Source of the DNA: Williamsoniiplasma somnilux
GTDB taxonomy: Bacteria > Bacillota_I > Bacilli_A > Mycoplasmatales > Mycoplasmataceae
Length of the DNA: 64,000 nt
Assembly: GCF_002804005.1 (NCBI RefSeq)
Contig: NZ_CP024965.1
Location: 620,001-684,000 of the forward strand
Direction: 5' to 3'
Part shown: positions 1 through 64,000 of the stretch, piece after piece
Numbering within the stretch: position 1 is the stretch's first letter
Layout of the letters: each line of letters starts with the position of its first letter
Position numbers and translations under genes: made by a program
The notes under the pieces: model-generated
Databases searched by the model: none
What the model saw: the letters and a program-made list of their open reading frames with translations, nothing else
What the model was told of the DNA's origin: nothing

Positions 1-502
1 TTAATACTGGTTGCCCATTAACAATTTCTGCAACTTGATTATGTGAATCGAATGTTAAAACATTTTTATAAATCATTTCTGGTAACCCATGTTCTGCTGT
101 CATAACCGCTAAGACTAAGTAGAAAACTGCTCCAACTAGAGCCACTTCTCCACGGTGGTCTTTAGCTAATCCAAAGGCAACTCCGATTGAAAATAACAAT
201 GGAAGATTATCAAAAACAACTGCACCCGGTTTTTGAATAATAAATGAAATTCAGTAACCAGCTTCATTAATAATGTTTCCAGAAGTATCGGTTGAATAAG
301 TAATTCCTAATGCACCAAAACGATTCAAAATGGCAGCAAATGGTAAAACCGCAATTGGGAATTGTAGTGCTTTTCCTAATTCTTGCAAGAAGTTAAGCAC
401 TTTGTTTCCCCGAGATTGACCGTTTTTAATATTTAAAGACTTTTCTTTTTTAGCTCTAGATAAAAAAGAATTAGTCTTTATGTTTTTTATTGTATTTGTC
501 AT
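1..502 (-). CDS. ptsG: PTS glucose/N-acetylglucosamine-type EIIC(B) permease, 5' part
   Basis: N-terminal part of a sugar-specific PTS permease that takes up and phosphorylates a hexose at the membrane; the gene runs off the left edge. After a basic 30-residue start come the segments LGKALQFPIAVLPFAAIL and, past an in-frame TGA (Trp) near 250, KPGAVVFDNLPLLFSIGVAFG, both typical of the glucose/GlcNAc EIIC family. The start at 502 is an ATG preceded by AGAAAGG. The EIIA domain is probably separate, since crr lies nearby. Whether an EIIB domain follows, and whether the sugar is glucose or GlcNAc, cannot be seen. The promoter region carries repeated ATATTCA sites (see the repeat entry). Confidence 0.9.
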
Positions 503-525
503 TTCTTTTTTTCCTTTCTAAAACA

Positions 526-576
526 AGTATAATGAATAAAATATTCATTATTTACAAAATATTCACAAAATATTCA
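526..576 (-). promoter_or_regulatory. ptsG promoter region with three ATATTCA repeats and a palindrome
   Basis: ATATTCA occurs at 541-547, 559-565 and 570-576, each preceded by AAA. The first copy forms the right half of the palindrome TGAATAAAATATTCA (533-547). A TATACT-like -10 for the minus strand lies at 526-531, directly beside the palindrome. The arrangement looks like an operator inside the ptsG promoter. The regulator is unknown, and part of the pattern could reflect AT-richness. Confidence 0.5.
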
Positions 577-608
577 TAATAAAAAGTTTTTTTTCCAAAA
601 AAATTTCC

Positions 609-634
609 AAAAAAAACTTTGGTCTAAACCAAAG
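609..634 (-). terminator. Intrinsic terminator overlapping the stop of the 95-aa membrane protein
   Basis: CTTTGG (617-622) and CCAAAG (629-634) form a six-pair stem, with a T tract on the minus strand at 616-609. The loop contains the TAG stop codon of the upstream gene, so stop and terminator are fused. Confidence 0.75.
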
Positions 635-911
635 CCCCTACGCCTACTGCTGTAAGTATTATTCCTGCGACAAAACCAACACCTATCAAAAATATATAAG
701 TATAGTTAGATCAAAACGAAAACATTTGAAAACGCATTCTTTTTCTAGACGCTGTTTCTTTAAAATCACTTCTTTCATTTCTTTCTTTATTTTTTCTTTT
801 TATTTTATATAAGAAAATTATTGCTATAGCCAAAACAATACATAGAATACCTCCAGCGAGCATTCCTCAAGCACCACCAATTGAAAGTGTTGCTAATAAT
901 CAAAAACTCAT
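624..911 (-). CDS. Small two-helix membrane protein, function unknown
   Basis: Product of 95 residues using three TGA codons as Trp. It starts MSFWLLATLSIGGAWG at an ATG preceded by AGAGGTG. A first hydrophobic helix covers about residues 3-32, then a strongly basic stretch (KIKRKNKERNERSD and SRKRMRF), then a second helix from about residue 70 to the end. The positive central loop predicts that it lies in the cytoplasm, with both ends outside or in the membrane. It sits between crr and ptsG, with its own terminator. No family is recognised. Confidence 0.7.
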
Positions 912-959
912 AATTCACCTCTTGATAAAAATTATTATATATAAAATTGAACGAAATAA

Positions 960-979
960 AAAAACCTTTGCAGGTTTTT
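960..979 (-). terminator. Terminator downstream of crr
   Basis: AAAAACCT (960-967) pairs with AGGTTTTT (972-979) around a four-base loop, giving a short stem ending in a T tract on either strand. It lies 22 bases past the crr stop. Confidence 0.75.
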
Positions 980-1000
980 AAAAATATAAAATAAAAAATA

Positions 1001-1474
1001 TTATTTTAAAATCGCAACAAGGTCACCTTTTTTAACTGCACCTTTTTTAACAATTTCTATTGTTTTTCCGGCAGTGTTTGTGAATACTAGTGGTGTTTTT
1101 ATTGAAGGAACTTTTTTAGCTATAAGTTTCAAATCAACATCAACCAATTTGTCTCCTACTTTAACTTTTTGTCCTTGAGAAACAACACAATTAAAACCTT
1201 CTCCCTCTAAAGTAACTGTATCTAAACCGATGTGTATTAATAGTTCAACATCTGATTTATGTTTTATACCATAAGCATGTTTTGTTGGAAATACTGATAC
1301 AAGTTCTCCATCAATTGGTGAAACAAATTCCCCGTTTGCTGGATCAAAGGCAAATCCATCACCCATCATTTTTTCTTTAAAAACTTCATCTTCAATTTTA
1401 TCTAATCCAATTATTTTTCCATCAACTGGAGCAAAGATTTCGATTTGTTTATTTTTTTTGCTAAATAATCCCAT
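1001..1474 (-). CDS. crr: PTS glucose-specific EIIA component
   Basis: Soluble phosphocarrier that receives phosphate from HPr and passes it to the glucose-family EIIB. The product is 157 residues, close to the usual length of the family. The core APVDGKIIGLDKIEDEVF and the active-site segment LLIHIGLDTV are clear: His81 is the expected phosphorylated residue and His66 (in KHAYG) the partner histidine. The start MGLFSKK is like other Gram-positive-type EIIA proteins. It has its own terminator, and a pair of 12-base repeats lies upstream. It probably serves the EIIBC at 1-502. Confidence 0.96.
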   Translation of the reverse strand: MGLFSKKNKQIEIFAPVDGKIIGLDKIEDEVFKEKMMGDGFAFDPANGEFVSPIDGELVSVFPTKHAYGIKHKSDVELLIHIGLDTVTLEGEGFNCVVSQGQKVKVGDKLVDVDLKLIAKKVPSIKTPLVFTNTAGKTIEIVKKGAVKKGDLVAILK

Positions 1475-1547
1475 TTGTTTTCTCCTTATATTTATTTATA
1501 AATACTTAATTATTATACTAATTTTTGAATAAAGAAAAACAATTATG

Positions 1548-1578
1548 TAACTCTATGTACAATATCTAACTCTATGTA
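1548..1578. repeat. Two direct repeats TAACTCTATGTA between crr and the YwaF-like gene
   Basis: TAACTCTATGTA occurs at 1548-1559 and again at 1567-1578, a 19-base period. The site lies in the 166-base region between the divergent starts of crr (1474) and the membrane protein (1641), so it could act on either promoter. Confidence 0.55.
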
Positions 1579-1640
1579 TAGTATTTAGAAACTTAATTAC
1601 ACTTTTATGTGTTAGTATTAGTATCAAAAGGAGAATAATT

Positions 1641-2510
1641 ATGAATCACATACCAGAATATATTTTTGCAATCTCTACAAGTGTTCTTCTAATCGGATCA
1701 CTGTTTGTTTTTCATAGATTTTGAGCAAAAACCACAAAAACTATTTGAGTGAGATTAGTTATTTTTGCTTGAATATTAGCATCACAAATTTGATTTTATG
1801 TTCACGAACAAATATTCAATAGTTCAATACCCGAAACTTTCATGTACTGAGAGTTATGCAATATTGTTACTTGATCAACATTGTTTTTAATGATCATGCC
1901 TTCTAAATTTCAAGTAGACATTTTTATGCCTTTGGCAATTATTGGTCCACTTTTAACAATAGTTGTTCCGACTGAAGAATCAACAGCGTTTGGATTTAAC
2001 ACTTTCAGATACTATAACTATTATTTCGGTCATCTTGGTGCTTTATTTGGATACTTATATATCTACTTATTCGATTACACAGGAGCAAGGTTAAATTGAC
2101 AATCAATGCGAAGAACAACAATTTTTTCATTTGGATTGCTAACATTTGTTATGGTTTGAAACATGGCTTATTTACCAGAAACATCAAACCCCTTAAAACC
2201 ATTGCCTGAAGAAGCTGATTTAGCATCATATTGAGGCCCTAATTATATTTACAGAGACATTATTTATAATTTGGGTTTAGGAAATTTAAGTTTAATAACT
2301 CAATACTTACTAATGATTTTTATTTTTGGACCAATGGTATTAATTTGAGGTTGAACTGCAATGTTCTTCGCAAGACCCATTTATGCAAATCATGGAACGG
2401 AAAAATTAAAATTCAATATTAAAGAAGATATTTTAAGCATCAAAACAACATTTACTAAAGATAATTTTAAAATGATTGCAGAAATAATTAAACAAAAAAT
2501 TAGACCTTAA
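1641..2510 (+). CDS. Multi-pass integral membrane protein, YwaF / TIGR02206-like
   Basis: Product of 289 residues with many TGA-encoded tryptophans and about six to seven hydrophobic segments. The segments FMYWELCNIVTWSTLF, IIGPLLTIVVPTEES and YYFGHLGALFGYLYIY resemble the YwaF (TIGR02206) family of bacterial membrane proteins, whose function is not established. The start is an ATG preceded by AAAGGAGAATAATT. The C-terminal 40 residues are charged and probably cytoplasmic. The gene converges on ptsI and shares a palindromic terminator with it. The assignment rests on pattern recognition only. Confidence 0.65.
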
Positions 2511-2529
2511 ATTTAAGGTCTACTTTTTT
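2502..2529. terminator. Bidirectional terminator between the YwaF-like gene and ptsI
   Basis: AGACCTTAAATTTAAGGTCT (2502-2521) is a perfect 20-base palindrome followed by a T tract on the plus strand. It overlaps the stop codon of the plus-strand gene and lies three bases beyond the end of the spacer after ptsI. Confidence 0.8.
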
Positions 2530-2531
2530 TA

Positions 2532-4253
2532 TTATTTATTATCCATAAATTTAGAAACTAGTTCAAGAACTTGTTCTTCTGTTTCTAATTGTAAAGCTTG
2601 TTCTGCTAAATTAGCAGTTTCTTTAGAATCTAATTTTGAAATAATAGATCTTGCTCTTAACATTGAAGTCGCTGACATCGAAAATGCATCTAATCCTAAT
2701 CCTAATAATAAAGGAATAGCATTAGCATCTCCCGCCATTTCTCCACACATTCCAACTCAACGGTTTTGAGTATGTGCTCCGTCAATTGTCATTTTAATTA
2801 ATCTTAAAATTGAAGGATTAGTTGGTTGATATAAATAAGTTACGTTTTCACTCATACGATCAGCTGCCATTGAGTATTGAATTAAGTCATTAGTTCCTAT
2901 TGAGAAGAAATCTGCATATTTAGCAAATTTATCAGCATTAACCGCTGCTGAGGGAATTTCAACCATCATTCCGATTTGAACACCTTTATCATATTTAATA
3001 TTTTCTTTATCCAGTTCTGCTTTGCATTCTTCAACAAAAGCTTTAGCTTTTTTAAATTCATCAATAGTAGCAATCATTGGAAACATAATTCCTAATTTCC
3101 CAAAGGCTGAAGCACGTAATAAAGCGCGGATTTGATCACGGAAAATATCTTTTCTATTTAGTGTAAATCTAATTGCACGATATCCTAAAAATGGATTCAT
3201 TTCGTGAGGAAATTCGAAGTAAGATAATTTTTTATCTCCTCCAATATCCAAAGTACGTATAACAACAATTTTTCCATTCATTTGCTCAACAACTTTTTTA
3301 TAAGATACAAATTGTTCTTCTTCAGTTGGAAAATGATCATTGTCCATGTATAAAAATTCTGAACGGAATAATCCAACACCTTCAGCTCCGTTATCAAGCA
3401 CAGAATCAATATCATTTGGTGAACCAATATTAGCTTCAATTAATTTGGATTGTCCATCTTTACTTTTAGTTGGTTGATCTTTGAAATTTTTTAATTCAGC
3501 AATTAATTTTGCGAATTCAACAGCTTTATTGTTATATTCTTTAATTTCTGAATCGTTTAAATTAAATTCAACAGTTCCTTCTGTTCCATCTAAAGCTAAA
3601 AGTTCACCATCTTTAATATCTTTAGTAATTGTTTTTAATCCAAGAACAGCAGGAATTTCCAAACTTCTTGCCATAATTGCTGCATGAGAAGTTCTCCCCC
3701 CAATGTTGGTTGCAAACCCTTTAACGAATTTTTTGTCAAGTTGTGCAGTTTGTGAAGGCGTTAAATCTTCAGCAACAATAATAACTTCGTCTTTAATTGT
3801 TGATAAATCAATGATTTTAGCACCAACAATATGTTTAATTATTCTTGAAGCTACATCTTTGATATCAGCAGATCTTTCTTTAAAATAATGGTCATCCATT
3901 TGCGAAAACATTTCAAAATAATTATTAGTAATAGCTTGTGTTGCAAATTCTGCATTTATTTTTTCACCATTAATCATTTCTTCAATTTCTGCTTTAATTT
4001 GAGGATCATTAGCAATATCTTTATGTGCTTCAAAAATTGCAGATTTTTCTTCACCTAATTTTTTTAGAGTGTTTTCACGTAATGATTCTAATTCACCAAT
4101 TGATTCTTCAATTGCTTTTTCTAATTTTAAAATTTCTTTATTTGTATCTGTTATAGTTTGTTTTGAAATTTTTATTTCTTCTTCAATTAAAACTAATGTT
4201 TTTGCCAAAGCAATTCCTTCACTAGCTCCAATTCCGTTAATTTTTTTACTCAT
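2532..4253 (-). CDS. ptsI: Phosphoenolpyruvate-protein phosphotransferase (PTS enzyme I)
   Basis: Cytoplasmic enzyme that takes phosphate from PEP and gives it to HPr, feeding every PTS permease. It has 573 residues against 575 in E. coli. The phospho-histidine signature [21 protein letters not shown] is present with His190. The TIM-barrel PEP-binding part has the expected [15 protein letters not shown] and [12 protein letters not shown] segments. One TGA (Trp) near 2754 splits it under the standard code. ATG at 4253 is preferred over GTG at 4262 because AGTAGGTG sits at the right distance only for the ATG. ptsH is not in this window. Confidence 0.97.
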
Positions 4254-4439
4254 CTTTTTCACCTACTAATATAAATTATAAAATGAAATTATAAATTTTG
4301 TTAGAAAAAATAGCACTAATAATGAGATAAACACAAAAAATTTTTGACTATTTTTTACCTTAAATTGGAAATTGTTATAAAATTAAATATAAAACATTTT
4401 TCTTGTATGCTTAAAAGCATTTTGAATCTAATTACAATT

Positions 4440-4487
4440 AAATTACGGGCTGTTCTAGTATGGATGATATGGATAGCTCGGTAATTT
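4440..4487 (+). promoter_or_regulatory. Unidentified structured 5' leader upstream of the secreted protein
   Basis: 4440-4454 can pair with 4472-4487 to give about 15 base pairs, including three G-U pairs and one bulged G, closing a 17-base loop (4455-4471). This is far more GC-rich than its surroundings and sits 33 bases before the ATG of the 202-residue secreted protein. It does not look like a terminator, having no T tract, and does not match the riboswitch consensus sequences I know. It could be a regulatory leader, an mRNA-stabilising hairpin or a protein-binding site. Confidence 0.5.
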
Positions 4488-4520
4488 GCAAATTAATCAA
4501 TGAATGGAGGAAACAAACAA

Positions 4521-5129
4521 ATGTTAAAATTACTAACTTTTATAGTCGGTGGTGCATTAAATGTTAATGGAATAATGCCTTTAGTTAATCACGAAAATAT
4601 TTCTTCTTTAAATCAAAATCAAGTTAAAAATGAAAAAGAATATTTTTGAAATGACGGACGTACAAGAGAAGAAAAAACAGTTATTGGTATTCCTAAAGCA
4701 CCAAATTGACATACTGAAGAATACGCCAAAAATTTATTCACAATTGACTTAGGTAAAGAAAAACCAATAAATTCCATTTTATCTTTTATTGGCATAAAAA
4801 ACGTTTCAGCTACAAGATGAGGTACAGAATTTGTTGCTGTAAAGAACTGAGATAAAGAAATACCAATTTTTATTGAAGAACAAAATAATATTAAAATTAA
4901 AAGTACTTCAGATTATTATTTCGGTAAATATGCTTCTATAAAATTTATGAAGGGCTCTCATCAATATATTTTATCTAGAATGGAATATTCTGTATATTAT
5001 GGTTATACATGATATCAAGAAAATGGAAATTATTATATGCAATTCCTTTTAAATCAGATGGTTTCTATGTTTTCATTTGCTGAAGTTGTTAATTCTGTAG
5101 ATATAGGAGCGGGATTTGTTTTAAAATAA
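4521..5129 (+). CDS. Small secreted protein, shares a C-terminal domain with the gene at 60878
   Basis: Product of 202 residues, not a known family. The start is an ATG after AATGGAGGAAAC. Residues 1-20 are hydrophobic and look like a signal sequence without a lipobox cysteine, so the mature protein is probably released or membrane-anchored. The C-terminal 45 residues (YGYTWYQENGNYYMQFLL and then SVDIGAGFVLK) match the end of the 359-residue protein at 60878-61957 in both motif and spacing, which marks the two as paralogues of different length. Rich in aromatic residues and in UGA-coded Trp. A structured leader lies upstream and a terminator follows. Confidence 0.75.
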
Positions 5130-5205
5130 AAACAAGATAAACGTAATAAAAAATAAATTAAATTCTCGAAGTGTGCGAAAAGGATAAGAAAATATTTTTA
5201 TCTTT

Positions 5206-5232
5206 AAAATTCTATACTTGGAGAATTTTTTT
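5206..5232 (+). terminator. Terminator after the secreted protein gene
   Basis: AAAATTCT (5206-5213) pairs with AGAATTTT (5222-5229) over an eight-base loop, followed by T residues on the plus strand. Confidence 0.65.
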
Positions 5233-5240
5233 ATGATAAA

Positions 5241-5266
5241 CAAAAACCAAGCAAATAATTGCTTGG
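5241..5266 (-). terminator. Terminator after the MupG-family gene
   Basis: On the minus strand, CCAAGCAA/TTGCTTGG (5259-5266 with 5247-5254) forms an eight-pair stem followed by TTTTTG. It ends the leftward PTS operon. Confidence 0.85.
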
Positions 5267-5304
5267 CCATAAATTTATAAAAAATGTTTAATTTAAGTAG
5301 TATC

Positions 5305-6414
5305 TTAAAATCTATTTTTTGTACTAAATTGGAAATATGTTCATGATTCAATATAATTTAATAAAGAGATTTCATCTTTTAAAATTTTTCCGAGAAAATT
5401 ATAAGTATTATTTTCAGGTTTAAAATTGTCCTGTAAAATGATTAAGAGTTCACCTTTATAACTTCCACCATTCTCGTTAATAACAACCACATCACCTTTA
5501 TCAAAAATTTCTTTTGTATTATTATCAGGAATTTGTAAATTTTTAAAAACAACTCTAGACATTGTTGAACGAACAAAAAATTTTGTTACATCACCACGTC
5601 TAAAGTGTTGATCTCAAAATAAAATTGTTTTTTCGTTTTCAGAAATATATTTACTTAATTCTAATGATAAAGTTATTTCTTCGCGATCAATTAAAGATAC
5701 TTTTTTTAACTCTTCTTCGCTTGCAAAAGCATTGCCAAAAGCAACAAAATCTACATTATTTGAGTAAAATAGGACTTTTGCTTGAACATCAACATCTAAA
5801 CATCTTGTCATTTCTAAAGTTGGCAATTCATTGTTGTATTTAGCAGTTCCTAAAATTCCTGTGTGTGAACCAATAAAAGCTCCAACCGACATTCCTTTAG
5901 ATAAATATCTTTGACTTGATTCTTTAAAAAAATCATATTCTAAACCAGTGTATTTTTGTGGATAAAAATTATGACATCCAGCAAGTCTACTTAATACTGG
6001 TTTGTAATCTAAAACATTATCAATAAAAGAATCATTGTTCGAAACATTTAATTGAATATCAATACCATATTTATTATGAGTAAGTGCAGCAATTTCTTTT
6101 GGTAAAACCGGAGAATCAAAACGAATACAATCAATTCCATATTCTTTTGCTTGTTTTAGATTATTAATTGAAATATTAATTTTTTTTAATGATTCATATT
6201 CTAAATCAGCAATAACATAGTAGTTTAATTCTTTTGCTTTTTTGATAGCTTTTAAAACTTTGTCAATATCAATTTGACTACTGTTAACCATATGAATAAA
6301 ACTAACAAAGATGAATGAGTAACCATATTTTTTAGCTAATTCTAAATAATCTAAAGTTTTTTGTAAATCATTTTTTTCCGGATAAATACTTATTCCTATT
6401 TTTTTCTTAAACAT
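5305..6414 (-). CDS. mupG: MupG-family (DUF871) TIM-barrel glycosidase
   Basis: Last gene of an EIIB-EIIA-EIIC operon. The 369-residue product begins KKKIGISIYPEK and carries the family hallmark GCHNFYP (residues 146-152) plus MSVGAFIGSHTG, in an N-terminal TIM barrel of about 250 residues followed by a C-terminal beta-rich domain (GDVVVINENGGSYKGELLI). Characterised MupG is a 6-phospho-N-acetylmuramidase that cuts MurNAc-6P-GlcNAc after PTS uptake. That substrate would be foreign here, as Mollicutes have no wall, so another phospho-disaccharide is possible. ATG at 6414 is chosen over 6441 because GGGGGAA precedes it. Two TGA codons encode Trp near the end. Confidence 0.85.
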
Positions 6415-6477
6415 GTTTCCCCCACAAAAAATAGGTGACATATAAAAGAGTCAACCTATAGTTTTATAATTTCTTTT

Positions 6478-8592
6478 TTAATTTTTCTTTTTTTGTTTTG
6501 CTCATTTTGTCTTTAATTCAGGAATTTTAGCATCACGTTTTGCTTTGACCTCTTTTGCTTCTTTATTGTATTTTAATTGTTTATCTAATGCCTTTTGCAT
6601 TATATCTTTTTGACGAATGGCTAATTTTTGAGAATCGGTCATTCTTTTTGCTCAAAATGCATTTGTTTCTTCGGCATCTAAAACTACTAATTCACCTTTA
6701 TTTATTTTATTATTAAATTTAGTTTCTGTGTCAGTGTTTCATTTGAATTCTGGATCATTATAGTATTTCATTTCCATATTATATTGTTCGATATTGTTTT
6801 CTTTTAATTTTTTAAAGTACAATTTATTGTCTAACAATACAAAAGGTAGATATAATAACAAGTCAATTCCAAAAATTATAAATGCTGGAAGTAATGCTCT
6901 AACATCCAATGAAGTAATCATTGCTCCTAAAAATCAAGGCGCAGTTCAAGGAGTTGCAACATAAGAATATTTAACAAAATTTAATACATCTGGAGAGAAA
7001 ATTCAACCAACAAATAAGTTAATAATTGGAACCAATATAAATGGAACAACATACACTGGATTCAATATTAGTGGGAATCCAAAAATAGTTGGTTCATTAA
7101 TTTGAAAAACTCCAGCAGGTGTTGAATATTTCGCAATTTCTTTTAAATCTTTACGTTTAGAGAACGATAATGTCATTAATAGAAGTCCTAAAGTTGCCCC
7201 AGATCCTCCAACATACATATATGCATCAAAGAAAGGTTTGGTAAATACACCCATGCTTTGTGTAGCTACAGCTGCATCATAACCCAATGATGTTACAAGC
7301 GCAGTATTAATTCCTAATACCATTCAAAAAATTGGTTCAAAAATACCAGCCATTAAGTTAGAACCATGTACTCCAAAGAATCAGAAGAATGAAACCGCAA
7401 AGACAAACACTATTGCAAGTCCTATTCCTCCAGAACCTGTAGCAAATCCAATAAATCAACTAGTAAAGAATTGATAAATTGCTGCTCCCATACCAAATTG
7501 ATTTGGACCTAAGGCAACTTTAAACCAAGACAAAGTTGCAAGATAATTTGCGTTTTTACCAACAACAAAAATAATTTTTGCTTTGTCGGCTACTTCAGCA
7601 ATTGCTGATCCTGAACCTGGTGCTCCTGAAAATGTTGCTATTGCAGTTGCAATAACTGATTGATTTTGTGAAGATTGTGAATTATAAAATTCTACAAATG
7701 CTTTTTGGTTAGTTCCTCAATTATCAGCAATTTTATTAATAATGTCGCTGTAATTAGCAAAATTTGGATTTGCCTTAAGAAAATCAGCTGCAACAAATTG
7801 TTTATTAAATAATTCTGCAAATTGACCAGAATCCATAACTGAATATGTATTAGCCGTAACTTTTAAATCACCTGTAACTATTGCTGGAGCTAAAACAATA
7901 ACATTAATCATTGCTACAACAGATAATGTTATACAAACAGGTAAGAAAACCGCAAAAGATTTTCCTACGGCAGGCGGAACTCCATCTGGTAATTTAATAT
8001 TAAGTGCCCTAACGCTAGACAATTTTATAAATAATTCTGTTGATAAAATTCCAAACAAAATTGCGGTAATCAAACCTTGAGCACCCATAAAAAATGTAAC
8101 TTCTCCAAGTGAAGCCAACATAAATGCAGATCCAGATAACAAACCTGTTACTAACGGATTTTGAAAATTTCTAGATATTGCAATATAGTAACCTAGTAAG
8201 AATGAAAATCATATTGCCATCATACCTACAGTTACTGAATTAATTATTCCGAAAGCATAACCCATTATTTGTGTTGTTTGTGCTCATCCACCAGTTCCTA
8301 ATACTTGTGCGTTTAAATCATTTCACGCAACATCAGGATTTGCTGCTTTTGCAAATAAACCAAGTAAAGAAACATAACCAGAACCTGCACCACCAAATAT
8401 AATTGCGTTGATTAGTACACCAAGTGAACCTGCAATAATCAACGGAATCATAGTTCCAAATGAGTCTCTAATTGCCGCTAAATGGCGTTGATTACCCATT
8501 TTGGCAATTTGCGGAATAAATTTTTGCTGAAATCAGATTTTAAATCCTTGTGGATTATTTCTGCTGTTATCAGCATTAAATTTTTGGACCAT
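6478..8592 (-). CDS. PTS lactose/cellobiose-family EIIC permease, enlarged
   Basis: Membrane permease of a PTS that imports and phosphorylates a beta-linked disaccharide or a related sugar. Family signatures: IPLIIAGSLGVLINAI near residue 50, FFWFFGVHGSN near 405 and INEPTIFGFPLILNPVYVVP near 497. The product has 704 residues, well above the usual 430-450. The surplus is an insertion at about 240-365, partly polar (SGQFAELFNKQF, FYNSQSSQNQ), and a charged C-terminal tail of about 85 residues rich in Lys and Glu. Starts at an ATG after AAAGGATTAAAT. It follows the EIIA gene by 23 bases and precedes the MupG-family gene. Confidence 0.92.
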
Positions 8593-8615
8593 ATCTATTT
8601 AATCCTTTCTATTTT

Positions 8616-8930
8616 TTAGTTATTAATTTTTTTGTAGACATCCACAAATTCTTTTGCTATTAACATTAAAGTTTGAGTTGTCAATAATTGATCTTCAGCA
8701 TGAACAAAAAGAACAGGAAAAACTAATTTTTCTCCCCCTGCTTCTGCAGAAACAACATCCATATGTGTTTTTTCTGCAATTATCATGCTTTGTTCTGCTT
8801 TTTCCAACAATTCATCAGCCTCACTATATTTGCCTTGTTTAGCTAAATATATCGCGTTCATTGCGTGACCCTTTGCCTCACCGGCAAATGCAATAATTTG
8901 AAATGATATTTCTTCAAAATTTAAATTCAT
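8616..8930 (-). CDS. PTS lactose/cellobiose-family EIIA component
   Basis: Trimeric phosphocarrier of the Lac-type EIIA family, 104 residues. It has the helical core FQIIAFAGEAKGHAMNAI and the active-site segment LFVHAEDQLLTT, with His77 as the expected phospho-acceptor and Asp80 in the place of the conserved metal-binding aspartate. The ATG overlaps the TAA of the EIIB gene (TAATG), which points to coupled translation. It receives phosphate from HPr and passes it to the EIIB encoded just upstream. Confidence 0.95.
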   Translation of the reverse strand: MNLNFEEISFQIIAFAGEAKGHAMNAIYLAKQGKYSEADELLEKAEQSMIIAEKTHMDVVSAEAGGEKLVFPVLFVHAEDQLLTTQTLMLIAKEFVDVYKKINN

Positions 8931-9238
8931 TATTTATTTTCACTCATTAATTTTTGTGCCATTTTTATAGCTTCTTCACCCTTTGCTAATGCATAAATGT
9001 TTGCTGGTATTAATTCAACCGGAGCTGAAGTCATACTTTTAAGATCATTAAGAATAAAACTAACTTGTGGACCAACCATTATTACATCTCAGTTTTTAAT
9101 AATAGGTTTAGCTTCTGCCATCCCCATTGCTTTAATTTCGTAATCCAAATTTTCTTTTCTAGCAATTGCTTCCATTTTTTTAACCAACATAGAAGTTGAC
9201 ATTCCAGCAGAGCAAACTAACAATATTTTTTTCGACAT
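8930..9238 (-). CDS. PTS lactose/cellobiose-family EIIB component
   Basis: First gene of the EIIB-EIIA-EIIC-MupG operon, 102 residues. It opens MSKKILLVCSAGMSTSMLVKKM: Cys9 in the VCSAGMSTS loop is the phospho-cysteine that passes phosphate to the sugar on EIIC. VIMVGPQVSFIL and a C-terminal helix complete the fold. One TGA encodes Trp (KNWDVIMV). The start is an ATG after AATAGGAGAA. Upstream are a TATAAT-like -10 and an inverted repeat in the leader. Confidence 0.95.
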
Positions 9239-9266
9239 AATAAAATTCTCCTATTTTCTTAAAATA

Positions 9267-9298
9267 AGTAGATTTTTTTCTACTATAATTTCATTATA
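9267..9298 (-). promoter_or_regulatory. PTS operon promoter with inverted repeat in the early leader
   Basis: A TATAAT -10 for the minus strand lies at 9293-9298. About ten bases downstream AGTAGA (9267-9272) and TCTACT (9279-9284) form an inverted repeat around a T6 loop. An operator for sugar induction is likely here, but an RNA hairpin in the leader fits equally. Confidence 0.5.
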
Positions 9299-9424
9299 AA
9301 ACTTTTGGTATAATTAAGTTTTGTTATTAAAAATTTCTATTCTTTTTGGAGAATATTCTAATAGACAAATTAGTGCCGAATATTTTAAAAAATATAAAAT
9401 AAATATATAAAAGGAGTTTGTTTC

Positions 9425-9610
9425 ATGTCAGATATCATCTATTTTGCTTTTGTACCAATTGTAATTTTACTAATTATCTATTTAACCATAGAAACAATGG
9501 AAAAAGCCTTTCACAGAATGGTTTTTCACAAAATGAAAATTTATTTATATGGAGCAATTACTTGTGCATTATTAATAATTTTGATTGTTGCAATAAGCTT
9601 ATTGATTTAA
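9425..9610 (+). CDS. Two-helix membrane microprotein, function unknown
   Basis: Product of 61 residues, starting at an ATG after AAAGGAGTTTGTTTC. Helix 1 covers about residues 4-22, a cytoplasmic basic and histidine-containing loop (EKAFHRMVFHKMK) follows, and helix 2 covers about 39-61. The loop and second helix resemble those of the 65-residue protein at 12858-13055 (HK, then K-I, then I-S/T-C, then Leu/Ile-rich), so the two may be paralogues. It is the only plus-strand gene next to a minus-strand sugar island and has a good terminator. Confidence 0.7.
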   Translation: MSDIIYFAFVPIVILLIIYLTIETMEKAFHRMVFHKMKIYLYGAITCALLIILIVAISLLI

Positions 9611-9644
9611 AAAAACAGCAAACTTTTATGTTTGCTGTTTTTTT
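9611..9644. terminator. Bidirectional terminator
   Basis: AAAAACAGCAAAC (9611-9623) pairs with GTTTGCTGTTTTT (9630-9642) around TTTTAT. It ends the microprotein gene on one strand and the DUF3284 gene on the other, overlapping the latter's stop. Confidence 0.9.
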
Positions 9645-10266
9645 AAAATAATTTCTTAGAATATTCAATTAATTTAATGATTTCGTTTTTTACTTTTTCA
9701 ATTTTAGTTTTAGAAATTAAATTTAAATCCAATTGAGCTTGTTTAATTTGAATTTTAAAAGCTATAGTCATTCTTTTTATATAAACATTTTTAATATGTT
9801 TTTCATACCATCCTAAAATTGATGTCGTACCCGTTACAACATCAATAAATGTTATTTTGGTTTTTGTATTCTTTTTATTTGCTTTGAATTTTAAAGTTTT
9901 TATAAATTGTTGATCTTTAGCAAAAAATTCAATTGTAATAACTTCGTTGATTTTGAGTTCAGTGATTTTAAATGGATTTTTATTGTTTTTTCCGGAAGAA
10001 TAATAAAATGTGTTTTGCTTTAAATCATTATAATTGAGTTTCGGGTGCATATCTTTAGCTGATTTTTCAGCAACAGCTTTAAAGACTCTCTCAATTGGTG
10101 CTGCAATAGAATATGAAATAATAAGTTTATTAGTTCTTAATCTTTCTTCAGTCATTGAAGAATAAATTTTTGTATGAATCTTTTGTCGTTTTGAGGTAAA
10201 TGTTTCTTCTAATAAATTTACTTCTTGCTCATCTTGAACAGCAACTTGATATTCTTTTTGAAGCAT
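9643..10266 (-). CDS. DUF3284-type START/SRPBCC-like protein
   Basis: Last gene of a GH1-oxidoreductase-DUF3284 unit, 207 residues. After a 45-residue charged lead the segment LIISYSIAAPIERVFKAVAE begins a START/SRPBCC-like fold, with ITFIDVVTG and a C-terminal helix. The pattern and the neighbourhood match DUF3284, which is often found beside cellobiose PTS and phospho-beta-glucosidase genes; its molecular role is not known to me. Its ATG overlaps the stop of the preceding gene (TAATG), so the two are translationally coupled. Confidence 0.6.
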   Translation of the reverse strand: MLQKEYQVAVQDEQEVNLLEETFTSKRQKIHTKIYSSMTEERLRTNKLIISYSIAAPIERVFKAVAEKSAKDMHPKLNYNDLKQNTFYYSSGKNNKNPFKITELKINEVITIEFFAKDQQFIKTLKFKANKKNTKTKITFIDVVTGTTSILGWYEKHIKNVYIKRMTIAFKIQIKQAQLDLNLISKTKIEKVKNEIIKLIEYSKKLF

Positions 10267-11303
10267 TACAAAACCACACTTTCTAAATCACTTACTTTGT
10301 TAGTTTTTTCTAAAATTTTAATAATTTCTAATGATAGTGATTGAGATACTATTGAACTCTCTTTTATATTATCATTTAGCATTTCTAATACATGTTCTAT
10401 TTCGAATCTTAGACCTTCGCCTTCAGAAACAAAATCAAGATCATAAAAGTCTAATAAATTATTTTGATTATCATAAATAGATAATGTTTTAGGCATGTGA
10501 CAAGAATCTTTTTTATAGTTTTCATTATAAAGATCAATACGTCCACCAAGTTTTGCATAACCTTTTTCAAAAATTATTTTTGTAGATAAATCATCAGTAA
10601 TAGTGTCCGAACCAACAACAGTGCTTATAACATTGTTTGAATGTCTTATTGTTAAAACAGAAGTTTGTATAGCTAAAGTATTTTTTTCATATGCATTGTT
10701 CATAAATTGAACCACTTTTGCTTTACCTGCTAATTTTAAAACCGTGTATAAAGCATACATTCCTCCAGCTAAGTGAAAACCTACATTAGAATCATTAGGG
10801 ATGTTTCCGCTAGTAGAAATTTTTGCATGCGAAGAATATATATATTTAATTCTACCAAGTAATTCAGATTTTATTATTTGCTCAAGTTTAATGAAAGCTG
10901 GAGCAAAACCGGTTTTTATGCCTTCAAACAACAAAAGGTCATTCTTGTTTGCTAACTTGTACAACTCTTTTGATTGAAGATATGACAATGATAAAGGTTT
11001 TTCACAAAAAACATTAATTTTATTTTCTAATGCTGTTTTAACAAAATCAAAATGACTTTCATCACTTGTTCCGATATATATTAAATCAATATTATTTCTA
11101 TCTTTATTAAAAAAATCATTTAAATTTTGATAAACATTTAAATTTAAATTATATTTATCATTAATTAAATTTGCTTTTTCATAAGTTCGATTCCAAATGC
11201 TAATTATTCTGCTTTGTACATTTATATTGTTCATGATCAATAAATAATCTTTTATAAATCACTCAACAATTCTCCCCGCTCCAATAATTCCTATATTTAT
11301 CAT
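10266..11303 (-). CDS. Gfo/Idh/MocA-family NAD(P)-dependent oxidoreductase
   Basis: Product of 345 residues. The Rossmann start MINIGIIGAGRIVEW carries GxGxxG, and the diagnostic EKP motif is present in NVFCEKPLSLSYLQSK. The C-terminal half is the usual beta-sheet substrate domain (GGMYALYTVLKLAGKAK). Two TGA Trp codons break it under the standard code. The ATG follows the GH1 stop immediately (11304/11303), so the two genes are surely co-translated. Members of this family oxidise or reduce sugars and sugar-like substrates; one acting on the released sugar or aglycone would fit. Confidence 0.88.
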
Positions 11304-12803
11304 TTATTTCATATATATACTTCAATTCTTTAATTCATTTTTTAAATCTTTTTCTAATTTATTTAAATCAATTGAAGTATCCTTTCCATTTGAAGTGGCT
11401 ACTTGTTTATATCAAGAATAACTTAATTTAGGTTTTCTAGTTTTGTTTGAAGAATTAAAATCCACAGAAACTAATCCATAATCTTTTCTATATCCTCCAG
11501 ATGGCGAATAAATATCACAATAAGTTCATAACGAATAACCAATGAAATTAACACCTATTCTCTTTGCTTCAAGCACTGCTTCAATATGTTGTTTTAAATA
11601 TTCAATTCTTTTAAAATCTTTTATTAAATCCCCGGTTTTATCATCGAAAGCTCCTAAACCGTTTTCGACAATCATTAAAGGTATATCACCATAAATATTT
11701 TTCATTTCTAAAGAACCAGAAACAAGGCGCGATGAATCTATAATTCATTTTCAATCTGTGTATAAAACATCTTTTATTGGATAAACAATTTTAAAATCTT
11801 TTGTAAAAAATTGTTCCGTTGGTCTGTTTAAGAGTTCTTCAGAAATATTTTTATGAACACCACTTATATAACATGGTCGATAATAATTTCAGCCAATGAA
11901 ATCTAAGGTGTTCTTTTTTAAAAAATCTAAATCTTTTTTGCTTATTTTAAAATCAATATTATTTTCCTTTATTCATCTGAAAAAAATTTCAGGATATTTT
12001 CCCTTCATGTTTGGATCTAACCAAAAATGTAAAAATCATTGGTTATATATTTCAATTGCTTTTAAATCATTTTTGTCAGTCTTATCGTAAGGAATTGGAG
12101 GGTTTCAATCATGAACAATACCTAAAATTGAATCTTTAGAAATATATCCTTTTTCTTTAGCTAATTCAAATTCTTCTTTAGCGATAGCTCCAGATAAATT
12201 TAAATTATGTATAGCTTTAACAAAAGCGGTTTTATCATTTCTTGCTGGAGGTAAGTAAATATCTAAATAGCCAGCAAGTGTAAATGTAGAATTTTCATCA
12301 TTTACGTATCAAATATCTGTATACTTTCCTAAAAATTTAAACATTGTTTTTACATATTGACGTCATCAAATCAGTATTTCAGAATTTTCTCATCCACCTT
12401 GAATTTGTGCTCAAAGAGGGGTGTCTCAATGAAATAAAATCGGAATAGGTCTTATTTCGTTTTCAATCATTTTTTTGAAAAAATTTTCAGTTCATTTAAT
12501 TCCTTCTGGATTTATTTCCTGATAGTTTTTAGGAAATATTCTATTTCAATCTAAATTATAAATAAATCCATTTAAATTTGCGTTTTTCATTATCAAAGAA
12601 TCAGTTTCGTATTTATGATAAAAATCTGCTGCTTGTTCAATTGAATTAATTTCTCTACCGGGTACACCTATTGGAGGAATGTAAAAATTTCGTTTTGTAA
12701 ACTCATCTCAAATAGAATCAGTTCTTCCCCCTTCATTTCTTCCGCCTTCAATTTGAAATGCACAAGTTGAAGTTGATCAAATAAAATTTTGTTTATTTTT
12801 CAT
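11304..12803 (-). CDS. GH1 6-phospho-beta-glucosidase-like protein with altered conserved residues
   Basis: Product of 499 residues with the GH1 fold: FIWSTSTCAFQIEGG, ILFHWDTPLW, FIGWNYYRP and the nucleophile segment IVENGLG (Glu380). The acid/base Glu170 is present, but the usual Asn before it is Asp (VNDENS). The usual Arg of the FRxSIxWxR strand is replaced (FIYNLDWNRI). The phosphate-site residues Ser, Lys and Tyr are kept in YSPSGGYRKDYG, so a 6-phospho-glycoside still fits. Many TGA codons encode Trp. The ATG follows AAAGGAGAGCTT. The changed residues suggest altered specificity or mechanism. Confidence 0.88.
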
Positions 12804-12857
12804 AAGCTCTCCTTTTTTGAAAATAATAATGTAAACTAAAAAATATTAGAGGTTAAA

Positions 12858-13055
12858 ATGAATACGACACAAACAGTTTTTGCAATTTTAGCAGCATTTG
12901 CATTTGTAATTCCATTCTTTTTTTGGGGATTTATTAGATTTTTAGATAAACAAACAAGAACGGCTGTTAATTGACATAAAACAGCTAAAATTATTGTTTT
13001 TATTTCTTGCCTAGTTTTATTTATTCTTTTTATTATTTTGGCTATATTTTTATAA
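12858..13055 (+). CDS. Two-helix membrane microprotein between the GH1 genes
   Basis: Product of 65 residues: a hydrophobic helix (about 6-27), a basic loop (RFLDKQTRTAVNWHKTAK, with one TGA Trp) and a second helix to the end. The start is an ATG after AGAGGTTAAA. It lies only 54 bases from the divergent GH1 start, and its stop overlaps the stop region of the convergent second GH1 gene by six bases (13050-13055). It shares size, topology and an HK...KI...SC pattern with the 61-residue protein at 9425. Confidence 0.65.
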
Positions 13056-14462
13056 TTTTATTAATTCATCATCTATTTCGATGATGTTTTTATTTTCAAT
13101 TATTTCTTTAAATCAGTATCCCGATTTTTTAATAGTTCTTTTTTGTGTTTGTAAATCAAGTTCTATCAAGCCATATCTGTTTTTATAAGCGTTAGCTCAA
13201 CTTCAACAATCGATAAATGTTCATACATGATAACCAAAACAATTCGATCCTTCTAAAATTGCTTTATTCAATCAATATAAATGTTCTTTAATAAAATCAA
13301 TTCTATATTGATCATCAATAAAACCTTGAGAATTTTTGAATTTTATTTCGTTTTCTACGCCCATACCGTTCTCAGCAACGAATCAATTAATGTTTTTATA
13401 ATTATTTTTAATTTCCATTGCTATTTTATAAATTGTTTCTGGATGTATTTCTCATCCTCTATGGGGATTAATTCTACGTTTATTTCAAACAAAATTTTCA
13501 AATCACTTTTCAGGCATAATTTTTCCGGATCAAGGTTTCGTTCTTGCTTGAACTCTTGAAGGTTGATAATAATTAACTCCTAAATAATCAATATATGAAT
13601 TTTTAATTTCTAATAATTCTAATTTTGTATAATTTGGAAGCAGATCTTCTTTTTTAAATAATTCAATCAACTCTTTAGGAAATACACCATTTATTGTTGT
13701 TTCTAAAAATGATTTATTGAAAAGTAAATCTCTAATTCTAGCTGCTTGAAGATTATCTTTTGATTGATCTTTTGGATAAGCTGGAGTTAAATTCAAAATA
13801 ATTGTAATTTTTTTATTTGGATCATTTGCAAACATTGAATGAAAAATATTAACAGCTTTGGCATGAGCTAAAATGGTTCCATAAGCTGCTTGAATTCCTC
13901 TTTTAAAATCAACAATTTTAGGATAATACCATTCGTATAAATAACCACCTTCAATTGGCACAATTGGTTCATTAAAAGTTGCTCAATCATCAACCAAATC
14001 ACCGAAAAGTTCAAAACATGTTCGAGCATATTCAGCGTACATAGATACAACTTTTTTGTTTTCGAAACCACCAAGATTTTGTAATTCTATAGGCATATCA
14101 AAATGAAATAAGTTTACAATTAATTTAATATTTTTAAGTTTTAATTTAAAAAAATAATTCCTATAAAATTCAACAGCTTCTTTGTTGACTCTACAATCTT
14201 GAAAATTTTCTATTAATCGCGTTCACTGAATTGAGGTTCTAAAACTATTTAATTTTAATGAATTCATAATTTCTATATCTTTTTCATAATTATGAAAAAG
14301 ATCAGAAGTGATATCAGGACCTATTTGATTGTGAAAATCGTTAGGAGTTTTTTTATATCAATAGTCCATTATGCTTAAATTAGGTTTAGCGAATGCTCCT
14401 TCACTTTGTGGTCCACTAGTTGCTGAACCTCATAAAAAATCATCTTTAAATTTAATTTCCAT
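13050..14462 (-). CDS. GH1 family 6-phospho-beta-glucosidase
   Basis: Cytoplasmic glycosidase that splits PTS-imported phospho-beta-glucosides, 470 residues. Canonical GH1 residues are intact: Arg75 in SFRTSIQW, acid/base Glu165 in TFNEP, YLGVNYYQP and nucleophile Glu364 in VAENGMG. The 3' motif SWANAYKNRYGLIELD fits the phospho-site region, though the Lys sits one place earlier than in LacG-type enzymes. Numerous TGA Trp codons. It is divided from the other GH1 gene by a plus-strand microprotein gene, so it is a separate transcription unit rather than an operon partner. Confidence 0.92.
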
Positions 14463-14524
14463 TTTTTACCCTTTGTCTTTGTTAATATTATTTTATTACT
14501 TTAAATATTTTTAAAAATAAATTT

Positions 14525-14553
14525 AAAAAGTTCCAAAATTTTTGGAACTTTTT
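14525..14553. terminator. Strong palindromic terminator between thrS and the GH1 gene
   Basis: AAAAAGTTCC (14525-14534) pairs with GGAACTTTTT (14544-14553); the A/T-rich centre extends the stem. A second hairpin just before it spans the thrS stop (about 14556-14590), so thrS is followed by two tandem terminator-like stems. Confidence 0.85.
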
Positions 14554-14576
14554 CCGAAAGAAAATAGGCCGATAAC

Positions 14577-16514
14577 CTATTGTCTTTCTTTTATTTCTTT
14601 CATTATTTTAGTTATAAACTCTGATGTAGGCATTGTGATTTCTTCTTCACTTGCATACTGACGATAAGTTATAGTATTGTTTTTAGTTTCTTCATCCCCA
14701 ATAACTAATTGGTAAGGAATTTTATGAATTTGAGCTTCACGAATTTTTCACGCAAGTCTTTCATCTCTTAAATCAATATGACTTCTAATGAATTCATTTT
14801 TGAACTTATCACGCAATTTGTCTGCGTATTCAAAATTTTTATCATCACCAATTGGAATTATTTCAACTTGTGTTGGAGATAATCACAATGGTAAAATTCC
14901 GTTAGTTTGTTCTAAAATAATTGCTACAAGTCTCTCGTAAGTACCGACTAAACCACGGTGAATCATAATAGGTCTTTGTAATTTTTGATGTTGATCTACA
15001 TAAGTAGCATCAAATTTTCTAGGTAGTAAGAAATCTAGTTGAATCGTTGAAATCGTAACTTCATGATTTTGAGCAGTTTTAATTTGAATATCAAGTTTAG
15101 GACCATAAAATGCAGCTTCCCCAACCATTTTAGTATAGTTAAGTTTTAAATCTTTTAAAACATTTTCAAGTTCTTCTTCTGCATGATTTCACATTTCATC
15201 ATCTTGGAAATATTTTTCTTTATCTTCAGGATCTCTTACAGAAAAAGAAACATAGTCAATTTCAATTTTTAATCCTTTTAAAGCTTCTTGAACTAGTTTA
15301 TAAACATTTTTAAATTCTTCTTTAACTTGATCTGGTCTAACAAAAATATGAGAATCAGTCAATTCCATTGCGCGAACACGTTCCAACCCTGTCAATGATC
15401 CCGACGATTCGTATCGGTGTTGTAGGGCGTGTTCAGCCATTCTTAAAGGTAAATCACGATAAGATCTTTGTTCTTGTTTATATAATGACACGTGGTGAGG
15501 ACAACTCATTGGTTTTAAAACAAATTGTTCTTCACTACCTCTACCACCATTAAAAGGTTGAAACATATCTTCTCTATAATGATCTCAGTGACCTGAAGTT
15601 TTATAAAGATCAACAGTCCCCATAATTGGTGTTTGAACTTGAATATAGTCATACTCTCATTCTTTTTCTTTTAAATATTTTTTAATTTCGTCTTTAATTA
15701 TAACCCCATTAGGCAATCACAATGGCAAACCAGCACCGATTAAATTATCAAAACCAAAAATATTTAAACGTTTATTAATTGTACGGTGATCACGACTTTT
15801 TCTATCTTCAATTAAAGCAATTTTTGAGTTTAACTCTTTAAGTGAATCAGCACCCATCCCATGAACTCTTTGTAACATAATGTTTTTTGCATCATCTAAT
15901 CAATATGAACCCGTTAGTTGTTGAACTCTTATTGCTTTAATATGTTTTAAATCAGTAATAATTGGTTGGATGTTAACAATTTTTAAATTATTCAATGAAT
16001 AAATAGTTACATAATTTAATTCAGCAAATTGTTTTTTAGCTAAAAAAAGTTGATATTCGTTATTTTTTAAAATTTTGGTTGCAGTCTCTAAGTCGACATA
16101 TTCAATATTTATTTTGTCATTGTTTGCCAAATACTCATTAACTTTGTTTTGAATTTTTTCTAGCTCATCAAGTCCAATTCTTGGTTCGACTTCAAAAGTA
16201 ACGGCAAATTCTTCACCATCTTTTTTGTAAAATGTTTGAGCTATTTTAGCTCCAAAAATATCATTAATTGCAAATGCGGTTAGTAAAGCTGAAGTATGAT
16301 TGATAAATAAATCGTATTTATCATCCGATTTATTTGTTATTAATTCTAACTCTATATCTTTTTCTACCACATAGTCTAAGTCAACGGGAATTTTATTAAC
16401 ATAGGCTCCAACAACACTTTTTCCTAAACTTACTCCTAAATTTGATGCAATATCTTTTATTGAAATTGGTTTTTGATATTCTTTAATGTTTCCGTCTAAT
16501 AATTTAACTTTCAT
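14577..16514 (-). CDS. thrS: Threonyl-tRNA synthetase
   Basis: Charges tRNA-Thr. It has 645 residues, the standard length. Domains in order: TGS (MKVKLLDGNIKEYQKPISI), an editing-domain region with divergent motifs, the class II catalytic core with the zinc-site segment VLKPMSCPHHVSLYK and ALQHRYESSGSLTGLERVR, then MIHRGLVGTYERLVAIILEQ and the C-terminal anticodon-binding domain. The start is an ATG after AAAGGATTAAAATT. Expression is controlled by the T-box leader just upstream, so the gene should rise when uncharged tRNA-Thr builds up. Confidence 0.97.
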
Positions 16515-16535
16515 AATTTTAATCCTTTCTTTTTT

Positions 16536-16725
16536 TAAAAAAAATAAAACTCGCCCCTGAATTAATAGGAGCGAGTTTTATTCGCGGTACCATCCTAATT
16601 TATGTCATATAAATAACATATCTTGATTAAGCTTTAACGGGCTTTTTACGTAACATTTATTGTTAGTAGTAGCAATATATATTCCCGATGTCTTGCACCA
16701 AACGACAACTCTCTTTAAGGTCTTT
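16536..16725 (-). promoter_or_regulatory. T-box leader of thrS
   Basis: The T-box core, TAGGATGGTACCGCG on the minus strand, lies at 16583-16597. It is followed by a terminator stem (16546-16558 with 16567-16579) and a T tract, and preceded by an AGAGAG/GGTGCAAG stem I region. ACT triplets at 16665-16667 and 16668-16670 are candidates for the threonine specifier. A TTAACA-16 bp-TATAAA promoter just upstream fits. The antiterminator would form when uncharged tRNA-Thr binds. Confidence 0.92.
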
Positions 16726-16783
16726 TATATTACCATGTCTAACAATGTTAATTAATATTAAGTTATACAAATTAATTTTATTA

Positions 16784-17200
16784 CTATTTTTTGTAGTTTG
16801 CAATTTCTTTTATGATTGTTGAGGATAATTTGCGTTTTTCATGATCACTTATAAAATAGATGGTTTCAATATTAGGATCCAAAAATTTATTACCATCATA
16901 GTATTCTAACTCATATTTAAAGTCAGTATCACTTCTTAATCCTCTAATAATGTGTGAACATTGATATTTTTTAGCAATTTCAATTGTTAATTCATTTTCA
17001 TTTATAATGACATGAACTTTAGGATTATTAACGGCTTTATTAATTTTTTCCATTCTTGAAGAAAAATTAGAATCATTAATTTTGTTTATATTTTTTGTAA
17101 CAACAATATATATTTCATCAAAAATATTTAAAGCTTTCGTTAAAATATTTAAATGTCCTTCATGAAAAGGGTTGAAACTCCCTGGATAAATAGCTTTCAT
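16784..17200 (-). CDS. coaD: Phosphopantetheine adenylyltransferase
   Basis: Fourth step of CoA synthesis: 4'-phosphopantetheine + ATP to dephospho-CoA. The product has 138 residues. The nucleotidyltransferase motif GSFNPFHEGHL (T/HxGH) is at residues 7-17, HIIRGLRSDTDFKYE is the substrate loop, and the end has KLSSTIIKEI, like the ISSTxxR motif. It is divergent from coaX, 62 bases away, so the two CoA genes share a promoter region. Confidence 0.95.
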   Translation of the reverse strand: MKAIYPGSFNPFHEGHLNILTKALNIFDEIYIVVTKNINKINDSNFSSRMEKINKAVNNPKVHVIINENELTIEIAKKYQCSHIIRGLRSDTDFKYELEYYDGNKFLDPNIETIYFISDHEKRKLSSTIIKEIANYKK

Positions 17201-17262
17201 TTGTTACCTCACAGAATAATAATATATATTTTATCTTATAATTATACTTAGAAGGTAAAATT

Positions 17263-17985
17263 ATGGGAAAAATACTACTTACAGATATAGGAAATACATC
17301 AATTCATTTTAAACTTTATGATGAGCAAAAAAATATTTATTTAACAGAAAATCGTTTTTACATTAACGAAAAAATAAAATTTTCAAGTTTTATTAACAAA
17401 GGAATTGTAGATGAAATTGTTTATTCTTCTGTGGTGCCAAAATTGAGCAAAAAATTAATTAATTTTGCAAATAAAAAAGGAATTAAAATTAGATCTATTA
17501 AAGATTTTAAATCTATTAATTATAAAAAATTTAATATAGAAAACACCAACGAATTAGGAGCTGATTTTGTCGCCTATTTTCATGCTATGAACAATAAAAA
17601 AAATCACATAATTATTTCTTTAGGAACAGCAACTACTCTTTCTGTAATTTGTAACAAGAAATTTGAAGGAGCAATAATTATGCCAGGAATTAAGACAAGT
17701 TTATATTCCTTAATAAATAAAGCAGCTTTGCTAAAAACAAGTAATTTTCACTTTTCTAATCAAATTATTGGTAAAAACACTGCAGAAGCAATAAATATCG
17801 GATCTATAAATTCTCATTATTATGCAATTGAAAAAAATATTGAATTAATTAAACAAAACATGAAAATAGACGAAGTAATTTTTACAGGTGGTAATGCCTA
17901 TCTTTTAAATGAAAAAATTAAGGAAAAGTACATATTAGATGAAGATTTAATTTTTAAAGGAATCATAAATATTTATAATAAATAA
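17263..17985 (+). CDS. coaX: Type III pantothenate kinase
   Basis: First step of CoA synthesis, phosphorylating pantothenate. The product has 240 residues. The ASKHA start LLTDIGNTSIHFKLYD, the segment NTNELGADFVAYFHA around the catalytic aspartate, the phosphate loop IISLGTATTLSVI and EVIFTGGNAYLL are all typical of CoaX. The ATG follows TAGAAGGTAAAATT. It is divergent from coaD and ends in a clear terminator. Confidence 0.93.
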   Translation: MGKILLTDIGNTSIHFKLYDEQKNIYLTENRFYINEKIKFSSFINKGIVDEIVYSSVVPKLSKKLINFANKKGIKIRSIKDFKSINYKKFNIENTNELGADFVAYFHAMNNKKNHIIISLGTATTLSVICNKKFEGAIIMPGIKTSLYSLINKAALLKTSNFHFSNQIIGKNTAEAINIGSINSHYYAIEKNIELIKQNMKIDEVIFTGGNAYLLNEKIKEKYILDEDLIFKGIINIYNK

Positions 17986-18015
17986 AAACCAAACAATTAA
18001 ATTGTTTGGTTTTTT
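17986..18015. terminator. Bidirectional terminator between coaX and the AEC transporter gene
   Basis: CCAAACAAT (17989-17997) pairs with ATTGTTTGG (18001-18009) around TAA, flanked by A and T runs on both sides. Confidence 0.85.
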
Positions 18016-18032
18016 AATTTTAATTGTTTTAA

Positions 18033-19232
18033 TTATGCAAATATTGGAGATGAAAAGCCTACAAATAAAGCAATAATTGTTCACAACGGCATTGATACAA
18101 CTGATCCCACTGTAGACAATGTTGTTGCCTCTGAAGCTAAGACAGGTTCTTTATTGTACATAATTGAATAACTTACTATTGTTGTTGCAATTGGTGATGC
18201 AGCCGATAAAACAATCATTACAAATGCGTATTTACTAATTTCGAATGATCCAGTTGCATTACCAATAGCTGCAATAGCACTCACTACAGCTATTCCGAAC
18301 AAACCTGCAAAAACATTTTTTAAAGCAAAAGTGTACCAAACAGTTTTGTTTTTAATTGCTGCATTAATATCGCTTTTACCTATTAAGGCTCCAACAGCCA
18401 ATCAAGCTAAAGGTGTTGGCAATGCTGATAATACTATTAAAATTTTGTCAACCCCCGGTATTAATGCATCAATTCTTGTAATTGAATAATATCCTGGTTT
18501 AATCGTGTTTCAACCACCATCAGTTACATGAATAACATCTATTCCAGGAATTAATTGTAAAATTCATAGAACAATACCAACAATCAATGAAATAATAATC
18601 GGTGTTAAAATAACCCCTTTAATATCAAGTCATTTAATTTTGTTTGAACGATGTTCAATATTTACAAGATCATTTTCTTTTCCTTTTAAATTTTTACCAT
18701 CTAACGAGGTCCCCGGTAATGGTCTTTTAATAACAAATAAGGCTCATGAACACATAAAGATTCAAAATCCTACATTAAACATATTTGCTGAAGCTTCAAC
18801 CGTTTTAGTTAAAGATTCTGGTGTTATTGACAATGCAATTGGTACACCGAAATAAACTGTTGAACCAAATGCCACACACATCGATAATGTGTCTTGAATT
18901 GATCTAGAGTTTTTAATATAAAAATACTTACTAAAAACTGCTAGAGCAAAAAAGAATAATAGACCCACGAGCATGATCATAAACATTTCTAAAGCATTAT
19001 CTTTGCTTAAATCAACCATAAATGATTTTAAAATCAATGCCGGTAAACCAATCATAAGTAAAACTTTAACTAAAGGTTTTTCTCATCCGTCATTGGCTAT
19101 TTTTTTTCTTTGAATAATAAATCCAAGAAAAATAACAAAACAAGCAGCAATTATTGAACCTCAAAATATGAGACTAGATAATGCAGTTTTGATTGCATCA
19201 GTAGCTTCGCTTAAAATTAAAACATTAGACAT
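18033..19232 (-). CDS. AEC (auxin efflux carrier) family transporter
   Basis: Membrane transporter of 399 residues and about ten hydrophobic helices, with two halves as in the AEC/BART superfamily: GFIIQRKKIANDGWEKPLVKV and MIGLPALILKSF in the first, YAFVMIVLSAASPIATTIVSYS in the second. Several TGA Trp codons. It lies 24 bases after the D-lactate dehydrogenase-like gene in the same long leftward operon. AEC members carry organic acids such as malate and lactate, so export of a fermentation product is a reasonable inference. RBS is GGGAGTG. Confidence 0.8.
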
Positions 19233-19255
19233 TTTTGATCACTCCCATTTCCTTA

Positions 19256-20260
19256 TTAATTAACAGCAGTGTCACAAGTTCCTGTTTCTACTAACTGTTT
19301 TAAATTTTGGAATGATATTTCTGCCATATTCTTTACAGCTTCATCTGTAAAATAGGCAACATGAGGGGAGATTAAAACTCTTGGATATAATTTTAGTAAT
19401 TCAACAATTTCAGGATTAATCTTCATAACATCGGCTTCAGTTAATTTTTTATTAATTAAATCACCTTCATTAGTAAATACATCACCAGCATAACCATAAA
19501 GTTTATTTGATTTAATTGCACTGATAATTGCTTTTGTGTCAACTAATGGAGCACGCGAAACATTAACAATTGAAGCAAAATCTTTCATTTTAGAAATTAA
19601 AGCTTCATTTATTAAGTTTTCATTCTCACCTTTAATGTAAGGAACATGCAAGGAAATTAATTCAGACTTTTTAATTAAAGTTTCTAAATCTGTATACTCT
19701 AAAACTTCATTATTTTTATCATTAGGGAAAAGATCAAATCCTAAAACTTTAGCTCCTGTACCTTTTCAATACTTAGCTGTTTCGTAACCAATTTTTCCAG
19801 TTCCAATAATTCCAATTGTGGAATTTTTTAATTCTTTGGCAAACATATTTCCATCTATTTTAAAATTAAAATCTTTAGTTTGATTAAACATTCATCCAGA
19901 TCTTCGTAATAATTCAATACCACCAGCAAACGCTAAAGAAGCAACCGCTGTTGGAGAATAAGATGGAACTCGCCCTACTTTATAGCCCAACGAAGCAGCG
20001 GTTTTTAAATCAATATGATCGGTACCTACTGTTCTTGTAACAATATATTTAACCCCTTTTTCTTTAAAGGTTTTTAATGCTTTTTCATCGGCTTTGCAGT
20101 TTACAAATAAAATTACTGCATCCATTCCGTTTGGAAAATTTTTAATGTTTTCACTATTTAATAAATCGTTTGTATAAAATAATTCGTTTTTAAATTTTTT
20201 ATTTTCTAATTCAAAGATTGATTTTTCGGCATCTTGAATACCATAGCAAAAAATTTTCAT
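19256..20260 (-). CDS. D-lactate dehydrogenase / D-2-hydroxyacid dehydrogenase
   Basis: Reduces pyruvate to D-lactate with NADH if a true D-LDH. Product of 334 residues: catalytic domain start MKIFCYGIQDAEKSIFELE, YIVTRTVGTDHIDLKTAASLG, the Rossmann motif TIGIIGTGKIGYETA, ASIVNVSRAPLVDT with the substrate Arg, and the catalytic-site His in SPHVAYFTDEAVKNM. The F-T-D-E-A-V run favours D-LDH over other 2-hydroxyacid enzymes. It follows ackA by 13 bases, in an operon devoted to pyruvate disposal. Confidence 0.88.
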
Positions 20261-20272
20261 ATAGCTCCTTTT

Positions 20273-21460
20273 TTAGCTAGTTAAATCCATAGTCTCCTGA
20301 CAAATCATTAATTCTTCATTTGTCTTAATTGCATAAATGTCAAATTTTGAATCCTTGTTTGATATTTTCAAAAAGTCGTCATAACGTTTGATATTTTCTT
20401 TTGGATTTAACTTTAAACCTAAAATGTTAACTCTATTAATTATTTCTTTACGTACTGTGTCAGAATTTTCACCAATTCCGGCAGTAAAAATTAAAGCATC
20501 AATTTTTCCTTCTAATCTGTTTGCATATTTAACAATAAAATCCGCTACATTTTGTGAATATTTATTCAATGTTAATACGGCGTGTTTGTTACCTTTTTCA
20601 ACTTCGGCAATGATTTCTCTCATGTCACTACTTATTTCAGAAAACCCTTTTAGTCCTGATTCTTTATTTAATATAGAAGTTATTTCAAACACATCTTTAT
20701 TAAGTGCTTTAACCATATATTGAATAATTGATGGGTCAATATCACCTGATCTTGTTCCCATCATTAGTCCAGCTAAAGGAGTGAATCCCATTGTTGTGTC
20801 AATGGATTTACCATTTTTTACACAAGCAACAGAAGCTCCACTTCCTAAATGACAAATTATTAAATTTAATTTGCCAACAGGTTTTTTAATCATTTTTGCA
20901 TATTTTTCTGTTATATATTTGTAACTAATTCCGTGAAAACCAAATTTTCTAACTTGATATTTTTTGTATCATTCATAAGGAACAGAATATAAGAAAGTTT
21001 CTTCATCCATTGTTTGGTGGAACGAAGTATCAAATGAGGCAATTAATTTAACTTTTGGCATTTCTATTTTAAAAGCTTCAATTGCAACTAATGCACCTGG
21101 ATTATGTAGTGGTGCTAATTTAACGCAAGCCTCAATTTCTTTAAAGACTTTTTTATCAATAACAACAGGTTCTGTTATTTTACCTCCGTGTACTATTCGA
21201 AATCCAACAGCTGCAATATCTTTTTTATCTTTGATAACTTTTAATTCTTCAAATTGTTTTAAAATAAATTGAATAGCTTCATTGTGATTACTCATTTTTT
21301 GATTAAATTGATGTTTTTCACCATTGAATTCAATTTTTAAAAATCCGTCCACACCGATTCTTTCAGCTAATCCGTCTAAAATTGCGATTGGTACATTTTT
21401 CTTTATAGCAAATAATTTAAATTTGATTGAACTACTTCCCGAGTTAACTACTAAGATCAT
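20273..21460 (-). CDS. ackA: Acetate kinase
   Basis: Converts acetyl-phosphate + ADP to acetate + ATP. The product has 395 residues, the usual length. It begins MILVVNSGSSSIKFKLF. The segments VVHGG-type FRIVHGGKIT, FDTSFHQTM, KLNLIICHLGSGASVACVK, DTTMGFTPLAGLMMGTRSGD and TAGIGENS are all present. A TGA Trp codon sits at about 20970. The ATG overlaps the stop of pta (TAATG), so the pair is translationally coupled. Confidence 0.97.
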
Positions 21461-22431
21461 TATTCTACCTCCATAGATTGGTAAATTGTGATGATTGCTG
21501 TTTGTAAAACATCTTCATAAGTTGCTCCACGCGATAAATCATTAACGGGTTTATTTAACCCCAAGATAAATGGACCTACAGCTTCTCAACCACCCATTCT
21601 TTGAGCGATTTTATAACCTATATTCCCGGATTGAATTTCAGGGAAAATGAAAACATCAGGAGTATTTTTTGTAAGTTTATTGTTTGGGAACTTTTTATCT
21701 CTTACTTTTTTATCAAAAGCAGCATCAAACTGCATTTCTCCTTCAATTATAAAATCGACATTTTCATTTTTTAAAATCTCAACCGCTTTATTAACACGAT
21801 CAACATCTTCTCCTGCCCCACTACCGTTTGTTGAATAACTCAAGAAAGCAACTTCAGGATTCTTAACTTGCATTTGTTTGGCGAACTTTGCCACCATTTT
21901 TCCAGTTGAAACTAGTTGCTCTGAGGTTGGTTTAATGTTTAAAGCACAATCTGAGAAAAAGAAAGTTTGATCATCTTTTTTCATTATAAATACTGATGTA
22001 GCAAGCAATGCAGACGGACTTGTTTTAATAATTTGCAAAGCTGGTCGCAATGTATCTGCGGTTGTGAATGTAAGACCACACAACATTGAATCTGATTCGT
22101 TATTTTGCATCATCATTGCACCAAAATAATTTCTTTGACGCATTAATTTTTTAGCATCTTCAATTGTCACTTTGCCCTTACGTAATTCAAAAAATTGATT
22201 TGCTAAAGTTGTTGTGTCAATGTCTTCTAAATTCAAAATTTTAACTTGAGAATTTAAAGTTTTTGGGATATCTTTTTTATCATTAAATAACAAAATTGGT
22301 TCAGCAATTTTGTTTTCAACAAGATAATTAGCAACTTTTTGAATAATTTCTTCCTGTCCCTCAGGAAAAACGATTTTCTTTTTATTTTTGTTACTAATAA
22401 GTTCTTGTTTTATTTCTTCAATTTTAATCAT
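21460..22431 (-). CDS. pta: Phosphate acetyltransferase
   Basis: Makes acetyl-phosphate from acetyl-CoA. The product has 323 residues, the short Gram-positive form without an N-terminal regulatory domain. It has KKKIVFPEGQEEII, GLTFTTADTLRPALQII, SYSTNGSGAGEDVDRV, VDFIIEGEMQFDAAF and the C-terminal GPFILGLNKPVNDLSRGAT. A TGA Trp at about 21584 splits the standard reading. RBS CGGAGG lies in the 12-base spacer after lpdA. Confidence 0.97.
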
Positions 22432-22443
22432 TAAAACCTCCGA

Positions 22444-24282
<1,839 letters not shown>

Positions 24283-24286
24283 TTAA

Positions 24287-25612
24287 CTACACTAACAAAA
24301 TCAAAGGATTTTGTAAGTAATATTCTACTTTAGATAAAAATCTACCTGCATCCGCACCATCAATGATTCTATGATCAGCTGTTGCTGAAAATGGCATTAT
24401 TCATCTAGGTTTAATTTCTTCTCCAATATACATTGGAGTTTTAACCATATTTCCGATTCCCAAAATTGCTGATTCTGGAGAATTGATAATTGGTGTTGCA
24501 AAATCTAAACCAACAGTTCCAAAATTAGAAATTGTGAAAGTTCCATCTTTCATATCTAACATTCCTAGTTTTTTATTTTTAGCTTTATTTGCTAATTCTG
24601 TTATTTTAACTGCGATTTCTAAAACAGTAAGTTGATCAACACCTTTAATAACAGGAACCATCAAACCATCTGGTGTATCAACTGCAATTCCAATATTAAC
24701 ATTTTGTAAATATTGGATTGAATTGTTTGCTTCATCAATTCTGACATTAATATTTGGCATTTCTTTTAAAGCTCTCGCAACAGCTTTAGCAATAAAGGCT
24801 AAATAAGTTAATTTAACATTTTGTGAATCAGCATAAACTTTTAATTGATTTCTTGCTTCTACCAAATTGGTAATATCGATTGATTTCATTCCGGTGAAAG
24901 CAGCATTTTTAGTATGACTTAAAGTCATTGCTTTAACTGTTGCTTTTCTAATTCCGTTCATTGGTTTAGTGTCAAAACTTAATTGTTCATTAATCTCTCT
25001 TACAGAAATTTTTGGGTTATTGTAATCAGGTCCTGGTTTTCCAACAGGTTTAGCTGCCACTATTTCTGGGGCAGAAACATGGTTAATTGGTGCAATAGAT
25101 GCAATAGGTTTTGCAACACTAACATTTGCTAAATCAGCTACTAAAATTCTTCCGTTTGGTCCTGTTCCTGTAACATTTTTTAAATCAATGTTTTTATCAG
25201 CAGCAACTTTTCTCGCTAAAGGTGTTGCTTTGATTTGGTGATTATTATTAGTTGAAACTTGAACTTCTTCTCTACGAGAAATTACTTCGTTTGATGCAGG
25301 TGTTGAACCAACAACACTAGCATTTTCTTCTTCAACTTCAACTTTTTTTGTTTCCTTTTCAGGAGCTGCAGAAGCTGATCCATCATCAATTAAAACAACA
25401 ACTTGACCAACTTTAATTTCTTGGTCAGCTTTAATTAAAATTTCACTAACTTTACCTGCAACTGGAGCTGGAATTTCTGAATTAACTTTATCGGTTTCAA
25501 CGTGAAACAAGCTGTCACCCATTTTTACTTGATCTCCAACTTTTACTAAGACTTCAGTAACTTTACCTTCAGTTAAACCTTCTCCAATATCTGCAAATTT
25601 TACTTCAAACAT
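24287..25612 (-). CDS. pdhC: Pyruvate dehydrogenase E2, dihydrolipoamide acetyltransferase
   Basis: Core acyltransferase of the PDH complex, 441 residues: a lipoyl domain (1-80, [14 protein letters not shown]), an Ala/Pro/Glu linker, a peripheral-subunit-binding domain (ATPLARKVAADKNIDLKNVTGTGPNGRIL, about 130-160) and a catalytic domain (GIRKATVKAMTLSHTKNAAF to the active-site DHRIIDGADAGRFLS). The stop lies past a TGA Trp near 24400. Begins at an ATG after AGAAAGGTAAAAAT. It follows pdhB by 18 bases. Confidence 0.96.
25290..25612 (-). repeat. Copy 2 of duplicated lipoyl-domain and linker coding sequence
   Basis: 5' end of pdhC, the partner of the copy at 23935-24267. The two lie about 1.35 kb apart in the same orientation, so recombination between them would delete pdhC and leave a lipoyl-E3 gene. 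Confidence 0.75.
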
Positions 25613-25630
25613 ATTTTTACCTTTCTGTAA

Positions 25631-26620
25631 TTAAAATTTGTAATTAATTACTTCTTTAATTTTTTCTAAAACTTTGTATGGGTTAACTTGGTGATAACCT
25701 TCTCCTCTATCAAAAGGAATTGGTACATCATAACCTGTACATCTAGATAATGGTGCTTTTAAGAAATCGAAACATTTTTCATTAACTGTTGTGATAATTT
25801 CAGCTGATACTGAAAATGATCTAACAGCTTCATGAACTACTAACAATCTACCTGTTTTTTTAACAGATTCGATTACCATTTCTTTATCTCAAGGTTTAAT
25901 TGAACGTAAATCAATTAATTCAATTGAAGCACTTGGATTTTCTTTTTTATATAGTTCTAATGCTTTTTGACAATCCACAGTTTGAGCACCGTAAGTCACG
26001 ATTGTTAAATCATTACCTTCAGTAATTTTGTAACCTTTTCCAATTGGTACTGTATATCATCCATCTGGTACTTCTTGTTTGAAAGCACGATACAATTTTG
26101 TTGGTTCAAAAACAATAACTGGATCTTTTGATTCGATTGCAGCTAAGATTAGTCCTTTTGTGTCATATGGAGTTGATGGGATAACCACTTTAACTCCTGG
26201 GTTGTGAGCATAAATTGCTTCCATTGCTTCAGAGTGGTGTTCTAGAGCTCTGATTCCTCCACCCATTGGCATTCTAATTACCATCGGAACTGTATATTTT
26301 CCTCTAGTTCTGTTTCTCATTCTTCCCATGTGAGTAAAAATGTTTTGTAACGAAGCTCAACCTAATCCTTCAAATTGCATTTCAACAACTGGTTTCATTC
26401 CGTTAATTGCCATTCCGATTCCTACCCCGACAAAAACAGCTTCACTAATTGGAGCATTAAAACATCTTGCTTCTCCAAATTTTGCTTGTAATCCTTGGGT
26501 AGCTCTAAAAACTCCACCTTCGAATCCTGCGTCTTCACCGTAAACTACTACTTGATCATCTTGCGACATCGCTGTGTCTAGAGCTTCTGTTACAGCTTTA
26601 ATATTGTTAATAACTGCCAT
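25631..26620 (-). CDS. pdhB: Pyruvate dehydrogenase E1 beta subunit
   Basis: Second half of the thiamine-diphosphate decarboxylase, 329 residues. It begins MAVINNIKAVTEALDTAM, has VVYGEDAGFEGGVFRATQGL, AEAVFVGVGIGMAI-type text in ISEAVFVGVGIGMAING and the C-terminal transketolase domain (RLLVVHEAVRSFSVSAEI). Several TGA codons encode Trp, so it appears in three pieces under the standard code. Its ATG overlaps the pdhA stop (TAATG), consistent with one-to-one subunit output. Confidence 0.97.
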
Positions 26621-27732
26621 TAGTGGTGTCCTCCATCTTTTGATTCTGGGTATTTTTCAAAGAAAGCTTTAGCTTCTGAATATTGTTCTTTTAAGTCATT
26701 ATCCATTTCTTCGTATGTGTAGTTAAAGATATCTTCTAATCCGTAATTTTTGTTTTTTTCCATTCATTCAAATTCTGCAGCAACAAAAGCGTCTTGTTCT
26801 TCATCAAGTTTAGTTTGCTTTTTGTCATCTCAAAGTTTTTGATCTTTTAAATATTGTTTCATTCTAATTAAAGGATCTCGCAATTTTGCTGCTTCAAATT
26901 CTTCTGGTGAACGATAAATATCTGGGTTATCACTTGAAGAGTGTGCTCCTAAACGATAAGTATCACATTCTACCAAGATAGGTCCATTTCCTTTTCTTAC
27001 TCATTCTGCAGCTTCTTTAAATACTCCATAAACTGCTAAAAAATCGTTACCATCAACTTTAATTGATGGCATTCCTACAGCAATTCCTTTAACTGCAAAG
27101 TTAAGTGATTTTGTAGCTTGGAAAACTGGAGTTGAAATAGCTCATTTGTTGTTTTCAACAACAAAAATACATGGAACTTCATGCAATTTAGCAAAGTTCA
27201 TTGCTTCATAAACTTCCCCTTCACTTGTTCCTCCATCTCCTGTAGTTGTTAATACAATACCATCACGTTTGTTGTATTTTTCAGCAAATGCAAGCCCTGT
27301 TGCTTGTGAGTATTGAGAACCAATTACGATGTTTGGTGGTAAAGAGTTAACACCTTCTGGCGATCTTGCTCCAAATTCATTTCCTGCTCAATATAACATT
27401 ATGTTTCTAATTGGCATTCCTACAGTTAATCATGCGGCATTATTTCTGTAACCAGAAACGAATCAATCTTTACCTTTAATTAAATTCATTGCATAACCAA
27501 CTTCTGATGCTTCTTGCCCTGTAGAAGATAAAAATGATAATAAACGCCCTTGTCTTTGAGCTTTATTTTGAAAATCATCTTGTCTTCTTGATAAGTTCAT
27601 TAATTTATAAGCTTCAATTAATTTATCATTATCAATTTCAGGCATAAGTTTAGGATTGATAATTTTTCCCTTTGCATCCATTATTTCAACACGTTCGTTT
27701 TTTAACGGATCAAATTTATTAATATATTTCAT
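26620..27732 (-). CDS. pdhA: Pyruvate dehydrogenase E1 alpha subunit
   Basis: Thiamine-diphosphate-binding subunit, 370 residues. It carries RRQDDFQNKAQRQGRLLSF, the TPP motif region reading GDGGTSEGE...N near 27200 (minus strand) and the phosphorylation-loop-like YRLGAHSSSDNPDIYR near 26910. TGA Trp codons occur throughout. It begins at an ATG after AGATGGAGGTCTA and follows lplA by 12 bases, placing lipoyl ligation and the PDH complex in one operon. Confidence 0.96.
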
Positions 27733-27744
27733 TAGACCTCCATC

Positions 27745-28746
27745 TTAAAATATTAAATTTAAAATATTTTCTATTGTTATTGCATCAGCAAAAACTGTTT
27801 TTAAATCTAGTGATTCTAAAACTTTTTTAACACTTGCTGAATCATAAACTGTTTTTGTTAATTTTTTTTCAATTTCTTCAGTTCCTTTTGAACCTAAAAA
27901 ATCTCCATAAAACTTAATTTCTTCAATTTTTCCCTTATTTGTCTTTAAATTAACTTCGATATAACCAACACCAGGTATGTAATTTCCGTTTTTAAAATCA
28001 AAGGAAGCATTTTTACCGATAGTTCAATCTCAATTAGAATATTTATTAGTTACAGAATCATTAATGACATTCCAATCATCAATTGTTAAATTGATAAAAT
28101 TAACATTTGATCCTTTTGTATAAAAATTAATTATTTCTTGTTTAAATTGTTCCATATTAATATCTTCAGCTAACATTTGTTTAATATTTCCAACTCTAGA
28201 AACAACAGATGAAACCTTTTTAGATTTCATTTTGATTTCGTTAACCGTTAGATATTGACTAAGTTTGGACATGTCAATATCAAATAATAACGTTCCATGT
28301 TCTAAAATTCTATCCTTGGTTTGTAATTGTGCATTCCCCGATACTTTTAATCCATCAATTTCAATATCATTTCTTCCAGTAAAAACTGCATTCAAATTTT
28401 TTGATTTCAAATAATTTACTATTGGTGATAAGACCTTTTCAAAAATTTCATTAAATGAAGCATTATTATTTTCTTGCTTATCGACAATGATTGAAAAACA
28501 TAAATTACCAAGGTCTTGGAACACTGTTCCACCCCCGGTATTTCTTCTTACGACATTAACAAAATTTCTTTGCGCCAAATCATAATTAACTTCTTGCAAA
28601 GTATTTTGGTTTCGACCGACAACTATAGTGTTGTCGTTTTGTCAAATGAATAAGATTGGTGCTTTAATATTTAAATTATTAGTTAAATATTCCTCAATAG
28701 CTAAATTTATTTTTGGATCAAAACTATTTGATACTAATAAATTCAT
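27745..28746 (-). CDS. lplA: Lipoate-protein ligase A
   Basis: Attaches lipoate to the lipoyl lysines of pdhC and lpdA using ATP. The product has 333 residues. The N-terminal BPL/LplA domain has IVVGRNQNTLQEVN, VVRRNTGGGTVFQDLGNLCFS (catalytic-loop RRxxGGGxV) and FTGRNDIEIDGLKVSGNAQ; the accessory C-terminal domain begins near FDFKNGNYIPGVG. TGA Trp codons interrupt both ends in the standard code. Its ATG overlaps the nox stop (TAATG). Confidence 0.95.
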
Positions 28747-30224
28747 TATTTTTTAACTGACTTTTTTACTGATTTTGTTGCTGATTTTTTTGCTGGAGCT
28801 TTTTTAGAAATTGGTTTTTTTGTAGAAGGTTTTGTTGCTGATTTTTTTGTTGCTGATTTTTTATCTTTCTTAAAGTAATTTAAACCTGCTGCTTCTAAAC
28901 CTGCCAATGTAATAAAGTTATATGGTTTATTAAAGTGTGGTAAGAAGAAAATATCAACCAATGGCAATTCATCAATTGTTAATCCTTTTTGAATTGCTAA
29001 GGCAAACATGTACATAATTTCTGTATGGTTTTTTTCTGATGCTACTTGAGCTCCAACAATTTTTCTTGTTTTTTTATCTCAAATAACTTTAAATCACACA
29101 GGACTAACTGTTGACATAAATTCAGGACGATCATTATCTGAAAGACTAATTGATTCTACATCCATTTTAAATCTTTTTGCTGATTCTTCACTAATTCCGA
29201 CTGATGCCATTTTAAGGTTAAACACTTCAATACCATTAGCCCCAGTAAATCCAGGTGATGCCATTTTGTTTCCTTTAACAATGTTCATTGCAGCAATAAT
29301 ACCTGTTCTAACAGCGGTTGTTGCTAAAGCAATTTGCATACTTTGATCCATTGCTTTATTGAATACTTCAACACAGTCACCAACTGCATAAATGTCTTTG
29401 TTTGATGTTTGCATAAATTCGTTTGCTTTAATTGCTCCACGTTCAGAAAGTTCAATTTGTCCTTTTAACAATTCTGATTGTGCTTTAATTCCTACTGAAA
29501 AAATAACGTAATCTGATGGAATTTCTTTTTTATCAGTAACAACTGATTTCACATTTCCGTTTTTGTCAGCTTTAAATTCAATAACTTTTTGACCTAATTC
29601 TAATTTAACACCAGCTTTAGTCATTTTTTCTTCCATTAAATCTGTAAATTCTTTGTCATAGTAATTTGGAATAATTCTGTCAGCAATATCAATTAAAGTA
29701 ACTTGTTTTCCTTTACTTCTAAATGCTTCAACTAATTCAACACCAATGTAACCTGCTCCAACAATTGTAACTTTTTTCAATTTTGCATCATTGTTAGCTG
29801 CTTGAATTTTTTTGGCATGTCCATAGTTTTTACAAATTTGCACACCTTTTGATTCAATTCCAGGAATTGGAGGAACAATTGGTCAAGATCCTGTTGCAAG
29901 AACTAATTTGTCATATTTGTCATCAAATTCTTTTCCGGTTTTTAAATCTTTAATAGTAACTGTTTTCTTTTTAGTATTAATCGCAACTCACTCATGATTC
30001 ATTTTTGATTTAATACCCTCTGATTTTAAAATTTCAGGTGTTGCATAGAATAATCCATTTGGGTCTTTTACTTCACCTTTAACTCATAAAGCTATTCCAC
30101 ACCCTAAAAAAGAAATGTTGTCATTTTTTTCGTATGTAACAACTTCCATTTTTGGATCTAGACGTTTAAGAGTTCTCACAACTGTAGTACCAGCGTGATT
30201 TGTTCCCAAAACAATAGTTTTCAT
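28746..30224 (-). CDS. nox: NADH oxidase (Cys42 type) with lysine-rich C-terminal tail
   Basis: Flavoprotein that oxidises NADH with oxygen. The product has 492 residues. FAD motif VLGTNHAGTTVVRTL, redox-active Cys42 in SFLGCGIALW (the same position as in characterised water-forming NADH oxidases), NAD motif KKVTIVGAGYIGVEL and AVGDCVEV are all present. The domain ends near residue 450. The last 42 residues contain 18 lysines in KKSATKK / PAKKSAT-like units and are unlike normal Nox. First gene of the operon that runs through the PDH genes; its promoter lies in the 143 bases shared with coaBC. Confidence 0.95.
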
Positions 30225-30321
30225 TTTTACCTCTTTCGCACAAATATCTCTAAAAACTAAAATATTATTAGAAATATTTCTATTATTATTTTAACTCATT
30301 ACAATGTGTTTGCTGACATTT

Positions 30322-30350
30322 TTGACAAATAAATTAGGGTAAAATATAAA
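30322..30350 (+). promoter_or_regulatory. Promoter of coaBC
   Basis: TTGACA at 30322-30327 and TATAAA at 30345-30350 with a 17-base spacer: a near-consensus housekeeping promoter 18 bases before the coaBC start. Confidence 0.8.
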
Positions 30351-30367
30351 ATAAAGGTAGATAATTT

Positions 30368-31543
30368 ATGCAAAGAAAAATAAATTTTATAATAACGGCT
30401 GGAATCGCTGCAACAAAAGCAAAAGAAACTATAAATAAACTAAAAATTGATTACAAAATAAATGTTTTTGCAAGTGAAGATGTTTCTCATTTTTTTGATT
30501 TAGAAACATTAAACATAAACACTAAAATTTTTACAACTAAGCAATATGACAATCATGCTACAGGTAAACATATTGAGGTAAATAAAGATTCTGATTTAAC
30601 AATTATTTATCCAGCAACTTATGATTTCATAAACAAAGTTGCAAATGGTTTTGCTGATGATATTTGTTCGCTAACTTTAGCAGCTAACGAAAGTAAAACT
30701 TTATGATTTCCTTCTATGAATGAAAAAATGTATTTAAATCCTATTTTACAAAAAAGTAAAAACACCCTTTTAGAAAATAAACAAAATATTTGATTAGAAC
30801 CAAAATACGGAATGCTTGCAAGTCGAGATTTAGGTTTAGGAAGAGCTTGAGAACCAGATGAAGTAGTTCAATATGTTAATTCTTTTTTTGAAGAATTTAT
30901 TAATTTAAAAAACAAAAAAATATTAATAAATCTAGGAAGAACAAAAGCTTATTTAGATCCTGTTAGATATATCACCAATGGTTCTAGCGGGCTTATGGGT
31001 TCTGAACTAGTTAAATGAGCAAATGTTTTTACAAGTGAAATATCAATTATTGCGGGTGACCATGATGTTAATATCTCTAAAATAACTAAAAAAGTTAACA
31101 CCAATGCAGAAATGTTAGAAACTATGAAAATGCATTTTAAAGAAAAAGATATCGTAATATGTTCTGCTGCATTAAATGATTACGAAATAACTAATCCAAG
31201 TTTAATCAAAACACCAAAAAACGAAAATTTAAATTTACAATTATCAAAGGCAGTTGATGTACTTGAACATTTAGGTTCATTAAAAACAAAACAAATTTTA
31301 GTAGGATTTTCTTTAGCAAATGACTTTGATTTAATTATTGCTAAAACAAAAATGCGTAAAAAAAACTTAGATATTCTAATAATTAATTTGGTTGATAGCA
31401 TGAACAATCAAAAAACATCTATTAAAATTTTAAATTCAATAAACGAAAATATTTTAGAATTTAATTCACTAACTAAAAGTGCGGCTGCTCATGAAATTTG
31501 AAAGATGATTAATGACTTTATAAAATTAAAAAATCAGAATTAA
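30368..31543 (+). CDS. coaBC: Phosphopantothenoylcysteine decarboxylase/synthase
   Basis: Bifunctional CoA-synthesis enzyme, 391 residues. The flavin-binding CoaC half starts KINFIITAGIAATKAKETI and has LTIIYPATYDFINKVANGFADDICS and the PSMNEKMYLNP loop. The CoaB half starts KILINLGRTKAYLDPVRYITNGSSGLMGSELVKW and has the DIVICSAALNDYEI segment. It has weaker motifs than textbook CoaBC (NLGRT for TxGxT), but the order is right. Three TGA codons encode Trp. It overlaps the convergent PnuC-like gene by four bases. Confidence 0.9.
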
Positions 31544-31557
31544 ATTTCTGATTTTTT
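31528..31557. terminator. Bidirectional terminator shared by coaBC and the PnuC-like gene
   Basis: AAAAAATCAGAA (31528-31539) pairs with TTCTGATTTTTT (31546-31557). The loop holds both stop codons. Confidence 0.9.
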
Positions 31558-32514
31558 AATTTGTCTCATAATTGGTTGAATTATGTTGTGATATAAACCC
31601 ATTAATCCAAGAATTGATCAACAAGTATATTGAATAATCATATTAATTGGGATTGCGTTTTCTGTTCCAAACCCTAGGGGTGTGTACTGCAACAATTTTA
31701 AGATATTTAAAACTGATCAAATAAAAAATTGTTCAGTGATATTTATTAATTGCATAATGTAGCCGCTGAAAATTAATCCTGTGGCTATTGCGTCAAAAAT
31801 TAATTTATTTGGAGCTGTTGCCAAAATATCGTTTGCATAATTTTTTCCAGTTATGCCATTGTAAATAAGCGGAATAATGAAAAATCAAATTGTAATAATT
31901 GCCGCAATTAAAGCTGCACTAATCAAATAAAAAGGAACTTGTTTTTTTCAGGACTTAGAATACATCATAATTCTACGATTACGTTTTTTGATTTCGAACA
32001 AATATCACCCTAAGGGTGCTGTTAAAAAGAAAAAAGTATAAACAATAAAATCTCCTGTAAATCCAACAGTAATTGCAAACAAAGAATAACTAAAAGAATT
32101 TATAGCTCCTCATAAGTATTGAGATTTCTTATTATTAATTATTGATATCAATGATAAAAGTCCACTGATAGCAACAATTCCGTTCATAGAATAAAAAACA
32201 GTTGTAAGAATGGCAAAACCACGCGAAGGATCAGCGATTGCCGAACCGTAAAGACTTGCATCAACAAACTTAATAAATGGCAAAAAATGTGTACCGTTGT
32301 ATTTTATTAAATCTAATTGGTCAGCTACGTTTCAAACATCCTCTTTAATAATTAAAGGTTGAATGCTAAAAAAATTAAAAATGATAACAACAATTGCATA
32401 AACTAAAAAAACCAATTTATAAACTTTAGGTCATTCTTTAAAATCTTGAATACAAGTTTTAGCGCCTAAAAAATTTTTAAAATAGCCGTTTCAGCCGTTT
32501 CGTGTTTCTGCCAT
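31540..32514 (-). CDS. PnuC-like nicotinamide riboside/mononucleotide transporter
   Basis: Multi-pass membrane protein of 324 residues with many TGA-coded Trp. The pattern YLWGAINSFSYSLFAITVGFTGDFIVYTFFFLTAPLGWYLF and, near the end, ITEQFFIWSVLNILKLL follow the PnuC layout. These proteins take up nicotinamide riboside as an NAD precursor, which fits a cell that relies on salvage. It has an N-terminal cytoplasmic lead of about 25 residues and a longer central loop than typical PnuC. RBS is AAGGAGTT. Assigned from motif pattern only. Confidence 0.72.
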
Positions 32515-32542
32515 AAATAACTCCTTAAGATATTTTTTAACA

Positions 32543-32571
32543 TAAAAAAAGAGCCTTGTGTCTCTTTTTTG
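32543..32571 (-). terminator. Terminator of pyk
   Basis: AAAAAAGAG (32545-32553) pairs with CTCTTTTTT (32562-32570) around an eight-base loop, directly after the pyk stop. Confidence 0.85.
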
Positions 32572-32574
32572 TTA

Positions 32575-34011
32575 TTAATCAACAGTTAGTTCTCTAATGT
32601 CTTTGTTTCTAACTACTAAAATTGTTTCCCCTGATTTAGCTCCTCAAAGTTTTGCAATTTTTGATAGTTCAACAATATCATCTTCAAGTTTAGTAATATC
32701 TTTAGTTATATTCATAAAAATTGAATGTCAAACCCCAAATGCTGTTCATAATCTTTCTGATTCTGAAACTCCTAAAATAGTAACATTAGGTCTGTATTTA
32801 GAAATTGTTTTCAATAATGTTCCTGTTCTTGACAAAACAACAGCGAATTGATATTTTCCTTCTCTTGTCATTTCAGCTAAGTTATCTGCTATTTCAGCAC
32901 GTGGTCCTGAAGTGGTTTTTCTAGCATTTTCTAATTGTACTTGGTAGTAACCTTTATTATAAAATTCTACTTCTGCACGTTTGTTAATAGTTGCCATAAC
33001 TCCAGTTGTGATGAATGGGTAATCTCCAGCAGCAGATTCACCAGATAACATAGTTGCATCAGCTCCTAATTCTGTTGCGAAGTAAACATCAGTTACTTCT
33101 GCACGAGTTGGGGCTGGGTTTTCAGTCATTGATTCTAACATTTGAGTTGCAACAATAACTGGTTTTCCAACTTCTCTACACTTACGAATAATAATTTTTT
33201 CTCAATATGGAACATCGTAGTAAGGAATTTCTAATCCTAAATCTCCACGCGCAACCATAATTCCATCAGAAGCTGCAATAATTGAATCGATATTATCAAT
33301 TCCGACTTGAGATTCAATTTTTGAAATAATTTGAATATCTGTTTTATTTCCTTGAACTAATAATTCACGAATTTCTTCAACGTTTGCAGCTGAGTTAACA
33401 AATGAAGCTGCAATATAGTCAACACCTTGCTCACAACCAAATAAAATATCTTCACGATCTTTTTCAGCTAAAAATGCCATTGAGAAATCTACACCAGGCA
33501 AGTTAACACGTTTGTTAGTTTTAACCATGTGATGATTAAATGAAGTAGCTTGAATAATTCCTGGTTGCACTTCATCAACTGTCAATTCTAATTTTCCATC
33601 ATCTATTAAAATTTGGTTACCCTTAACTAAGTCTACTGACATATCGTAGCCAACTGTCATTTCGCCTTGACCACATTCTTTGTTTAAATATGATTTTTGA
33701 TCAGTGTAAATTGTAATTTTTTGTCCTGCTGAAAATTCTTGAATTCCATCTTTAAATTTTCCGACACGAATTTCTGGTCCTTTTGTATCTAATAAAATTG
33801 AAATTGGTTTACCTAATTTTTCACGCACTGCTTTTGCACCAACAATACGGTATCCTTGTTCTTCATGACCACCGTGTGAAAAGTTTAAACGAATTGTTGT
33901 CATTCCTGCTTCATATAATTTTTCAATTGCATCCTGTTCATGAGTAACTGGTCCTAAAGTTGTAACAATTTTAGTACGCTTAACTCTTTCTGCTAAAAGT
34001 AATTTATTCAT
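32575..34011 (-). CDS. pyk: Pyruvate kinase
   Basis: Last step of glycolysis, PEP + ADP to pyruvate + ATP. The product has 478 residues. It has KRTKIVTTLGPVTHE, TIRLNFSHGGHEEQG, ISILLDTKGPEIRVG, IQIISKIESQVGIDNID (catalytic Lys), GIMVARGDLGLEIPY and ATMLSGESAAGDYPF. It ends FAVVLSRTGTLLKTISKYRPNVTILGVSE and a short C-terminal domain without the extra domain of Bacillus enzymes. It follows pfkA by 42 bases. Confidence 0.97.
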
Positions 34012-34053
34012 ATTTTTCTCCCATAAAATTTGTTATCTATAATATTTTAACTT

Positions 34054-35028
34054 TTATTTTTTAAATTGTGAATTTAATAAACGAATAGTTGTTAATTCTT
34101 GAGTGCGATCTTTTCTTGGTATGTTCAAAGTTGAATTAATATCGCGAGCGATTAGTTGTTGTCCATCCAATCCAACATATAAACCACCTTTACCAGCAAC
34201 TAATTGATCAACTGCATAAATTGCTGAAGTAATTGCCAAATAACGATCCATTGCTGTTGGTGTTCCACCACGTTGAGTGTGGCCTAAAATTGTTGCTCTA
34301 GTAACATATCCAGAAGCTGCCTCAATTTTTTTTGCTAATTCATTTGCATCATAAATTTTTTCAGAAATAACAATAATAACCGAACGTTTACCAAGTTTAG
34401 ATAATCTAGCAACTTCGTTAACAATTTCTTCTTCGCTTAATTGCCCTTCACTTGTTGAAATAACTTCTGCTCCAGTTACAGTTCCTGCATATAACGCCAA
34501 GTCTCCACAACGATTTCCCATAACTTCAACAACTGCACAACGATTGTGTGATTGCATTGTGTCTCTAATTTTTTCGATTGATTCCATAACAGTGTTAAGT
34601 GCTGTATCAAATCCAATTGTGTAATCAGATGAAACAATATCATTGTCGATTGTTCCCGGCAATCCAATGCAATTAATTCCCATTTCGGTCAATCTTTGCG
34701 CACCCATGTAGCTTCCATCTCCACCAATTACAACCAATGCTTCAATCCCGGCGTTCTTTAAATTAGCTACAGCTTTTTCGCGAACTTCCACTTCTTTGAA
34801 TTCAGGAAGTCTAGCAGATCCAATTGCTGTTCCTCCACGAGAAATTATGTCTTGAGAAAAATTGATATCAACTTTTTCTAATCAATTATTAACTAAACCC
34901 TTATAACCGTCTCTGACAATATAAACTTCAATATTTTTTGCATAAGCAGCTTTAATTACAGCGCTTACTGCGGCATTCATTCCTGGAGCATCACCACCAG
35001 AAGTTAAAACCCCAATTTTTTTAATCAT
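34054..35028 (-). CDS. pfkA: 6-phosphofructokinase
   Basis: Commits fructose-6-phosphate to glycolysis with ATP. The product has 324 residues. It has [36 protein letters not shown], the catalytic [12 protein letters not shown] with Asp, [17 protein letters not shown] and [21 protein letters not shown]. The start is the ATG at 35028, after TAGAAGGGAATATTTT; an in-frame stretch further upstream is not part of the protein. One TGA Trp lies at about 34880. Confidence 0.97.
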
Positions 35029-35104
35029 AAAATATTCCCTTCTAACACGAATAATAAGTACAAAATAATTATACAACAACTAGGTTTTTATAATCTTTGT
35101 TTTT

Positions 35105-35131
35105 AAAATAAAAAAGTAGTAAAACTACTTT
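35105..35131 (-). terminator. Terminator of hpt
   Basis: AAAGTAGT (35113-35120) pairs with ACTACTTT (35124-35131), with a T-rich tail on the minus strand. Confidence 0.8.
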
Positions 35132-35137
35132 CAAATA

Positions 35138-35707
35138 TTATCATTTTCAGTCTTTTAATTTATTAGTATCACAAGTTGCAACGTAAGGTAAATTTCTTAA
35201 TCTTTCTTGGTAATCTAAACCGAAACCGATAATAAATTCTGGTCCAATTTCAAAACATGTTCAATCAGGAACAATATCTACTTCTCGATTACCCTTTTTA
35301 TCAATTAACGTAACTATTTTAACAGAATTAGTACCTTTAGAACTGAAATAATTTTTCATATATTCAAGAGTAATTCCTGAATCAATAACATCTTCAATTA
35401 TTAAAACATCACGATCTCTTAAAGAAGTATTAATATCCAAAACAATTTTAGGATCACCCGAAGTTTTTAAACCACCCTTATAAGAAGACACAACCATAAA
35501 ATCAGTTTCACATTCCATTTCGAAATTTGCTAAAAATTCAGCCATAAAAGGGATACAACCTTTCATTAAACCGATTAAAACTATTGTGTTATTTTTAAGG
35601 TTTTGCCCTTTATAATAAGCAACAATATCTTGAGCAATTTTTTTTGTTTGTGCTTGAATTTGTTCACGAGTGAACAAAACATCTTTAACCAATGGATGGA
35701 TTTTCAT
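35138..35707 (-). CDS. hpt: Hypoxanthine (hypoxanthine-guanine) phosphoribosyltransferase
   Basis: Purine salvage: joins hypoxanthine or guanine with PRPP. The product has 189 residues. It carries TIVLIGLMKGCIPFMAEFLA, the MVVSSYKGG loop, the PRPP-binding motif VLIIEDVIDSGITLEYM and the C-terminal FEIGPEFIIGFGLDYQERLRNLPYV. Three TGA Trp codons, two of them just before the stop (DWKW). It has its own terminator. Confidence 0.95.
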
Positions 35708-35745
35708 GATTTCATATCCCTTTCTAAAAGAATGAATTAAGTAAA

Positions 35746-36180
35746 TTATATCTTATTTTTTTCGCTATCTAAATACAACTCTAAAATTAATTGTGCAGCC
35801 AAAGAATCTTTTGATTGTTTTTGTTTATCTCTTCTTAGACCAGCTTCAATCATAATTGCTTTAGCCATTTTTGTAGTGCGTCTTTCGTCAATTTTAATTA
35901 TGTTTTTATCATCAAAATGTGAATTGTAGACTTTAATTCCTTCAATAAAATAGTCAACCATTTCTGCTCTTTCACCAATTGAACCATCCATATTTTTGGG
36001 ATAACCAATTATTAACAATTCTGGGCTTTCTATTTTTAACAATTCCGTAAGTTTTTGAATACCTTCTTCAAATTCTCATTCTGTAAATTTAATTGTCAAA
36101 AGTGGTTGAGCCACTTTTCCATTACTTGAAGCAATCCCAATTGTTTTGGAACCAACATCTAAACCAATGTATTTACTCAT
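35746..36180 (-). CDS. ruvX: Holliday-junction-resolvase-like protein RuvX (YqgF)
   Basis: RNase H-fold nuclease family linked to rRNA 5'-end processing and possibly Holliday-junction cleavage. The product has 144 residues. It has MSKYIGLDVGSKTIGIASSN with the first catalytic Asp, LLIIGYPKNMDGSIGERAE, IIKIDERRTTKMA and the last active-site segment KQSKDSLAAQLILELYL. One TGA Trp. It follows the PAP2 gene by two bases, so the two are certainly co-transcribed. Confidence 0.93.
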
Positions 36181-36182
36181 AA

Positions 36183-37031
36183 CTATATTTTATTTACCTT
36201 TCATTTTTTTCTTTTAAAATTATCAAACAAAAAGAAATAACCAAATCCTAAAAAACTAGACATTATAACATCTGTTAAAAAGTGTTTTAAAAAAACAATT
36301 CTTGAAAATGCTACCATAAAAATTATTAATCAAATTATTGCTACTGTTATCCAATATTGTTTTAGATTTTTATCAATAATAAATAAAATACTTAATAAAC
36401 ATAAAGCGCTAGATGTATGACCGCTAGGAAATGATTTTCCTTTACTAGAATAATTGATGTGCCATCAAGGTTCATAAGTTGAACCATTAATAACTTGGAC
36501 CATTCTAACCCTTGAGAATATGTTTTTTAAAATTTCTACCGAGATAGATAAAGCAACTATAAATATAATCATTCACAACAAACTACTAATTTTAAACTCA
36601 CCATTTATAAATTTTGCCTTTTTGTGTTCAAAATAGTAGGCGATTAAAATAAAAATTACAACATAACTAAAAAAAGAAATTCCTAAAGATCAATATGCCA
36701 TTGTATTAGCAGAATCATAATTAAATGTTATAAATAAAATAGATAATAGCAAAATACATATAATTGTATAATAAAGATTTTTTTGTCATAGTAATATTTT
36801 TTTCACTTTTGTATAAATTAGCCAATTGATAAAAATTGCAGCAATCACCATCAAGGGAATTGTAAAAGTGGCCATACCTCATACTTCAAAAAAAGCTCCA
36901 AAAAAATTTTTATCTTTTCCTGCGACAAAAACGCTTGATATTTGATAATCAAAAAAAGTGCCCACCAAGAAAAAAACTAGCAAGATTAACAATAGAAAAT
37001 AAGCAATAGATAATCTTAATTTACGTTTCAT
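36183..37031 (-). CDS. PAP2-superfamily membrane phosphatase
   Basis: Product of 282 residues with about six to seven hydrophobic helices. The three PAP2 motifs are visible: K-N-I-F-S-R-V-R (motif 1), SFPSGHTSSALCL (motif 2, catalytic His) and SRIVFLKHFLTDVI (motif 3, nucleophile His and Asp). It probably dephosphorylates a lipid phosphate, such as phosphatidylglycerol-phosphate or undecaprenyl-like pyrophosphate; in a wall-less cell the former fits better. The frame uses two late TGA codons and ends KWKVNKI. The ATG follows CGAGGTTTAA. Confidence 0.85.
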
Positions 37032-37061
37032 TTAAACCTCGTTTAAATAATTATACATAAA

Positions 37062-37086
37062 TAAAAAGAGCACATTAACGTGCTCT
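37062..37086 (-). terminator. Terminator of eno
   Basis: AGAGCAC (37067-37073) pairs with GTGCTCT (37080-37086), with TTTTTAT on the minus strand. Confidence 0.8.
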
Positions 37087-37103
37087 AATTAATTACTAAA
37101 TAA

Positions 37104-38465
<1,362 letters not shown>

Positions 38466-38537
38466 TTTTTTACCTCTCTTAATACTTAATAATTATAAAA
38501 CTAATTTTGTTAATAATGTAATAAAGAAATTAAGAAA

Positions 38538-38560
38538 TAAAAAGAACCATTAAAGGTTCA
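38538..38560 (-). terminator. Probable terminator of typA
   Basis: GAACC (38544-38548) pairs with GGTTC (38555-38559), followed by TTTTTAT on the minus strand. The stem is short. Confidence 0.55.
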
Positions 38561-38564
38561 AAAA

Positions 38565-40406
38565 TTATTCTGTTGCTTTACGTTTATCGTTTCTGTGTTG
38601 TTTACGTTCATTTTGAGTTAATCATTTTTTACGTAATCTTAAATCAATTGGTGTAACTTCTACAAGTTCATCTCATTCAATATATTCTAAAGCTTCTTCT
38701 AAAGTCATATTTTTATATGGGGTTAATTTAACAGCATCATCAGTTCCAGATGAACGAGTGTTTGTTAATTTTTTACCAGTTGTGGGGTTAACATCTAAAT
38801 CATTATCACGAGAATGTTGGCCAACAATCATTCCTTCATAAACTTCAGTTTGAGGACCAACAAATAAAATTCCACGTTCTTCTAAATTTCCTAAAGCATA
38901 AGCTAAAGTTTTTCCGTTTGCCATCGAAATCATAACTCCATTAGCTCTTGATTCAATATCACCCTTGTAAGGTTCAAATCCGTTTGATGATCTAACCATA
39001 ATTCCTTCACCATGAGTGTCATTTGTGAATTCACTTCTAAACCCAATCAAAGCACGCATTGGAATGTTGTAAGTTACTTTATCTCTAACTCCATCTGAAT
39101 CCATATCTAACATTAAACCTTTTCGTTGGTTTAATTTATTAATAATAGTTCCAGCATATTCTGTAGGTACGTTAATAATAACTTTTTCCATTGGTTCTAA
39201 TGTGTTTCCTGTTACAGGATCTTTATGAAAAATAACTTCTGGTTTAGAAATTCCTAATTCAAAACCTTCTCTTCTCATTGATTCAATTAAAACAGATAAG
39301 TGCAATTCTCCACGACCCAAAACTTTAAATCCTTCTACTTGAGAATTTTCTAAAGGTTCAACTTTTAAACCAACATTAACTTCTAATTCACGTTCTAAAC
39401 GTTCGCGAATATTACGAGAAGTTACAAACTTTCCTGTTTTTCCAGCGAATGGTGAAGTATTAACCAAGAAGTTCATCGACATTGTTGGTTCTTCAATAGT
39501 TATGGCTTCCATTGGTCTAACATTTTGTGGATCACATATAGTATCTCCGATTGAAATACCTTCAATTCCAGCAATAGTGACAATATCCCCAGCAAAAGCT
39601 TCAGTAACACTAACTCTATTCAATCCTTGGTAAACCATAATTTTTGAAATTCTTCCGGTTTTATTAACTCCATCATTTCCTACAATAGTTACAGTTTGAC
39701 CTTCTTTTAAAGTACCTTCAAAAATACGCCCAATTCCTAAACGACCAATAAATGAATCATAAGCTAAAGTTGATACTTGCATTCTAGTTGGTTGTTCTGC
39801 TAATTCAATTGGATACGATCCAACTTGAGTAATGATTGTTTCAAATAATGGTGATAAATCAGTACTTGAAGTTTGCATTGTAAATTGTGCAATTCCGTTT
39901 TTAGCAATTCCGTAAAGTGTTGGAAACTCCATTTGTTCATTAGTAGCATCTAGTTCCATAAATAATTCTAAAACTTCATCAACAACTTCTTCAGCACGTT
40001 GGTCTTTTTTATCAATTTTGTTAATCATTAAAATTGGACGCAATCCTAGTTCCAATGCTTTGTGTAAAACAAAACGAGTTTGTGGCATTGGTCCTTCACT
40101 TGAGTCCACTAACAAAATAACTGTATCTACAGTCTTCATAATTCTTTCAACTTCACTTGAAAAATCAGCATGTCCAGGAGTATCAACGATATTAATTTTG
40201 ATTCCCTTATATTCAATGGCACAGTTTTTTGAATAAATTGTAATTCCACGTTCTCTTTCTTGATCGTTAGAGTCCATAACTTGAGCTTTAACTTCTTGGT
40301 TTTCACGGAATGCTCCACCTTGTTGTAATAATGCATCAACTAATGTTGATTTACCTGCATCAACGTGAGCAATCACCGCGATATTAATAATCTTTTTGTC
40401 GGTCAT
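38565..40406 (-). CDS. typA: GTP-binding protein TypA/BipA
   Basis: Ribosome-associated translational GTPase, 613 residues. The G domain has NIAVIAHVDAGKSTLVDALL, DTPGHADFSSEVERIM and NKIDKKDQRAEEV; then an EF-Tu-like domain 2, EF-G-like domains (LGRGELHLSVLIESMRREGFEL; IPMRALIGFRSEFTNDT) and the basic C-terminal end RKKWLTQNERKQHRNDKRKATE. The ATG at 40406 follows AGAAGGAAAATTTACATT; upstream in-frame TTG codons are less likely. Two TGA Trp near the 3' end. Confidence 0.96.
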
Positions 40407-40460
40407 AATGTAAATTTTCCTTCTTTTCAATAACTAATAAATAATACCACAAATTAAATT

Positions 40461-40483
40461 AAAACCGAGGATTACTCGGTTTT
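40461..40483 (-). terminator. Terminator of the 267-residue unknown gene
   Basis: AAAACCGAG (40461-40469) pairs with CTCGGTTTT (40475-40483) around GATTA, overlapping the stop codon. Confidence 0.8.
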
Positions 40484-41285
40484 AATTTTTAATAGAATCA
40501 GCAATTGTTTTCATATATTCCAAACGATCTTCGCGCTCAATTAGTAATTGTTTATTATCTAAATATTTATAGCCTATAATTTGTTCTTGATTTTCAATAA
40601 GTTTCTCTCTAAGTAACAAACAATTATAGTAAAAACCATCAAAGAAAACTAGACGTGCAAAAAAGGCATTAGTTTGATTAATTTCGTGATCTTCAATTTC
40701 GAATTCAACATCATCAATTTCATCAATAAAGTTAGAAATGTGTTCACTCAATAAATTCACAAAGTTTACTCAATTATTTTTAGTGTGAGATTGTTGCTTA
40801 ACAAGTCCAATTAATTTTTTTAATTTGATAACTCAAGCTTTAGCGATTAGTGGAATTGCATGAGTATCGATTAAAGATAAAAATTTATCATTATAAATAT
40901 CAATAATCATTTTTATAGATTCATCTATTTTAGCATCAAATCCAAACTCATTTATTTGTTTTGTGAAATTAGTTTCTTCAGTTAATTTTTGATATTTATT
41001 ATAAAACTTGTAGAAAGCTGCTAAAGCTGAATAAATTCTCACAATGTACATGTGATCAAGGATAGTTTCATTATCTTCATCGCTTAAAATAAAAAAAGTA
41101 GGTTTTAAAGATTCGTACATAAATTTAACTTTTTCAAAAAAAGCTTTTAAATCAGGAGTTGAGTTGTACAAATTAATTAGAGTAGTCGCAATAGCTCGAT
41201 CTTTACTTTCGGGAGAGTATTTAATCATCAAAATTTCTTCAGTTAACAAATTTTTAATTTCGCTCATATATGGAAATTTATTCAT
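40482..41285 (-). CDS. Conserved-looking helical protein of unknown function
   Basis: Product of 267 residues, soluble and mainly helical with alternating charged and aromatic positions (YIVRIYSALAAFYKFYNKYQKL; NAFFARLVFFDGFYYNCLLLREKLIE). No signal peptide, no membrane helix and no motif I recognise. Two TGA Trp codons join what look like two frames. It lies in a convincing gene slot between lepA and typA, with its own terminator. RBS GGAGGGCTTTATAG precedes the ATG. Confidence 0.8.
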
Positions 41286-41363
41286 TCTATAAAGCCCTCC
41301 GTTCTAAAAATATTTTAACCCACTAATGCTTTTAAACAAAATAAATAATAATTATTTAAAATT

Positions 41364-41388
41364 AAAAAAATCGACAAAAGCCGATTTT
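41364..41388 (-). terminator. Terminator of lepA
   Basis: AAAATCG (41367-41373) and CGATTTT (41382-41388) form a stem with an imperfect GC extension, and a T run on the minus strand. Confidence 0.8.
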
Positions 41389-43189
41389 AATCATCTAATT
41401 TTAGAACTGCAATAAATGCTTCTTGAGGCACTTCCACAGAACCAATTTCTTTCATACGTTTTTTACCTTCTTTTTGTTTTTCAAAAAGTTTTTTCTTACG
41501 TGAGATGTCTGCTGCGTGGAGTTTTCAAATAACATCTTTTCGATATGCTTTGATTGTCTCTCTTGCTAAAATTTTGTTGCCAATTGCTGCTTGAATTGGA
41601 ACTTCAAAATTTTGGCGAGGAATTAATTCTTTTAATTTTTTAGTTAGTGCAGCTCCGCGATGATAAGCAAATTGTTTATTAACTATCATTGAAAACGCAT
41701 CAACCATATCACCGTTTAAAAGAATATCCATTTTAACTAAGTTTGATTCACGATAACCAATTAATTCATATTCAAAAGAAGCATAACCTTTAGAAATTGA
41801 TTTTAATTTATTAAAAAAATCAAAAATAATTTCTGCTAATGGCATGTCATAAATCAAAATCATTCTTTGATCATCGACATACTCCAAATCTTTATAGACA
41901 CCTAATTTTTGTTGACATAAATTCATTAAATCACCAACATATTCTTTTGGTGTCATGATTTTAACATTAACAAATGGCTCTTCGATATGATCAACTTTTT
42001 GTGGATCAGGCATCATTGCTGGATTATCAATTTCAATCATTGTTTTATCAGTTAGATAAACTTTATAAATTACAGATGGTGCTGTAGCAATTAAAGCTAA
42101 GTTATATTCTCGTTCTAAACGTTCTTGAATAACTTCCATGTGCAATAAACCTAAAAATCCACATCTGAAACCAAATCCCAAGGCTTGAGAAGTTTCTGGT
42201 TCATAAACCAATGAAGAATCTGATAATTCTATTTTTTCTAACGCTTCTTTAAAATCTTGATATTTGTTAGTATCCATTGGATAAATTCCACAATAAACCA
42301 TTGGTTTCATTTTTTTATAACCAGGTAAAGGTTCTTTAGCGGGGTTAAGGGCATTAGTGATTGTATCACCAACGTTAATATCTTTTATTGTTTTGATGCT
42401 TGCTGCAATTCAACCAACTTCACCAGCTTCAAGTTTTTCTGTTTTTAAAATTTTTGGTGTTTTAACTCCAACTTCAGTAACTTCATGTTCTACTCCAGCT
42501 GCCATTAAACGAATTTTATCACCAACTTTAATAGTTCCTTGCTTAATTCTAATTGACATAACTACACCAAGATATTTATCGTAATATGAATCAAAAATTA
42601 ATGCTCGAAGCGGAGCTTCATCATCGGCATCTTGAGGGTATGGAATTTTTGCTACAATAGCTTCTAAAACATCTTCAACATTCAATCCTGTTTTCGCTGA
42701 AATTAATGGTGCATCACTAGTTTCTAAACCAATTGTGTTTTCAATTTCTTCTTTAGTTCTATCAACATCAGCGCTTGGTAAATCCATCTTATTAATTACC
42801 GGAATAATTTCTAAATCGTTATCAAGAGCTAAATAAACATTAGCCAACGTTTGAGCTTCAACTCCTTGTGTTGCATCTACAACTAAAATCGCTCCTTCAC
42901 AAGCAGCTAATGATCTTGAAACTTCATATGAAAAATCAACGTGACCCGGAGTATCTATTAAATGAAAGGTGTATGTTTCACCATCTTTAGCTTTATATTC
43001 CAATTGCACAGAGTTTAATTTGATAGTAATCCCACGTTCACGTTCAATATCCATAGAATCTAAAAGTTGTTCTTGCATTTCTCTTTTTTCAACAGTTTTT
43101 GTCATTTCTAAGATACGATCGGCTAAAGTAGATTTACCGTGATCAATATGGGCAATAATACTAAAATTTCGAATTCTTTTTTTGTCCAT
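41387..43189 (-). CDS. lepA: Elongation factor 4 (LepA), back-translocase
   Basis: Ribosomal GTPase of 600 residues, the standard size. The G domain has [37 protein letters not shown] and [12 protein letters not shown]; LepA-specific segments are [46 protein letters not shown] and the C-terminal domain [18 protein letters not shown]-like, here [23 protein letters not shown] Trp codons at about 42311-42410 and near the end. The ATG follows AAAGTAGGTCTC. Confidence 0.97.
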
Positions 43190-43206
43190 GAGACCTACTT
43201 TCTTTT

Positions 43207-44139
43207 TTATAAATTATTTAAATTAATTTTGATAAAGTGTATTAAATCGTTGATCACAAGTTCTTTTTCAACATCATTTAAAATTTCATGTCTTGAGTTT
43301 GGATATAATCTTAATTCTGAATTATAGTCAAAATGTATAAACTTATCTTGAATTTTTAGTGGCATTTGACCATATTTGCCAACCGGGTCATCTTCACCAC
43401 TCATAATCATAATTGGTAAATCCTTGCGCATCAATTTAATATTTTTAGACTTACGAATAAAAGTTAAACCATTAAACATATCTTTGAATGCTGATGTTGT
43501 AAAAATTTGTCTAGACAAAGGGTCAATAGCAAATTCTTTTTGGATTTTTTCATCTTTAGTTAATCATTCATTACCATTTGCATTTTTAACGCTTTTAAAA
43601 GCTTTGTTTAAAGGTTTAAATGAAATCTTTCAAAGAAATACAGCTGGTTTTTTTGGTCCAAGAATTAATTGTTGTATTTTTGCTAATGTCGAACCAAAAA
43701 ATAGTTCAATCGGATTATGTTCAGCAACACCCATAAAAATAGCTCCGTTTATAGTTTCTGAGTATTTAATTGCGTATGTTCTTGCCATAAAGCTACCCAT
43801 TGAGTGTCCCAGCATAAAAACGGGAACATCATTTCATGTTTTGTGAATATAGTCATTAACCATTTTTAAATCATCAACAATTTTAGTTCAACCATTTTTG
43901 ACAGCAAAAAAACCTAATTCTTGTTTTGCTAAATCGGCTGTTTGACCGTGTCCTCGATGGTCGTCAGCAACAACAATAATTCTATGTTCATTCATTTTTT
44001 CAGCAAATTTTCTATAACGCAAGGCGTGCTCTGCTGAACCATGAACTAATTGCAAAATTGCAATTGGTTTTTCGACTTTAGTTCATTCATAGATTTTTAG
44101 TTCTTTGCCATCAATCATTCTTAATTGGAATTCTCTCAT
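43207..44139 (-). CDS. Alpha/beta hydrolase, lysophospholipase/monoacylglycerol-lipase type
   Basis: Product of 310 residues. The oxyanion HG segment [30 protein letters not shown], the nucleophile elbow [16 protein letters not shown], the acid in [13 protein letters not shown] and the catalytic His in [10 protein letters not shown] give a complete triad for the PldB/monoacylglycerol-lipase family. A lid region (about 150-190) is present. A likely role is recycling host-derived lysolipids or acylglycerols. It is two bases from rnhA and 17 bases from lepA, so it is part of their run. Confidence 0.9.
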
Positions 44140-44141
44140 GA

Positions 44142-44795
44142 TTAAACCTCTTTTCTGTATTCTTTAAATGTTGCTTTTGATGCTAAATTATCAACCATTT
44201 CGTTATAATAATCACCACTATGACCTTTAACTCAAACAAAATCCACATTAACAGTTTTTCTAATACATTTTACAAACTCTTTGTATTCCTGAGTCAAAGG
44301 CAAATTTGCTTTTCATTCATTATCTCCTCAAGCAGAAATACCTTCGTAGTCATGATAAAGTTTTAAATATTGGATTTTATTAACTTGAGCAAAACGCATT
44401 GCACGTTTTGCTCCTTCTAATTCGCCTGCAACATTTCTCAATTCTAAATCACGAGGATTATCAAATCTTTTAGAAATTTTAAAAGTTCTATTTTTTCATA
44501 AAATTACAACTCCGTAAGAATATGTATTAGTAAGTGGGTCAAAACTACCATCGGTATAAGCGACAGCAGAAACTAAATCTTTAAGGCTCATAACAGTATC
44601 AGGTGAAGGTAACGACTTATCTATATTTTTTAAAGAATTAACATCAGATCTTACAAAATCTCATGCATCTTTAGGATTAGAAAAAGATTTATATTCAGCT
44701 CCAGGATGATTATTAACTTGTTTCTTCACAAAGTCTCAATCATCGAAAACTCCAGTTCGTTTACCAACCCGAATTGCATAAAACTTTTTAGCCAT
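44142..44795 (-). CDS. rnhA: Ribonuclease H with N-terminal viroplasmin-type domain
   Basis: Degrades RNA in RNA-DNA hybrids. The product has 217 residues. The N-terminal 45 residues (KKFYAIRVGKRTGVFDDWDFVKKQVNNHPGAEYKSF, with F-Y-A-V-R-x-G and G-x-Y-x-x-W pattern) are the caulimovirus viroplasmin / RNase H1 hybrid-binding domain. The catalytic domain has VAYTDGSFDP (Asp), LRNVAGELEGAKRA (Glu), YHDYEGISAW (Asp) and VKGHSGDYYNEMVDNLA. Four TGA Trp codons. Confidence 0.9.
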
Positions 44796-44820
44796 AATCT
44801 CACCTCATTTCTTTTATTTA

Positions 44821-46242
44821 TTAATAAGCTCTACCAAAATAAACTCTCAATTTTGATTCTTGACCACAATTGAAGCATTTGCCCTCTACTTGTTCAATGT
44901 CAAATGGAATGCATCTAGAATTAGTTGAAGTTTTTTGTTTAACTTCTGTTTCGCATTCTATTCTTCCGCAAAATGGAACCAAAACAAAACCAGTATTTAA
45001 TTCCAATTGTTTTTGATACTCTTCAATAGTACTTGCTGTTGAAGTTCTTTTCATTCTATTTTCTAAAGCTATTTTGTATAAATTTTGATCATACTCTTTT
45101 AGCATTTCATGTACTGTTTTTTCAACATCATTAATTTTGATTTGATTTTTTTCTCTTGTATCTCTACGAGAAATAGTTACTTGTCCATTTTCTAAATCAC
45201 GTGGTCCAATTTCAATTCTAATTGGAACACCCTTAATTTCTGCATCAGAAATTTTAAAACCAAAGGTTTTATCACTATTATCAACATTTATTCTTAAATC
45301 AGAAATTGAATCAACAATTTTATTAGTTACTTTAGTTATTTCTGTAGTTTTTTTGATTTGAATTATTGAAACTTGTATTGGTGAAATTTGGCTAGGCAAA
45401 ACCAAACCAGAATCATCACTATGAGTCATGATAATTGCACCAATTAGCCTAGTTGATACCCCTCATGATGTTGAGTAAGCATGCTCTAGTTTACCATCTT
45501 TATTTTGAAATTTAATATCATATACTTTTGAAAAATTATCACCGAAGAAATGCGAAGTTCCACACTGTAATGCCTGTCCATCGTGCATCAACGACTCAAT
45601 AGTGTATGTTTCTTGAGCTCCAGCAAATTTTTCTTTTTCTGTTTTTCTTCCAGCAACAACTGGCAATAATAATATCTCTTGAGCAAATTTAGTGTAAATA
45701 TCTAAAATTTGTAATGTTAAATTTTTAGCTTCACTTGGAGAATTATGCACCGTGTGTCCTTCTTGTCATAAAAACTCTGATGTTCTCAAAAAAGGTCTTG
45801 TAGTTTTTTCTCATCGCATAACGTTGCACCATTGGTTATAAACTAATGGTAAATCACGATAGGATTTTACTTCTTTTTGAAAAAAATCAGCCATAAGAAC
45901 TTCACTCGTTGGTCTGATGAACAATTTTTCGGGTAATTTTTTATCGCCAATTTGAGTAACTGTTGCGATTTCAGGACTAAATCCATCAATATGTTCTTTT
46001 TCTTTATTAAATAAAGATTCAGGAATCAAAAGTGGAAAATATACATTTTGAACTCCGATAGCTTTAAATTTTTTGTCTAAATAATTTTGAATATTTTCTC
46101 AAATAGCATATCCATATGGTCGAAAGATAATTGTTCCTTTCACTGGACCATACTCAACCAATTTAGCGTTAATAACTGTATCGGTATATCATTGGGAAAA
46201 ATCTTCATCTCTTGGGGTTATTTTATCTAATTGTTTTGCCAT
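44821..46242 (-). CDS. proS: Prolyl-tRNA synthetase (short, eukaryote/archaeal-like type)
   Basis: Charges tRNA-Pro. The product has 473 residues and lacks the bacterial editing insertion, as in other Mollicutes. Class II motifs: [29 protein letters not shown]-type motif 2 ([27 protein letters not shown], 27 residues long) and LIGAIIMTHSDDSGLVLPSQISP. A C-terminal zinc-site-like pair of Cys-x-x-Cys segments (PFCGRIEC and GKCFNCGQES) precedes the terminal Tyr. Several TGA Trp codons. RBS AGAGGAACAATAAA. Confidence 0.96.
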
Positions 46243-46268
46243 TTTATTGTTCCTCTTTTTTCGCTTGA

Positions 46269-46925
46269 TTATTTATTTGTATCTTGTGTTTTTGAATTAA
46301 AAATATCTTTAGTATTATTTTGCAAATTTGATTTTCTAACAATCCCCTGATCTCCGAAATATAGTTCCATGTTTAGACCATTTAATTTTATAACATTTTC
46401 AGCTTCTTTAAAGAATTTTATATCTTGGACCATCAATCAAGAAAACGTTTCTGGATAAATGTTTTCAGAAATGTTAACAAAGTTTTGAGCTCGATCCAAT
46501 AGTCAATCTTTTCTTGTGATTTCCGCTAAATGCTGCGGGTTAATCGCAAACACAGCAATTAAATCTGTGTCAAATTCTATGTCTTTTGACCACTTTCAAA
46601 AATGTGCTCTTGTTGAATTATCAAATTCTAAATCAATAGAATTATCATGTTGTGCAAAAGACCACACATAATAAATCTCTTCATCGGTAACTTTAATATC
46701 ATTAACTGTTTTAATTCCATTAATTAAAATATTGTTCACATTTCTTACGTCAGTATAAAACAATAAATCTTTGACATCTGCTTTTTCTAATAAAGATAAA
46801 ATTTTTTGTTTTTCTGTTTTATTAATTGCAAACACTTTATCAAGTCATTTTGCAAAAACCCCTTCTTCAACAACTTCTTTTTTAAAGGCGAATTTAAGAA
46901 ATCATTTATTGGATATTTTTTTCAT
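46269..46925 (-). CDS. Unknown protein, possible remote DarT-like fold
   Basis: Product of 218 residues with many UGA-coded Trp. No domain is certain. The order LLFYTDVRNVNNILINGIKT, then YYVWSFAQHDNSIDLEFDNS, then TDLIAVFAINPQHLAE is faintly like the DUF4433/DarT ADP-ribosyltransferase layout (Y-H-x-T-x-x-x-N-L...I-L...G), but the catalytic Glu cannot be placed with confidence. It has no antitoxin-like neighbour; proS follows by 26 bases. The C-terminal 25 residues are polar and probably disordered. Confidence 0.6.
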
Positions 46926-46976
46926 ATAAATTCTCCTTAAATACTATTAAAATTATATAATTTTTTACCTCATTAA

Positions 46977-47009
46977 AAAAGAAAGACAACCTTCTTATGA
47001 AGGTTGTCT
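46977..47009 (-). terminator. Terminator of tRNA-Ser(GCU)
   Basis: AGACAACCTTC (46984-46994) pairs with GAAGGTTGTCT (46999-47009) around TTAT, with T residues on the minus strand. Confidence 0.9.
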
Positions 47010-47023
47010 AATATCTTTTAAAA

Positions 47024-47114
47024 TGGCGGACTGAGAGAGGTTCGAACTCTCGCGCCGTGTAAACGACCTAACACCTTAGCAGGGTGCCCTCTTCACCAAC
47101 TTGAGTATCAGCCC
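47024..47114 (-). tRNA. tRNA-Ser(GCU)
   Basis: Class II tRNA of 91 bases with a long variable arm. Anticodon loop CTGCTAA gives GCU, reading AGC and AGU. Acceptor GGGCTGA pairs with TCAGTCC, and CCA is encoded. Confidence 0.96.
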
Positions 47115-47167
47115 AATAGATACCTAATAATTATACACAATTATTAGGTAGGTTTTTATTTTAAGTT

Positions 47168-47737
47168 TTAGATAAAACTCTTAATATATAACGGAACTAA
47201 ATCTTTCAACTTTTTAGCTTTTATGAAAAAAGGCTTTAAATTCAAAAATGCATTACAGTAATTAAGATTTTTATAATCTTTAAAAAATGGTAAATCAGAA
47301 TGCTCTTTTAATAAATTTTCAATTTCTAAATTTGACAAAACAGTTTCTGAAATGATGGTTTTTGTCTCGTTATAAATTGCAAAGTAGCTTTTATTACCTC
47401 TAGCATCAAGGATTGAGATAGCTGATTTTGCTCCTTCAGTTTGAAATTTTAAAGAATTAATTGTGAACACATTATAATTATAATTCAATGTTAAAAAAGT
47501 TTTAACCATGGTTAAACCAACTCTGACCCCTGTATAACTTCCGGGACCTGTTGTTACATAAAAATTTTCTATTTCTTGAATTTTTAAACTATTTTTTTTA
47601 AGAAATTTTTTTAATTCAGACATGGCTAAATCACTAATTTTTGTTAAATTTTGAATATTTAACGAATCAATAATTTTGTTATCTTTTTCTAATATATAAA
47701 TTAATTGTCAATTAGATGTGTCTATAAATAAATTCAT
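47168..47737 (-). CDS. tsaB: tRNA threonylcarbamoyladenosine synthesis protein TsaB
   Basis: Non-catalytic partner of TsaD in making t6A on ANN-decoding tRNAs. The product has 189 residues. ASKHA motifs: MNLFIDTSNWQLIYILE and the signature TTGPGSYTGVRVGLTMVKTF. It is followed by the tRNA-Ser gene on the same strand and preceded within two bases by tsaE, the usual pairing. The C-terminal third is diverged. Confidence 0.92.
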
Positions 47738-47738
47738 T

Positions 47739-48155
47739 TTATTTCTCCTTAACTGTTATTTTGCGAGAATTATCACCAGTTTTAATAAAAGAAATTTTTA
47801 GATAATTAATTTCGTTAAAATCTAAATTTAAATTTTCGTATCATTCGATAATATTAAAGGCATTTTTAAATTCATCAAAATACATTTCATTTTCTGAATC
47901 ACCAATTAAGCGATAAGCATCAACATGATTAATTTTTAATTTTTGATTTCCTTCATATTGATTCATAATTACAAAAGTTGGTGAAGTAACATTTTCTTTA
48001 ACTCCAAGTAATTTTAGAAGTTGTTTTGTAAAAGTTGTTTTACCGCTTCCCAAATCTCCTTCCAATAAAAAATAAAAATCAGAGCGAACAAACGCTATCA
48101 TTTCTTGAGCAAATTTTAAAGTTTCTTCAAGATTATTAACTAAAAATTCACGCAT
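47739..48155 (-). CDS. tsaE: tRNA threonylcarbamoyladenosine synthesis ATPase TsaE
   Basis: P-loop ATPase of the t6A complex, 138 residues. Walker A in LLEGDLGSGKTTFTKQLL, VTSPTFVIMNQYEG (switch-like SPTF) and INHVDAYRL are diagnostic. The start is ATG at 48155 after AAAGGAAAAACTTG; the upstream TTG (48161) is a weaker choice. One TGA Trp near the 3' end. It is co-transcribed with tsaB; tsaD is not in the window. Confidence 0.94.
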
Positions 48156-48179
48156 ATGCAAGTTTTTCCTTTTCTATTT

Positions 48180-51002
48180 TTATAGTCAATGTTTGAAAAT
48201 CTTTTTATATCCTACTTTCCCAAATTGAGCCGTCATACAATATCCAGAAATGATTCCAAATGATATTAAAATGAATCAAAGCGAAGGGCTATTCATGCTT
48301 AGTAATCCTCCGATTGGACTATACGGAATTGCATAAGCTAACACAATCATTCCGACCATAGTAACGTTAACTGGTCATGGTGATCTTGATTGTATTAAAG
48401 GAACTTTTTCTGTTCTTAAAATTTGTACAACCATTGCTTGAGTGATTAAACCAATTAAGAACCATGATCCTTGGAATTTAGCGGCTAATTGATTCGCTTG
48501 GTCAACAAATCCGTTATTCATTGCTGAATTGTATTCAGGAATTACATTTAGACCATAACCAACAATTGCAAAAGTTATCACATCAAACATTGAACTTATT
48601 GGTCCAAAAAATAAGACAAACGGAATGATATCATTAGCTTTTCATCTCTGTGGTTTATGAACGAAACTTTCATCAACACGATCCACAGCCATTGCAAATT
48701 GTGATAAATCATAAAATAAATTTTGAAATAAAATTTGCACAGGTAACATTGGCAAGAACGGCAATCATGCAGAAGCAACTATTAACGATAATGTATTACC
48801 AAAATTTGATGAAGTAGTTAGTTTAATGTATTTAAGAATATTTCCAAAAATAGTGCGTCCTTGAATAATTCCTTTTTCTAAAACCAATAATGATTTTTCT
48901 AAAAGAATAATATCAGAAGCATCTTTTGCAATATCAGTTGCATTATTTACCGAAATTCCGACATCAGATTGTCTTAAAACAGGAGCATCATTAATTCCGT
49001 CACCCATATAACCAATAATATGATTATTCTCTTTTAATGTTTTTACAATTTTAACTTTTTGAAGTGGATTTAATTTAACAAAAATGTTGCATTTTTCAAC
49101 TGCTTTTTTTAATTCTTCATCAGACATTTTATCAACATCTACACCGGTTAAAATTCCTCTAATTTCTAAATTAATCATGTTACATACAGCTCTAGTTACT
49201 GATTCATTGTCTCCGGTAATAATTTTTAAGTCAACTCCATATTTTTTTAATAATTTAATCATTTTTGTTGTACTTGGTTTAGGAGTATCTAAAAAAGATG
49301 CAAAACCGAAAAAAATCATTTCTGTTTCATCACTAACAGCAAAGCGTTTTTGTTCATTAGCAATTTCTTTGTAAGCGATTCCTAAAACCCTTTTACCTTG
49401 GCTGTTTATTTTTTCATAATAAGCAATTGCTTGTCTTTTGAATTGTTCATTAATCGGCTGGATTTTGCCTTGATAATAAATTTTGTCACAAGAAGACAAA
49501 ATTTCTTCTGTACTACCTTTAGTGACCATGACTCTTCCGTCATCTTGTGAATCAAAAACAATTGTTAATTTACGACGATTAAAATCAAAGGGAATTTCAT
49601 CAACTTTTTTAAATTCTTTATGAGTATTAAAATTAATATTGTTTTTTGATGCATAGTCAATAATTGCTTTATCCATAGGATTCTTTAAACCAGTTTGAAA
49701 ATATGCGTTCATATATAAATATTCTAAAAGACGGGGATCTACAACTTTATCAGTTGTTAAAAAGTCTATTAATTCTATTTTGTCATTTGTTAATGTCCCT
49801 GTTTTGTCAGTGCATAAAACATCAATCGCTCCTAAAGATTGGATTGCATCCAATTTTTTTACAACAACTTTTTGTTTTGCCATTCTCCCTGCACCATTAG
49901 CAAGGTTTGTGGTTACTATCATCGGTAACATTTCTGGGGTTAATCCAACAGCAACAGCAACAGCAAAAAAGATTGCATTAAATCATGGATTATCTTTTAA
50001 GGTTAAATCAGCAGTTGAACTTAAACCAGCTCAATGAACACCGGCATTTATCAAGTAAACGATAGGCACCATTACCAGCATAAACCCAAGTAAAACATGG
50101 GTAACATTTTTAACTCCTTTGGTGAAACTTCCTTCCGGTCTTTTTTCCATAATTGTTTTAGCAATTGTTGAAAAGTAAGTGTTAGATCCAGTTGCAATGA
50201 CAAAAGCTATAGCAGAACCCGAAACAACACTTGTCCCGATATAGCAAATATTTTGTAAATCTAAAATATTTGTAGTTTCTACTAAATTATTAGCATGCTT
50301 TTCAACAGGTAAAGATTCCCCAGTCAACGAAGATTGGTTAATAAACAAATCTGTAGATTGAATAATTCTTACATCAGCTGGGATCATATCTCCACTTGAT
50401 AAATAAATTAAATCACCAGGTACAATTGTTTTAATGTCAATTTCTTCACCAAGACGCACAAGTTCTACTTGATTGTTTTGATCTACATTTAAGAAATTCA
50501 ATAAATCTTCGTTAGATTTATGACGAATAACATTAGTTGTACTTTGTACTATTGTACTAATTTTTTTAGTTATAAAGTAACTTCTTGCAGATTGAACAAA
50601 TGAAATTGTTCCTGAAAGAATTACCATAATTGTAATAATAATTGCTCCAACGATATCAAAGCTAGTGCGAGTTTCTTCAGTTCCGAACGAATAAGTTGCA
50701 TAAGATGTAAAATAATAAATTGTAATCGCAATAAGAATTAAATTAAAGGGTCCTAAAAAAGCTCTAAAAAATTCTAGACCTCAATTAAAACGCGACTTTT
50801 TCAATTCATTGCGACCATATTTTTCTTCACGTTCAGTGTATTCATCATGTGTCAAACCAAAATGAGTTAGATTAAATTCATGTTTTAACTCATCTTGATT
50901 AAATTTTGAAACTTTTTTAATTAAACCTTCATTGCTAAATCCGTTTTTTCTTTTATTCTTTTGTTTATCTTTGGAAATCAATTTTGATTTGATTTTAATC
51001 AT
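48180..51002 (-). CDS. mgtA: Magnesium-translocating P-type ATPase
   Basis: P3B-type ATPase that imports Mg2+ under limitation. The product has 940 residues. A basic N-terminal tail (about 50 residues), NQSSLTGESLPVEK (actuator), FAVAVAVGLTPEMLPMIVT (M4 with Pro), the phosphorylation site VLCTDKTGTLTND, KGSTEEIL, MGDGINDAPVLRQSDVGISV, and a set of C-terminal helices. The Met start at 51002 has a strong AAGGAGG site eight bases before it. TGA Trp codons occur in membrane parts. A possible leader peptide is encoded upstream. Confidence 0.95.
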
Positions 51003-51007
51003 TTTTT

Positions 51008-51077
51008 CCTCCTTAAGATTAAACAAAGTTAAAAATTAGTTGCTCATAAAAGCGGCATAACTTTTGACATTGTTTAA
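51008..51077 (-). promoter_or_regulatory. Potential hairpin before the mgtA ribosome site
   Basis: TTAAACAA in the mRNA (51077-51070, inside the last codons of the short upstream frame) can pair with TTGTTTAA (51026-51019), which ends five bases before the AAGGAGG of mgtA (51014-51008). A ribosome at the end of the upstream frame would cover the first arm. There is no T tract, so it is more likely an accessibility switch than a terminator. Confidence 0.45.
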
Positions 51078-51137
51078 TAAACTATTTTTACTATAGGGTT
51101 CTGGGTTATCGGACATTGAATTTACTTGTTCAGCCAT
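51036..51137 (-). CDS. Possible 33-residue leader peptide upstream of mgtA
   Basis: Short frame starting at an ATG after AAAGAGGTGATAACTT and ending at TAA 33 bases before the mgtA start. Near the N-terminus it encodes SMSDNPEPYSKN: an acidic, proline-alternating stretch (Asp10-Asn11-Pro12-Glu13-Pro14). Known Mg2+-responsive leader peptides such as E. coli MgtL use such residues to destabilise ribosomes at low Mg2+. A TATAAT (51167-51172) lies about 30 bases upstream, leaving a leader just long enough for this frame. No homologue is known to me, so function is inferred from position and motif. Confidence 0.6.
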   Translation of the reverse strand: MAEQVNSMSDNPEPYSKNSLLNNVKSYAAFMSN

Positions 51138-51166
51138 AAGTTATCACCTCTTTACTTTCTTTAAAA

Positions 51167-51172
51167 ATTATA
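51167..51172 (-). promoter_or_regulatory. -10 element of the mgtA transcript
   Basis: Perfect TATAAT on the minus strand, 29 bases before the leader-peptide ATG. No good -35 is seen at normal spacing, which may mean an activated or weak promoter. Confidence 0.6.
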
Positions 51173-51219
51173 ACCTTTTAAACTTGTGAAAGAAACTCCA
51201 TTTTTTTATTGTTTAAATG

Positions 51220-51243
51220 AAAATAGCCTTGAAAGACTATTTT
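51220..51243. terminator. Orphan hairpin between gpmI and mgtA
   Basis: AAAATAG (51220-51226) pairs with CTATTTT (51237-51243). It lies between the gpmI terminator and the mgtA promoter, so it belongs clearly to neither. It may be a second, leaky terminator for gpmI read-through. Confidence 0.5.
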
Positions 51244-51382
51244 GGCTTACCTGAAGAGAAACTTGTTGGCAAAAAGTGATTTAAAATATATCGTGAATAA
51301 ATTTGTAATTTTTTTCTTTGTTAAAATTTTTTATAATATATTTTTCCTGATCTTAGATTAAATTACAAATTTAATAAAAAAC

Positions 51383-51406
51383 AAAAAAGTGATTAAATCA
51401 CTTTTT
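51383..51406 (-). terminator. Terminator of gpmI
   Basis: AAAAAGTGAT (51384-51393) pairs with ATCACTTTTT (51397-51406) around TAA. Confidence 0.85.
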
Positions 51407-51413
51407 AAAATTT

Positions 51414-53009
51414 TTATTTTTTTATTAATGAAGGTTGCGTCATTTCTGAAGGAATTTCTATACCCATTAATTCCAAAATCGTTGGAGCTACATCAGCAAT
51501 TCCGGGATTATTTTCACGAAGTTTAATTTTATCATCAGTAATAATAATCGGCACTAAGGAAGTTGTATGTTTTTTGTTTGGCCCATTATTTGTTTCATCA
51601 ATCATAACTTCTGCATTCCCATGATCAGCTGTTATCAACATAATTCCGTTGTGACGAACAACAAATTCATCATAGATTCTACGTAATTGATTATCTAATG
51701 TTTTGACAGCTTTGATAGTTGCTGATTCATCACCTGTATGGCCTACCATATCACAGTTTGCAAAATTTAAAACGATTAAATCAAATTCATTTTTTGCAAC
51801 TTCTTCTAAAAGTTTATCAGTTATTTCCACAGCTGCCATTTCTGGTTTTAAGTCATAAGTAGCAACTTTTGGTGAAGCGATTAAATCAATACTTGCACCT
51901 TTTAATTGTACTTCTTCAGGTTTAGCTAAACCATTTTTAAAATAATCATTGCCTCCATCAAAAAAGAAAGTGACATGTGCAATTTTTTCAGTTTCAGCAA
52001 TACGCAATTGACGGTATCCTTTATTGGCTAGATATTGTCCTAAAGTATTTTCTAAAGGATTTGGTGGATAAGCTATGTGTTTTGAAATTACTGAATCAGC
52101 ATATTTCATCATTGATACAAATCTGATTGAATCACCTAAAAAAGTTAATTCTTTGAAAGCAGGGTCTGATCATGCTTGATATTTTTGATTAGTCATTATT
52201 GAAGCCATTTGAATTGCACGATCAGGACGGAAATTACAAAAAATTAAAGCATCATTAGTTGTTAAGCCTGATTGAGAATTTGCATTATATGCAGGAATAA
52301 TCATTTCATCATCTTTACCCATTGCATATTGTTCTTCAAGATATTTTAGTGGGTCGGTAAAAGAAAGGGTTTTTTTACGATCAACGATGGCGTCATAAGC
52401 CTCTGCTGATCTTTCCATTCTTTTATCACGATCCATAGCAAAATATCTACCATTAATTGTTTCGATATTTCCAATTCCATTGTTGTTTTTAATTAAATCT
52501 AATAATTTTTGTAAATAAGTTGTAGCAACTTTGGGAGCTGTATCTCTTCCGTCTGTAATCAAATCAAATTTAATTGAAGTTAAACCGTAATTTACAGCAG
52601 CTTGATATATTGCGAACATGTGATCAATGTGAGCGTGTACTCCACCATCAGAAAATAATCCCATTAAATGTAATGAACTATTATTTTTTTTAACAAATTC
52701 AAAAGCTGAAACAATTTCAGAATTTTTAGCAATATCATTAGTTTTTACTTCTTTATTTAATTTAGCAAGCGATTCAAAATTAATTCTTCCTGCACCTAAA
52801 TGTATATGTCCAACTTCTGAGTTACCCATTTGTCCATCTGGCAATCCGACTCATTCCCCTGATGCATGAGCTTTAACTCATGGATATTTATTTTCTAATT
52901 CTTTAACAAAAGTCATGTTAGCTTGAGCAACTGCATTTCCTGAATCGGTTTCAGAAGCAATTCCTCAACCATCTAAAATGGCTAATAAAACTGGTTGTTT
53001 TACTTTCAT
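51414..53009 (-). CDS. gpmI: 2,3-bisphosphoglycerate-independent phosphoglycerate mutase
   Basis: Interconverts 3- and 2-phosphoglycerate using two Mn2+ and a catalytic serine. The product has 531 residues. PVLLAILDGWGIA, GLPDGQMGNSEVGHIHLGAGR (with the catalytic Ser in GNSEVGH), LMGLFSDGGVHAHIDHM, FDLITDGRDTAPKVA, ITADHGNAEVMID and the final IADVAPTILELMGIEIPSEM are all present. Three TGA Trp codons. The RBS AAGGAGAAAAT precedes the ATG. Confidence 0.97.
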
Positions 53010-53022
53010 ATTTTCTCCTTAT

Positions 53023-53853
53023 TTATTTTTTCAAAACATATTGGTTAATAACTTCTCCGACAGCACCTTCTTCGTTAGTTAAATCAATATAAATTTGCGC
53101 AATATCTTTAATTTCTTGAATTGAATTTTTCATAGCAACTCCGACTCCAGCATATTCGATCATTGGTAGATCGTTTGAACCATCGCCAATAGCCATAATG
53201 TTTTCCACAGAAACATTTCAATTTTTACTTAATCATTCAACAGCAAATTTTTTATTAATGCCTGGAGCATTAATTTCTATTGCTTGACTTGATATCGAAA
53301 ATTCTAAACCAATTTTCTTCAATTCTTCAACAAGTCCTGGTTGTAAATTAAATGCTAAAATTTTAAAAAATTTAAAATTAAAATTATCTTTTATATCTTT
53401 AAAATATAAATATTTTCCTTCAAAAAAAGTTTTCTCTGCTTTATAAACAGGAATAATTATTTCGTCTTCTGATTTAAAATTATGAGCTAAAACACTCTGT
53501 TTTAAATCATCAACATAACCTCAGAAAATTGTTTGAGAATATTCTGGTTTTTCAATTAGTTCAAAAACCTTTTTAGCCATCTCAGAATCAATTGGATTAG
53601 AATGAATAACTTCTTCTTTTTCAACGTGATAAATACATCCACCGTTGTAACCAACAATAACTGTTTTATCAGAAACTAACCCATGTTTTTTTAATTTATT
53701 TGGTGGTGCTAAAACAGGTCTACCAGTAACGATTGCAACATCAATACCTTGGGCAATTGCTGCATGAAGTGGTGGGATATTAGATGGAACGATCTCACCC
53801 ATTCGGTAGTAAACTGTTCCATCCATATCTAAAGCGATTAGTTTAATATCCAT
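53023..53853 (-). CDS. Cof-type HAD-superfamily phosphatase
   Basis: Product of 276 residues with HAD motifs: LIALDMDGTVYYR (nucleophile Asp), VAIVTGRPVLAP (motif II), a Lys in NAPGINKKFAVEWL and IMAIGDGSNDLPMIEYAGVGVAM (motifs III/IV). The cap domain belongs to the Cof/YcsE type. Usual substrates are sugar phosphates or nucleotides; the exact one cannot be told. It abuts tpiA by four bases and gpmI by 13 bases, in a glycolytic operon. Confidence 0.92.
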
Positions 53854-53857
53854 TAAA

Positions 53858-54604
53858 TTATTTTTTATAGTTAATTAAAGCAATAAAATCATCAGCAACC
53901 AATGAAGCTCCACCAACTAATGCTCCATCAATATCTTTTTGTGACATCAATTCTTTAATGTTATTTGGTTTAACAGAACCACCGTATTGAATAATCATTT
54001 TATCAGCGGTTTTTTTGTCATAAATTTTTGCTAAGTTATCGCGAATTGCTTTACATACTTCTTGAGCATCTTTAGCAGTTGCTGTTTTACCAGTTCCGAT
54101 TGCTCAAATTGGTTCATAAGCGATAATTGTATTAAGTGCATCTTCTTTATTAATGTCTTTGTATGCCGCTTTAATTTGAGCATTAACAAAAGTAACAGTT
54201 TTTCCTGCTTCTTTAGTTTCTAAAGTTTCTCCACAACAAATAATTGGTAACATTTGGTTTGCTAATAAAGCTTTAGCTTTTAGGTTAACGTTTTTATCAG
54301 TTTCATTAAACATTTCACGTCTTTCTGAATGCCCAATAATCACATATTTAACTCCAATTTCTTGTAACATTTCGATTGAAACTTCTCCAGTAAATGCTCC
54401 GTTTTTTTCAAAGTAAACATTTTCAGCTGCAATCATTACATTTTTTGCATGTTTAATTCCTGATGCTAAAGCCGTAAATGGTAACCCTAATCCAGCAATT
54501 ACATCTGATTTTTTAATTGCTTTATCAACTTTTTTTAAGAAAGTTTTAACTTCTACTTGGGTACCATTCATTTTTCAGTTCCCAAAAATAACTTTTTGTC
54601 TCAT
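53858..54604 (-). CDS. tpiA: Triosephosphate isomerase
   Basis: Dihydroxyacetone phosphate to glyceraldehyde-3-phosphate. The product has 248 residues. It starts [14 protein letters not shown] (catalytic Lys), has [17 protein letters not shown] (catalytic His), [16 protein letters not shown] (catalytic Glu) and [11 protein letters not shown] near the 3' end. Three TGA Trp codons. First gene of the tpiA-Cof-gpmI unit; a CGAGAGGAAAT site lies at a suitable distance upstream of the ATG. Confidence 0.97.
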
Positions 54605-54661
54605 CGTAAATAATTTCCTCTCGTATATCAACTCATTAATTATAATACTTATTGATAACTA

Positions 54662-54688
54662 AAAATAGTGCTAAAAAGCACTATTTAA
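54662..54688 (-). terminator. Terminator of nagB
   Basis: AAATAGTGC (54663-54671) pairs with GCACTATTT (54678-54686) around TAAAAA. Confidence 0.85.
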
Positions 54689-54710
54689 AAGGTTATTTAA
54701 ATGTTATCAA

Positions 54711-55430
54711 CTATTTTAATTTTGAAGCTGCAGCTTCATCAATTATGATTGTTACATTTGGATGATTTTGCAAAATTGTACAAGGTCATTCTTGTGAAAT
54801 TTGGCCATTAACCAAATGACTAACAGCTTCTGCTTTATTTTCACCAATTGCTAATAATAAAATTGATTTAGCTTGCATAATTGTTTTCAATCCCATCGAT
54901 ACCGCTTGAGTTGGAACATCATTTTTTGAAGCAAAGAAACGGGCATTAGCTTCAATTGTTAAAGGAGTTAAATCAACAACCGAAGTTAATGAGTCAAAAC
55001 TAGCACCTGGTTCGTTAAAGCCAATATGTCCATTAATTCCTATTCCTAAAAGTTGTAAATCAATTCCTCCATTTTGAGCAATTAATTCATCATATTTTTC
55101 GGGATGTAAAGTATCAATTCCTGATGGAACTTTAGTGTTTTCTTTTTTAATATCAATGTGATTAAAAAAGTTATGATCCATAAAGTAACGATATGATTGA
55201 TCGTGATTTCCATCTAAACCTTTATACTCATCTAAATTGAATGTTTTAACATCGGAAAAACTTACCTTTTTATCTTGATAATTTTTAATTAAATTTTTGT
55301 ATGTCGAAAGTGGTGTTGAACCAGTTGCTAATCCTAAAGTTATGTTATGTTGAGTATTAACTTTGTTAATTATAATTTTTGCTGCTTCAATTCCGACTTC
55401 TGCATCATTTTTTACTTTAATAATATTCAT
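54711..55430 (-). CDS. nagB: Glucosamine-6-phosphate deaminase
   Basis: Converts glucosamine-6-phosphate to fructose-6-phosphate and ammonia, linking amino-sugar uptake to glycolysis. The product has 239 residues. It has ITLGLATGSTPLSTYKNL, TFNLDEYKGLDGNHDQSYR (catalytic Asp), LLGIGINGHIGFNEPGASFDS (catalytic His) and LLLAIGENKAEAVSHLV. One TGA Trp. The ATG follows AAGAGGTAAAAAGA. Its presence supports the EIIBC at 1-502 being able to bring in an amino sugar; nagA is not here. Confidence 0.96.
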
Positions 55431-55524
55431 TCTTTTTACCTCTTACTTTTTATATTTTAGTGGTTTATGAATACTCTTTAAAGGGTTTTTAAAAAATTTT
55501 TAAATAACTAATTAAAAAACAAAA

Positions 55525-56439
55525 TTATAAAACAGAATATTTAAAAGTTCCTTTGAATTTATCGGAATTCGATGAAGAGATAACTCAAGATTGCTCACCA
55601 TTTTTGTCTGTTTCAATTTGAACAGTTATTGAGTCATCTATTATAACTTGAATTGCATCCATTAAAATTGATTGCATTGAACTAATTTTGTCGCTGTCAA
55701 TTTTTAAAGTATCTATCTCTAATTCTTCTATAACGGATTGTGGTAGATTTTTAATTTGATCCGAAGATCATCCTCCATTTTCCAATACTCTTAAAGCATA
55801 ACTCATTCACTCACTTTGATTACTCATGATTGAGTCTTTTAATTTACTTCATTCTTCTGTAGAATTTAATCCTTTTAATGCGTATTCACCAGTAGGTTGA
55901 CCCTCTTCATCTTTTACAGGCTCTCAATTTAATATAGCAGAATTAGTTGGACCAAAAGAAACTAATAATCCTGGTATAAAAGAAATTTGGTCTGGAAGTT
56001 CAGCCATAATAGATTCACCATTCTTTTTGAAAAAGTTTACTTTACTGACCATTTGCTGAAAATATTCACTCAAATCAATAATTTCATTGGCACCTTGTTC
56101 AGTATTGGTATTTGACAATTTTTCGATTTTTAATGTTAATTGTCCTTTAACAAGTTTAGATTTTTCGGTGGCTTTAATTAAAATTGAACCTTCAGCTTTG
56201 TTTGTTGCCTTAGTTATTTTGATTGTTACATCTGTGTCTAATTTAATTTTACTTAATCCCTCAATTTTGCTTAATGCTGATATGATTTGATTTTCAGTTG
56301 TTTCATTTGTTGCTTTAAAATCTTTTAATAAAGTTGATAAATCTTTTGCATCTTTATGTTTATCGCCACAAGAAACAACAGTAGCACCAGCTACTGCTGT
56401 CAATCCTAAGGTTCCTAAAACTGTTAGTAATTTTTTCAT
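55525..56439 (-). CDS. Mollicutes-type surface lipoprotein
   Basis: Product of 304 residues. The start MKKLLTVLGTLGLTAVAGA ends in the lipobox VVSC with Cys24, followed by GDKHKD: typical of Spiroplasma/Mesoplasma lipoproteins. Residues 30-110 form a repeat-like domain with alternating Lys/Thr (LDTDVTIKITKATNKAEGSILIKAT and LSTLLKDF), as in Mollicutes lipoproteins that start with lipoprotein signal plus small beta/alpha unit. The C-terminal half is unlike anything I know. The promoter area has an inverted repeat. RBS AGAGGATTAAAATT. Confidence 0.85.
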
Positions 56440-56494
56440 AATTTTAATCCTCTTTTCTAATATGTTTAACATGAATGTTAGATTGGTTTTTGTA

Positions 56495-56513
56495 TAACAA
56501 GTGCACTATGTTA
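56495..56513. promoter_or_regulatory. Inverted repeat around AGTGCACT upstream of the lipoprotein gene
   Basis: An eight-base palindrome AGTGCACT (56500-56507) is flanked by TAACA (56495-56499) and TGTTA (56509-56513). It is the only notably GC-containing element in the lipoprotein leader and begins 56 bases from the start codon, the place where an operator would sit. Confidence 0.45.
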
Positions 56514-56593
56514 TGATTTTTATTTTAAAACTAAAAAAACAAAAAACAACACTTATCGTATGAATTTAAAAATTTGATTTTTATCTAAAAATA

Positions 56594-56637
56594 AAAAAAG
56601 CAAGACATTCTAAAATACATAGAATGTCTTGCTTTTA
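56594..56637. terminator. Terminator of the tRNA cluster
   Basis: AAAGCAAGACATTCT (56597-56611) pairs with AGAATGTCTTGCTTT (56621-56635), a 15-base perfect stem with A and T runs on both sides. Confidence 0.92.
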
Positions 56638-56676
56638 ATCTAAATTCAGTTATTGATACTGTGTTTTAATTTCAAA

Positions 56677-56752
56677 TGGTGGTCGTGGACGGAATTGAAC
56701 CGCCGACACGCAGAGCTTCAATCTGCTGCTCTACCGACTGAGCTACACGACC
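56677..56752 (-). tRNA. tRNA-Phe(GAA)
   Basis: Anticodon loop TTGAAGC. Acceptor GGTCGTG pairs with CACGACC, and CCA is encoded. Last gene of a nine-tRNA transcript. Confidence 0.97.
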
Positions 56753-56762
56753 TTATAAAAAA

Positions 56763-56839
56763 TGGCGACCCCAACGAGACTCGAACTCGTGATCTCCTCC
56801 GTGACAGGGAGGCGCGATAACCAACTTCGCTATGGGGCC
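56763..56839 (-). tRNA. tRNA-Asp(GUC)
   Basis: Anticodon loop CTGTCAC. Acceptor GGCCCCA pairs with TGGGGTC (one G-U); CCA encoded. Confidence 0.97.
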
Positions 56840-56840
56840 A

Positions 56841-56916
<76 letters not shown>

Positions 56917-56935
56917 ACACTATTTAATTTTTAAA

Positions 56936-57029
56936 TGGCGGAAGATGAGGGATTCGAACCCCCGCTCGGGTTTCCCCGACTCTCGGTTTTCAAGACCGAT
57001 CCCTTCAGCCGGACTTGGGTAATCTTCCG
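56936..57029 (-). tRNA. tRNA-Ser(UGA)
   Basis: Class II tRNA of 94 bases with a long variable arm. Anticodon loop CTTGAAA gives UGA. CCA encoded. Confidence 0.96.
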
Positions 57030-57073
57030 TTATGTTTATCCGACATCATCCAACCATGTTTGTTTTCAAAAAA

Positions 57074-57150
57074 TGGTGGACCTTATTGGACTTGAACCAA
57101 TGACCGTCCGGTTATGAGCCGGATGCTCTAACCAACTGAGCTAAAGGTCC
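57074..57150 (-). tRNA. tRNA-Ile2(CAU), read after lysidine modification
   Basis: Anticodon CAU in loop CTCATAA. Three CAU tRNAs are present: the initiator, the elongator Met at 57166, and this one, whose GGACCTTTAGCTCAG start is like the known Ile2 species. The cluster order also predicts Ile2 here. Confidence 0.88.
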
Positions 57151-57165
57151 AATAATAATGATAAA

Positions 57166-57242
57166 TGGTAGCGGGGGGGAGACTTGAACTCCCGACCTTT
57201 CGGGTATGAACCGAACGCTCTAACCAACTGAGCTACCCCGCC
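57166..57242 (-). tRNA. tRNA-Met(CAU), elongator
   Basis: Anticodon loop TTCATAC, acceptor GGCGGGG with CCCCGCT, CCA encoded. Confidence 0.93.
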
Positions 57243-57252
57243 GTTAATAAAA

Positions 57253-57328
57253 TGGTGGACCCTAACGGGATCGAACCGTCGACCCCCTGCGTGCAAGGCA
57301 GGTGCTCTCCCAGCTGAGCTAAGGGCCC
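57253..57328 (-). tRNA. tRNA-Ala(UGC)
   Basis: Anticodon loop CTTGCAC, acceptor GGGCCCT, CCA encoded. Confidence 0.97.
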
Positions 57329-57333
57329 ATAAA

Positions 57334-57410
57334 TGGTCGGGAAAACAGGATTCGAACCTGCGACCCTTCGGTCCCAAACCGAATGCTCTACCAAGCTGAG
57401 CCATTTCCCG
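57334..57410 (-). tRNA. tRNA-Pro(UGG)
   Basis: Anticodon loop TTTGGGA, acceptor CGGGAAA with TTTCCCG, CCA encoded. Confidence 0.97.
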
Positions 57411-57463
57411 AATAATGATATTTATGGTTATGTAAAACAATAAATATCAATTTGATTTCAAAA

Positions 57464-57540
57464 TGGTGCGCCCTAAGGGACTCGAACCCCTAACCTTTTG
57501 ATCCGTAGTCAAACGATCTATCCAATTGATCTAAGGGCGC
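57464..57540 (-). tRNA. tRNA-Arg(ACG)
   Basis: Anticodon loop CTACGGA; the A is read as inosine, covering CGU, CGC and CGA. Acceptor GCGCCCT with AGGGCGC, CCA encoded. First gene of the nine-tRNA transcript. Confidence 0.97.
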
Positions 57541-57593
57541 ATAAGCGCTTTTGATATTTAGTGTTTGTCGCAGTGTCCAACAACGACTTTTAC

Positions 57594-57623
57594 ATTATAG
57601 CAAATAAACAAACATTATATCAA
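57594..57623 (-). promoter_or_regulatory. Promoter of the nine-tRNA cluster
   Basis: On the minus strand TTGATA (57618-57623), an 18-base spacer and TATAAT (57594-57599) lie 53 bases before tRNA-Arg. A near-consensus strong promoter, as expected for stable RNA. Confidence 0.85.
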
Positions 57624-57810
57624 GTGTATTTTTAACTTTTCTACATTAAAGCACACAATAAAATCATACTTCATTTTTAAATAGAAAAGTGTTAAATTAC
57701 ATAATTTTTGCCAAGAAAAAAACAATTGGTTTTTTTATATATTGAGAATCTAAATTTTGATAATAGTTTAAGGACAAAAATAACATTGAAAATAATACAG
57801 ATTACACTGA

Positions 57811-57851
57811 AAAACACTTATAAAATGAATGAAAACACTTATAAAATGAAT
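57811..57851 (+). repeat. Tandem repeat of AAAACACTTATAAAATGAAT (two copies)
   Basis: Exact 20-base copies at 57811-57830 and 57832-57851, 21 bases apart, in the 446-base region between the tRNA cluster and the lipoprotein at 57987. A related ACACTTATCG motif occurs upstream of the lipoprotein at 55525 (about 56551) and before the transporter at about 62146. Two helical turns of spacing suggests a protein-binding site. The rest of the region is AT-rich with no gene seen. Confidence 0.6.
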
Positions 57852-57986
57852 ATTTTAAACAAATTTATTTTTTTTCATTTTTAACACTTTTATAGTCTTG
57901 TAAAAAGTAAAAACCAATGTATTAATATAGGGGTGATATCGGAAATTAATAGGTCAGGTATCTATCTAAATTTCAAAGGAGAATAA

Positions 57987-58868
57987 ATGAAAAAACTATT
58001 ATCAATTATGGGATCATTAGGTCTTGTTGCATCAAGTGGATTTACTGTTTTGGCATGTACAGATGATGTTAAAAATATCGAAGAAGAATCAAGAAGTATT
58101 TGAAACGAAATTCAAACATTAATTGAACAAAAGACTGAAGTAGAAAACGATTTGAATAGAGTAAATGAAAAGATCGAGGAATTAAGTAAAAATAACAATC
58201 AAAAAGTTACAAAAAATATCGAAAATATCAATGAACTTGATCTTGATCAATTAAAAGCTATAAAAATAGAATTGGAAAATGAAAAAGCAAAAATTGATGA
58301 AAAATTAGAAATTGCGAAAGAAGAATATACAGAACTTTCAGGAAGAAAAGTTGAATATAATGGCTTCGAAGTTCCTTACGGTAAAGAATCTATTGAAATA
58401 ATGATTCAAAAAAATATGTGACTAGATTTAAACGTACCCAGTGATCAAATTAAAGCAATTACAATAGATGATTTAAAATATGGTGTTTGAACAATGCTTT
58501 CACATAACGAAACTGATTTTGATATAGAATTCAATGAAGTTAAGGATTTAATAACTTTTAATAATGAAAATGAAATATTAGAAGAGTTAAATAAAGCAGC
58601 CAAAAACATTATGGAAGAAAAAGGTGATGTAACTATCCCTTCAACACACGAAGAAGCAGGTCAAAAGTTAAAGGGAGAAAAAATTAAAGTTGAAGGGGCA
58701 CAATTAATACTTGCAGAAGGTGTTCACACAATTAGAGATGAAAGACAAAATTTAGAATCAGAAAACGAGGTCCCAGAAGATCAAATTGGAACTAACACAA
58801 CATATGAAGTAGGGACTTATGATTTTAGTGAATTTACACTATGACATTTAATCCAAGCACAAAAATAA
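57987..58868 (+). CDS. Surface lipoprotein with coiled-coil N-terminal half
   Basis: Product of 293 residues. The start MKKLLSIMGSLGLVASSGF leads to the lipobox VLAC with Cys24 and then TDD. Residues 30-120 are a high-scoring-looking coiled coil (heptads in SRSIWNEIQTLIEQKTEVEN and RVNEKIEELSKNNNQ), followed by a Glu/Asp-rich domain (DFDIEFNEVKDLI and EGDVTIPSTHEEAGQKL-like text). No known domain. The ATG follows AAAGGAGAATAA; a terminator follows the stop. A likely surface or antigen-like protein; function unknown. Confidence 0.85.
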
Positions 58869-58884
58869 AACAAATAATTAATTA

Positions 58885-58926
58885 AAAACCCTTTAGAAAT
58901 AGAAATTTCTAAAGGGTTTTGTTTTT
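58885..58926. terminator. Terminator of the lipoprotein gene
   Basis: AAAACCCTTTAGAAAT (58885-58900) pairs with ATTTCTAAAGGGTTTT (58905-58920) around AGAA, followed by GTTTTTT. Also usable by tRNA-Cys on the other strand. Confidence 0.92.
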
Positions 58927-58930
58927 TAAC

Positions 58931-59005
58931 TGGAGGTACCAGTCGGATTCGAACCGACGATCAAGGTGTTGCAGACCTATGCCTTAGCCACTTGGCCATG
59001 GTACC
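58931..59005 (-). tRNA. tRNA-Cys(GCA)
   Basis: Anticodon loop CTGCAAC. Acceptor GGTACCA with TGGTACC, CCA encoded. It stands alone between two genes and faces the HAAS gene's 3' end. Confidence 0.96.
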
Positions 59006-59077
59006 AATAAAATTACTTACTTATTATAAAACAAGTAAGAACTTTTTGAAATAGCCAATAAAAAAGTTTAAGTAACT

Positions 59078-60247
59078 CTAATGTCTAAAAATAATATTGT
59101 TGAAAAATTTATTTTCGGGATTGATATGCAATTCAAATTTAACGACAACTATTGGCCAACCGAATGTGTAGTAGGTTCAAGATTCTGGATTAATAGAAAT
59201 GCTAACATCTGTTACATCATTGTTTGTAGATGATTTGTGTGCAATTCTGTTTTTGAATTGTGATTGCATTTTTGAATATTCAATTATTTCAATTTCATCA
59301 CTTTGCATATTCGTTTCTGCAATAACTTTAAATTCATAAGGACTTGTGATGCGAAGATTAAAATGTTGACTATTCCCTTCATTATTTCCTCCTTCAATTA
59401 ATTCATTATCATTAAATTTTGTAATAGTTTTGTGTTCGAAAGCGTTATTATCAAAAACGAAAATTCCTTTACTAGTTGCAAAAGTTATTGATGATAACGA
59501 TGCTGTTACAATGAAAAAGATTATTGTAATAGTTACTCAAATTTTAGGTTTAACAACTGTGTAAAGATTAAATAAATTTCTTTTTCTTATTTTCTTGATT
59601 GTAGAATTTTGGTTATCAATAATTCAAACAGTAAAAACATATTGTTCTCTAAACAAAATAAAAAAAATAGAAAATAATGTTCAAACAGTAAAAAAATATA
59701 ACGGGGTCACAAATAATGATAATACAAATATTCCAGCTGCAGGCATTGTTTCTAAAATGAAGAATGACCAGATTCCGAAAACAGGAATTGCTATGATCCC
59801 AATCAAAAGTAAACCTAAAATAAATATCGATATTGCTCAAAAAGCTAACAGCACTATATTTCAAGGTTCCACAAAAATTGCTAAACAAATTCTTGTAAAA
59901 GCATTTGAGAAAGTATATTCCTTGCTTTCTCTATAAACACTTTCATTTTTTTTAATTTTATCAGTGTCTCTAAATTCTTCATAAATAGAATTTGCAATTG
60001 CAGGAATTGGTTCAAAGCTATTAATGGCATCAACAACAGAAATGTTTTCTTGTTCTACTTTGTCACGAATCATTTCTTCATAAGAACTAATAAAATCTTG
60101 GCGATCAGCATCTTCTAAAAAGAATAAAGCTTTGTTTAAATTTTTTAATCACATATTCTTATATTTATTATGTAATTTAGCATGTTTTTTAACATTGATC
60201 TGGTAATTTTGAAAAGTTTTTATCTTCATATTTTTTTCTTTATTCAT
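59078..60247 (-). CDS. HAAS/DUF1700-type membrane protein paired with a PadR regulator
   Basis: Product of 389 residues. The N-terminal 100 residues (NLNKALFFLEDADRQDFISSYEEMIRDKVEQ, VVDAINSFEPIPAIANSIYEEFRDT) match the HAAS signalling domain (DUF1700 group) that normally sits beside PadR regulators. About four to five membrane helices follow (about 130-260), then an extracellular C-terminal part of some 130 residues rich in polar and beta residues. Its first eight bases overlap the end of the PadR gene. Many TGA Trp codons. Likely an envelope-stress or surface-associated protein under PadR control. Confidence 0.75.
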
Positions 60248-60560
60248 AATATTCTCCTCCTAGTAGAACTGATATTTTCATATTAAATTCAATTCATTCT
60301 TGCTCTAAATTTTTTAGATGTTGCATTCCTAATGTCGTAATTTGATAATATTTGCGAGATGGACCATTATCGGAATTTTTAATATATTGAATACATAAAT
60401 TTTTTTCAATTAATTTTTTTAACAAAGCGTAAACTGTTGATTCATTGAGTTGTAAAATTTCGTTAATATCTTTATTTAATTCATAGCCATAATAATCTCT
60501 ACTACTTAGGAATTTAAGAATGACTAATTCTAAAATTCCTTTTTTAAGTTGAATATCCAT
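60240..60560 (-). CDS. PadR-family transcriptional regulator
   Basis: Small winged-helix regulator of 106 residues: QLKKGILELVILKFLSSRDYYGYEL, LNESTVYALLKKLIEKNLC (recognition helix area) and PSRKYYQITTLGMQHL (wing) are the PadR signature. It overlaps the HAAS gene by eight bases, so the pair forms one unit. A set of TATCAAGTA repeats upstream is a probable self-operator. The effector is unknown. Confidence 0.93.
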
Positions 60561-60572
60561 TCTTTTTTCTCC

Positions 60573-60612
60573 ACTACTATACTATATCAAGTATTATATA
60601 TTATCAAGTAGT
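60573..60612 (-). promoter_or_regulatory. Probable PadR operator
   Basis: TATCAAGTA occurs at 60585-60593 and 60602-60610, 17 bases apart, within an outer inverted repeat ACTACT (60573-60578) and AGTAGT (60607-60612). It lies just before the PadR start, consistent with self-repression. Confidence 0.6.
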
Positions 60613-60877
60613 AAAATAAAAAAATCAATATTTTTTTTAATTTAAATTATTTTAATGTTTTTGCAATAATTTGGTCTTATAATAAATTCATATTTAACTT
60701 ACATATTAAATAACTTTATAGAAAATTATAGAAAATGAAAAAGTTTTTTTTACTAAAGGGAGAGGGCGTTAAAGAATATGAATAAATCTAAATTTTTTGA
60801 GGATTTTATTAAAATGCGGAAAAGATAATTTTTTTACAAAAATGTTTAACATAAATTTTTAATGGAGGATTTATTAA

Positions 60878-61957
60878 ATGATAAAATTAATTACGATGAT
60901 AAGTGCAATGATAACACCGACAAGTTTTATTGCACCAGCTATTTTTGAAACACAAAATATTAATCAAATTAATAAAAACAAAGAAATTATTCAAAAAAAA
61001 TTTGAATTGAATATTGATAATAAAAAATTTATTGATTCAAATGGAAATTTTATTGCAGGAATTAAAGATTATACAAATGAATTTTCTTCTTTTGTTAAAG
61101 AAATAAAAGAAGAAGTTGCAAGTAATGACGCGGGGAATTTAATTATAAAATCTAGCCAAGGTAAATTTAATGGTTTATCAGAAGCAGGAAAAATTGAATT
61201 ATCAAATACTGCAATGGGAAAAATTTTAAATGCAAAAACTTGAAAAATAGAAAACGCAACAGTAGATGTTGAATTTTCATCAAATGTGACTGAAAAAGTT
61301 TATAAATATTCTATTATATTTACAGCAATCGCAGACAATGAATCAATTGTAGGGAATCTTTATTCTTACATTCCGAGTTTAGAATTAACAAAATATCAAA
61401 TACTAAGCGGATATAAAATTTCTTTTGAAACAGAATATCAAAAAGAAGGATCCGTAGTGCCAGTGCCGCAAACATTTTATTGGAATTCTAATCACACTAA
61501 AGAAATTAAAACAGCTTATGATATAATAGGAACTACAAAAGACAAACCAAAATTAAATTCAATGTTAACCTTAAATTTAGGAAAACAAAAACCTAATTAC
61601 AAATACTTCAATTTTGTAGAGGCTGGAAGGAACGTAGAATGAAGATGAGATAAAACTAGAGGTCACTGAGATTGACCTAAAAATCTGCATTTAGCGTTCG
61701 AAAGTTACAATAATGTAAAAATCAATAGTGTAAACGAAGAAAATTTTGATAAATACACTTCGACTACAATTGTTGATAAAGAAGTGAGTGAAACTCTTGC
61801 CAAATGTTGAGTGCAAACCTGAATAGGATATACATGATATGAAGAAAAGGGTAATTATTATCTACAATTTTTATTAGAACAAGCCGTTATAACTTCTAAT
61901 TCACGTTCTGATGCTTTTCTATCTGCTGATATAGGAGTAGGAGTTCGTTTAGAATAA
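60878..61957 (+). CDS. Large secreted protein, paralogue of the gene at 4521
   Basis: Product of 359 residues with no known family. An N-terminal hydrophobic segment (residues 1-22, ending APAIFE) without lipobox suggests Sec export. A middle domain (30-270) precedes the C-terminal part, where GYTWYEEKGNYYLQFLLEQA and SADIGVGVRLE match the 202-residue protein at 4521-5129 in sequence and spacing. The ATG follows AATGGAGGATTTATTAA. It has its own terminator and sits between the PadR/HAAS unit and an intergenic region. Unrecognised otherwise; the Trp-rich segment WRWDKTRGHWDWP is striking. Confidence 0.8.
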
Positions 61958-62000
61958 ATAAATTTGTAAAAATATTTGAAACTTATTTATCTAAAAATGT

Positions 62001-62030
62001 AAAAAAGCAGTGAAAACTGCTTTTTGTTTT
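62001..62030 (+). terminator. Terminator of the secreted protein gene
   Basis: AAAAGCAGT (62003-62011) pairs with ACTGCTTTT (62016-62024) around GAAA, followed by TG and T residues. Confidence 0.85.
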
Positions 62031-62579
62031 ATATATTGGTTTTTAAATTTATTCAAAAAACTATCTTTATAAATTTTTGAATAAAAAATTCTTTACTTTG
62101 TTTTTTGTTTTTAAAAAAACTTTTAATATTTTTAATATTAAAACACACTTATCGACAAATTTTTTGACTGTTTTAAAATTATTTTGTTTAAGTTTTTTGC
62201 TTTTAATCTGAAAAAAATGTTAATTCTAAATTATCTAGTAAATATTTTATTTTTTCAAAATTATTTAAAACCATTTGTTTTAGGAGAAAATTTGTATGCT
62301 GAAAATAAAGTGGATGACACATTATTAACTGGATGTATTTATATTATTATTTAATATTTATGTTTTTTAAAATTTTAAAGGTTTCAATGTAAATTTTATT
62401 ATATTTAAACATTAGTAATTTGCGTTTTATCATGGAATCTTTGACCTTGATATTTAAATAAAAACACTTTTTGTCAAAGAAAGAAAATTATCATAAAAGT
62501 ATATTAACTACAAAAATATCACTTTCGAATAATACACTTTATTTCAAATGTTCAATAATTATCATTTTCAGTTAACTTT
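62031..62579. other. AT-rich intergenic region without a convincing gene
   Basis: About 550 bases between the secreted protein and the transporter gene. A 45-codon frame (62217-62354, +) reads as a hydrophobic start and then GENLYAENKVDDTLL, but lacks a ribosome site; it could be a decayed secreted-protein gene. Another 28-codon minus-strand frame near 62430 also lacks support. The 5' part contains a CACACTTATCG copy of the motif noted near the lipoprotein genes. Confidence 0.4.
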
Positions 62580-64000
62580 TTAACCTATTTTTCCTGAAAC
62601 AATATTGTTATATTGATCAACTAAGTAATCATCAATACCTTCTTGATATTGGAAAGATAATTGTTTCCCTTCTTCGGATAGACCTTCATAAACATCTTTA
62701 GGTTTGTACAAATCAGGATAATCTGCGAAATCTCCATCTTCTGCCAACATTTCATCCATTGCACTTTGCGATGGAGAAGGAATACCTACATAACTTGTAA
62801 TAAGATTCATATTTTCTAAAATGAAATTGACTCATAAGTAAGCTAAATCTTGGTGATTAGACTTTTTAGAAATAACCATATTATCGGAAAAAATATTAGT
62901 TCCTTCGTTATAACCCGTTGTTACATTTTTTTTGTTGGGGCGTCCATATATAAATTTAGTTTCACCATCATTTGAATCGTCTTCATCATCTTCATGATTA
63001 TAAACTTGATTTGCATACAAAGCATCACCATTATACATTAGGGCAAAATCGAATTGACCTAAGGAAACTTTGGTAATTAAGTCATCACCATTTAAAGAAA
63101 CGTTGTTTGCTAAAATTAAATTTTTAACATCTTTAGCTGCAACATCTACTTCTGTAATTTTATTTAAATTAACTTTTTGATAATTTTTTTCAGCAGCCAA
63201 CATAAAAATGTTTTTAGGATCAGAATTTAGTGCTAAACGTTTATTTGCATCTTTAGCTTTTCATAACAAATCTCAAGATAAAGTTGTCGAAATTATTTCG
63301 TTAGTATTTGGATCTATGTTTACTCCGTTACTTGTTAAAAATTCTTTATTAGCTTCTGTAGGGTTAACAACCATTACTAAATCACCTCAAAAATATGGAA
63401 TAGCATAACTCAAAATTGTTCCTGTTGATTGTGTTTGTTCAGGATATAACTTCGAATCTTCTTCACTTTCTTTAGCCTTTGAGCTGTGCATTGTTTCTAA
63501 AAGTCCACTAACAAGTTCAACCTGTTCTTGACCTTCTTGGGGTTTATTAGGATTTAAATCCTTACCATCAATAGTACCTTTAACGTTTAATTTGCTATAA
63601 TCCAATTTTAATAATGCGTTTTCTTGAGCTAATTTTTGAACCATATAATCGCTTGGTACCATAACATCATAGTTAAATGTATATAACTTGTTGTACAAAG
63701 TTTCATTAGAATCATATTCTTGATAATTAACTTTTACTCCGTATTTTTTTTCAAAATCAGTAATAATATCTGGATCAATATACTCTCCTCAATTACCAAT
63801 TACTAAATCATAAATATTGTTTTTAATATACGCAACTGTTAAGCCAGCAAAAGCTGATAAACCAATTAAGGAAACAGCAATTATTTTTCAACTTCTAACA
63901 ATAAATCCTTTAGTATGAATAATTTCTCTATCATCGGGAGGATTTAATTTGTTTTTCAATTTTTCAACTTTACGATAGAAAAAATTCAAATCTTGAAGCT
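62580..64000 (-). CDS. potCD: Polyamine ABC transporter PotCD-type protein, C-terminal (PotD-like) part
   Basis: The gene continues past the right edge. The visible 473 residues start with a basic cytoplasmic end (FFYRKVEKLKNKLNPPDD), a membrane helix (IIAVSLIGLSAFAGLTVAYI), then a solute-binding domain of the spermidine/putrescine family: LVIGNWGEYIDPDIITDFEKKYGVKVNYQEYDSNE, YDVMVPSDYMVQKLA and FSDNMVISKKSNHQDLAYLWVNFIL. This matches the PotC-PotD fusions of Mollicutes, in which the binding protein stays tethered to the permease. An Asp/Glu-rich insertion (EDDEDDSNDGE) is present. Confidence 0.85.

Follow-up and report, generated by a model that had tools for sequence, protein, structure and literature searches.

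In translational attenuators of the erm type, a ribosome stalled on the leader re-pairs its arms and frees the downstream ribosome site. Stalling is drug-dependent in those systems and the genes under control are resistance genes; the re-pairing principle would be shared with the mgtA leader described here. The leader of Salmonella mgtQ is a four-arm switch that has been proven by mutation (PMC8092293). In MgtL, the mgtA leader peptide of E. coli and Salmonella, an EPDP motif pauses and destabilises ribosomes, EttA relieves this effect, and a shortage of Mg2+ is assumed to cut translation short and to increase mgtA expression (PMC11282234).

The leader analysed here precedes mgtA in Williamsoniiplasma somnilux, within a stretch of 64,000 nucleotides of DNA that was studied as a whole (the window), and by comparison of its parts its anatomy appears closer to Salmonella mgtQ than to MgtL. 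As in mgtQ, a short frame is combined with stems 1:2 and 3:4 that compete with 2:3, a ribosome on arm 1 would free the ribosome site of a Mg2+ P-type ATPase, and control would act at translation. Unlike mgtQ, whose frame has 8 codons and is intergenic in an operon under PhoP, the frames described here have 21 to 38 codons and lie directly behind the gene's own promoter, in Mollicutes; arm 1 moreover includes the frame's ribosome site, and the likeness is one of arm plan. With MgtL the locus shares a putative leader peptide before mgtA and, in the clade of the window, an early E/D-P motif. However, MgtL acts on a Rho-dependent terminator, whereas the pairing at this locus would place control at the ribosome site, and acidic residues are not general. 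The element is probably a leader-peptide translational attenuator of mgtA, with low cytoplasmic Mg2+ as its likeliest signal.

An earlier note on this DNA had described a short frame upstream of mgtA, and all that it listed is indeed present: the ATG, the AGAGGTG site, 33 codons with a stop, and a gap of 33 bases to mgtA. The features of the locus are the following.

48180..51002, minus strand: mgtA, magnesium-translocating P-type ATPase (TIGR01524, E 1.3e-285)
51036..51137, minus strand: leader-peptide frame of 33 codons, recognised by its sequence and by a position kept in relatives
51096..51113, minus strand: putative pause or destabilisation motif, Ser9 (TCC) followed by D-N-P-E-P, codons 9-14
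51145..51151, minus strand: Shine-Dalgarno AGAGGTG of the leader frame, from sequence
51167..51172, minus strand: TATAAT -10 element, from sequence, with a predicted transcription start at about 51160

The leader frame (51137..51036, minus strand) runs from ATG to TAA through 33 codons and encodes MAEQVNSMSDNPEPYSKNSLLNNVKSYAAFMSN; it stops 33 nt upstream of the mgtA ATG at 51002. The mgtA product matches TIGR01524, the magnesium P-type ATPase family, above the cut-off. Since the -10 element and the transcription start are spaced by 6-7 bases in Mesoplasma florum (PMC7745072), the TATAAT places the start at about 51160, 23 nt 5' of the ATG, and the leader is only just long enough to hold the frame, as had been claimed. 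Judged by its sequence, the frame looks translated and has a ribosome site of its own, as a leader-peptide attenuator would. When the window leader is shuffled by dinucleotides, about 16% of the shuffles contain a frame of 24 codons or more that stops before mgtA, so the window on its own proves nothing; comparable frames appear by chance in 10-24% of shuffles of the leaders tested. It is conservation in relatives that sets the frame above chance.

Leaders with a frame of 21-38 codons before mgtA number 51 and come from the Spiroplasma/Mesoplasma family (f1) and from Metamycoplasma; nearly all sampled bacteria of the Spiroplasma/Mesoplasma group that have mgtA carry one. Counted by genome, a frame with a Shine-Dalgarno stands at the same place before mgtA in groups g1 (4/4), g2 (1/1), g3 (2/2), g4 (7/7), g9 (4/4), g10 (1/2), g11 (20/20) and g12 (3/3); a frame with a Shine-Dalgarno also precedes mgtA in 9 of the 18 testable Metamycoplasma-type genomes (f7g18), and no similar frame was found before mgtA in f7g24. 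A -10-like hexamer lies 20-36 nt 5' of the frame's ATG in 51/51 leaders. Of 16 paralogous P-type ATPase loci examined in the same genomes, 13 could be scored and not one is preceded by a leader frame, and among the other genes of the window 1/52 scores, by way of a weaker 20-codon frame. The MgtA search of genome contigs returned matches mostly from unrelated phyla. One relative of the window's genus has another P-type ATPase gene immediately upstream of mgtA (G002:C1:79809-82271); the mgtA leader of that genome is also longer, its frame stopping 97 nt before the gene.

At the level of the peptide little is kept. The 33 residues gave only two weak matches besides self against 60 relatives, one of which (G029, E 0.095) sits directly before mgtA in another genus and was the first hint of conservation. 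Only the first codons of the frame are conserved in sequence, and variation by codon position is even in Mesoplasma (8/7/7), with a slight third-position excess in Spiroplasma (9/9/13). This near-even variation indicates that selection at the protein level scarcely acts on the body of the peptide, which fits a leader peptide and not a functional small protein. Of the pattern that the earlier note had proposed to look for upstream of mgtA in relatives, the conserved short frame was found (in the 51 leaders); an acidic-proline cluster is constant in the window's clade and missing from Mesoplasma and from most leaders of Spiroplasma, and synonymous bias is slight or absent. A functional micropeptide comparable to MgtS or MgtR as the product of the frame, with pairing secondary, is extremely improbable: the open frame and its good ribosome site would suit it, but body and length (21-38 codons) are variable, third-position excess is little or none, the 33-codon peptide has no Pfam match, and the 3' part of the frame is accounted for by RNA pairing. 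The functional micropeptide was rejected as a candidate on the codon-position and Pfam results.

Four pairing arms can be drawn across the leader.

51127..51154, minus strand: arm 1, the leader frame's ribosome site with its start and first codons (1:2 duplex -17.2 kcal/mol, window p 0.05)
51048..51083, minus strand: arm 2, the 3' third of the leader frame, of which 51079-51057 pairs with arm 3 (duplex and covariation)
51017..51038, minus strand: arm 3, the stop-codon region and the spacer to the mgtA Shine-Dalgarno (2:3 duplex, compensatory changes in relatives)
50987..51014, minus strand: arm 4, the mgtA Shine-Dalgarno AAGGAGG (51014-51008), start codon (51002) and first codons (3:4 pairing TTTAATC:GATTAAA)

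The hairpin that had been suggested, with one arm in the frame and the other beside the mgtA ribosome site, is borne out: ATTAAACAATG (51078-51068) pairs with CTTTGTTTAAT (51028-51018), and the whole 2:3 duplex reaches -12.7 kcal/mol, which 0.7% of shuffles equal (p 0.007). In the window, 3:4 has -5.5 kcal/mol, not better than shuffles, and the leader folded unmasked already prefers 2:3. As a consequence of the weak 3:4, the case rests on the family and not on one window fold. Folding with and without the ribosome-covered stretches gave the same four-arm plan in most leaders, and the ribosome site of the frame itself serves as arm 1 in every clade. Against dinucleotide shuffles, the 25 representatives have a mean z of -3.5 for 1:2 (p<0.05 in 20/25), -2.8 for 2:3 (17/25) and -1.3 for 3:4 (9/25, above chance family-wide), with the caveats that the representatives share kinship, so that combined p-values are indicative only, and that RNA folding is noisy in AT-rich sequence. 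The stems 1:2 and 3:4 are mutually exclusive with 2:3, as in mgtQ-type attenuators, 3:4 being the weak one in the window. It is scarcely probable that the arrangement is simple translational coupling or re-initiation, in which translation of the leader would raise that of mgtA with no regulation: leader stop codons do lie close, at a median of 39 nt before mgtA, but the distances range from 17 to 98 nt, mgtA has its own Shine-Dalgarno (AAGGAGG in the window), and the alternative helices would be left unexplained.

Compensatory change supports the pairings. In a 14-sequence alignment of Mesoplasma and Spiroplasma, 2:3 has 27 cells changed on both sides, against 12 expected, and the signal is lost on sliding the partners; 1:2 and 3:4 together have 15 double-changed cells against 7, and a one-column slide gives as many. 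A structure-fitted alignment of 23 sequences, which leans towards its model, has changes on both sides in 15/39 pairs, equalled by 0/500 shuffles, and slid partners fail. In the window's clade the core of 2:3 changes from ATTAAACAATG/CTTTGTTTAAT to ATTAAATAATG/AATTATTTAAT, ATTAAACTATG/CATAGTTCAAT and ATTGAGTGAAG/TTTCGTTCAAT, among others, and the arms of each species fit each other better than swapped arms do in all but the trivial permutation. A MAFFT alignment of the more divergent clades yielded little or no common structure; hence the use of per-leader tests and of a covariance model. This model (R1), built from 14 leaders and run over 60 whole genomes at E<1e-3, matched 26 of them, once apiece and always directly before mgtA, including nine divergent genomes outside the model (G019, G033, G036, G072, G074, G077, G079, G081 and G082). 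R1 misses the window's own clade because the leaders there differ too much.

Strong conserved base pairing, together with the even codon-position variation of Mesoplasma and its unselected peptide body, could also come from a new Mg2+ riboswitch, an RNA sensor that works without protein and to which the frame would be irrelevant. This is very unlikely. The frame stays open with a strong Shine-Dalgarno in very divergent leaders, with a shuffle product of 4e-21 over 25 representatives that are related to each other and were picked for having a frame; gaps within the frame are of 3 nt, whereas those of the spacer are of 1 and 2 nt. Arm 1 coincides with the frame's ribosome site throughout, sequence conservation is limited to the first codons, and neither the window leader nor the frame region in the leaders of 12 relatives matches Rfam. 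An M-box or another Rfam RNA was rejected as an identity for the window leader, having given no match.

Returning to the attenuator, we compared the cost of opening the mgtA ribosome site in two states, a ribosome at the early motif and the whole frame covered, shuffling the later frame and the spacer as controls. By folding only, an early pause opens the mgtA start beyond shuffles in 20/23 f1 leaders (p 0.05 or less), with a Fisher p of 7e-14 over all 27 leaders tested; in the window the two values are 2.3 and 5.2 kcal/mol (p 0.05). Within the main subclade of Spiroplasma, 8 bp of 3:4 persist once 2:3 has formed, and opening would therefore be partial. The proposal that the hairpin controls mgtA at translation thus gains strong support from conservation, covariation and the switch test.

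For Metamycoplasma none of four leaders was clearly positive in the 2:3 switch test, and in several it is the conserved S-x-[DE]-R stretch that pairs with arm 3; taken together, these results suggest that the wiring may differ in this group. The S-x-[DE]-R stretch is conserved in L067, L069, L174 and L187-L189, in some along with FS[IV]ST; the FS[IV]ST block mirrors the frame's own ribosome site, and S-x-[DE]-R is complementary to sequence just ahead of the mgtA ribosome site, with which it could pair. Leaders L020 and L023 (genomes G035 and G061) have a frame MVVSGYSERKLSD.. before mgtA with a 1:2 pairing of -28 to -30 kcal/mol and resemble the S-x-E-R leaders of Metamycoplasma.

Our findings allow us to propose how the attenuator may work. 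Transcription would begin just before the short frame, so that a ribosome loads before the rest of the leader exists. A ribosome lingering or aborting on the early codons, which are rich in Pro and Ser and contain TCC (D-N-P-E-P in the window), would occupy arm 1 and leave arm 2 free to capture arm 3, and the mgtA ribosome site would be open (ON). Fast read-through would cover arm 2 and let arm 3 fold onto the mgtA ribosome site and start (3:4), and once ribosomes leave, 1:2 and 3:4 would form (OFF). We infer the translation of the frame, the pausing, its signal and its direction in vivo, Mg2+ being suggested by gene identity alone: pausing or drop-off on the early codons would most likely be caused by low cytoplasmic Mg2+, given that mgtA encodes a Mg2+ importer and that ribosomes are weakened when Mg2+ is scarce.

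The composition of the early codons bears on that signal. In codons 2-14 of the 25 representative leaders, Pro makes up 10.5% (3.2% in window genes) and Ser 19.4% (6.0%), with no enrichment of Asp/Glu (10.8% vs 12.2%). An acidic-proline cluster is found in 10/10 leaders of the window's clade (g1, g3 and g9), in the forms DNPEP, EGPES, DFPDPES, PEPEPGE, DSPES, DDNPES, EDYPHS and DTPDS; it is absent from Mesoplasma and most Spiroplasma leaders (MSIPSQ.., MSIPSV..), and from most of those in g4 and g11. The D/E-P stretch behind the MgtL-like reading put forward in the earlier note is thus constant in the window's clade, whereas Mesoplasma and most Spiroplasma do without it. A general acidic-proline rule was rejected, for want of support outside that clade and of Asp/Glu enrichment. 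With Pro and Ser enriched early and Asp/Glu not, MgtL-like destabilisation may represent a special case of a more general pause signal in the first codons.

The same attenuator could instead answer to a signal other than Mg2+, namely tRNA supply, slow decoding (TCC/CCC by U34-only tRNAs, charged Pro or Ser tRNA) or another stress that slows translation. Among early Ser codons 35% are TCC, compared with 2.4% in window genes, and TCC falls within codons 2-16 in 38/51 leaders. In the window's genome, UCN is read only by tRNA-Ser-UGA and CCN only by tRNA-Pro-UGG, among the 31 of 32 tRNA genes read. In the TCC region, both C positions are paired in only 11/23 aligned leaders, so that pairing alone does not explain the codon, although arm 1 pairing may cause part of the C-bias. 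The controlled gene, however, is a Mg2+ importer, and the clusters of the window's clade are MgtL-like; we regard a signal other than Mg2+ as rather unlikely. In the same genome, ARAGORN reports at L221:1501-1576 a tRNA-Thr with anticodon AGT (A34), besides CGT and TGT genes. A bolder version, which we hold to be doubtful, would make the sensor the slow U34-C3 'superwobble' reading of the conserved TCC/CCC-type codons by a minimal tRNA set, low Mg2+ weakening codon-anticodon contacts, pausing the leader ribosome and turning mgtA on; if so, the Mg2+ gauge would be built on decoding itself.

The attenuator also has a counterpart among the riboswitches. No M-box (RF00380) was matched in the window leader or in the window's whole genome, while control genomes and Spiroplasma platyhelix do match, and none was found in 60 f1 and 134 f7 genomes. 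In f5, that is Spiroplasma platyhelix and relatives, an M-box stands before mgtA (L008:1237-1407, L006:1191-1364, L005:4289-4459 and L007:4307-4475) and the leader frame is absent. This distribution points toward the idea that M-box and leader-peptide control replace each other.

Further leaders were noted in the Spiroplasma group g7, where other conserved frames (MVVSGYSERK.., MLGQQEQSG..) precede some mgtA paralogs; most of the ones tested pair significantly. In L073, L074, L201, L206 and L208, which have several mgtA-like genes, MLGQQEQSG.. or MESRLECPISG.. lies about 210 nt before one paralog, and strong 2:3-type pairing is found in most of these distant frames.

Gene regulation is considered to be sparse in Mollicutes. 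We found no description of such leader control in Mollicutes in the open-access literature, and to that extent the novelty claimed for the locus stands. The putative attenuator precedes mgtA at a constant position in about fifty genomes, which extend from the groups of Mesoplasma and Spiroplasma as far as Metamycoplasma. This suggests that control of Mg2+ uptake through the ribosome has been retained in near-minimal cells, and that an M-box riboswitch and a leader-peptide switch may substitute for each other before the same gene.
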